Assembly: GCA_963169215.1 (NCBI GenBank) | Contig: CAUJEE010000003.1 | Location: 1-43,659, forward strand | DNA: 43,659 bases | Source: Actinomycetota bacterium | GTDB taxonomy: Bacteria > Actinomycetota > Acidimicrobiia > Acidimicrobiales > Ilumatobacteraceae | Direction of reading: 5' to 3' | Shown here: piece after piece, positions 1 to 43,659 of the stretch | Layout of the letters: every line of letters begins with the position of its first letter | How positions within the stretch are numbered: the stretch's first letter is position 1 | Made by a program: the position numbers and the translations under genes | Notes under the pieces: model-generated | The model's input: the letters and a program-made list of their open reading frames with translations, nothing else | What the model was told of the DNA's origin: nothing | The model's database searches: none

Positions 1-747
1 GGCGGAGTTCCACACCTCGCCCACCTCGTCGAGGAAGCCACCGCTCACCAGGGTGGTACGGAACACGCACATCAGCGGCCCCGGCGCGGGCACCGCGCGA
101 ACGTGCACGGTGTACTCCACCGTCGGCACCCAGCCCGGCGCGATGTCGAGGTTGAACACCGCCGGCGGAAACGCGTCGCACACCATCAACAGCGCGAGTG
201 TGTCGAGCGGGCGACCGTCGCGGAAGGCGAACCAGCCGGCGATCTCCGCCGAACCGCTGCGTTCGCCACGGGTCCAGCCGACGTGATCGGGGTGCAGTCG
301 CACCTCGGTGCGGTCGCTGAGCGCGATGTCGGCACCCCCCTGATTGCGATCGCGGGCGAGACAATCCTCGAACGGTGGCAGCACTGGTGGTGCAGCGGCG
401 ACGTGCTCGAACGACTCGCCGGCCGACATGTCGCCGAACGCTCCGAGCAGTTGCAGCAGCGGTCGATCATCGGCACGCAGTTGCGCGCTGACGGTGGCGA
501 AGCGACGCCCGGCCTTCACCACCGTTGCGTCGACCTGCACCGGTCCGGGGCGGCCGGGCGCCAGGTAGTGCCCGGTCACTGTGACCGGGTCGGGTCGACC
601 GCTGACCGCCAGCATGTGCCGCGCCGCGAGGGCCATCAGGTAGCCACCGTTGGCGTTGCCGTTGATGTCCCACCCGTCGACGATCGCGGCCGATCCGTCG
701 GCGGCGACCACGGTGGCGGCATCGAACTCGTAGGTCGGTGGCACCAC
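1..747 (-). CDS. Thioesterase family protein (TesB-like hotdog fold), 3' end truncated by window edge
   Basis: Manual minus-strand translation from GTG at 747 gives VVPPTYEFDAATVVAADGSAAIVDGWDINGNANGGYLMALAARHML...HYLAPGRPGPVQVDATVVKAGRRFATVSAQLRADDRPLLQLLGAFGDMSA...; open to position 1; in-frame TAG just upstream of the GTG. The GGYLMALAARHM and HYL...P..V..AGRR.ATV patterns fit acyl-CoA thioesterases. Confidence 0.75.
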   Translation of the reverse strand, partial: MVPPTYEFDAATVVAADGSAAIVDGWDINGNANGGYLMALAARHMLAVSGRPDPVTVTGHYLAPGRPGPVQVDATVVKAGRRFATVSAQLRADDRPLLQLLGAFGDMSAGESFEHVAAAPPVLPPFEDCLARDRNQGGADIALSDRTEVRLHPDHVGWTRGERSGSAEIAGWFAFRDGRPLDTLALLMVCDAFPPAVFNLDIAPGWVPTVEYTVHVRAVPAPGPLMCVFRTTLVSGGFLDEVGEVWNSA

Positions 748-886
748 CCCGTTCTAACCGAAAGTGATGTCCCACGGCCCAGTGGGCGGGCATATCCTGG
801 GCTGGTGACCCCGCGGATCCGCCCCCGTCGAATGTGCACCGGCTGCTGACAGCCGACGAATCGCCATTCACGAAAGGACCGCCGCG

Positions 887-2386
887 ATGACCCGCACCTA
901 CCTCACCACCCCGATCTACTACGTCACGGCCAAGCCCCACCTGGGCCACGCCTACACCACCATCGTCGGCGACGCACTCGCTCGCTGGCACCGCTTGCTG
1001 GGCAACGACGTGCATTACCTCACCGGCACCGACGAGCACGGCCAAAAGGTGCAGGACTACGCCGACGCGGCGGGCAAGAGCCCGCAGGAGTTCGTCGACG
1101 AGATCGCCCCGCTCTACGTGGATGCGTGGCGCAAGCTGGGCATCAGCAACGACGACTTCATCCGCACCACCGAGCCGCGCCACAAAGCCGGAGTGGTCGA
1201 GCTGCTGCAGCGCTGCTACGACGCGGGCGACATCGAACTCGACGTGTACAAGGGCAAGTACTGCGTGGCCTGCGAGGAGTACTACACCGACGACGAACTC
1301 GACCCCGGCGACCTGTGCAAGATCCACAAGCGCCCGGTGGAGTACTTCGAGGAGGAGAACTACTTCTTCCGCCTCAGCAGGTATCAAGACCGACTCCTGC
1401 ACTGGTACGCCGCGCACCCCGGCGCGATCCAGCCCGAATTCCGCGGCAACGAGGCTCTCGGCCTGATCCGCGGCGGCCTCCGCGACTTCAGCGTCAGCCG
1501 CACCAGCCTGAAGTGGGGCATCCCCCTCCCGTGGGATCCCAAGCATGTCGCCTACGTGTGGTTCGACGCGCTGGCCAACTACATCACCGCCGTCGGCTTC
1601 GGCAGCGACGACGAGCAGTTCCGCAGCTGGTGGCCGGGCGTGCACCTGATCGGCAAGGACATCGTCCGCCACCACTGCGTCTACTGGCCGGCGATGCTGC
1701 TCAGCGCGGGCCTCGAACCGCCTGCCGGCTGGGCGGTGGGCGGCTGGCTGCTGGTGGGCGGCGAGAAGATGTCGAAGACGTCGGGCAACGTGGTGAACCC
1801 GCTCGACCTCGTCGACGACATCGGCCTCGACGGGTTTCGCTACTACCTGCTCGCCGAAACCCCCTACGGGCAGGACGGCGACTTCACCTACGAAGGCCTG
1901 GTCGCGCGCTACAACAGCGACCTCGCCAACAACCTCGGCAACCTGTTGTCGCGTGTCGCCACCGTGGTGGGCAGCAAGTGCGGCGGCGTGGGCCCCGCGC
2001 CGCGCGCCGACTCGCCCCTCGCCGCGGCGGCCGCCGCCGCGTGGGAGGGAACGGCCGAGGGGTGGGCCAGCTACCAACCGAGCCGGGCACTCGATGCCAC
2101 ATGGCAGCTCATCCGCGCCACCAACGCCCACCTCGAAGCCAACGAACCGTGGAAGGCCGAGCCCGGCCCGGCGGTGGATGCGGTGCTCGGCGATGCGCTG
2201 GAGGCGCTGCGCATCGTCGCCATCCTCGCCTCGCCGGCGGTGCCCGACACCTGCCAGCAGGTGTGGCAGCGCATCGGCCTCGCCGGCGCGGTGAGCGACC
2301 AACGCCTGCCTGCCGCGGCCACGTGGGGCGGCTATCCGGGCGACACCACCGTCGTCAAGGGCACCCCCCTGTTCCCCCGCCGCTGA
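887..2386 (+). CDS. metG: Methionyl-tRNA synthetase
   Basis: 499 aa; TTPIYYVTAKPHLGHAYTT (HIGH-like), CVACEEYYTDDEL zinc region, GWLLVGGEKMSKTSGN (KMSKS). Confidence 0.97.
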   Translation: MTRTYLTTPIYYVTAKPHLGHAYTTIVGDALARWHRLLGNDVHYLTGTDEHGQKVQDYADAAGKSPQEFVDEIAPLYVDAWRKLGISNDDFIRTTEPRHKAGVVELLQRCYDAGDIELDVYKGKYCVACEEYYTDDELDPGDLCKIHKRPVEYFEEENYFFRLSRYQDRLLHWYAAHPGAIQPEFRGNEALGLIRGGLRDFSVSRTSLKWGIPLPWDPKHVAYVWFDALANYITAVGFGSDDEQFRSWWPGVHLIGKDIVRHHCVYWPAMLLSAGLEPPAGWAVGGWLLVGGEKMSKTSGNVVNPLDLVDDIGLDGFRYYLLAETPYGQDGDFTYEGLVARYNSDLANNLGNLLSRVATVVGSKCGGVGPAPRADSPLAAAAAAAWEGTAEGWASYQPSRALDATWQLIRATNAHLEANEPWKAEPGPAVDAVLGDALEALRIVAILASPAVPDTCQQVWQRIGLAGAVSDQRLPAAATWGGYPGDTTVVKGTPLFPRR

Positions 2387-2446
2387 ATCCCGACCGCACC
2401 CTCGACCGCACCCCCGACCGACACACACACCCACCGACACACACCG

Positions 2447-3214
2447 ATGACTTCCCAGCCGTACATCGATTCGCATTGCCACCTCTACGAAAAGGGGGGC
2501 ATGACCGTCGACGAGATCGTCGCCCAGGCGCGCGACGCGGGCGTCACCGGCATGATCACCATCGGCTGCGACGCGGCCTCCACCGCCGAGGCGATCGAGA
2601 TGGCCACCCGCTTCGACGGTGTGTTCGCCACCGTCGGCCTGCACCCGCACGAGGCCCGCCTGGGGGTCGACACGATCGTTCCCCTGCTCGACGATCCGCA
2701 CGTCGTCGCCATCGGCGAGGCAGGCCTCGACTACCACTACGACCACTCGCCCCGCGACACCCAACGTGAAGTGTTCGCGGCCCAGATCCAGCTGGCCCAT
2801 CAGCGCGGCCTGCCACTGATCGTGCACACTCGCGAGGCATGGGATGACACGTTCGACATCCTCCGCGCCGAAGGTGTGCCCGAGCGCACCGTGTTCCACT
2901 GCTTCACCGGCGAAACGAACGAGGCGCGCACCTGCCTCGACATGGGCGCGTGGCTCAGTTTCAGCGGCATCGTCACCTTCGCCAACGCCACCGCGCTGCA
3001 CGACGCAGCACGCCTGTGTCCCACCGACCGGATGCTGGCCGAGACCGACAGCCCGTACCTCGCGCCAGTTCCCCACCGCGGCTCCACCAACCGGCCGGCG
3101 TTCGTCACCCACGTAGTGGCTGCGCTGGCTGTGCTGCGCGACCAACCCTTGGACGAGGTGCGCGCGGCAACCGTCGCCAACGCCTGCCTTGCCTTTCCAG
3201 GGGTACGTCCCTAG
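2447..3214 (+). CDS. tatD: TatD family metal-dependent hydrolase/DNase
   Basis: 255 aa; IDSHCHLYE, VGLHPHEA, IGEAGLDYHYDHSPRDTQREVF, HCFTG, ETDSPYLAPVPHRG motifs; located between metG and ksgA as in many actinobacteria. Confidence 0.93.
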   Translation: MTSQPYIDSHCHLYEKGGMTVDEIVAQARDAGVTGMITIGCDAASTAEAIEMATRFDGVFATVGLHPHEARLGVDTIVPLLDDPHVVAIGEAGLDYHYDHSPRDTQREVFAAQIQLAHQRGLPLIVHTREAWDDTFDILRAEGVPERTVFHCFTGETNEARTCLDMGAWLSFSGIVTFANATALHDAARLCPTDRMLAETDSPYLAPVPHRGSTNRPAFVTHVVAALAVLRDQPLDEVRAATVANACLAFPGVRP

Positions 3215-3227
3215 CCTTTTACTGGCC

Positions 3228-3719
3228 ATGTACCACACCGAGCGCCGCCGCGTGATCTTCGCGTCGATCGTCACCGCGATCGCCATCCCCGCGCTGTGGA
3301 TCATGAGCGGCGACGACCAGTCGAGCGAGTCCGCCGGTGGCAGCACGATCCCCACTGCGCCACCGACCACCATCTACAAACCGGAGACGCCCGTGTTCGT
3401 CGGCGGTGAGGATGGCACGAGCGAAGCGAGCGGAGACGCGAGCATCGCCACCGCGCCTGCCCCCAACGCCAACAACTTCCGCGGCAAGGCCTCCTACCGT
3501 CGCTATCCCGACACGCTCGACCGACCCTGCACCGCACCACAGGCGCCCGATGCGACTCTGTTGACGGTGATCAACGTCAACAACGGTCAGTTCACCACGT
3601 GCACCAACATCCGCACGTTCACCCCACCAGCGGGCGTCGACATCGTCATCCACACCGACGTGTTCTCCGAGGTGGGCGACATCGCCGACTCGCCGATCGA
3701 CGTGCGCGTCACCTGGTAG
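3228..3719 (+). CDS. Secreted/membrane-anchored protein with probable degenerate RlpA-like double-psi beta-barrel domain
   Basis: MYHTERRRVIFASIVTAIAIPALWIMSG N-terminal signal/anchor, Ser/Thr/Pro-rich linker, then FRGKASYRRYPDTLDRPCTAPQAPDATLLTVINVNNGQFTTCTNIRTFTPPAGVDIVIHTDVFSEVGDIADSPIDVRVTW. The GxASY, T.L.V.N..NG and F..(L/V).....G.I.V.V.W spacing resembles RlpA/DPBB domains. Track start 3189 trimmed to ATG 3228. Confidence 0.6.
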   Translation: MYHTERRRVIFASIVTAIAIPALWIMSGDDQSSESAGGSTIPTAPPTTIYKPETPVFVGGEDGTSEASGDASIATAPAPNANNFRGKASYRRYPDTLDRPCTAPQAPDATLLTVINVNNGQFTTCTNIRTFTPPAGVDIVIHTDVFSEVGDIADSPIDVRVTW

Positions 3720-4558
3720 TGCACAACCACGCGGCCATCAGCGAGTTGCTGCGCAGGGGCGGATTGAGCCCGCGTCGCGACCTCGGTCAGAACTTCGTCG
3801 TCGACGCCAACACCGTGCGACGCATCGCCCGCCTGGCCGAGATCGGCCCCGGCGACAAGGTGGTGGAGGTCGGTGCCGGGCTCGGCTCGCTCACGCTCGC
3901 ACTGGCCGAGACCGGAGCGCGGGTGCTGGCCGTCGAGGTAGACGCCGGCGCGGTGCCCCTACTGCGCGAAGTGACGGCCGGGCTGGCAGCAGTGACCGTG
4001 GTCGAGGCCGACGCGATGAAGGTCGATTGGCCGGCGTTGCTCTCCGAGCACGACGATGCCGACGCCGATCGCGGCTGGGTGCTGGTGGCCAATCTGCCGT
4101 ACAACGTCGCCACGCCACTGGTGTGCGACCTGCTCGACGGCCTGCCGCAGATCGAGCGCATGCTGGTGATGGTGCAGCGTGAGGCCGCCGAGCGCTTCTG
4201 TGCCGCGCCGCGCACACCGCAGTACGGGGCGGTGACGGTGAAGGTCGCCTACTGGGCCACGGCGCGCATCGTCGGGCAGGTGCCGGCGAGCGTGTTCATA
4301 CCCCGCCCCAACGTCGAGTCGGCGCTGGCCGACATCCGCCGCCGCCCCCGGCCGGCAAGCGAGGCCCCGGCGGCGACGCTGTTCCCGCTGGTGCGCGCCG
4401 CATTCGGCCAGCGACGCAAGATGCTGCGCCGTTCGCTGGCCGAGACGGTCGCTGCGGAGGTGTTCGACGTGGCGCAGATCGAAAGCACCCGGCGACCCGA
4501 AGAGCTGACCGTCGAAGAGTGGGGCCGACTGGCCTTGGCGTGGAGTGCGGCCCGATGA
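3719..4558 (+). CDS. rsmA: 16S rRNA (adenine1518/1519-N6)-dimethyltransferase (RsmA/KsgA)
   Basis: GTG start overlaps the previous stop (TAGTG); LLRRGGLSPRRDLGQNFVVDANTVRRIARLAEIGPGDKVVEVGAGLGSLT...VANLPYNVATPLV motifs. Track start 3599 is an out-of-gene extension. Confidence 0.96.
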   Translation: MHNHAAISELLRRGGLSPRRDLGQNFVVDANTVRRIARLAEIGPGDKVVEVGAGLGSLTLALAETGARVLAVEVDAGAVPLLREVTAGLAAVTVVEADAMKVDWPALLSEHDDADADRGWVLVANLPYNVATPLVCDLLDGLPQIERMLVMVQREAAERFCAAPRTPQYGAVTVKVAYWATARIVGQVPASVFIPRPNVESALADIRRRPRPASEAPAATLFPLVRAAFGQRRKMLRRSLAETVAAEVFDVAQIESTRRPEELTVEEWGRLALAWSAAR

Positions 4559-5301
4559 ACCTCACCGTTCGCGCCCCGGCCAAGCTCACCCTCTCGCTGC
4601 GCATCACCGGCGTGCGCGACGACGGCTACCACCTGATCGATGCCGAGATGGTGACGCTCGAGTTGGCCGACACGCTCACCATCGACCCTGCCGGCGATGC
4701 GCTCGCCGTCGACGGCCCCTACGCCTCCGGCATACCGCTCGACGACCGCAACCTGGTGGCCAGGGCGCTGGCCGCCGCCGGGCGGCGGGCGGGGGTGCGC
4801 GTGCACAAGACCATCCCCCACGGCGGAGGCCTGGGCGGGGGCAGCGCCGACGCGGCCGCGGTGTTGCGCTGGGCCGGATGGAGCGGCACCGCCGACGAGT
4901 TGCAGGCCGCGGCGCGCCTCGGGGCCGATGTGCCGTTCTGCCTGATCGGCGGGCGCGCCCGGGTGCGCGGCATCGGCGAGTCGGTCGAGTCCCTGCCGCT
5001 CGTCGCCGACGAGATCACGCTGGTGATCCCACCACTGGCGGTCGACACTGCGGCCGCCTACCGCGCCTGGGACTCACTCGGCGGGCCGACCGGCGCAGGG
5101 GTCAACGACCTCGAACCGGCAGCCCTCGTGGTCGAGCCACGCCTCGGCCTATGGCGCGATCGCATCCGCGAGGCGGCGGGCGAGCCACCGACGCTCGCCG
5201 GCAGCGGGTCAACCTGGTTCGTGCGCGGTCATCGCGACATCGCCGCCGCGCTGGCCGGGGCGACCGTGGTGCATACGCGCACCGACCGCCCGCAGCAGTA
5301 G
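4555..5301 (+). CDS. ispE: 4-diphosphocytidyl-2-C-methyl-D-erythritol kinase
   Basis: ATGA overlap with rsmA; MNLTVRAPAKLTLSLRITGVRDDGYHLIDAEMVTLEL...KTIPHGGGLGGGSADAAAVLRW GHMP kinase motifs. Confidence 0.95.
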   Translation: MNLTVRAPAKLTLSLRITGVRDDGYHLIDAEMVTLELADTLTIDPAGDALAVDGPYASGIPLDDRNLVARALAAAGRRAGVRVHKTIPHGGGLGGGSADAAAVLRWAGWSGTADELQAAARLGADVPFCLIGGRARVRGIGESVESLPLVADEITLVIPPLAVDTAAAYRAWDSLGGPTGAGVNDLEPAALVVEPRLGLWRDRIREAAGEPPTLAGSGSTWFVRGHRDIAAALAGATVVHTRTDRPQQ

Positions 5302-5339
5302 GCAGGCGGTCGGCAACAGAGCGACAGATTGCGGAGTGG

Positions 5340-5429
5340 CTAGCGGCGCTGGTGGCGCGTGCGGCGGAGCATCTTCTTGTGCTTCTTCTTGCGCATGCGC
5401 TTGCGACGCTTCTTGATCAGTGAACCCAT
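5340..5429 (-). CDS. 29-aa very basic AURKAIP1/COX24-domain (bS22-type) small ribosomal protein
   Basis: Manual translation of the minus strand: MGSLIKKRRKRMRKKKHKKMLRRTRHQRR*. Matches the MGSxIKKRRKRMxKKKHxKxLRRTRxQRR pattern of actinobacterial bS22. Below the ORF-track length cutoff. Confidence 0.9.
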   Translation of the reverse strand: MGSLIKKRRKRMRKKKHKKMLRRTRHQRR

Positions 5430-5505
5430 AACGTCCGTCAACGCTAGCGCTCCCGGGTCACTCCCCCAACTGCCGGCTCGCACGGGTATCGTGGCGACCG
5501 GTCCG

Positions 5506-5576
5506 TCCGGGGTCGTTCAATGGTAGGACTGCGGGTTTTGGTCCCGTCTATAGGGGTTCGAATCCTCTCCCCGGAA
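5506..5576 (+). tRNA. tRNA-Gln (anticodon TTG)
   Basis: Acceptor TCCGGGG/CCCCGGA, D-arm GTTC...GGAC, anticodon stem GCGGG-TTTTGGT-CCCGT (TTG), T-arm AGGGG-TTCGAAT-CCTCT, discriminator A; no encoded CCA. Confidence 0.93.
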
Positions 5577-5665
5577 CTCACCGCCTGCACCCGCTGCCGG
5601 CGCCCGCAGCCGCCGACACCACCCGACACCGTGCGTCCCGTCGGCCGACGCGCTAGAACGACACC

Positions 5666-6763
5666 ATGACCGTTTCCGCGATCGTGCTGGCGGCAGGCGA
5701 AGGCACCCGCATGCGCTCGGCGCGGCCCAAGCCGCTGCACCTCATCTGCGGGCGGCCGATGGTGATGCACGTGATCCACGCGCTCGAGCACGTGCAGCCC
5801 GAGCGCACCGTCGTCGTCGTCGGTCACGGCGCCGAGCGGGTCACCAAGAAGGTGCAGGAGCAGGCACCAGACTGGGCCAACGTCACGTTCATGGAGCAGA
5901 ACGTGCAGCGCGGCACGGGCGACGCGGCGATGGTGGGCCTCGGCGCATTGCCCGGCGACGATCTCGACGACACCTCCACGGTGGTGGTGCTTCCCGGCGA
6001 CGCGCCGTTGCTGCAGCCGCACACGGTGGAGGAGCTGATCGACGCGCACGAGTCGCACGAGTACGCCGCCACCCTGGTCACCTCCGAGCTCGACGACCCG
6101 ACGGGCTACGGGCGCATCGTGCGCGCCCCCGCCAAGCGCGGCGATTCGCGCCTGCTGCGCATCGTCGAACAGCGCGACGCAAGCCCCGAGGAGCTGGCGA
6201 TCAAGGAGGTGTGCACCAGCATCTACGCCTTCCGCCGCGACCTGCTCGGCCCGGCGCTGCGCCGCCTGGTGCCCGACAACGCGCAGGGCGAGTACTACCT
6301 CACCGACGTCGTCGCCTCGCTGGCGGCGATGGGTCATCGCGTCGGCTCGGTGCCCGCGCCGGCAGCCGAGACGCAGGGCGTGAACGATCGCTGGCAATTG
6401 GCGCTGGCCGAGCGCGAGCTGCGCGCCCGCACAAACCGCCGGTGGCTGCTCAACGGGGTGACGATGCTCGACCCGCGTCAGACGTTCGTCGATGTCACCG
6501 TGCGGCTCGGCCGCGATGTCACCCTCTATCCGGGCACCATCCTGCAGGGCGCCACCTCTGTCGGCGACGGGTGCGAGATCGGGCCCGACACGCGGCTGTG
6601 CGACTGCACCGTCGGCGACGGGGCACGCGTCGAACACACCGTCGGCAACGAGGCCGAGGTCGGGCCGGGCGCGCATGTCGGTCCCTTCGCCCACCTGCCC
6701 GCCGGCAGCGCGGTTGTTGCCGGGCTGGTCACCGGCGCCTTCTACACTGCCCCCGGGGGCTGA
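5666..6763 (+). CDS. glmU: UDP-GlcNAc pyrophosphorylase (GlmU N-terminal uridyltransferase with truncated left-handed beta-helix domain)
   Basis: MTVSAIVLAAGEGTRMRSARPKPLHLICGRPM nucleotidyltransferase signature; LbH repeats VTLYPGTILQGATSVGDGCEIGPDTRL; protein ends ...VGPFAHLPAGSAVVAGLVTGAFYTAPGG* at 365 aa. Confidence 0.9.
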   Translation: MTVSAIVLAAGEGTRMRSARPKPLHLICGRPMVMHVIHALEHVQPERTVVVVGHGAERVTKKVQEQAPDWANVTFMEQNVQRGTGDAAMVGLGALPGDDLDDTSTVVVLPGDAPLLQPHTVEELIDAHESHEYAATLVTSELDDPTGYGRIVRAPAKRGDSRLLRIVEQRDASPEELAIKEVCTSIYAFRRDLLGPALRRLVPDNAQGEYYLTDVVASLAAMGHRVGSVPAPAAETQGVNDRWQLALAERELRARTNRRWLLNGVTMLDPRQTFVDVTVRLGRDVTLYPGTILQGATSVGDGCEIGPDTRLCDCTVGDGARVEHTVGNEAEVGPGAHVGPFAHLPAGSAVVAGLVTGAFYTAPGG

Positions 6764-6833
6764 AGCCGCCGGGCCGCGACAGCTGCTCGGCAACACGGCC
6801 GCCACACAACACGATCGGAGCAGCGAACAGCCA

Positions 6834-7823
6834 ATGGAAAAGGTCACCACCAAGCGGATGGCGCTCTACTCGGGGCGCACCCATCCGGCGCTCGCCCGCG
6901 AGGTGGCCGAACACCTGGGGATCGAACTGGGCAACCCCAACCTGGTGCAGTTCGCCAACGGCGAGATCCGCGCCCGCTTCGGGGAGAGCATCCGCGGCGA
7001 CGACGTGTTCGTCATGCAGACCCACTGCGGACACGATGCGCAGAGCATCAACGACTCGATCATGGAACAGCTGATCATGATCGATGCCGCTTACCGCGCC
7101 TCGGCCAAGCGCATCACCGCGGTGTGCCCCTTCTACGGCTACGCCCGCCAGGATCGCAAGGCCGAGGGACGCGAGCCGATCACCGCCCGCCTGGTCGCCG
7201 ACCTGTTCAAGACCGCCGGGGCCAAGCGGATGGTCTCCATCGACCTGCACAGCGGGCAGATCCAGGGCTTCTTCGACGGTCCGGTCGATCACCTCACGGC
7301 CACTCCGGTGCTCGAGAACTACGTGCGCCAGCACGCCCAGGAGCCGGTGATCGTCGCCCCCGACGCGGGGCGGATCAAGGTCGCCGAGCGCATGGCGCAA
7401 CACCTCAGCGACCGTGGTTCCGACCTCGCGTTCATCTACAAGCGCCGCCCGAAGGGCACCACCAACATCGCCGAGGCGCGCGAGGTGATGGGCGACGTCG
7501 AGGGGCGGCTGTGCATCCTCACCGACGACATGATCGACTCCGGTGGAACGATCTGCTCGGCGGCCGAGGTGCTGAAGGCGCGCGGCGCCACGGAAGTATG
7601 GGCGATGGCCACTCACGCCGTGCTGTCAGGGCCGGCGATCGAGCGGTTGGGGAAGTCGCTGATCAGCAGGGTCGTCCTCACCAACACGCTGCCGATCCCG
7701 GCGGAGAAGATGAGCCCCAAGATCGAGGTGTTGTCGATCGCGCCGCTCATCGCCGACGCGCTGAACGCAGTGTTCGACGACGCCAGCGTCAGCGAGATCT
7801 TCGGCGGCGAGAACCAAGCCTGA
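6834..7823 (+). CDS. prs: Ribose-phosphate pyrophosphokinase
   Basis: MEKVTTKRMALYSGRTHPALAREVAEHLGIELG...FANGEIRARFGESIRGDDVFVMQ...YGYARQDRKAEGREPITARL...LTDDMIDSGGTI PRPP-binding motif. Internal ATG of track ORF 6492..7823. Confidence 0.95.
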   Translation: MEKVTTKRMALYSGRTHPALAREVAEHLGIELGNPNLVQFANGEIRARFGESIRGDDVFVMQTHCGHDAQSINDSIMEQLIMIDAAYRASAKRITAVCPFYGYARQDRKAEGREPITARLVADLFKTAGAKRMVSIDLHSGQIQGFFDGPVDHLTATPVLENYVRQHAQEPVIVAPDAGRIKVAERMAQHLSDRGSDLAFIYKRRPKGTTNIAEAREVMGDVEGRLCILTDDMIDSGGTICSAAEVLKARGATEVWAMATHAVLSGPAIERLGKSLISRVVLTNTLPIPAEKMSPKIEVLSIAPLIADALNAVFDDASVSEIFGGENQA

Positions 7824-7974
7824 TCGGGCTGCCCACAGGCGTCCACCCGACCGCCGCCCGGTGCGCAACCGGCACGCGCCGGGTGGAGGAACTCGCCCCG
7901 CCACGGTAGGATTACCAGCCGTTCTGCCGCAGGGAACGACCCTGCACGCTCGCACAAGTTCACCGAGGCCAGTC

Positions 7975-8640
7975 ATGTCGAACACCCTCACTTCCAACAC
8001 ACGGCTCGTCGCCCAGACCCGCACCGCCGCCGGGTCGCCCGCCGCCCGCCGCCTGCGCGCCGAGGGCCACATTCCGGGTGTGCTCTACGGCCGCGGCATG
8101 ACCCCGGTGAGCGTCACCGTCGAGCGTCGCGAGTTGCGCGCCGCTCTGTCCGGTCCGGCCGGGGTGAACACCGTGCTGTCGCTCGAGGTCGGCGGCAAGA
8201 GCTACCCGGCGGTGGTCAAGGAACTGCAGCGCCACCCGATCAAGCGCACGGTGAGCCACATCGACTTCCTGCAGGTCGACATGAATGTCGAGATCACGGT
8301 CAACATCCCGCTGCACCTCACCGGCGAGGCCAAGGCAGTGATGGCCGAAGGTGGCCTGGTCGACAAGGCAGTCGACACCATCGAGGTGGTCTGCACACCC
8401 ACCAACATGCCTGCCGAGTTCAGCGTCGACATCACCGACATGCAGCCCCACGACGTGATCCGCCTGTCCGACCTGGTGATGCCCACCGGCGTCACCGCCG
8501 CCGGCGACCCCGACATGCCGATCGTCACCGTGCTCACCACGGCCGCTGCCGTCGCCGAGGGCCAGGGCGAGGAGGCGGGCGCCGAGGGCGAGACCGCCGA
8601 GACCCCTGCCGGTGAGGGCGAGGCTGCCGGAGGCGAGTGA
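7975..8640 (+). CDS. rplY: 50S ribosomal protein L25/general stress protein Ctc
   Basis: LVAQTRTAAGSPAARRLRAEGHIPGVLYGRGMTPVSVTVERRELRAAL...HIDFLQVDMNVEITVNIPLHLTGEAKAV...; acidic C-terminal tail. Confidence 0.94.
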   Translation: MSNTLTSNTRLVAQTRTAAGSPAARRLRAEGHIPGVLYGRGMTPVSVTVERRELRAALSGPAGVNTVLSLEVGGKSYPAVVKELQRHPIKRTVSHIDFLQVDMNVEITVNIPLHLTGEAKAVMAEGGLVDKAVDTIEVVCTPTNMPAEFSVDITDMQPHDVIRLSDLVMPTGVTAAGDPDMPIVTVLTTAAAVAEGQGEEAGAEGETAETPAGEGEAAGGE

Positions 8641-9212
8641 TCGACGCGATCGTCGTCGGTCTCGGGAACCCGGGCAAGGAATACGCCCGCACCCGCCACA
8701 ATGTGGGCGAAGAGACGGTCGCCCGGCTCGCCGGCCGTGTCGGCGCGAAGCTGAAGGCCGGTCGTGATCGGGCGCTGGTGGCCGAAGCCGACCTGGTCGG
8801 CAAGCGGGTGGTGCTCGCCTTTCCCACCACCTACATGAACGACAGCGGCCAGGCGGTGGGCGCGCTGATGCGCCGCCACCGGGTGGTCGACCCGGGTCGA
8901 CTGATCGTGGTGCACGACGAACTCGACCTCGAACCGGGGGTGATGAAGGTGAAGGTCGGCGGCGGGCTGGCCGGGCACAACGGTCTGCGCAGCATCACCC
9001 AGCACCTGCACACCCACGACTACGTGCGGGTGCGCATCGGGGTGGGCAAGCCGCGCTCGAAGGAGCACGGTGCCGACCACGTGCTGTCGAAGGTGGCGGG
9101 CAGCGTGCGGGAGGTGCTCGACGTGATGGTCGAGCGGGCCGCCGACGCGGTGGAGGTGATCCTCTCCGACGGCGCCGAAGCGGCGATGGCCCGCTTCAAC
9201 GCCCTGCCCTGA
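8637..9212 (+). CDS. pth: Peptidyl-tRNA hydrolase
   Basis: GTG start overlapping rplY stop (GTGA); IVVGLGNPGKEYARTRHNVGEETV, FPTTYMNDSGQAV, VVHDELDLEPGVMKVKVGGGLAGHNGLRSI. Confidence 0.96.
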   Translation: MIDAIVVGLGNPGKEYARTRHNVGEETVARLAGRVGAKLKAGRDRALVAEADLVGKRVVLAFPTTYMNDSGQAVGALMRRHRVVDPGRLIVVHDELDLEPGVMKVKVGGGLAGHNGLRSITQHLHTHDYVRVRIGVGKPRSKEHGADHVLSKVAGSVREVLDVMVERAADAVEVILSDGAEAAMARFNALP

Positions 9213-9250
9213 ACAGCCGCTGACCGCCGCCCAGCAGCGATCGCCGGCGG

Positions 9251-11401
9251 TCAGCCGACGCGGTTGAACGTGAGCGGAATCGCGTTTGCTGCTGTCGGGG
9301 TGATCACCAACACTCCGCCGTCGCAGGTGTAGTTGCTGGTGCTGTTGCCTGCCAGTGGCAGGCTCGACAAGTTCGGCCCGGTGACGTCGAACTGCTGGCC
9401 GTACACCGTCGCCGTCGCCTTGGCCGCGAGCAACCCGGAAGCGCCGCTGACCGTCAGCCGCGACCCGGAAGCCGACCAACCGGCGGCCACCGTGCCGTTG
9501 AACGTGATCGCGATCATGAACTCGACCTCCTCGGTGCTGCCCAGGCCGGGCGGGCCCTTGGCGGTGCCGCTCAGGGTCCAGTCGGAGGCGGTCATCGCCA
9601 GCGACCCGTCGGCACCGACCAGGAGCGTCCACGACCCGGTCACCTGCGAATCGGTGAAGTCCGACGGCGGTGCGCCGCCGCCAGGGGTGCTGATCGAGCG
9701 CAGGAAGGCGGCAGCCATCACCGCGTTGTCGACCAGCCAGCTACCGACCAGGCAGCCTCCTTCGTCGGCGGTCGTGGGCACGCTGGTGATCTCGGCACTG
9801 CCCCCGCACACCGGATCGGGCGGGGCGGCACCTGCCGGCGCGGATGACCGACGGGCAGGTCCGGCTGCCGGGCACGGATCGCAGTCGCTGCCGTCGTCGG
9901 GCAGGTCGTAGCCCTTCACGCTCCAGCGCGCCGCCACCCCGACGTCGGAGGCCATCGCCAGCACCACCTTGGTACCCGGCTCGATCTCGATCGGCGTGCC
10001 CTCGCTGCGCGCGGCGCGGCACGAACAGGCCGCGCCGACACAGAACACCTGCCCCAGCCGGGCGCCGGTGGAGAACTTCTCGCCACGACCCTCGGCCGTA
10101 ACCACCGCCCATCCGGTGGCGCCGAGTGAGATCAGGTCGACCCCGGCCGTGGGCACGATCGTGATCGTGATCGCGGCCAGCTGCGTTCCCACGTTGCCCG
10201 CCCCGGTCAGCTCCGCGCCCGGGCGCAGCTGCAGCTCGTTGGGCGAGCGACCCGACGAGGCCAGCCCGTGCGCGGCGAGCCCGAGCCCGGCCATGTACCA
10301 GTTGGCGCCCCAGCCGCTGCGCCTGCTGGCCTGCGCGGCCCACTGCGCGGCCAGCCGTTCGCGCCGCGGGGTGCCGGCGTCGCCGAACAGCCAGTCGAGC
10401 TTGTCGTCGGTGCTCTCGTTCATGTGCGTGAGGATTCCCCGCGCCAACTCCTGCTCGCCCATCCGCTCGGCAGCCCATTGGAATGCACCGATCGAGCTGT
10501 AGCCGGTGCGGTCCGCCGCCAGCGAGTAACCCCACAACCCGGCCGGGGTGATCGCATCGCCGCGGAAGTAGACGCTCCACCAGCTGCGCGCCATCGGGAA
10601 CCCCGAGTTGCGCGACACCACCTCGCCGACCCAGCCGGCGCTGCCCTCCTGGTACCACTTGGCGATCGACGAGTGGCCCTCGGCGGTGGCGAACGTCGAC
10701 GCGTCGTGCTGATGGCAGTGGGCGATCTCGTGGGCCAGGGCCGACAGTTGATGGGCGGGGCTCGCGGCCAGGAATCCGCCGCCGTACACGATCAGGCATT
10801 CCGACGAGACGCGCACGCCGAACAGGTGCGAAGGATTGCCGCGGGCCTCGGCCAGACCGGTGCCGAGCGAGCCGTCGTGGATCTCGGCGGTGACGATGTT
10901 GGCCGCGTCGATGGTGTGGCCGAGCAGAGTGCCGACCTGTCGGTTGGTATCGACCACCAGGTCGCGCAACCACTGCGGCTCGGCCAGCGGTCGACGCGCC
11001 GCGGCACCGGCGCCGGCGGCCTGCGGGTCGACGAAGGCCAGCGTGGCCTGTAGCGCGGCCTGCTGCTCGGCGGTGAACTGCTCCCAGTCGTGCTCCAGCC
11101 ATTCGAGCACGTGGGTGAACGACACCGGGCCCTCCACTCGGCCGTACACCGCCGAGGCACCGGGGATCTCGGCACCGCTCAACGAAACGAACCAGTCGAG
11201 CGCCTGCTGTGGCGAGGGCTCCTCACCCTGCAAGTCGGCGATCAGCGCGCCCCACGGCCCGGTGTCGTCGGCGTCGGGTGTGGAGACGGCATCGACCACG
11301 GCCGACGGGTCGGATCCCGCGTCGTCCCCATCGTCGCCCGAGCAGGCCGGTGCGAGCAGGAGGAGGGTGACTGTCAACGAGCAGACTCGAAGGCGACGCA
11401 T
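9251..11401 (-). CDS. Putative lipoprotein with HExxH zinc-metallopeptidase-like motif, function unknown
   Basis: MRRLRVCSLTVTLLLLAPACSGDDGDD N-terminal lipobox; HQLSALAHEIAHCHQHDASTF (HExxH) followed by KWYQEGSAGWVGEVVSR; 716 aa. Start trimmed from track ORF 9251..11986. Confidence 0.75.
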   Translation of the reverse strand: MRRLRVCSLTVTLLLLAPACSGDDGDDAGSDPSAVVDAVSTPDADDTGPWGALIADLQGEEPSPQQALDWFVSLSGAEIPGASAVYGRVEGPVSFTHVLEWLEHDWEQFTAEQQAALQATLAFVDPQAAGAGAAARRPLAEPQWLRDLVVDTNRQVGTLLGHTIDAANIVTAEIHDGSLGTGLAEARGNPSHLFGVRVSSECLIVYGGGFLAASPAHQLSALAHEIAHCHQHDASTFATAEGHSSIAKWYQEGSAGWVGEVVSRNSGFPMARSWWSVYFRGDAITPAGLWGYSLAADRTGYSSIGAFQWAAERMGEQELARGILTHMNESTDDKLDWLFGDAGTPRRERLAAQWAAQASRRSGWGANWYMAGLGLAAHGLASSGRSPNELQLRPGAELTGAGNVGTQLAAITITIVPTAGVDLISLGATGWAVVTAEGRGEKFSTGARLGQVFCVGAACSCRAARSEGTPIEIEPGTKVVLAMASDVGVAARWSVKGYDLPDDGSDCDPCPAAGPARRSSAPAGAAPPDPVCGGSAEITSVPTTADEGGCLVGSWLVDNAVMAAAFLRSISTPGGGAPPSDFTDSQVTGSWTLLVGADGSLAMTASDWTLSGTAKGPPGLGSTEEVEFMIAITFNGTVAAGWSASGSRLTVSGASGLLAAKATATVYGQQFDVTGPNLSSLPLAGNSTSNYTCDGGVLVITPTAANAIPLTFNRVG

Positions 11402-11467
11402 CCGCCGAGTCTGCCTCACCGCTGCGGGTGATGCCGAACCTGCGGGCACGGGTACCCTGACTGCCCC

Positions 11468-14400
11468 ATGTCGTCGGCCGCCTCCCCGCTCGCGCCGCTG
11501 GCCCGTTCGTTGCGCGACGAGCCGGCCCTCACGCGCGCGCTGGGTGATTCGGCGGGATTCGTTGCCGTGCCAGAGGCGGCGCGGGCGATCTCCCTCGCCG
11601 CCCTCGCCCAGCTCGGCGGCCACCGCCCGCTGGTGGTGGTGTGCCCCACGGGCACCGACGCCGGGCAGTTGTACGACGATGTCGCCGCGTTCATGCCCGC
11701 GGGCGAGGTGGCGCTGTTCCCGGCGTGGGAGACGCTGCCGTTCGAGCGGGTCAGCCCGAGTGTGGAGACGATGGGGCGGCGGCTGGAGGTGCTGTGGCGG
11801 CTGCGCGACCCGCAGCGTTGCCCGGCGGTGGTAGTCACCGGTGTGCGCGCCCTGTTGCAGCGCCTCGGGCCGGGGGCGACGACGGTCGAGCCGGTGCACG
11901 TCGCCAAGGGCGCTGTGCTCGATCCCGACGAGCTCGTCTCGCGGCTGGTGCACCTCGGCTATCGCCGCGAGGAGTTGGTGGAACATCGCGGCGAGGTGGC
12001 CCGCCGCGGGGCGATCGTCGACTTCTTCCCATCCACCGCCGACGCGCCGATCCGCATCGATCTGTGGGGTGACGAGGTCGACCGGCTCACCGAGTTCGCG
12101 GTGAACGACCAGCGCAGCACGCGAGACCTGGCCGAGACCTACGTGTTCCCCGCTCGCGAACTGATCCCCTCGGAAGCGGTGCGCGAGCGCGCGGCGCGAC
12201 TGGTGGCCGCCGAGCCATGGGGGCGCGAGCAGTGGGAGCGGATCGCCGATGGTGCGCTGTTCGACGGCATGGAGAGCTGGCTGCCGTGGCTGGTCGATGC
12301 CGAGCCGCCGGCCGGCGCGAACGCTGGCGTGCGCGTCGGCGATGCGGGGCGGGCCGTCGTGCTCACCGACGTGCTTCCCGCGGGGGCGAAGGTGGCGCTG
12401 GTCGAGCCACGCCGGATGCGCGACCGTGCCCGCGACCTGTTGGACGAAGAGGACGACCTAGCCCGCGCGCTCGCCGGCACCTGGGCACGCGACCCTGCGC
12501 TGGCCTTCCCCCGCCTGCACGTCGACCCCGACCATCTGCTCGCCGGCTCGCAGGCGATGTGGACGATCAGCAGCACGCCGGAGACACCCGACTCGCCGCT
12601 GGTCATGGCCACCGGCTGGGGCCCGGTCGTGGGCGACGGTGAGGGCCTCGGCAAGCGGCTCGGCGAGCTGCTCGCCGCCGGCTACCGGGTGGTCGTGGCC
12701 GCCGACGGAGAGGGCTCGGCGCAGCGGATGTCCGACCTGCTGCTCGATCGCGGGTTGTCGTTCCCGGTGGTCGGTGCCGGCGCCGACATCACCCGCCCCG
12801 GCGGCTATGTGGTGGTGGCGCCGTTGCATCGCGGCTGCACCGTGGGCGCGGCGAAGGTGGCGATCGTCGCCGAAGCCGACCTCACCGGCCGCCGTCGGGC
12901 ACACCGCCAGGCGCGCCCGCGCCAGCGGCAGGGCACGGGAGTGTTCGAAGACCTCAAGCCGGGCTTCTACGTCGTGCACCACCAACACGGTGTGGGCCAG
13001 TACCAGGGCATGGTGAAGCGCACCATCGGAGGCGTCGAGCGCGACTACCTGCTGCTCGCCTACAAGGGCGGCGACAAGCTGTACGTGCCCAGCGACCAGA
13101 TCGACGCACTGCGTCAGTACGTCGGCGGCGAGGTGCCGACATTGCATCGCTTGGGTGGTAGCGATTTCGCCAAGGCGAAGAGTCGCGTGCGCAGCGCGGT
13201 GCGCGAGATCGCGCAGGAGTTGGTGGTGCTTTACCAGCGACGGGTGAACGCGGTCGGGCACGCGTTCGCGGCCGACACTCCGTGGCAGCACGAAATGGAG
13301 CAGGCGTTCACCTACGTCGAGACTCCCGACCAGCGCACGGCGATCGAGGCGATCAAGGCCGACATGGAGCGCCCGCACCCGATGGACCGATTGCTGTGCG
13401 GCGACGTCGGCTTCGGCAAGACGGAGGTGGCTATCCGCGCCGCGTTCAAGGCGATCCAGGACGGCAAGCAGGTGGCAGTGCTCGCCCCCACCACCTTGCT
13501 GACGACGCAGCACGGCAACACGTTCGCCGATCGCTTCGCCGGCTACCCGATCCGCGTCGAGGTGCTCAGCCGCTTCCTCACCGCCAAGGAGGCGAACAAG
13601 GTGATAGCCGGGTTGCGCAGCGGCGAGGTCGACTGCGTGGTCGGCACCCACCGGCTGCTGCAGGAAGGCATCGAGTTCAAGGATCTCGGTCTGCTGATCG
13701 TCGACGAGGAGCAACGCTTCGGCGTGCAGGCCAAGGAGGCGATGAAGCAGCTGAAGAACGACGTCGATGTGCTCACCCTGTCGGCCACTCCGATACCGCG
13801 CACGCTGGAGATGAGCCTGGTGGGCATCCGTGATCTGTCGCTGCTGCAGACTCCCCCTGCCGACCGCCAGCCGATCCTCACCTTCGTCGGCGGCTACGAC
13901 GAACGCGTCGCGGTGGAAGCCATCCGCCGCGAGCTCCTGCGTGAGGGCCAGGTCTTCTGGGTGCACAACCGGGTGCAGACGATCGACACGGCGGCGGCCC
14001 GCCTGCGCGAGCTGGTGCCCGAGGCGCGCATCGCCGTCGCGCACGGGCAGATGGACGAGGGCTCGCTCGAGCAGGTCGTGGTCGACTTCTGGGAGGGTCG
14101 CTTCGACGTGCTGGTGTGCACCACGATCATCGAGAGCGGCATCGACATGCCGACTGTGAACACACTCGTCGTCGAACGCGCCGATCTGCTCGGCTTGGGA
14201 CAGATGCATCAACTGCGCGGTCGCGTCGGACGCAGCGGATCACGCGCCTACGCCTACCTGTTCCATCCGCCCGACGCGCGCCTCACCGAGGAGGCCTACG
14301 AGCGCCTGCGCACAATCGGCGAGGCCACCGAACTGGGCAGCGGGTTCAAGATCGCGATGCGCGACCTCGAGATCCGCGGCGCGGGCAACCTGCTCGGCGA

Positions 14401-14932
14401 GGCGCAGAGCGGCCACATCGCCGCCGTCGGCTACGACCTCTACTGCCAGATGGTGACCGAGGCGGTCGGCGAGATGAAGGGTGAGCCGATCGTCGCGCCA
14501 GTGGAAGTGAAACTCGACGTGCCCACCGATGCCTACCTGCCCTCCGACTACGTGGCCAAGGAGGAGTTGCGCTTGGAGGCCTACCGTCGCCTTGCGGCGG
14601 TCACCGACCAGGCCGAGGTCGACGACATCCGCGCGGAGTGGCAGGATCGCTACGGCCCGCTCCCTGCGCCGGCCGAGGCTCTGCTGCACGTGGCCACTCT
14701 GCGCGCCGAATGCCACCGCCTCGGCCTGCGCGACGTGCAGATCGTTGGCGGGCAGGCGCGGTTGGGGCCGATCGAGCTGAAGACCAGCGAAGAGCTGCGC
14801 CTGCGCCGCCTAAGTCGCGCCGCGCTGATCAAGCCCGACCAGCGCCAGCTGGTGGTGCCGATCCCCCGCGGCGAGGAACCGGCGCAGTTCTTGCGCGGGC
14901 TGCTGCGCGAACTGGTGCCCCCGGCGGGCTGA
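11468..14932 (+). CDS. mfd: Transcription-repair coupling factor
   Basis: 1154 aa; [26 protein letters not shown] (RID/CarD-like), [22 protein letters not shown] (Walker A), [26 protein letters not shown]-terminal domain. Confidence 0.97.
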
Positions 14933-14951
14933 CGGCCGGCACTGTGCACCT

Positions 14952-14976
14952 GCTACCGGGCAGATCGCCCGGTAGC
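14952..14976. promoter_or_regulatory. Perfect 10-bp stem-loop GCTACCGGGC-agatc-GCCCGGTAGC between mfd and the next ORF
   Basis: Direct inverted repeat; lies 20 nt after the mfd stop and ends 11 nt before ATG 14988; no clear T-tract. Confidence 0.6.
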
Positions 14977-14987
14977 CTGGCTGCCCG

Positions 14988-15590
14988 ATGAGCCAGCTGA
15001 AGACCCGCCTGCAAGCACTTACCCTGCTCGACCGCGCGTTCAACGCGATGACCGACGACGAGATCGCGGCCAGCGTCGCGGCATTGCCCGACGACCATCG
15101 CACCGCGATCGACGATGCGTGCGGCGCACGCGAGGGCGGCTTCACCGATCCCTCGGCCCGCGCCTTGGCGATGCGCGCCACGGCCGCCCGCGGGCGGATG
15201 AACGGCGGCCTCGAACAGCTGTGCACACTGCTCACCGACCCGTGCCTGGCCAAGTGCATCGAACTGCTCGGCGACAACAGCGACAACCCCACCGAGGAGC
15301 AGCTGCTGAAGGCCACCCCGACGCTGATCGACGAGTTCGGCCTGGCCACCACCCGGTTGATGATTGCCACATCGGTGGCCGGCGAGGCCACCGCGGCGGA
15401 GATGCTCGCCTCGCTGCTACGCCACCACGAGACGCTCGCCCTCCCGCCGGCGACCCGCGTGGAGGTCGAGGTGCGCCCCGCGCCGACGGCCGACGACGAA
15501 ACCAAGGCCCGTCGCCGCGCCGCCAAAGAGCGCAAGCAGGCCGAAGCTGCCGCCCGCCGCGCGCAGCAGCAACGCGCCAAGCACCGCTGA
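14988..15590 (+). CDS. Conserved-looking hypothetical protein with Lys/Arg/Ala-rich C-terminal tail
   Basis: 200 aa ORF MSQLKTRLQALTLLDRAFNAMTDDEIAASVAALPDDHRTAIDDACG...; codon usage and position support coding. Confidence 0.7.
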   Translation: MSQLKTRLQALTLLDRAFNAMTDDEIAASVAALPDDHRTAIDDACGAREGGFTDPSARALAMRATAARGRMNGGLEQLCTLLTDPCLAKCIELLGDNSDNPTEEQLLKATPTLIDEFGLATTRLMIATSVAGEATAAEMLASLLRHHETLALPPATRVEVEVRPAPTADDETKARRRAAKERKQAEAAARRAQQQRAKHR

Positions 15591-15739
15591 CCGCCGCGGC
15601 GGACCGCCCCGCCCAACCGCCATCCCACACCCCCTCACTCAGGAGATGTCGCGCTCACCCCTTGAACCCGCCCCCGCAAACCGGGACTGAACGTTCCCAG
15701 AACACGGCCCGCGGCCCTGGTCACACGAGCCGGGAGGGG

Positions 15740-16279
15740 TCACACGAGGCGCATCTGGCCACCGCGCTCGTGGCCCAGCAGCCACTCTTTCGCGTCGAGG
15801 CCGGCGGCGAAGCCGGTGAGCTCACCATTCGCGCCAACCACCCGATGGCAGGGCACGACGATACTGAGCGGGTTGCGGCCGTTGGCTGCGCCGACCGCCC
15901 GCGACTTGTTCGAGTCGCCGAGTCGGCGGGCTTGTTCGCCGTAGCTGATCGTCTCGCCGAAGGGGATCTTGCGCAACTCGGCCCACGCAGCCTGCTGGAA
16001 CTCGGTGCCCACCGGGTCGAGCGGCAGGTCGAACTCACGGCGGGTGCCGGCGAAGTACTCATCGAGTTGCAGCACAGCTTCGGCGAGGATCGCCGCCGCC
16101 CGCCCGCTGCCGCCCGCATGGGGCACATCAGTACCCACCGGCCATTCGCCCGGCCACATCACTGCCCGCATGCCGCGTGGCGAGGCGACCAGCACGAGTT
16201 CGCCGACCGGCGACGGCATCGAGGTGCGCTCGAGGCCGGCGAGGTTGCCGAGGGAGGGAGGGCTGGCGGTGCGATGCAT
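15740..16279 (-). CDS. ogt: Methylated-DNA--protein-cysteine methyltransferase
   Basis: AAWAELRKIPFGETISYGEQARRLGDSNKSRAVGAANGRNPLSIVVPCHRVVGANGELTGFAAGLDAKEWLLGHE; PCHRV active site. Start chosen at ATG 16279 with AAGGAG upstream. Confidence 0.94.
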   Translation of the reverse strand: MHRTASPPSLGNLAGLERTSMPSPVGELVLVASPRGMRAVMWPGEWPVGTDVPHAGGSGRAAAILAEAVLQLDEYFAGTRREFDLPLDPVGTEFQQAAWAELRKIPFGETISYGEQARRLGDSNKSRAVGAANGRNPLSIVVPCHRVVGANGELTGFAAGLDAKEWLLGHERGGQMRLV

Positions 16280-16290
16280 GAGTGTCTCCT

Positions 16291-17772
16291 TCACAAGCTT
16301 GCCCATAAGTGGTGCAACGCGTACGAACGCCATGGCCGCCAACCCTCCGCCGCAGCCGCCGCGGCCTGGGCCGAGCTATCGACCCCGAGGCCGCGCAATG
16401 CGTTGCGCACGCCCACATCGGTTGGCAGGAACACGTCGGGATCACCGAGCGCGCGCATGGCCACGTAGCCGGCGGTCCACGGGCCCAGCCCGGGCAACGC
16501 CTGCAGCGTGGCGATCGCCTCGGCACGGTCGCTGCCCGCGTCGAGCACGATCACGCCGTCGGCCAAGCGCCGGCACGCCCCAACCAGCGCAGCACCGCGC
16601 GCTCGCGGCATGGCGAAATGCTCCGGTGACAGTGCAGCCATAGTCGCCGCCGCGGGAAACGCGTGAGTGACGCCATCGACAGGCCGCGCCAGTGCCTCGC
16701 CGTGTGCATCCACCAGTCGCCGCGCCAGCGTGCGCGCCCCGGCCACGGTCACCTGTTGGCCGAGAACTGCCCGCACCAACAACTCCGTGCCGTCGGGATG
16801 GCCGGGAGCGCGCAGACCGGGCCTGGCGGCGACGAGTGGGGCGAGCATCTCGTCGCGCGCAAGCACGTCGTTCACCGAGGCCGGATCACAGTCGAGATCG
16901 AGCAGCCGCCGCGTGCGCTGCACCGCAGCCTGCACGTCGGCGAGATCGTCGAGCACGAGCGCGCAGGTGACCGGCGAGTTGCCCAGGTCGACGACGATCA
17001 CGCCGTTGCCGCCGGCCAGGCGCAGCGAGCGGCTGTAGACGCTGCCCGCGACATGTTCGACGTCCGGCACGGCCCGCACCGCGAGGAACGCGAGCAGGTG
17101 TGAGGCATCGAACGGCTCACGGCACGCCAGACGCACGGTGATGCGGCCCGATCCCGGAGGCGGCGCCTTGGCCGCTCGCATCGCTGACGGCGAGGTGGCG
17201 TACACGTCACCGATCGTCTCGTTGAACTGGCGCACGCTGCGGAAGCCGGCGGCGAAGGCGACGTCGGTGATGGCCATCGAGGTGGTCTCGATCAGGATCC
17301 GTGCGGTCTGCGCCCGCTGGGCGCGGGCAAGAGCGAGCGGACCGCTGCCGACCTCGGCGACGAGCAGTCGGTGCACCTGGCGCTCGCTGTAACCGAGGCG
17401 CGCGGCGAGACCGCCCACACCTTCGCGGTCGACGAGGCCGTCGGCGATCAGGCGCATCGCGCGGGCAACGACGTCGGCGCGGGCGTTCCACTCGGGCGAT
17501 CCCGGCGAGGCGTCGGGGCGGCAGCGCTTGCAGGCGCGGTAGCCATGTGCCTGCGCGGTAGCCGCGGCGCGGAAGAACTCGACGTTCTTACGCTTGGGCG
17601 TGATTGCCGGGCAAGACGGCCGGCAGTAGATGCCCGTTGTGCGCACAGCGGTGACGAACCATCCGTCGAAACGGCGGTCGCGCGACTCGATCGCCCGGTA
17701 GCAGTGATCGAAGTCGAGTGTCGACGGCGTGGCTGGCACCTGCCCAGTGTGCCTGCCAGCCGTCCGAATCAC
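16291..17772 (-). CDS. Ada-type regulator/AlkA DNA-3-methyladenine glycosylase fusion
   Basis: N-terminal Ada Zn-Cys module (FVTAVRTTGIYCRPSCPAITPKRKNVEFF...GYRACKRCRPD), AraC HTH (VGGLAARLGYSERQVHRLL...DVAFAAGFRSVRQFNETI), AlkA N-terminal and HhH-GPD domains (LLVRAVLGQQVTVAGARTLARRLV...LQALPGLGPWTAGYVAMRALGDPDVFLPTDVGVRNAL). Confidence 0.93.
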   Translation of the reverse strand: MIRTAGRHTGQVPATPSTLDFDHCYRAIESRDRRFDGWFVTAVRTTGIYCRPSCPAITPKRKNVEFFRAAATAQAHGYRACKRCRPDASPGSPEWNARADVVARAMRLIADGLVDREGVGGLAARLGYSERQVHRLLVAEVGSGPLALARAQRAQTARILIETTSMAITDVAFAAGFRSVRQFNETIGDVYATSPSAMRAAKAPPPGSGRITVRLACREPFDASHLLAFLAVRAVPDVEHVAGSVYSRSLRLAGGNGVIVVDLGNSPVTCALVLDDLADVQAAVQRTRRLLDLDCDPASVNDVLARDEMLAPLVAARPGLRAPGHPDGTELLVRAVLGQQVTVAGARTLARRLVDAHGEALARPVDGVTHAFPAAATMAALSPEHFAMPRARGAALVGACRRLADGVIVLDAGSDRAEAIATLQALPGLGPWTAGYVAMRALGDPDVFLPTDVGVRNALRGLGVDSSAQAAAAAAEGWRPWRSYALHHLWASL

Positions 17773-17838
17773 TAGCGGTTTTCGGACAGTCGGGCAGCCG
17801 GGCTGCCACGCCTCTGGGGGCGGCCGAGCCGGCCCGCA

Positions 17839-18240
17839 TCAGTCGCGTTGCAGGCTGATCTTGATGGCCACCGGATCGAGGCTCTTCTTGCGCAGCTTGG
17901 CGATCCATTCGCCGGGTGTGATCGCGAGCAGGTAGACCACCCTGTACTTTCGCTTGACCGCAGTGCGCACTTCCTGCGCCGCCACACCTTCCAGCACTTC
18001 GGCGGTGCCCTCGTAGGCGGTGGAGCCGGGCAGCACCTTGCCGCGGAAGGTGCACGCCTGCACGGTGACCGACGGGTTGTTGCGCACGCGCTTCACCTTG
18101 TAGGTCGAGCGTTCGGTTGTGAACGCGTACCCGCCGCCGAACGGCACCACCCACACCGGCAGCGAGACGGGGTCGCCGTTGCGCTTGTAGGACGTGAACG
18201 AGATGTACTTCGCGCGTTCGATTTCGGTTGCCATGGGCAC
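17839..18240 (-). CDS. PPOX-class (likely F420-dependent) oxidoreductase
   Basis: ATEIERAKYISFTSYKRNGDPVSLPVWVVPFGGGYAFTTERSTYKVKRVRNNPSVTVQACTFRGKVLPGSTAYEGTAEVL; split-barrel flavin/F420 family pattern. Confidence 0.8.
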   Translation of the reverse strand: MPMATEIERAKYISFTSYKRNGDPVSLPVWVVPFGGGYAFTTERSTYKVKRVRNNPSVTVQACTFRGKVLPGSTAYEGTAEVLEGVAAQEVRTAVKRKYRVVYLLAITPGEWIAKLRKKSLDPVAIKISLQRD

Positions 18241-18280
18241 TGTCTACCAGCGAACTGCTCGAACTCGCCGCTGGCAGCAC

Positions 18281-19144
18281 TCACACACCCATCGGGTGCC
18301 AGACGGTCTTCATTTCGAGGAACGAGCGGATGCGACCTAGCCCTGGCGCGGCTTCCCAATCGGTAGACGCCGCCCGACGCACGCGCTTCACCGTACCGGC
18401 CGCGTCGCGTTCGAGGGCCACTGCCAGGTCGGCATCGTCGACGCCGGTGAGGTCGAGCGCGTTCACGTCGGCGTGCGCGGCGAGCCAGGGCATGACTTCA
18501 ACCGGGTCGCCGGTGAGCAGGTTCACCACACCGGCAGGCACGTCGGAGGTGGCGAGCACTTCGGTGAGCGTGATCGCCGGGCCTGGGCGGGGGGCACTGG
18601 CGATCACCACCGAAGCGTTGCCGCCGACGGCGATCGGTGCCACCACGCTGACCAGACCGAGCAGGCTCGAGTGTTGCGGCGCCACTGCGGCCACCACCCC
18701 AGTGGGCGCGGGGATGGTGAAGTTGAAGTAGCTGCCGGCCACCGGGTTGTTGGTGCCCAACACCTGGGCGAGCTTGTCGGCCCAGCCTGCGTACCACACC
18801 ATGCGATCGATCGCCGCGTCGACCTGTTGCTCAGCTGACGGCGCATCGACACCCTCGGCGACGCGCACGTCCGCGACGAACTGCGCCCGGCGACCTTCCA
18901 TCATCTCCGCGACGCGGTACAACACCTGGCCGCGGTTGTAGGCCGTGGCCGCGCTCCAGGCGAGGTGCCCCTTGCGCGCGGCGAGCACTGCGTCGCGGGC
19001 ATCCTTGCGGGAAGCCTTGGCCGCGTTGGCGACGAACGCACCGGTTGCGTCGTTCACTTCGAAGGTGCGCCCCGATTCGCTGCGCACGAAGGCACCGCCC
19101 ACGTACAGCTTCCACGTCTTGCGCACTTCGATCCGCTCAGTCAT
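18281..19144 (-). CDS. Aldehyde dehydrogenase-like protein lacking the catalytic domain
   Basis: MTERIEVRKTWKLYVGGAFVRSESGRTFEVNDATGAFVANAAKASRKDARDAVLAARKGHLAWS... aligns with the ALDH N-terminal NAD domain to LAAHADVNALDLTG, then jumps to an ALDH-like tail RIRSFLEMKTVWHPMGV; no ELGG or catalytic Cys motif. Confidence 0.75.
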   Translation of the reverse strand: MTERIEVRKTWKLYVGGAFVRSESGRTFEVNDATGAFVANAAKASRKDARDAVLAARKGHLAWSAATAYNRGQVLYRVAEMMEGRRAQFVADVRVAEGVDAPSAEQQVDAAIDRMVWYAGWADKLAQVLGTNNPVAGSYFNFTIPAPTGVVAAVAPQHSSLLGLVSVVAPIAVGGNASVVIASAPRPGPAITLTEVLATSDVPAGVVNLLTGDPVEVMPWLAAHADVNALDLTGVDDADLAVALERDAAGTVKRVRRAASTDWEAAPGLGRIRSFLEMKTVWHPMGV

Positions 19145-20576
19145 CGCTGGCCTCCAGGTACGCCGCCAATCCGTGCAAGCCGCCCTCGCGCCCGAAGCCC
19201 GATTCCTTGAAGCCACCGAACGGGCTGGTGGGGTCGAAGCGGTTGAACGTGTTGGCCCACACCACCCCGGCGCGCATGCGGTCGGCCATCCACAGGATGC
19301 GGCTGCCCTTCTCCGTCCAGATGCCGGCGGACAGTCCGTACGGCGTGTTGTTCGCCTTCTCGACCGCCTCGTCTGGCGTGCGGAAGGTGAGCACCGACAA
19401 CACCGGCCCGAAGATCTCCTCGCGGGCGATGCGGTGTGCCTGGGTTACGCCGGTGAACACCGTCGGCGCGAACCAGTAGCCCTTGGCCGGCAGCTGGCAG
19501 TCGGCGGTCCACCGCTCGGCGCCTTCGTCGTCGCCAACGCCGGCCAGGTGGCGGATGCGTTCGAGTTGCTCGAGCGAGTTGATCGCCCCGATGTCGGTGT
19601 TCTTGTCGAGCGGGTCGCCGAGGCGCAGCGTCGACAGCCGCCGCTTCAGCGAGGCGAGCGCCTCGTCGGCGATCGACTCCTGCAGCAACAGCCGCGAGCC
19701 GGCGCAGCACACGTGCCCCTGGTTGAAGAAGATGCCGTTGACCACGCCCTCGATCGCCTCGTCGATCGGCGCATCGTCGAACACGATGTTCGCCGCCTTG
19801 CCACCGAGCTCGAGCGTCAGCCGCTTGCCGGTGCCGGCCACCGCGCGCTGGATCGCCTTGCCCACCTCGGTCGAGCCGGTGAACGCCACCTTGTCGACAC
19901 CAGGGTGCTCAACGAGCAGCCGCCCGGTGTCGCCCGCGCCGGTGACGATGTTCACCACGCCCGCCGGCAACTCGGCCTGGCGGCAGATGTCGGCGAACGC
20001 GAGTGCGCTGAGCGAGGTGGTCTCCGCCGGCTTGAGTACCACCGTGTTGCCGCAGGCCAGTGCCGGCGCCACCTTCCACGCCAGCATCAGCAGCGGGAAG
20101 TTCCACGGGATCACCTGCGCCGCCACCCCGAGCGGACGCGGATCGCGCCCGAGGCCGGCGTATTCGAGCTTGTCGGCCCAGCCGGCATGGTAGAAGAAGT
20201 GCGCCGCCACCAACGGCACGTCGACGTCGCGCGATTCACGGATCGGCTTGCCGTTGTCGATCGTCTCCAGCACCGCCAGCTCGCGCGCCCTCTCCTGCAC
20301 CAGACGGGCGATGCGGAACAGGTACTTGGCCCGCTCGCGGCCGGGCAGCGACCCCCACGACTCGAACGCGGTGCGCGCCGAGCGGACGGCGCGGTCGACG
20401 TCGTCTGCACCGGCTTCGGAGATGTCGGCGAGCACTTCCTCGGTGGCCGGGTTGACCGACTTGAACGAGCGACCGCTCGTCGCGTCGACGAACTCGCCGC
20501 CGATGAACAACCCGTACGACGAGGCGATGTCGACGATGCTCGCGCTCTCCGGGGCTGGGGCGTATTCGAAGGTCAC
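19137..20576 (-). CDS. Aldehyde dehydrogenase family protein
   Basis: YGLFIGGEFVDATSGRSFKSVNPATEEVLADI...QVIPWNFPLLM...LTLELGGKAANIVFDDAPID...NQGHVCCAGSRLLLQ...EEIFGPVLSVLTF; GTG start at 20576. Confidence 0.94.
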   Translation of the reverse strand: MTFEYAPAPESASIVDIASSYGLFIGGEFVDATSGRSFKSVNPATEEVLADISEAGADDVDRAVRSARTAFESWGSLPGRERAKYLFRIARLVQERARELAVLETIDNGKPIRESRDVDVPLVAAHFFYHAGWADKLEYAGLGRDPRPLGVAAQVIPWNFPLLMLAWKVAPALACGNTVVLKPAETTSLSALAFADICRQAELPAGVVNIVTGAGDTGRLLVEHPGVDKVAFTGSTEVGKAIQRAVAGTGKRLTLELGGKAANIVFDDAPIDEAIEGVVNGIFFNQGHVCCAGSRLLLQESIADEALASLKRRLSTLRLGDPLDKNTDIGAINSLEQLERIRHLAGVGDDEGAERWTADCQLPAKGYWFAPTVFTGVTQAHRIAREEIFGPVLSVLTFRTPDEAVEKANNTPYGLSAGIWTEKGSRILWMADRMRAGVVWANTFNRFDPTSPFGGFKESGFGREGGLHGLAAYLEASDD

Positions 20577-20587
20577 GGCGCGTCCTC

Positions 20588-21529
20588 TCAGTCGATGGTG
20601 ACGTAGTCGGGGCCGGAGTAGTGGCCGCTGGCCATGCGCTGGCGCTGCAGCAGCAGGTCGTTGAGCAGGCTCGACGCACCGAAGCGGAACAGGTCGGGGG
20701 TCAGCCACGCGTCGCCGACAGTCTCGTTGACGAGCACGAGATAGCGGATCGCTTCCTTGCTGGTGCGAATGCCGCCGGCGGCCTTCACCCCGATGCGCCG
20801 GCCTGTGCGCACATGGAAATCGCGCACCGCCTGCAGCATCACCAATGTCACCTCCGGCGTCGCCGCCGGGCTGACCTTGCCGGTGGAAGTCTTGATGAAG
20901 TCGGCACCGGCGAGCATTGCCAGCCACGACGCGCGGCGCACGTTGTCGAGTGTGCGCAACTCGCCGGTCTCGAGGATCACCTTCAGGTGGGCCGTGCCGC
21001 ACGCGGCCTTGACCGCGACGATCTCGTCGTACACCAGGTCGTAGTCGCCGGCGAGGAACGCGCCGCGGTCAATGACCATGTCGATCTCGTCGGCTCCCGC
21101 CGCCACCGCGTCGCGGGTGTCGTGCAGCTTCACCTCCAGGCTGGCCCGGCCCGACGGGAAGGCCGTCGCCACGGCGGCGATGTGCACCGCATCGCCCACC
21201 GTCTCGCGGGCGACGGCCACCAGGTCGCCGTAGACGCACACTGCTGCGACGCGCGGAACACTGTCGTCGGTGGGATCAGGGCGCATCGCCTTCGCGCAGA
21301 TGGCGCGCACCTTGCCCGGCGTGTCGGCACCCTCGAGCGTGGTGAGATCGACCATCGAGATCGCGGTATCGATCGCCCAGCGCTTCGAGTCCTGCTTGAT
21401 CGAGCGCGTGGCGAGGCCCGCCGCGCGGCCGGCGACACCGACCTCGTCGACCCCAGGCAGGCCGTGCAGAAACCGCGACAGCGATTCCGGCCGGGCATCG
21501 AGGCCGCTGGGGGCAGAGCGCGTGTTCAC
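20588..21529 (-). CDS. deoC: Deoxyribose-phosphate aldolase
   Basis: RVAAVCVYGDLVAVARETVG, EIDMVIDRGAFLAGDYDLVYDEI, LKVILETGEL, ADFIKTSTGKVSPAATPEV, GVKAAGGIRT. Confidence 0.95.
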   Translation of the reverse strand: MNTRSAPSGLDARPESLSRFLHGLPGVDEVGVAGRAAGLATRSIKQDSKRWAIDTAISMVDLTTLEGADTPGKVRAICAKAMRPDPTDDSVPRVAAVCVYGDLVAVARETVGDAVHIAAVATAFPSGRASLEVKLHDTRDAVAAGADEIDMVIDRGAFLAGDYDLVYDEIVAVKAACGTAHLKVILETGELRTLDNVRRASWLAMLAGADFIKTSTGKVSPAATPEVTLVMLQAVRDFHVRTGRRIGVKAAGGIRTSKEAIRYLVLVNETVGDAWLTPDLFRFGASSLLNDLLLQRQRMASGHYSGPDYVTID

Positions 21530-21565
21530 CCCCGGAAACTGTACCGCTCGCCGGCGAGGGCGGCA

Positions 21566-22270
21566 TCAGGCATCGACGATCTCCAGGCGTACCCGCTTGT
21601 TGCCCTTGCCCTTGTTCTCCAGCTTGGTCACCCTGATCCGCCCCACCTCTGCCGTCGAGCGCACATGGGTACCGCCGTCGGCCTGCTTGTCGAGGCCGAC
21701 GATGTCGACGACGCGGATCTCGGCAACCGACTCTGGGATCAAACTCACCTTGGTGCGGATCAGGTCGGCGTCGTGCACGGCTGTGTCGCGCGGCAGGAAC
21801 TGCACTGTGATCGGCCGGTCGCGCGCCAGTTCGGCGTTCACCAGCTGCTCGATGCGGGCGGCGAACCCCTCCGGCACTGGGTCGAACTCGAAATCCATGC
21901 GGGCGCTCAGTGGTTCCATGTTGCCGCCGGTGACGGGCACCCGCCATTCGTTCCAGATCACGCCGCACAGCACATGCATCGCGGTGTGGGTGCGCATCAA
22001 CTGGTGGCGACGGGCGAAATCGACCTCGCCGGTCACCTCGGTGCCGAGCGCGGGCAGTGGGCCGCCGACGAGCGTGTGCCACACGTCGGCGCCTTCCTTG
22101 CGTACGTCGGCCACCGGCGCGCCGGCGAGCAACCCCGTGTCGTGCGGCTGGCCGCCGCCGGTGGGGTAGAACAGCGTACGGTCGAGCGCGACGGCGTCGT
22201 CGCGCACACCGGTGACGGTGGCCTCGAAGCTGGTCGCATACGCGTCGCGGAGGTAGAGCAGTTCGGTCAC
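21566..22270 (-). CDS. alaX: Alanyl-tRNA editing protein (AlaX type)
   Basis: LDRTLFYPTGGGQPHDTGLL, RRHQLMRTHTAMHVLCGV (HxxxH), DKQADGGTHVRSTAEVGRIRV. Confidence 0.88.
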   Translation of the reverse strand: MTELLYLRDAYATSFEATVTGVRDDAVALDRTLFYPTGGGQPHDTGLLAGAPVADVRKEGADVWHTLVGGPLPALGTEVTGEVDFARRHQLMRTHTAMHVLCGVIWNEWRVPVTGGNMEPLSARMDFEFDPVPEGFAARIEQLVNAELARDRPITVQFLPRDTAVHDADLIRTKVSLIPESVAEIRVVDIVGLDKQADGGTHVRSTAEVGRIRVTKLENKGKGNKRVRLEIVDA

Positions 22271-22338
22271 CGCGCCAGTCTGCCCGGTCGGGGGCTCGCT
22301 CGTGTGCCCGTGGCAAGATGAAGGCGGAGGTGAGGCCG

Positions 22339-23649
22339 ATGATGCCCCAGGAAGTCATCCGCGCCAAGCGAGACGGCAAGGTGTTGAGCGACGACGAGAT
22401 CGCCTCGTTCATCGCCGCGCTCGCCAACAACGTCGTCACCGAGGGGCAGGCCGCCGCGTTCGCGATGGCCGTGTACTTCCAAGGCATGAACATCGCCGAG
22501 CGGGTGGCTCTCACCAAGGCGATGCGCGACAGCGGCACCGTGCTCGCCTGGGACCTGCCCGGCCCGGTGCTCGACAAGCACTCCACCGGCGGGGTCGGCG
22601 ACACGGTGAGCCTGATGCTCGCCCCGCTCGTCGCGGCCTGTGGTGGGTATGTGCCGATGATCTCCGGGCGCGGCCTGGGGCACACCGGCGGCACCTACGA
22701 CAAGATGGAGTCGATCCCCGGCTACGTCGCCGCGCCGACGATGGCCCGCTTCCGTTCGGCGGTGAGCAAGGCAGGATGCGCGATCATCGGGCAGACCGCC
22801 GATCTCGCGCCGGCCGACAAGCGGCTGTACGCGATTCGCGATGTCACGGCCACGGTGGAGAGCATCGGACTGATCACCGCGTCGATCCTGTCGAAGAAGC
22901 TGGCCGCCGGTCTGCACGGCCTGGCGATGGACGTCAAGTGCGGTAGCGGCGCGTTCATGCCCACCCTGCCCAAGGCCCGCGAACTGGCGCAGAGCATCGC
23001 TTCCGTCGCCACCGGCGCAGGCCTGCCCACCACCGCGCTGGTGACCGACATGGACCGCCCATTGGCCGATGCGGCAGGCAACGCGGTGGAGGTCGCCTAC
23101 GCCATCGACTACCTCACCGGCGCGCGCCGCGAGCCGCGCATGCACGAGGTGGTGCTCGCACTGGCGAGCGAGATGTTGCTGCTCGGCAAGTTGGCGCGCA
23201 CGTCGCAAACGGCGCGGGCCAAGTTGCAGGCTGCTCTCGACTCGGGCGCCGCCGCCGAGAAGTTCGGCCACATGGTGGCTGCGCTCGGCGGGCCGAGGAA
23301 GTTTGTCGACGACCCGTGGCAGCACCTGGAGGCCGCCCCGATCACCGCGGCGATCCACCCCGAGCGGGCTGGCACCGTGCGCCGTATCGACACCCGCGCA
23401 GTGGGGATGGTGGTGGTGGCCCTCGGCGGTGGTCGCACCCGCCCGCAGGACGACGTCGACCACACAGTGGGCCTCACCTGGTTGGCCACCACCGGCGAGC
23501 AGGTAGGCCCCGACCGTCCCCTCGCCCTCGTGCACGCCCGCACGCAGGCGCAGGTCGACCAGGCCACCGCCCTGCTACGCGCCGCCTACCGCCTCACCGG
23601 CCGCGCCGCGGGCGAGCAGCCGGCCGTGATCGACCGCCTCACCGCCTGA
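22339..23649 (+). CDS. deoA: Thymidine/pyrimidine-nucleoside phosphorylase
   Basis: MMPQEVIRAKRDGKVLSDDEIASFIAALANNVVTEGQAAAFAMAVYFQGM...LDKHSTGGVGDTVSLMLAPLVAACGGYVPMISGRGLGHTGGTYDKMESIPGY; GGAGGTGAG upstream of ATG 22339. Confidence 0.95.
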   Translation: MMPQEVIRAKRDGKVLSDDEIASFIAALANNVVTEGQAAAFAMAVYFQGMNIAERVALTKAMRDSGTVLAWDLPGPVLDKHSTGGVGDTVSLMLAPLVAACGGYVPMISGRGLGHTGGTYDKMESIPGYVAAPTMARFRSAVSKAGCAIIGQTADLAPADKRLYAIRDVTATVESIGLITASILSKKLAAGLHGLAMDVKCGSGAFMPTLPKARELAQSIASVATGAGLPTTALVTDMDRPLADAAGNAVEVAYAIDYLTGARREPRMHEVVLALASEMLLLGKLARTSQTARAKLQAALDSGAAAEKFGHMVAALGGPRKFVDDPWQHLEAAPITAAIHPERAGTVRRIDTRAVGMVVVALGGGRTRPQDDVDHTVGLTWLATTGEQVGPDRPLALVHARTQAQVDQATALLRAAYRLTGRAAGEQPAVIDRLTA

Positions 23650-23696
23650 CACCGCCGCCGCCGCCCACCCCAACCAGACCCCGCCCCATCCGGAGG

Positions 23697-23747
23697 TTGA
23701 CGCGATATATCACTCCGGCCTGCTCAGACCCTGATATATCGCGTCAA
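23697..23747. repeat. Perfect 16-bp inverted repeat TTGACGCGATATATCA-(19 nt)-TGATATATCGCGTCAA in convergent intergenic region
   Basis: Arms 23697-23712 and 23732-23747 are exact reverse complements, with a GATATATC core in a GC-rich background. Confidence 0.9.
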
Positions 23748-23802
23748 GTTGGGTTGTGGGGCAGCCCGGAGGTGCGACTGGGGAGCCCGCAGAGCCAGGG
23801 GG

Positions 23803-25053
23803 CTACGGGGCGGGGGGTTCTTTGGGGAGGCCGAGCACGCGCTCGCCGACGATGTTGCGCTGGATCTGGCTGGTGCCGCCCCAGATCGTCTCGCTGCGGC
23901 TGAAGAAGAAGGCGCTGATCATCGCGCTGCATGGATAGCCCGGCCGCGGGGTGTCGCGGCTGGTTCCTGGCCACGATCCGCTGGCCGGGCCGGCATCGAC
24001 GAGCATCGACTCGGCGCCGAACAGGTCGAGCGCCAGTTCCATACCTGCCTGATGGGCCTCGGTCCAGAACATCTTGTTGGTGGCCCCGAGGGCCGACACG
24101 CCAGGGTCCTTGCTGCCTCTGACCGCCTGGGTGAGCGAGCGCAAGCCATTGATGCGCATGATCTGCACCCGCGTGTAGTAGTCGCTCAACCGCTGACGCA
24201 CGCACGGATCGTCAGCCAGCCCACGCTCGCGGGCGATGCCGACCATCAGCTTGTACTCGTCCTCGAAGCGGCGGTAGCCGGTGGTGGCGCTCTGGCCACG
24301 CTCGAAGGCGAGCGTCGAGTTGGCCACCTTCCAGCCGTTGTTCACCCCGCCGACGACGTTGTCCTTCGGGCAGCGCGCGTCGGTGAAGAACACCTCGCAG
24401 AACTCGGCCGTGCCATCGGGCTGCACGATGCCGCGCACTTCGACGCCGGACTGCTTCATCGGCACCAGCAGGTAGCTGATGCCCTTGTGCTTGGGCGCGT
24501 CGGGATCGGTGCGGGTGAGCAAGAAGCAATAGTCGGCGTGATGGCCGCCGGTGGTCCACACCTTCTGGCCGTTGATCACCCACTCGTCGCCGTCGAGTTC
24601 GGCGCTGCACTTCAGCGAGGCGAGGTCGCTTCCCGAGTTGGGTTCGCTGAACCCCTGACACCACCGCATCGTGCCGTTGAGGATGCGCGGCAAGAACTCC
24701 TTCTTCTGTTCCTCGCTGCCCCATTGCAGGATCGTCGGGCCAACCAGCGTGTCGCCGAAGAAGTCGGCGCGCAGTGGCGCCTTCACCCGCGCGAACTCCT
24801 CGGCGAGCACCACCCCCTGCATGGTGGTGAGGCCCTTGCCGCCGTACTCGCGTGGCCATGTGGCGCAGATCCAGCCGCCCGCGTACAGCTTGGCCGGCCA
24901 CCCCGCGTTGAACTCCTTCTTCGCCTCCGGATCCATCTCGAAGCGCTCGCCGCGCTCGTATGCGTCGACCCATCCGGCAGGCAGGTTGTCGCGCAGCCAC
25001 TGGCGGATCTCGCCGCGGAACTCCTCCGCCTCGGGCGGATAGGTCATGTCCAT
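23803..25053 (-). CDS. Acyl-CoA dehydrogenase
   Basis: MDMTYPPEAEEFRGEIRQWLRDNLPAGW...RWCQGFSEPNSGSDLASLKCSAELDGDEWVINGQKVWTTGGHHADYCFLLTRTDP...IWGGTSQIQRNIVGERVLGLP. Confidence 0.93.
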   Translation of the reverse strand: MDMTYPPEAEEFRGEIRQWLRDNLPAGWVDAYERGERFEMDPEAKKEFNAGWPAKLYAGGWICATWPREYGGKGLTTMQGVVLAEEFARVKAPLRADFFGDTLVGPTILQWGSEEQKKEFLPRILNGTMRWCQGFSEPNSGSDLASLKCSAELDGDEWVINGQKVWTTGGHHADYCFLLTRTDPDAPKHKGISYLLVPMKQSGVEVRGIVQPDGTAEFCEVFFTDARCPKDNVVGGVNNGWKVANSTLAFERGQSATTGYRRFEDEYKLMVGIARERGLADDPCVRQRLSDYYTRVQIMRINGLRSLTQAVRGSKDPGVSALGATNKMFWTEAHQAGMELALDLFGAESMLVDAGPASGSWPGTSRDTPRPGYPCSAMISAFFFSRSETIWGGTSQIQRNIVGERVLGLPKEPPAP

Positions 25054-25136
25054 GGGTACCAGTCTCGTCCGCTGCGCCGCGCCGTGCCAACCCGGGTCGT
25101 GGGCGAGCGCTACCGTCACAACGAGGAGGCGTGGAG

Positions 25137-26390
25137 ATGTTGAAAAATCTGGGCAAGGCGATCAAGGGGATGACGACCCCGGCGGAGGCGAAGTTCAACC
25201 GGGCGGCGCTTGCTGCCGACGACGTCGAAGACTCGCGACGTGGACGGCCGGCGGTGTCGCTGCAGCCGGTGATCGAGGAGCTCGGGTTGACCTACGCCGA
25301 CAACGAGATGGCGGGGGCGTTCGTCGCCACCTTGCCGAAGTGGCCCGACTACCTGTTCAACGCCGGACGCGGCGCCCTGCCCGGCGGGCGGTACGGCCAG
25401 ATCGGTCACGAGTTGCTGGAAGCCGATGTCACCCAATCGGGCCTGCAGATGGGCGGGTCGACCTACTCGGTGCGCACGACCTATCGCAACCCAGGGTTCT
25501 TCGGGGTGCACGGCACACCGCCCAACGAGCCGTTCAGCGGCAACAACGCGTGGATCCCCACCACCGCCGTGCACGTGCGCGCGCCGGAGACATCACGCCT
25601 GCCGCGGCTGGTGATCGTCGAGAAGTCGCGCATCCCCTCGTGGGGCAACCCGACACTCGACAGCCACGGACTGCCCGGGTACCGCATCATCGAGAACGAC
25701 CCGATCGGCCCCGACCTGATCGCAAGTGTCGCCGCCGTGTGTCGCCCATGGCTGAGCGTGCGCAGCGACCCTTATCTGCGCTTGCGCGTCGTCCAGGGCA
25801 TGGTCAACATCACCGTCAACGGCTATCGCACCGACATCGCCGACCTGCGCCACCTGATCGACGCCGGCGAGGGCATCGCCGACGGGTTGACCGCGATGAT
25901 GGCCCCGCCGCTGTCCGTGCCCTTCGACGCCCCGGGCGGCGCTGTCGGCTCGCTCGCCCCACTCCGCGGGGTGCCGATCGCGTGGCCGCAGTACGCGGCG
26001 ATGTTCGCCGAGGCGGCCAAGGCGAGCGGCCTGCACCAAGAGGATGCCCTGTACCTGATGTCGCTGCTGCCCAGCAACCCGATCCCCGGGCTGCCATGGG
26101 GTGTGCTGTTCGGCACGCCCGCCGGTTGCGCCAAGCCGTGCCGCATCGTGTGGCACAACCAGGGCGGCCGCACCGAGAGCACGGTGCGCGGCGGGCTGAT
26201 CACCCCTGCCCGAGCGGGGGCGCGGACGCCAGTCGGCGGAACCTTCCACCAACCAACCGCGATGTACGCCGAGGTGGTGAACGGCGTCGCCTATTGCTGG
26301 AACCAGCAGCGCGGTGGCGAGGTCGACCCGCGAGGGCTGGCGCACAACGGCAGCATCACCCTGCGCGAGCTCGGCCTGGCCGACATCTGA
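25137..26390 (+). CDS. Hypothetical protein, about 417 aa
   Basis: ATG 25137 preceded by GGAGGCGTGGAG; MLKNLGKAIKGMTTPAEAKFNRAALAADDVEDSRRGRPAVSLQPVIEELGL...; long ORF with coding-like composition; family not recognised. Confidence 0.7.
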   Translation: MLKNLGKAIKGMTTPAEAKFNRAALAADDVEDSRRGRPAVSLQPVIEELGLTYADNEMAGAFVATLPKWPDYLFNAGRGALPGGRYGQIGHELLEADVTQSGLQMGGSTYSVRTTYRNPGFFGVHGTPPNEPFSGNNAWIPTTAVHVRAPETSRLPRLVIVEKSRIPSWGNPTLDSHGLPGYRIIENDPIGPDLIASVAAVCRPWLSVRSDPYLRLRVVQGMVNITVNGYRTDIADLRHLIDAGEGIADGLTAMMAPPLSVPFDAPGGAVGSLAPLRGVPIAWPQYAAMFAEAAKASGLHQEDALYLMSLLPSNPIPGLPWGVLFGTPAGCAKPCRIVWHNQGGRTESTVRGGLITPARAGARTPVGGTFHQPTAMYAEVVNGVAYCWNQQRGGEVDPRGLAHNGSITLRELGLADI

Positions 26391-26438
26391 CTCGCCGCGC
26401 CGGCCGCGCCGACAGGGCCGCGCCGCGCCAGCGGAGAT

Positions 26439-28775
26439 TCAGGCGGTGAGCGCAGTCCGCAAGGCACTGCGCAAGTCGTCGTGTGTCGCCTCCACCAGCT
26501 TGCCGCCGGCAGACGTGACGTAGAAGACGTCGACCACCTCGTGGCCGAGCGTGGCCACCACCGCCGAGCGGATGTCGAGGCCGAGGCCGGATAGGGCGTG
26601 CGAGAGGCGGTAGAGCACGGCCGGTGCATCGGGGGCACGTACCTCCACCATGGTCGTCTCCGCCGACGCGTCATTGCTCACCAACACCTCCAGCCGCGGT
26701 GCGCTGGCACTCGTGGTGCGCCGCCGCCTCTGCGAGCGCAGCCGGGCCTCCAGGCGCGCATCCACATCGACATCGCCGCGCAGCACGGCGCGCAGGTCGT
26801 GTTCCACCTTGCGCCAATCGGGCGACGCGTCGGGTGGCACGCGGGCGATGCGGAACTCGTCGACCGCCACCTGATCGGCACCGGTGGTGGCCGCCGCACC
26901 GATCACGTCGAGCCCATGGAAGGCGAGCACACCGGCGATGTGCGCGAACAGGCCGGTGCGGTCGCGCGACGCGATGCGCAGCAGATCTACCTCGGCGAGC
27001 GCGACGTGCTCGACATGCACCGAGCCGTCGGCGACGCGCGACGCGAGGCGAACCGCGTCGGCCAGCTCCGACGTCGGACGCGACAGTTGCGCGCCGGCCA
27101 GCGACTGCCCGGCCAGCAACACCAGGCGGTCGATCAGTCCCCGCTTCCATTCGGTCCAGGCCGACGGTCCGGTGGCGCGACCGTCGGCCTCGACGAGCAC
27201 GCGCAACAGGCGCAGCGTCGCCAAGTCACCCACCGCCTCGGCCACCAGCGCAGCGGTGCGCGGGTCGTCGAGGTCGCGGCGCGTAGCCGTCTCCGGCAGC
27301 AGCAGGTGATGGCGCACGAGTAGTGCAACGGTGGCGCGGTCGTCGGCACCGAATCCCATGCGCCCCATCACAGAGTCGACCAACTCGACGCCCGCGTCGG
27401 TGTGATCGCCCGCGTAGCCCTTGCCCAAGTCGTGCATCAGCGCGCCCATCAGCAACAGGTCGGGCCGCTCGACATCGCGCACGAACTCACCAGCGTTGGA
27501 GATGGTACGCAGCAGGTGATGGTCGACGGTGAACGTATGGAACGCGTTGCGCTGCGGAAGGCTGCGCACGGCGCGCCACTCGGGCAGAAAGCGGCTGAAC
27601 AGGTCGTACTGCTCCAGCGCCTCCACCGTCTGGGCCAGCCAGTCGCCCGCCCCGAGCAGGCTCAAGAAGGCTCGCCGGGTGCCCTCCGTCCATGCCTCAC
27701 CGGGTGGTGTGCCCCTGCTGGCCAGCATGCGCAGGGCGCGCCCTCCCATCGGCTTGCCGGCATGGGCTGCGGCGGCCGCGAAACGGAACGCGAACGACTG
27801 CTCGTCGACATCGGCGCCGGCGGCGATCTGCACCTCGTCGTCGATCAGCATCACGCCGGCCGCGAGCGCGGTGAGGTGCTGGGACTTGGGCGCCCGGCCG
27901 CCGGCGCGGAGCAAGCGACCGACGCGCCACCAGAAGCGATCGGTGGCCCACTCGATGGTGTGTGCCGCACCGGCGAGATGCTGCATCAGCGCGTCGGCGT
28001 CGGCGTAGCCCATCGCGGCCGCGACGCGATCCTGCTCCTGCAACACGAGCACGTTCGAGCTGCGCCCGGTGGCCCGATGCAGTTCGCAGCGTGCCGCCAG
28101 CAGCAACTCGGCCGGGCCGGCCAGGTCGTCGAGTGGCCCGTCGAGCGCGGCCGTCACCTCCGCCCGGCCCACGCCGAGGGCCCAGCGGATCGCGTCGAAG
28201 TCACGCAGGCCACCGCGTCCGTCCTTCAGGTCGGGCTCCAACAACGCGGCCACGTCGCCGCACCTCGCCCAGCGCTCACCAGCACTGTCGGCCAGACGCT
28301 GCAGCCACACGAACGGCCGCCGGCGCCACTGCTCACCGCCACCGGCATGCACCTCGTCGACCACAGCTTGGTCGCCCGCCAGGCGGCGCACGGTGAGCAG
28401 GCTGGTGGCGGTGGCCAGGTCGTCGGCGGCCAGGGTCAGCAGCGACTTGGTGGAATGCACCGCAGGGGTGAGCTTCAGCCCCGCGTCCCAGATCGGATAC
28501 CACAGCGACTCGGCGACGCGCGCTACGTCCGCGGTCGATGCCCTGGCCGGGTGCAGCAGCACGGCGTCGATGTCGCTTCCCGGGGCAAGCGTGCCGCGGG
28601 CATATCCACCGGTGGCCATCACCGCCCATCCGGGCGCGAGCGCCGCGGCGACGCTCTCGAAGCACGAGTCGGCCTGCTGCGACAGGCGCCGGGCCAGGTT
28701 GCGGCCGGTGAGGTCGGCGTCGCCGACCAGTTGCGCGCGGACTCGGCGGATGGTGGCGGCGTCGACCGGTTGCAC
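26439..28775 (-). CDS. glnD: [Protein-PII] uridylyl/adenylyltransferase GlnD
   Basis: 778 aa; ATGGYARGTLAPGSDIDAVLLH nucleotidyltransferase motif, LLMGALMHDLGKGYAGDHTDAG HD domain, C-terminal ACT repeats; adjacent to PII and amt. Confidence 0.93.
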   Translation of the reverse strand: MQPVDAATIRRVRAQLVGDADLTGRNLARRLSQQADSCFESVAAALAPGWAVMATGGYARGTLAPGSDIDAVLLHPARASTADVARVAESLWYPIWDAGLKLTPAVHSTKSLLTLAADDLATATSLLTVRRLAGDQAVVDEVHAGGGEQWRRRPFVWLQRLADSAGERWARCGDVAALLEPDLKDGRGGLRDFDAIRWALGVGRAEVTAALDGPLDDLAGPAELLLAARCELHRATGRSSNVLVLQEQDRVAAAMGYADADALMQHLAGAAHTIEWATDRFWWRVGRLLRAGGRAPKSQHLTALAAGVMLIDDEVQIAAGADVDEQSFAFRFAAAAAHAGKPMGGRALRMLASRGTPPGEAWTEGTRRAFLSLLGAGDWLAQTVEALEQYDLFSRFLPEWRAVRSLPQRNAFHTFTVDHHLLRTISNAGEFVRDVERPDLLLMGALMHDLGKGYAGDHTDAGVELVDSVMGRMGFGADDRATVALLVRHHLLLPETATRRDLDDPRTAALVAEAVGDLATLRLLRVLVEADGRATGPSAWTEWKRGLIDRLVLLAGQSLAGAQLSRPTSELADAVRLASRVADGSVHVEHVALAEVDLLRIASRDRTGLFAHIAGVLAFHGLDVIGAAATTGADQVAVDEFRIARVPPDASPDWRKVEHDLRAVLRGDVDVDARLEARLRSQRRRRTTSASAPRLEVLVSNDASAETTMVEVRAPDAPAVLYRLSHALSGLGLDIRSAVVATLGHEVVDVFYVTSAGGKLVEATHDDLRSALRTALTA

Positions 28776-28781
28776 GTCGGG

Positions 28782-30363
<1,582 letters not shown>

Positions 30364-30422
30364 GGGGATGCTCCTTGGGGGTGGGTGTGACTAGGGAGTG
30401 TTGCGCACGATGACAGGCCGTT

Positions 30423-30438
30423 GTTTCCGCCGTGTTTC
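30423..30438. promoter_or_regulatory. Possible GlnR-like half-site pair GTTTC-n6-GTTTC (minus strand GAAAC-n6-GAAAC) upstream of amt
   Basis: Exact GTTTC repeats with 6-nt spacing, about 60-75 bp upstream of the amt start; resembles GlnR GaAAC half-sites with n6 spacing, but GTnAC halves are not evident. Confidence 0.35.
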
Positions 30439-30551
30439 CCCGGCGGTGCGAACACGTGAACTCCGCTCAGCCGCGTCGCCGCGCCGCCCACGCGTCGAAC
30501 GCGGGGCCGTGGGCTGCAACCCGCCACCCTCGGCGACCTAGTCTCGCTGCC

Positions 30552-31763
30552 ATGACCGAACCCCTCCAGACACCCGCCCAGGCCGGCCGCTGGACGGCTC
30601 AATGGAAGGAACTGTACGCCGAGGTGATCACCACCGGGCTGTGCACCGGTTGTGCCGGGTGCGTGGTCACCTGCCCGCACGATGTGATCGGCTACGAACA
30701 CAGTGCCGACGGCAGCGAGCACGGCAAGTACAAGCCGTTCCACCTGGAGGACGAGCTCGGCCCGGCAAATTGCATACACGGCGAGAAGGGATGCACCACG
30801 TGCACTCGCGCCTGCCCGCGCTTTCGCGCGTGGGAGCCGAGCGCCGACCTGCACCTGTTCGGGCGGGTGCGCGAGCCCGACGAGATGGGCGGCATCTGGC
30901 GACAGCTGCTGCTCACCCGTGCCGCCGACGACGTGCAGCACCAGCGCGGCCAGGACGGCGGGTTCGTCACCGCGATGCTCAGTTGGCTGATGGACAACGA
31001 CTACATCGAGGCCGCGATGGTGAGCGGCGTCGAGGCCGACGATCTGTGGAAGGCCAAGCCGGTGTTGGTGCGCAACAAGGCCGAGGTGCTGGCCACCGCC
31101 GGCAGTCGATACACCTACTGCGCCAACCCGCTCGCGCTGCGCGAGGCGAAGGCCGCGGGGCTCAATCGCCTGGCGCTGGTGGGCATGGGCTGCCAGACCA
31201 GTTCGCCCCCGACGATGTGGGATCGCAAGGCGGGCAAGGTGAGCAAGCCGTTCCTGTTCAACATCGGCCTGCTGTGCAGCAAGACCTTCGACGACGCGAT
31301 CTTCCCCGAACTGTTCGAGGCCAAGTACGGCCTGCGCAAGCAGGACATGGTGAAGATGAACATCAAGGGTGTCTTCCAGATCTGGATGAAGGACGGCTCG
31401 TACCACGAAATCGACCTGAAGGAGTGCCACCAGTGGACTCGCGAGGGATGCAAGCACTGCCCCGACTTCAGCGCCGAGCACGCCGACATCTCCACCGGCG
31501 GCATCGGCAAGGACAACGACTGGACGCTCACCATCGTGCGCACCGAACTGGGTGAGGAAGTGATCACCCGGATGATCAAGGACGGCACGATCATCGCCCG
31601 CCCGGCGCAGGAGGACGAGGTGGCGATGAAGTTGCTGCGCCAGTTGAGCATCGTCAGCCGGCGGCGCTGGCCGGAGTGGGCCGACCCCGCGCCCGCGGTA
31701 GGCGTACCGCCACCGAAGAAGAAGGCCCCCGCCGGCGACGGCGGCCAACCGGCAAGCCATTAG
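30552..31763 (+). CDS. Coenzyme F420 hydrogenase/dehydrogenase beta-subunit (FrhB) family protein with two 4Fe-4S motifs
   Basis: CTGCAGCVVTCP and CIHGEKGCTTCTRACPRF clusters; QDGGFVTAMLSWLMDNDYIEAAMVSG; MGCQTSSPP; GCKHCPDFSAEHADISTGGIG typical of the FrhB C-terminal domain. Confidence 0.87.
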   Translation: MTEPLQTPAQAGRWTAQWKELYAEVITTGLCTGCAGCVVTCPHDVIGYEHSADGSEHGKYKPFHLEDELGPANCIHGEKGCTTCTRACPRFRAWEPSADLHLFGRVREPDEMGGIWRQLLLTRAADDVQHQRGQDGGFVTAMLSWLMDNDYIEAAMVSGVEADDLWKAKPVLVRNKAEVLATAGSRYTYCANPLALREAKAAGLNRLALVGMGCQTSSPPTMWDRKAGKVSKPFLFNIGLLCSKTFDDAIFPELFEAKYGLRKQDMVKMNIKGVFQIWMKDGSYHEIDLKECHQWTREGCKHCPDFSAEHADISTGGIGKDNDWTLTIVRTELGEEVITRMIKDGTIIARPAQEDEVAMKLLRQLSIVSRRRWPEWADPAPAVGVPPPKKKAPAGDGGQPASH

Positions 31764-31796
31764 GCCGACCACAAGGCCGACCACAAGGAGGATTCC

Positions 31797-32711
31797 GTGC
31801 CGCTACATCCGCAAGCCCGCGCCCTGCTGGACATGCTCGACATGCTCGGCGACCCACTGATCGAGGACAGCACACCCGAGCAGGCGCGTGCGATCCGCAA
31901 GGAGCGGGCACTGCCGCCGAGCACGGCGGTGGTGCACGAGATCCGCGATGTCGACGCGGGAGGCGTGCCGGCGCGGCTCTACCGGCCGAGCGATCGCACC
32001 GACCTCGGACTGTTGGTGTACTTCCACGGCGGCGGCTGGGTGCTCGGCGACCTCGACAGTCACGACGACGTCTGTCGCCGGCTGGCCAACGGCAGCAGCC
32101 ACGCGGTGCTCAGCGTCGACTACCGCCTGGCCCCCGAGCACCCCTTCCCCGCCGGGCTGGAGGACTCGATCGGCGCCACCCGCTGGGCCGCAGCCAACGC
32201 GGCCGCGCTCGGCTGCCGCGCCGACCGCCTGGCCGTGGGGGGCGACTCGGCCGGCGGCACCTTCGCGGCGGTGATCGCGCAACTGGCGCCAGTGCCGCTG
32301 GTGTTCCAACTGCTCGTCTACCCAGCCACCGACGCCACCTGCTCGTACCCCAGCCACGTCGAGAACGGCACCGGCTACTTCCTCACCAAAGGCTCGATGG
32401 ATTGGTTCTTCGGGCACTACCTCAGCGGCGGCGTCGGTTCGGCCAGCGACCCGCGTGTGTCGCCGCTGTACGCCGCCGACCATGTGCTCGCCGCCACTCC
32501 CCCGGCACTGGTGATCACCGCCGAGTTCGACCCACTGCGCGACGAGGGTGACGCCTACGCGGCCCGCCTGGCCGCAGCGGGCGTGCCCACCAGCCACGTG
32601 CGTTTCAGCGGGCAGTTCCACGCGTTCTTCTCGCTGGGCGATTTCCTCGACGACGGCCGCGCCGCTATCGCCCTCGCCGCGTCGGCCTTGGAGTCGGCGC
32701 TGAGTCGCTGA
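31797..32711 (+). CDS. Alpha/beta hydrolase (HSL-like esterase/lipase)
   Basis: VYFHGGGWVLGDLDSHDDVCRRLAN, VDYRLAPEHPFPAGLEDS, AVGGDSAGGTFAAVIAQ, FDPLRDEGDAYAARLAAAGV. Confidence 0.92.
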   Translation: MPLHPQARALLDMLDMLGDPLIEDSTPEQARAIRKERALPPSTAVVHEIRDVDAGGVPARLYRPSDRTDLGLLVYFHGGGWVLGDLDSHDDVCRRLANGSSHAVLSVDYRLAPEHPFPAGLEDSIGATRWAAANAAALGCRADRLAVGGDSAGGTFAAVIAQLAPVPLVFQLLVYPATDATCSYPSHVENGTGYFLTKGSMDWFFGHYLSGGVGSASDPRVSPLYAADHVLAATPPALVITAEFDPLRDEGDAYAARLAAAGVPTSHVRFSGQFHAFFSLGDFLDDGRAAIALAASALESALSR

Positions 32712-34086
32712 GATTTGGGCGGCCGTCGCCGTGATCGCGGCGACGGGCAGAGCCCTCAGGGCGGCGCAGGCCCTGGGAGGCGGTGTCGCCGCGGCGACGG
32801 GCGACGTTCTGCTGAATGCCCTCCTTGGCCTTCTGCAGCGGCCCGCGCGGCACCGGCCGTCCGGCCTTCACCGCCCGCGATCCGATCACGTAGGTGACCG
32901 CGGCGATCAGCCCGAACACGCCGACGACCAGGAAGCCCACCTGGCCGGGCAGGGTGAAGAACACCGGGGCCACCCCGGCGACCACCCACGACAACTGGAA
33001 CCGCGTCTCGAAGCTGGCGAACGCACGGCCCTGGTTGGCGTCGGGTGCATCGCGCTGCACGATCGAGTCGAAGGCCAGGCGGCACACAGCGGTCGACAGG
33101 TTCACCACGAAGGTGAGCACCACCGCCGTGGCCACGCCACCGACCACCGCCGCGCTGATGCCCGCGGCGGCTATCACGCCGAGGCCGATCATCATCATCC
33201 GCTCCTCGCGGAGCAACCGTCTGATCGACGGCGCGAGGGAGTTGCCGACCATCGAGCCGACAGTGCCCGCCCCTGCAGCGAGGCCGAGGTACAGCAGGCC
33301 CTTGTCGTCGAACTCGGCCCGCGTCCAGAAGAACAGGTGGAAGGTGAGAAAGCCGCTTGTGGCCCGCACCAGCGCCATCCCACCGGCGGCGAGCAGCACC
33401 CCCGACGAGCGCAGCTCTTCGCGCTCCTCGCGCTGTGCCGGTGCCGCCGCCACCACGTCGCGGGGCAGCCGGTTGGCGGCGAACAGGGCGGCGATGAACA
33501 CGCCCGCGCCGATGAACAGCGGGGTGGCGGCCACGGTCAGCTTGCCCAGGCCGGCGAGCGGGCCGATCGCCAAGGCACCGACCAGACCGCTGATCAGGCC
33601 CAGCTTCGAGTTTGCCTCCACCAACTCCTGGTCGCTGCGAACCACGGTGGGCACCAGCGCCGACTTGGAGACGGCGTAGGTCTTCTGCATCACCATCGCC
33701 CCGAACACCAGCGGGTAGAGCAGCAACGTGTCGACGTTGAACGCCATGACCGCGTAGATCGCTGCCCGCACGAGCGAGGTGATCTGGATCACGATGCGGC
33801 GCCCACCGGGGAAGCGGTCGACGGCCGGCCCGATCGCGGGCGCCACCACGGCAAATGGGGCCACCGACACCAACAGGTAGAGCAGCACCTTGTCGCGTTG
33901 CGCGTCGGGGCTGAGGCTGAACAGCACCGACCCGGCCAGCGCGCCGTACATCGATGCGTCGCCGATCGTGTTCAGCGCGTGTGTGCGCGCCAGCTTCCTG
34001 AACGGCGACTGCCGTTGCACCGGTCGACGACTGTCGGTCGATGGCGACCCCGAGCCCCGCTGGGATGGGACGCGCTGGTAGCTCAC
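32665..34086 (-). CDS. MFS transporter
   Basis: 473 aa, about 10-12 hydrophobic segments, PAIGPAVDRFPGGRRIVIQITSLVRAAIYAVMA; 3' end overlaps the convergent hydrolase gene by 47 bp. Confidence 0.85.
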   Translation of the reverse strand: MSYQRVPSQRGSGSPSTDSRRPVQRQSPFRKLARTHALNTIGDASMYGALAGSVLFSLSPDAQRDKVLLYLLVSVAPFAVVAPAIGPAVDRFPGGRRIVIQITSLVRAAIYAVMAFNVDTLLLYPLVFGAMVMQKTYAVSKSALVPTVVRSDQELVEANSKLGLISGLVGALAIGPLAGLGKLTVAATPLFIGAGVFIAALFAANRLPRDVVAAAPAQREEREELRSSGVLLAAGGMALVRATSGFLTFHLFFWTRAEFDDKGLLYLGLAAGAGTVGSMVGNSLAPSIRRLLREERMMMIGLGVIAAAGISAAVVGGVATAVVLTFVVNLSTAVCRLAFDSIVQRDAPDANQGRAFASFETRFQLSWVVAGVAPVFFTLPGQVGFLVVGVFGLIAAVTYVIGSRAVKAGRPVPRGPLQKAKEGIQQNVARRRGDTASQGLRRPEGSARRRDHGDGRPNLSDSAPTPRPTRRGR

Positions 34087-34110
34087 GGTGGCATCGTAGG
34101 GCGTTCTCCC

Positions 34111-34133
34111 GAACCGGTTCGTGTGATCACGAA
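34111..34133. promoter_or_regulatory. Adjacent palindromes GAACCGGTTC and TTCGTG-TGAT-CACGAA between the regX3 stop and MFS start
   Basis: Direct inspection; both are perfect inverted repeats upstream of the minus-strand MFS gene and downstream of regX3. Confidence 0.45.
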
Positions 34134-34169
34134 AGGTGCCCGGTCGGGTGATCTCGTCGTGTGGTCGGG

Positions 34170-34880
34170 TCAGGCCTTGGGGCGTTCGAACTTGTAGCCC
34201 AGCCCGCGGATGGTGACGATGTGCTGGGGGTCGCCGGGGTCGACCTCCACCTTGGCCCGCAAGCGCTTGACGTGCACGTCGAGCGTCTTGGTATCGCCCA
34301 CGTAGTCACTCCCCCACACCCGGTCGATGAGCAGATCACGGGTCAGCACACGGCCGGCATTGGCCAGCAACAGGCGCAATAGTTCGAACTCCTTGAGTGG
34401 CAGTTGAACCTCCTCACCGCGAACCACGACGCGATGCTCGACCGGATCGAGGCTCACGTCGCCCACCACTGTCGTCTGTGGCTCGTGCGGTTCGTCGGGC
34501 ACGGCAGCACCGCGGCGACGCATCACCGCGCGTATGCGGGCCACCAATTCGCGCATTCGGTATGGCTTGGTGACGTAGTCGTCGGCCCCCACCTCCAGGC
34601 CCACCACAGTGTCGATCTCGGCGCTCTTGGCGGTGACCATGATGATCGGCACCTGGCTGTACTTGCGCAGTTGGCGACAGACATCGATACCGCTGATTCT
34701 CGGCAGCATCACATCGAGCAGCACCAGATCAGGCGATACCTGATCGAAGCGCTGCAGGGCGTCCACTCCATCAGTGGCGACCTCGACCCGAAAGCCCTCC
34801 TTGGTGAGGCCGATGGTCAGCGCCTCGACGTAGCCGGCTTCGTCCTCGACCACCAGGATCGTCGGCTGTCGCGTGGTCAT
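34170..34880 (-). CDS. regX3: Two-component response regulator, RegX3/PhoB-type winged-helix
   Basis: ILVVEDEAGYVEALTIGLTKEGFRVEVATDGVDALQRF...LLDVMLPRISGIDVCRQLR...VGADDYVTKPYRMRELVARIRAVMRR + Trans_Reg_C domain; next to senX3-like kinase and pst. Confidence 0.93.
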   Translation of the reverse strand: MTTRQPTILVVEDEAGYVEALTIGLTKEGFRVEVATDGVDALQRFDQVSPDLVLLDVMLPRISGIDVCRQLRKYSQVPIIMVTAKSAEIDTVVGLEVGADDYVTKPYRMRELVARIRAVMRRRGAAVPDEPHEPQTTVVGDVSLDPVEHRVVVRGEEVQLPLKEFELLRLLLANAGRVLTRDLLIDRVWGSDYVGDTKTLDVHVKRLRAKVEVDPGDPQHIVTIRGLGYKFERPKA

Positions 34881-35956
34881 CAGGCAGTCCCTTCCGTTTC
34901 GTCGTCGATCGGGATGCGCAGGGTGAAGGTCGAGCCTTCACCCTCGCGGCTGTGCACCGACACTTCGCCCCCGTGATTGTTGGCCACATGGCGGACGATG
35001 GCCAGACCCAACCCGGTGCCACCCGTATCGCGGCTGCGGGCACGGTCGACGCGGTAGAAGCGCTCGAACACGCGGTCGATGTCGCGGGCGGGGATTCCAA
35101 CCCCCGTGTCGCACACCTCGATCTCCACCGCACCACCAGCAGCTTGCGCTCTCACCGCCACCGTGCCGCCACGATCGGTGTACTTCACCGCGTTGTCGAC
35201 CAGGTTGCTCACCGCCGACACCAGTTGCAGGCGATCGCCAACGACCGCCAGCCCGTTGCCCGGACCGACCTGCAACGTCACGCCGGCGGTCTCGGCCGGC
35301 AGGCGATGGCGGGCGGCAACCTCGCCGAACACAGCGGCGAGGCTCACCACCTCGGCCTCACCCCGCCCGCCGAGTTCGATGCGCGACAGTTCGAGCAGGT
35401 CGTCGATCGTCGCCGACACGCGATACGCCTCGGACATCATCTTGCCCGCCAGGCGGTGGGCAACGGCGAGGTCGTCGTTGTCGACAAGCGTCTCGGCCAG
35501 CACGGCCAGTGCTCCGACTGGTGTCTTCAATTCGTGGCTGATGTTGGCGATGAAGTCGGTGCGCACCGCGTCGAGGCGGGCTCTCTCGCTGACGTCGTCG
35601 ATCACGGCCATCGCCCCGTGACCTCCCAGCGGCACAGTGGAGATCAGCAAGACCCGTTGTGGCGGCCCGAAGAGTTCGAGCCGTCGTTGCGCGATCGCCC
35701 CGCCGAGCGCGTCGCGGAGCAGTTCCTCCAACGCCTCGTCGAGCAGCACCTCGGCATGACTTCCGAGACGGGCGGCGCGACTGCGGAGCACTTCGCGACC
35801 TGCCTCGTCGACCACCACCAACCCGATCGGCGCCATCTCCACCGCGGCCGCCAGGCGCTCTTCGCGTGCACGGGCGACGGTGATCTCCGAACGGCACTCG
35901 TCGAGTTCCCGACGGAGACGATCAAGCTCCGCTCGCGACCCGAAGAGCGACTTCAC
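34880..35956 (-). CDS. senX3: PAS-containing sensor histidine kinase, SenX3-like
   Basis: FIANISHELKTPVGALAVLAETL H-box; N/G boxes LVDNAVKY, DTGVGIPARDIDRVFERFYRVDRARSRDTGGTGLGLAIVRHVANNHGG; PAS-like MAPIGLVVVDEAGREVL. Confidence 0.92.
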   Translation of the reverse strand: MKSLFGSRAELDRLRRELDECRSEITVARAREERLAAAVEMAPIGLVVVDEAGREVLRSRAARLGSHAEVLLDEALEELLRDALGGAIAQRRLELFGPPQRVLLISTVPLGGHGAMAVIDDVSERARLDAVRTDFIANISHELKTPVGALAVLAETLVDNDDLAVAHRLAGKMMSEAYRVSATIDDLLELSRIELGGRGEAEVVSLAAVFGEVAARHRLPAETAGVTLQVGPGNGLAVVGDRLQLVSAVSNLVDNAVKYTDRGGTVAVRAQAAGGAVEIEVCDTGVGIPARDIDRVFERFYRVDRARSRDTGGTGLGLAIVRHVANNHGGEVSVHSREGEGSTFTLRIPIDDETEGTA

Positions 35957-36690
35957 CGGGTGTCGGCCGACCCCTCGCCATCGGCGAGACTCGACGGATC
36001 AGCCTCAGGATCAGCCGACTGCTCCGGCTTCTTGTGGTCGGGCACCCACCCGGTGACGATGAACCGCACCCGCTCGGCCACATTGGTCGCGTGGTCGCCG
36101 ATGCGCTCGTAGAAGCGAGCGACGTAGGCCATCTGCAGTGCCACCTGCATGTCGATTGCGCTGTGCGCATGCACCTCGAAGATGGTCTGGATGAACTGCT
36201 TCTGCATCACATCGAGGTGTTGGTCCATGTCGATCACTGCCGACGCCTTGGCGGCATCGTTGTCGACGAAGGCCTCGATCGCGGCCACCCACAGCGTCTG
36301 CGCCTGCTCTCCCATGCTCGCGATGAGGCCGCGCAGCTTGGGATTGAGCGGATGGCCGTAGATGCGCCGGCTCACCTTGCACAGGCTTGCTGCCAAGTCG
36401 CCAGAACGTTCTACTTCGGCGACGATCTTGAGGATGGCGATGATCTGGCGAAGTTCGCTGGCCACCGGCGCTTGAAGAGCGAGCATGCGGATGCATCGCT
36501 CCTCCACGTCGACGCAGCGGGCGTCGATGTCGGCATCGGCAGCGATCACCTGCTCGGCGCCGGCGAGATCGGCCTCCAGCAGCACGGCGGTGGCGCGCGG
36601 AATCGTCTCCGCCACCGTCGCCGCCACTCGGGCCAACTCGTCGCGGGTTGCCGCCAGTTCGTTGTGATAACCCTTGCGCAGTTCGTCCAT
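35953..36690 (-). CDS. phoU: Phosphate transport system regulatory protein PhoU
   Basis: ELRKGYHNELAATRDELARVAATVAETIPRATAVLLEADLAGAEQVIAADADIDARCVDVEERCIRMLALQAPVASELRQIIAILKIVAEVERSGDLAA. Confidence 0.95.
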   Translation of the reverse strand: MDELRKGYHNELAATRDELARVAATVAETIPRATAVLLEADLAGAEQVIAADADIDARCVDVEERCIRMLALQAPVASELRQIIAILKIVAEVERSGDLAASLCKVSRRIYGHPLNPKLRGLIASMGEQAQTLWVAAIEAFVDNDAAKASAVIDMDQHLDVMQKQFIQTIFEVHAHSAIDMQVALQMAYVARFYERIGDHATNVAERVRFIVTGWVPDHKKPEQSADPEADPSSLADGEGSADTR

Positions 36691-37550
36691 CAGCCGAACC
36701 TTCCTGACACGTAGGCCTCCGTACGCTCGTCGGAGGGGGTGGAGAACATCTTCGGGGTCTCGTCGTACTCCACCAGTATCCCCGTGCGCCGATCGCTGTC
36801 CGGGTTCACCTCAATGGTGAAGAACGCCGTGCGGTCGCTGACGCGAGCGGCCTGTTGCATGTTGTGGGTGACGATGATGATCGTGAACTCGCTCTTGATC
36901 TCCTGCATCAGGTCTTCGATGCGAGCGGTGGCGATCGGGTCGAGCGCCGAGCACGGCTCGTCCATCAACAACACCTCCGGCTCGACGGCGATGGCTCGCG
37001 CGATGCACAAGCGCTGCTGTTGGCCTCCCGACAAGCCGAGTCCACTGGTCTTCAGTCGATCCTTCACCTCGTCCCACAGGGCGGCGCCGCGCAGCGACTT
37101 CTCCACCGCCGCGTCGAGCTCGCTCTTCTTCTTCACGCCACTGAGGCGAGGCCCGTAAGCGACGTTGTCGTAGATGCTCTTCGGGAACGGGTTGGCCTTC
37201 TGGAAAACCATACCGATGCGCCGTCGCACCTCGACCGCGTTCACCTGTGGGTCGTACAGATCGACGCCGTGGTAGCGCACCCCGCCCTCCACCCGCGCCG
37301 ACGGGATCAGGTCGTTCATCCGGTTGAAGCAGCGCAGCACCGTCGACTTGCCGCAACCGGACGGACCGATGAACGCGGTGATCTCGTTGCGCTGCACCTT
37401 GAGGTCGACGTCGCGGACCGCGCGGAACGCGCCGTAGTACACCGACAGGCCGGACGTCTCGAACACGACAGCGCCGTCGGTACCTGGATGTGCGCCGTGA
37501 TGGGGGACTTGACCGACTGTTTGGTCGAGGTGTTCGACGGTGGTCTCCAT
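36690..37550 (-). CDS. pstB: Phosphate ABC transporter ATP-binding protein
   Basis: [104 protein letters not shown]. Confidence 0.97.
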
Positions 37551-38515
37551 CAGTACTCTCGCTTCTTCTCGAATCGGTTGCGCAGCAGGATTGCTGCAAC
37601 GTTCAACAACAACACCATCCCCAGCAGCACCACGATTGCGGCTGATGTCAGGTCTTCGAAGGTCAGCCCGGTGCGCTTGCCGGGTTTGTTCACCTCGTTG
37701 CTCCAGCCGTAGATCACGATCGGCATGGCTGTGAACTTGCCCTGCATCTTCTCCACCAGGGTCTGCCCAGGCGGCGCAGCAAGGCGGCCGGTGATCGCGC
37801 CGATCAGCAGCAGCGGTGCCGCCTCACCGAGGGCTCGCGCCACGGCCAGCATCGTTCCGGTGAGAATGCCGGGGGCGGCATAGGGCAGCACATGGTCGCG
37901 GGTGGTCTCCCAGCGGGTGGCGCCGACACCGAAGCCCGCCTCGCGTAGCCCCTGGGGCACAGCGCTGACCGACTCGGCGGTAGTGATGATGATGATCGGG
38001 AGCACCAGGATGGCCAGCGTCACCCCGGCAGCGATGACGCTGCGCCCGCCGGTGAGGTTCTCGAAGCCTTTGACGAAGACGATCAGCCCGAGAATGCCGT
38101 AGACGACGCTCGGTACACCGGCCAGGTTGCGGATGTTCAACTGGATGAACCTCGTCAGCCGGGTGGGGCGTGCATACTCCTCGAGATACACGCCGGCGGA
38201 GATGCCGATGGGGAAGGCCAGCAGCACCACGAAAGCGGCGATCATCAACGATCCCCAGATGCCCTGGCTGACACCCGCCTTGTCGGGACTCGACGCAAGC
38301 TCGTTGGTGAGAAAGCCTGTGCTGCGCTTCTCGAACACCGGCAGTGCGGCGGCGACCACGTCCCACAGCAACACGGTGAGCATCAACAGCGCGGTGAGCA
38401 AGCAGGCCAGCAACAGCAGGGCGAACACGAAGCCGGCGATGTCGCGCTTGCCACGCGTGATTGCTGCGCCGACGGCCTTGGCGCTCGATTCCCTGACGGA
38501 TGCGGTGACGGTCAT
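37550..38515 (-). CDS. pstA: Phosphate ABC transporter permease PstA
   Basis: [64 protein letters not shown]...[55 protein letters not shown]. Confidence 0.96.
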
Positions 38516-38524
38516 CGTGGCGTC

Positions 38525-39493
38525 CTAGTACTTCGTGCGCACGCGGGCCACCACCCGCGAGGCCAACATGTTGAGCGCCAATGTCATCAGGAACAACAGC
38601 GCGCCGATGAAGAAGAGGCTCTGGAACGCGAGGCCGCTACCCACCACTTGATCGCTGCCCTGGGCCAGTTGGGCCATCGCCGATGTCATCGGTAGGCCCG
38701 GGTCGCGCGGATCCCAAGTGCGGGGCGACTGGCCGAGACGGCCTGAGGCCAGGGCCGCGACCATCGTCTCGCCGATCGCTCGCGAGACGGAGATGATCAG
38801 TGCGGCGACGATGCCCGAGACCGCCGCCGGCACCACCACCTTGGTCACGGTCGTGCTCCGTCGCGCTCCGAGGCCCGTGCTGGCCTCGCGCAGCGACCCG
38901 GGCACGGCGCGCAGCGCATCTTCTGACACTGACGCCATCAGCGGCGTCACGAGCACGCCGATGGCGACACCGGTGACCAGCAGACTGGTGTTCTGCGTGG
39001 TGTCGAACAGCGGCTTGATCAGGTCGGGCCCGAGCACGCGGAGGGCGAAGAACCCGAACACCACGCTGGGCACGCCCGCAAGCACCTCGAGGATCGGCTT
39101 CACCAGTCGGCGCGCGCGGGGCGACGCGTACTCGCTGAGATAGATCGCAGCACCGAGCCCGAGCGGACCTGCCACCACGATCGACACGATCGACACGATC
39201 AACGTGCCGAGCACGACTGTGGGGATGTCGAAGCGGTCGTTGCGCGGGTACCACCCCGGCGCCTTTCCTCCGTCGATCAACGCGCCGAGACCGACCGTGT
39301 CGGACAGCTCGGCGACGAACGTCCACGCCTCCTTGAACAGCGTCCACACGATCAACGTGCTGATCACGATCGAGGTCGCCGCGGCTGCAAACAGATACGC
39401 CCGCACCCTCGTCTCCTTGCGCATCCGGCGGCGGTTGCCACGAAGATCGGCAGGGGTGAGGGCACGGGGCGCGTCGAGAGTGAGATTGCTCAT
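38525..39493 (-). CDS. pstC: Phosphate ABC transporter permease PstC
   Basis: [48 protein letters not shown]...AVPGSLREASTGLGARRSTTVTKVVVPAAVSGIVAALIISVSRAIGETM; start set to MSNLTLDAPRALT. Confidence 0.95.
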   Translation of the reverse strand: MSNLTLDAPRALTPADLRGNRRRMRKETRVRAYLFAAAATSIVISTLIVWTLFKEAWTFVAELSDTVGLGALIDGGKAPGWYPRNDRFDIPTVVLGTLIVSIVSIVVAGPLGLGAAIYLSEYASPRARRLVKPILEVLAGVPSVVFGFFALRVLGPDLIKPLFDTTQNTSLLVTGVAIGVLVTPLMASVSEDALRAVPGSLREASTGLGARRSTTVTKVVVPAAVSGIVAALIISVSRAIGETMVAALASGRLGQSPRTWDPRDPGLPMTSAMAQLAQGSDQVVGSGLAFQSLFFIGALLFLMTLALNMLASRVVARVRTKY

Positions 39494-39509
39494 GTGCGGG
39501 AGCTTCCGA

Positions 39510-39541
39510 ATGATGGGGCCGGGCGGACCCGGCCCCATCAT
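39510..39541 (-). terminator. GC-rich stem-loop ATGATGGGGCCGGG-cgga-CCCGGCCCCATCAT between pstS and pstC
   Basis: Perfect 14-bp inverted repeat with 4-nt loop, 15 nt past the pstS stop in the transcription direction; no T-tract, so attenuator or RNA-processing hairpin is possible. Confidence 0.65.
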
Positions 39542-39555
39542 AGGAGGGGGATCGA

Positions 39556-40635
39556 TCAGGCCTTACCTGCCGCCCAGGCGGCGCGGGTGGCCTCGATGCG
39601 GTCGGCGGGCAGGCTGACATAGCCGGCCTCGCTCACCTGGGCCAGGCCGTCGTCGCTGAGGTACAGCTCGACGAATGAGACCACGGCCGGGTTGTCGGCC
39701 ATCGCCTGCTTGCTGACGTAGATGTACAGCGAACGGCTGATCGGATAGCTGCCGTCGGCGATTGTCTCCTCCGTCGGGGCGACGCAACCGTCACCGCCGT
39801 CGATCTCGATCGCCTTCATCTTGTCCGACTCGGCCGCGTAGAAGGCGTAGCCCACCCAGCCGAAGCTGGTGTCGCTGCCCTCGATACCCTCGACGATGAT
39901 GTTGTCGTTGGGGCTCTGGGTGTAGTCGCTGCGGGTGGTCTCCTCGGTACCGCGGGCCTCGGCGCTGTCACCGAGCACCAGCTCGACGAAGCTGTCGTAG
40001 GTGCCGCTCTCCGGGCCAGGGCCGGTGATCACCAGATCGGCGTCGGGCAGGTCGGCGTAGGCCGAGCCGAGCGCGGCAGCGATCTCGTTGGCGTCACTCC
40101 ACTTGCCGAAGCCTTCCGACTCGGGGCCGACGAGGGCGTAGATCGCCGCATAGTCGAGGCAGGTGACGGCGTCATTGTTGGGGCTGGTGGCCACGGTGAG
40201 GCCGTCGATGGCGATCTCCAGCTCGACGTACTCGATGCCTGCCGCGGCGCAGGTCTCCGCCTCGGAGTCCTTGATCTTGCGCGACGCATCGGAGATGTCC
40301 GACTCGCCGGCGCAGAACAGCTTGAAGCCGTCGCCGGTGCCGGGGCCTTCGACGCTGACGGCCAGCTCGCCGCCGCTCAGTTCGTCGGCCAGCTCGCCGA
40401 CGAGCACCGAGATCGGCTCGACGGTGGACGACCCGGAAATGAAGACCTCGCCGCCGGCGAGCTCCATGCCGGCTTCCGTGGTCTCCGGGGCCATCTCCTC
40501 AGTGGTGGCGGGGGCGTCGGTGGCCGCTGCCGTGGTATCGGCCGGCTCGGCGCCCTCGTCCTCGCCGCAGGCGACTGCCAGCAACGAGAAGGTTACGATG
40601 CCGGCGATTGCGAGCCGGCGGGACTTGGTGTTCAC
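39556..40635 (-). CDS. pstS: Phosphate ABC transporter substrate-binding lipoprotein PstS
   Basis: GTG start with GGAGAACAACAC upstream; MNTKSRRLAIAGIVTFSLLAVACGEDEG lipobox; ISGSSTVEPISVLVGELADEL; SDISDASRKIKDSEAETC; GVEGSDTSFGWVGYAFY-type PstS signature. Confidence 0.95.
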   Translation of the reverse strand: MNTKSRRLAIAGIVTFSLLAVACGEDEGAEPADTTAAATDAPATTEEMAPETTEAGMELAGGEVFISGSSTVEPISVLVGELADELSGGELAVSVEGPGTGDGFKLFCAGESDISDASRKIKDSEAETCAAAGIEYVELEIAIDGLTVATSPNNDAVTCLDYAAIYALVGPESEGFGKWSDANEIAAALGSAYADLPDADLVITGPGPESGTYDSFVELVLGDSAEARGTEETTRSDYTQSPNDNIIVEGIEGSDTSFGWVGYAFYAAESDKMKAIEIDGGDGCVAPTEETIADGSYPISRSLYIYVSKQAMADNPAVVSFVELYLSDDGLAQVSEAGYVSLPADRIEATRAAWAAGKA

Positions 40636-40687
40636 GTGTTGTTCTCCTCTGTCGGGGTTTTCGACATCCGGCACCGTAAACAGCCGA

Positions 40688-40738
40688 GGTGACACCCTTT
40701 CGTTAACCGGGTGAACGCCAGGTGAACTGGTCCCGAAC
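40688..40738 (-). promoter_or_regulatory. Putative PHO box (PhoP/RegX3-type 11-bp direct repeats) upstream of pstS
   Basis: Minus-strand 7-mers spaced exactly 11 bp: GTTCGGG (40732-40738), GTTCACC (40721-40727), GTTCACC (40710-40716), degenerate TAACGAA (40699-40705), TGTCACC (40688-40694). Resembles the GTTCACC direct-repeat unit of Streptomyces PHO boxes. Confidence 0.7.
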
Positions 40739-40806
40739 ACTGGGCTCCCGCCTCGACGGCCGATCGTGCAGGCCGCGCAACGGCCGCGCCCAGCTGGCGG
40801 ACGCGT

Positions 40807-42849
40807 CTACTTGCGCTGGCGGTCGGCCACCCAGTTGTAGAACCGCTCCTGTGCGTCGCCGTCGGAGAACACCTCCGGCCCTCGTCGCCGCCACACCGCG
40901 TCGGACCCCAGCTCGTGGCACACGATGTCGTCGGCCAGTTCGAAGGCCAACACCTGATCAAGCCAGTCGCGGTGTTTGGGATGCAACACCGGCACCATCA
41001 CCTCGACACGCCGATCGAGGTTGCGCTCCATCCAATCGGCACTGCCGAGGAGGAACATCGGGGCGTCGCCCTCGCCGTGCTCGAAGCGCACCACCCGCGA
41101 GTGCTCGAGGTAGCGACCGAGGATGCTGCGCACGCGAATGTTCTCGCTGAGGCCCTCCACACCGGGACGCAGACAGCAGATCCCGCGGGTCAACAAATCG
41201 ACACGAACTCCGGCCTGGCTGGCGCGACAAAGGGCATCCACCATTTCCGGGTCGGTGAGTGAGTTCAGCTTGGCGACGATGTGCCCTGCTGCGCCGAACG
41301 ACGCCTCGTGCTCGATCAAGTCGAGCAGGTTGGTGCGCAGGTCGTTCGGCGCCACCAGCAGCGACTCGAACTCGACTGCTCGGCTGTAGCCGGTGAGATG
41401 GTTGAACAAGGCGGTCACATCGCTGCCCACCTGCTCGTCGCAGGTGAGGAAGCCGACGTCTTCGTAGGTGCGGGCTGTCTTCGAGTTGTAGTTGCCGGTG
41501 CCGATGTGCACATAGCGGCGCAGACCGTCGTCGTCGGCGCGCACCACCAGCGTGCACTTTGCGTGAGTCTTGAGACCCACCAGGCCGTAGACGACGTGCA
41601 CCCCCGATCGCTCCAGCGTCTTGGCCCAGCCGACGTTGGTCGCTTCGTCGAAACGAGCCTTCAGCTCGACCAGTACCGCGACCTGCACTCCACGCTCGGC
41701 AGCGCGCATCAGGCTGCGGGCGATCGGGCTGTCGCCACCGGCGCGATAGAGGGTCATCTTGATGCTCTGCACCCGCGGGTCGTCGGCCGCCTGGGCGATG
41801 AAGTTCTCGACGCTGCTGGCGAAGCTCTCGTAGGGGTGGTGCACCATCAGCGCCCGCTCACGGATGACAGAGAAGATGCTCCGATCTTGCTCCTCGGCGC
41901 GCAGAATGCGCCCGGCGGTGACCGGCGGCCAGGGGTCGTCCTTCAGATCGGGACGAGGCAGAGCGTGCAGTTGGAACAAGCAGGTGAGATCGAGCGGGTT
42001 GCGATGCACGGTGACATCGGTGGGCTCGAGATCGATTTCGCGCACGAGCAGGTCGAGCATCTCGCCGCTGATGCCCTGTTGCACCTCCAGACGCACGGCG
42101 CGGCCGAAGCGCCGTCGGCGCAGCTCCAACTCGACCGCCACCAGCAAGTCGTCGGCCTCCTCCTCCTCCAGGGTGAGGTCGGCGTTGCGGGTCACGCGGA
42201 AGACGGCATGCTCCTCGACCACCATCCCCTGGAACAGGGAGTGCATCTGGTGGGCGATGATCTGCTCGACCGGCACGAACCGCTCGCCGTCGGGCAGTGC
42301 CACCAGCCGCGGGAACACGTTGGGCACCTTCACCCGGGCGAAGCGGCGCTCGCCGGTCTCCGGATTGCTGATCATCGCCGCCAGGTTGAGCGCGAGGTTG
42401 GAGATGTAGGGGAACGGATGGGCCGGATCGACCGCCAGCGGGGTGAGCACCGGAAAGATGCGATCCTCGAACAAGCGGATCAGGAACGACTGGTCGAGCA
42501 GGCTCAGCGACTTCCAATCGACGAGCCGCACACCGCGCTCGGCGAGATCGTGCAACAAGACGTCGAGCACTTCCTCCTGATCGAGCACGAAGCGATCGGC
42601 GGCCTCCGCGATCTGATGCAGTTGTGCCTGCGGTGACACCCCGTCGGGAGCGACATGGGTGAGCCCCGCTGCCACTTGATCCTTCAGCGCGGCGACGCGG
42701 ACTTGGTAGAACTCGTCGAGGTTCGACGAGCAGATGGCGATGAACTTCACCCGCTCGAGCAAGGGGATGCCCTGCTCCTCGGCCAGAGACAGCACCCTGC
42801 GGTTGAACGCCAGCCAGCTCAGTTCGCGGTTGAGCAGGCGTGCGGACAT
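40807..42849 (-). CDS. ppk1: Polyphosphate kinase 1
   Basis: 680 aa; LLNRELSWLAFNRRVLSLAEEQGIPLLERVKFIAICSSNLDEFYQVRVA; IKMTLYRAGGDSPIARSLMRAAERGVQVAVLVELKARFDEATNVGWAKTLERSGVHVVYGLVGLKTHAKCTLVVR; HIGTGNYNSKTARTYEDVGFLT. Confidence 0.97.
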   Translation of the reverse strand: MSARLLNRELSWLAFNRRVLSLAEEQGIPLLERVKFIAICSSNLDEFYQVRVAALKDQVAAGLTHVAPDGVSPQAQLHQIAEAADRFVLDQEEVLDVLLHDLAERGVRLVDWKSLSLLDQSFLIRLFEDRIFPVLTPLAVDPAHPFPYISNLALNLAAMISNPETGERRFARVKVPNVFPRLVALPDGERFVPVEQIIAHQMHSLFQGMVVEEHAVFRVTRNADLTLEEEEADDLLVAVELELRRRRFGRAVRLEVQQGISGEMLDLLVREIDLEPTDVTVHRNPLDLTCLFQLHALPRPDLKDDPWPPVTAGRILRAEEQDRSIFSVIRERALMVHHPYESFASSVENFIAQAADDPRVQSIKMTLYRAGGDSPIARSLMRAAERGVQVAVLVELKARFDEATNVGWAKTLERSGVHVVYGLVGLKTHAKCTLVVRADDDGLRRYVHIGTGNYNSKTARTYEDVGFLTCDEQVGSDVTALFNHLTGYSRAVEFESLLVAPNDLRTNLLDLIEHEASFGAAGHIVAKLNSLTDPEMVDALCRASQAGVRVDLLTRGICCLRPGVEGLSENIRVRSILGRYLEHSRVVRFEHGEGDAPMFLLGSADWMERNLDRRVEVMVPVLHPKHRDWLDQVLAFELADDIVCHELGSDAVWRRRGPEVFSDGDAQERFYNWVADRQRK

Positions 42850-42858
42850 CGGCGGGTT

Positions 42859-43119
42859 CTAGATGTCGTCCTCGGGGCGACCGAGATCCCACTCGAGGCT
42901 GATGCGCTCGCGCTCGGCGTCGCGCACGATGCGCTCGCGGTTGCGGCGGAACTGCGGGTCGTCACGCGGCAGCAGCACCAGCCGGGCCAGCGCCCGGGCG
43001 CGGAATTCTTCGGCCAGCGAGCGGTCGCCGTGGTCGAAGTAGATCTCCCAGTGCGGCGACACCGGCCCGAGATAGACGATGCGGGCATGTGCCCGGGGGG
43101 CTTCGAGGGTGTCACTCAT
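42859..43119 (-). CDS. Small hypothetical protein upstream of ppk1 (86 aa)
   Basis: MSDTLEAPRAHARIVYLGPVSPHWEIYFDHGDRSLAEEFRARALARLVLLPRDDPQFRRNRERIVRDAERERISLEWDLGRPEDDI; 9-nt gap to ppk1 suggests one operon. Confidence 0.65.
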   Translation of the reverse strand: MSDTLEAPRAHARIVYLGPVSPHWEIYFDHGDRSLAEEFRARALARLVLLPRDDPQFRRNRERIVRDAERERISLEWDLGRPEDDI

Positions 43120-43289
43120 GGAAAACCAGCCTACCGGCAGCGGGCATCGGTCACAGATCCTCCCGCCGAGCCCCGATTCGTGTTAGAAAAGCACCTGATT
43201 CGGGAACACCGCCGACCGCCGGAGCGTCTACTCCCTCGGAAGGTTCGTCCATCTCGGGTCAAGGGCTTGAGTGCGGGCGCACCAACCGG

Positions 43290-43310
43290 GCCGTGATTCC
43301 CCGTCACGGC
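43290..43310. promoter_or_regulatory. 7-bp stem-loop GCCGTGA-ttccccg-TCACGGC in whiB leader
   Basis: Perfect inverted repeat directly before the AAGGAG ribosome-binding site and 17 nt before ATG 43328. Confidence 0.4.
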
Positions 43311-43327
43311 GCACAAGGAGAGAGCGC

Positions 43328-43591
43328 ATGCAATCCACCCCCGCCCTGCCCACCGACGATTCCACCACCGCGTGGATGCGGCTGGGCAACTGCCGCAACT
43401 ACCCGCCGGCGACGTTCTTCCCCAGCGACGGAGTAGGAGTCGACCGGGCGCGCAAGATCTGCAACGGCTGCCCGGTGCTCGACACCTGTCTGGAGTACGC
43501 CCTCGACCAGCGCATCGAGCACGGCGTGTGGGGCGGGTGCAGCGAGCGCGAGCGGCGCCGCATCCTCAAGCGGCGCAAGATCTCGGTCTGA
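43328..43591 (+). CDS. WhiB family Fe-S transcriptional regulator
   Basis: MRLGNCRNYPPATFFPSDGVGVDRARKICNGCPVLDTCLEYALDQRIEHGVWGGCSERERRRILKRRK: four Cys (C..CxxC.....C) and GVWGG; AAGGAG upstream. Confidence 0.95.
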   Translation: MQSTPALPTDDSTTAWMRLGNCRNYPPATFFPSDGVGVDRARKICNGCPVLDTCLEYALDQRIEHGVWGGCSERERRRILKRRKISV

Positions 43592-43659
43592 GCTAGGAGA
43601 CTGCTGAGCAAATCTCGCTGAGGGTGCTCGCGATTTTCGTCGGGATGGAAAAGAATGGT

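Follow-up and report, generated by a model that had tools for sequence, protein, structure and literature searches.

Sequence comparisons establish that GlmU lost its acetyltransferase half no later than the last common ancestor of the Acidimicrobiales, and that the shortened form has persisted ever since. We consider it probable, with moderate confidence, that the short GlmU has been monofunctional since that ancestor and that a GNAT of ~145 amino acids, the best candidate, carries out the missing acetylation.

The shortened glmU gene

The window is a 43,659-nucleotide stretch of Ilumatobacteraceae DNA (assembly GCA_963169215.1, contig CAUJEE010000003.1). Its glmU ORF occupies positions 5666–6763 of the forward strand, has an ATG start and a TGA stop, and encodes 365 amino acids with the C-terminal end ...VGPFAHLPAGSAVVAGLVTGAFYTAPGG*. 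The gene lies between a tRNA-Gln (TTG; 5506–5577) and prs, encoding ribose-phosphate diphosphokinase (6834–7823), both on the forward strand. The prs start is 70 nt past the glmU stop codon, the gap given in an earlier, sequence-only reading of this DNA. The span of 5666–6830 in that reading runs on into the intergenic DNA beyond the gene, whose last position is 6763.

The identity of the product was examined by profile and PDB alignments. The window GlmU matches the GlmU model TIGR01173 over positions 2–344 of 452. Its score of 335.8 bits falls short of the curated full-length cut-off of 366.85 bits, in agreement with the earlier statement that the protein is truncated. The alignment to M. 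tuberculosis GlmU from the PDB covers residues 4–360 with 271–273 bits. The N-terminal uridyltransferase (nucleotidyltransferase) domain of bifunctional GlmU is present at approximately 5675–6376 on the forward strand (Pfam PF12804/PF00483, sequence, and PDB alignment), and its LAAGEGTRM...PK motif is intact. The kept part of the left-handed beta-helix (LbH) spans approximately 6449–6745, with PF00132 matched at residues 279–310 and the remainder placed by alignment to GlmU. The window GlmU does not have the full C-terminal LbH acetyltransferase domain or its catalytic residues, the model match stopping at 344. The window gene is a predicted monofunctional GlcNAc-1-phosphate uridyltransferase with part of the LbH.

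The sequence-only reading had GlmU stop just before its acetyltransferase active site. The catalytic region is indeed missing, but the boundary is not that clean, because the Arg of the GPF.YLRPG stretch, itself an acetyltransferase-site residue, is already Pro345 (codon at 6698–6700). This LRPG column, which we take to be R333 of E. coli GlmU, an acetyltransferase-site residue, is P, A, G, S, or T in 28 of 28 aligned order GlmUs compared to R in 14 of 14 outgroup proteins. The part missing from the order GlmUs contains the His, Tyr, Asn, and Lys positions that are invariant in the outgroups. The stop codon (6761–6763) is directly preceded by a conserved new C terminus, TGAFYTAPGG, seen in the alignment of relatives. 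The short GlmU thus has the uridyltransferase domain of bifunctional GlmU (TIGR01173; E. coli, M. tuberculosis) and its initial LbH coils, whereas it is without model positions 345–452, including the acetyltransferase site, and has lost the Arg333 column as well.

Distribution of the truncation in the Acidimicrobiales

The same GlmU end recurs in the genus and family of the window genome with the conserved new C terminus TGAFYTA, and all same-genus genomes with an intact GlmU match share it. In the order draw, 161 of 198 Acidimicrobiales genomes match the GlmU model at a threshold of 1e-20, at which the weakest matches may be other nucleotidyltransferases, and none is full-length. Four of the 161 matches reach the TIGR01173 cut-off score; these also end at 344. 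In the class draw (119 genomes), order GlmUs end near position 344, apart from one contig or gene fragment that ends earlier, and 82 of the 89 genomes from other orders score as full-length. Of the remaining seven, one has its match at the edge of a contig, one has it divided between two contigs, and five gave no hit at 1e-40. In the phylum draw, 215 of 230 genomes outside the order have a GlmU above the cut-off. The truncation is therefore conserved in relatives, which are without a full-length GlmU in the genus, the family, and the order.

The order-wide distribution and the loss of the Arg333 column indicate that the truncation is ancestral and maintained and is no sequencing error. Conservation of this end throughout the order, the single-contig genomes G025, G032, and G038 included, rules out an indel error, and the earlier judgment that this is no simple frameshift holds. 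An error of sequencing or assembly, or a pseudogene confined to one strain, has almost no chance of explaining the short GlmU: the window does come from a draft genome of 249 contigs, but the end is shared throughout the order and by every same-genus genome whose match is intact, the new C terminus is conserved, and the relatives already contradict it.

Further reduction was found in family f134. GlmU in four of its genomes (L293–L296) is a bare uridyltransferase domain of ~245 amino acids from the nucleotide-binding motif on, without the beta-helix, whereas some of the helix survives in a fifth member. The loss of the Arg column, the missing catalytic columns, and the reduction in f134 therefore point to a short GlmU that is old, maintained, monofunctional, and still shrinking in some lineages.

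Three other observations were made on GlmU. G015, G019, G023, and G126 and about 35 of the 198 order genomes have no GlmU match; GlmM is present where checked, and the candidate GNAT is present in most. Families f105, f111, and f129 also contain members without GlmU. A search with the eukaryotic-type UAP1 model (PF01704) for such members hit none of 15 genomes, but the controls were silent as well, and the negative carries no weight. The short GlmUs of two order members, L299 (G435) and L301 (G403), depart from the conserved uridyltransferase motifs (LAAGSSSR; LPADMPLL), which suggests decay or changed function. Outside the order, GlmU matches in family f55 of the same phylum (G184, G211, G263, G292, G321, G341, and G370) are at 1e-100 to 1e-117, compared to 1e-158 or better in their kin, and an independent shortening is possible.

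A candidate GNAT for the acetylation step

Because the short GlmU is without the acetyltransferase half, the pathway implies that a separate acetyl-CoA-dependent enzyme would be required for UDP-GlcNAc. Profile and six-frame searches of the contigs of the window genome found no second or full-length glmU. None of the three outcomes that the sequence-only reading had set as refuting (a full-length second glmU, an indel that restores the C terminus, or relatives with a full-length GlmU) was observed. The six-frame search gave only two matches to the GlmU acetyltransferase part elsewhere in this genome. The match on contig C85 is a serine-acetyltransferase-like protein adjoining a cysteine-synthase-like gene, and the match on C37 is an LbH protein inside a polysaccharide-type locus; both matches are weak. 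No stand-alone GlmU-type LbH acetyltransferase was detected in 79 order genomes, where there were just generic hexapeptide matches, the best at 1e-12.

All PF00583 GNATs were collected from six order members and two outgroups, eight genomes in total, and grouped by reciprocal best hits. Just one group contained all six order genomes and neither outgroup, a GNAT of ~145 amino acids with the motifs IPTG.RAWIEDVVVD, ARG.GVG, DLTSRPSR, and TNVYR. The copy in the window genome is at G000:C147:2550-2987. In the class draw, this GNAT is found in 30 of 30 order genomes at E 2e-55 or better and at comparable strength in 2 of 89 others. In the phylum draw, it is in 17 of 17 order genomes and at comparable strength in 1 of 225 genomes outside the class (G266). 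The order draw gave 192 of 198 genomes and 151 of the 153 of good quality. Four of the six order genomes with no GNAT hit are under 90% complete; G507, which is 99% complete, has a short GlmU and no GNAT hit. Carriers include genomes of 1.5–1.8 Mb. The coupling of the two genes is not strict, since some order members without any GlmU retain the candidate GNAT. The sequence-only reading expected a separate acetyltransferase, or an alternative UDP-GlcNAc route, encoded elsewhere, and the search led to a specific candidate whose distribution matches.

The genomic neighborhood of the GNAT is conserved and holds PAC2-like, Nudix, GlnD, GlnK/AmtB, or GroEL-like genes, identities read from the sequences. 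No hexosamine genes were near the GNAT in the neighborhoods examined. A tree of 56 GNAT sequences nests the two class-outgroup copies inside the order on a long branch with moderate support, which fits a later transfer. The named carriers are Acidimicrobiales (Ilumatobacteraceae, Aquihabitans, Candidatus Microthrix, and others). Three public MAG records titled Bifidobacterium breve (L213, L215, and L235) also carry the Acidimicrobiales GNAT; L235, the one placed on the tree, groups with Ilumatobacteraceae, and the titles are probably mislabelled. One stem branch carries both the domain loss and the presence of the GNAT, so their association amounts to a single event, a point against the GNAT as the replacement.

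The T. brucei GNA1 is a glucosamine-6-phosphate N-acetyltransferase (EC 2.3.1.4). An AlphaFold2 model of the candidate GNAT has a confident GNAT fold (pLDDT 95.7), and a Foldseek search of the PDB ranks 3fb3 first (TM 0.77–0.79, 27% identity). Entry 3fb3 is T. brucei Tb11.01.2886, which is TbGNA1 (PMC4559419, PMC4964394). The GNA1 of Cryptosporidium (C. parvum; 6yug) is at Foldseek rank 23. GNA1 tops the Foldseek ranking by a small margin over other GNATs and is second or third by profile. The PF00583 match scores 59.2 bits, and the acetyl-CoA P-loop is present, with R87 and G92 invariant and G88 and G90 near-invariant. None of the NCBIfam models reaches its cut-off on the candidate, and no equivalog fits. 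With margins this narrow and every NCBIfam score under its cut-off, the fold supports, and cannot prove, a glucosamine-phosphate substrate.

The candidate shares size class, fold, the IED motif, and the P-loop with eukaryotic GNA1 (T. brucei 3fb3/3i3g and C. parvum 6yug). It differs in being bacterial, in a sequence similarity at the general GNAT level, and in having a substrate that is predicted only. In Apicomplexa, a lineage without a recognizable GNA1 was shown to rely on a GNAT family of separate origin for the acetylation (PMC5838249, Cova et al. 2018), a precedent for such a takeover. That family belongs to eukaryotic parasites and has biochemical proof with GlcN-6-P as the substrate. 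Together, the distribution and the modeled fold make a strong case for the candidate GNAT as the putative replacement acetyltransferase.

Proposed route to UDP-GlcNAc and its alternatives

The partner enzymes were examined in the same genomes. GlmM was found in 18 of 18 genomes checked, and its GEQSGH motif is kept alike in order members and outgroups; an altered sugar-binding motif was looked for in GlmM and not seen. A GlmS-like gene follows glmM in 16 of 16 neighborhoods where the contig continues. No conserved GNAT candidate adjoins glmM/glmS, where RimI-like genes were the only ones found. Many Acidimicrobiia have a GlmS-like protein of ~1,120–1,200 amino acids instead of ~610, well below the glmS cut-off. 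The long gene adjoins glmM (for example, L060:11480-14866 and L073:5926-9429), and the protein co-occurs with both short and full-length GlmU.

In the proposed route, GlmS would form GlcN-6-P and GlmM, with its canonical motif, would convert it to GlcN-1-P. The candidate GNAT may then acetylate GlcN-1-P, or it may act on GlcN-6-P as GNA1 does. The short GlmU would uridylylate GlcNAc-1-P to give UDP-GlcNAc. What the GNAT acetylates, where it acts in the pathway, and in which order the steps run are all predicted.

The best surviving alternative is that another enzyme compensates for the truncation, from another superfamily, from the GNATs outside PF00583, or an LbH protein diverged beyond detection, and that the order-specific GNAT has an unrelated job. 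We regard this as unlikely, yet it deserves weight: the GNAT screen covered the PF00583 members of eight genomes only, GNAT substrates are very varied, the GNA1 fold match leads narrowly, and the GNAT persists where GlmU is gone. Against it are the lack of a detectable GlmU-type acetyltransferase in the 79 order genomes and the near-universal occurrence of the GNAT in the order, genomes of 1.5–1.8 Mb included, with near absence elsewhere in the phylum. A GNA1-like GNAT that replaces the lost domain remains the reading we prefer, and a eukaryote-like order of steps can be put forward tentatively, as a doubtful extension of it. The GNAT would acetylate GlcN-6-P first and GlmM would then act on GlcNAc-6-P, in a bacterial version of the GNA1 pathway that feeds peptidoglycan; GlmU would be a bare uridyltransferase, shortened further or lost in several lineages.

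De novo acetylation might also be unneeded, either through GlcNAc salvage or because the short GlmU still acetylates. We judge this very improbable. Salvage would have to be a dependence of the whole order, autotrophs such as Acidimicrobium included, which grow in mineral medium, and an acetylating short GlmU is at odds with the absent catalytic His, Tyr, Asn, and Lys region and the replaced Arg333. Still more improbable is that the extended GlmS-like protein carries the acetylation step: it adjoins glmM and is about 500 amino acids above the usual length, but it also occurs in G062, which has a full-length GlmU, order members G072 and G107 pair a short GlmU with an ordinary 613-residue GlmS, and its recognized domains are SIS and GATase only, so it was rejected on a distribution that does not match the short GlmU.

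GlmU is usually regarded as a conserved, bifunctional bacterial enzyme and an antibacterial target. No prior paper on an order-wide GlmU loss or a GNAT replacement was found in the open full-text literature, a coverage that most subscription journals fall outside; PMC6113628 has nothing on the cell walls of Acidimicrobiales. An entire order of environmental actinobacteria has given up one of the two activities of GlmU. If the candidate GNAT is the replacement, annotation would gain a named gene for the missing step throughout the order, and a bacterial lineage would have taken up the eukaryotic type of amino-sugar acetylation.
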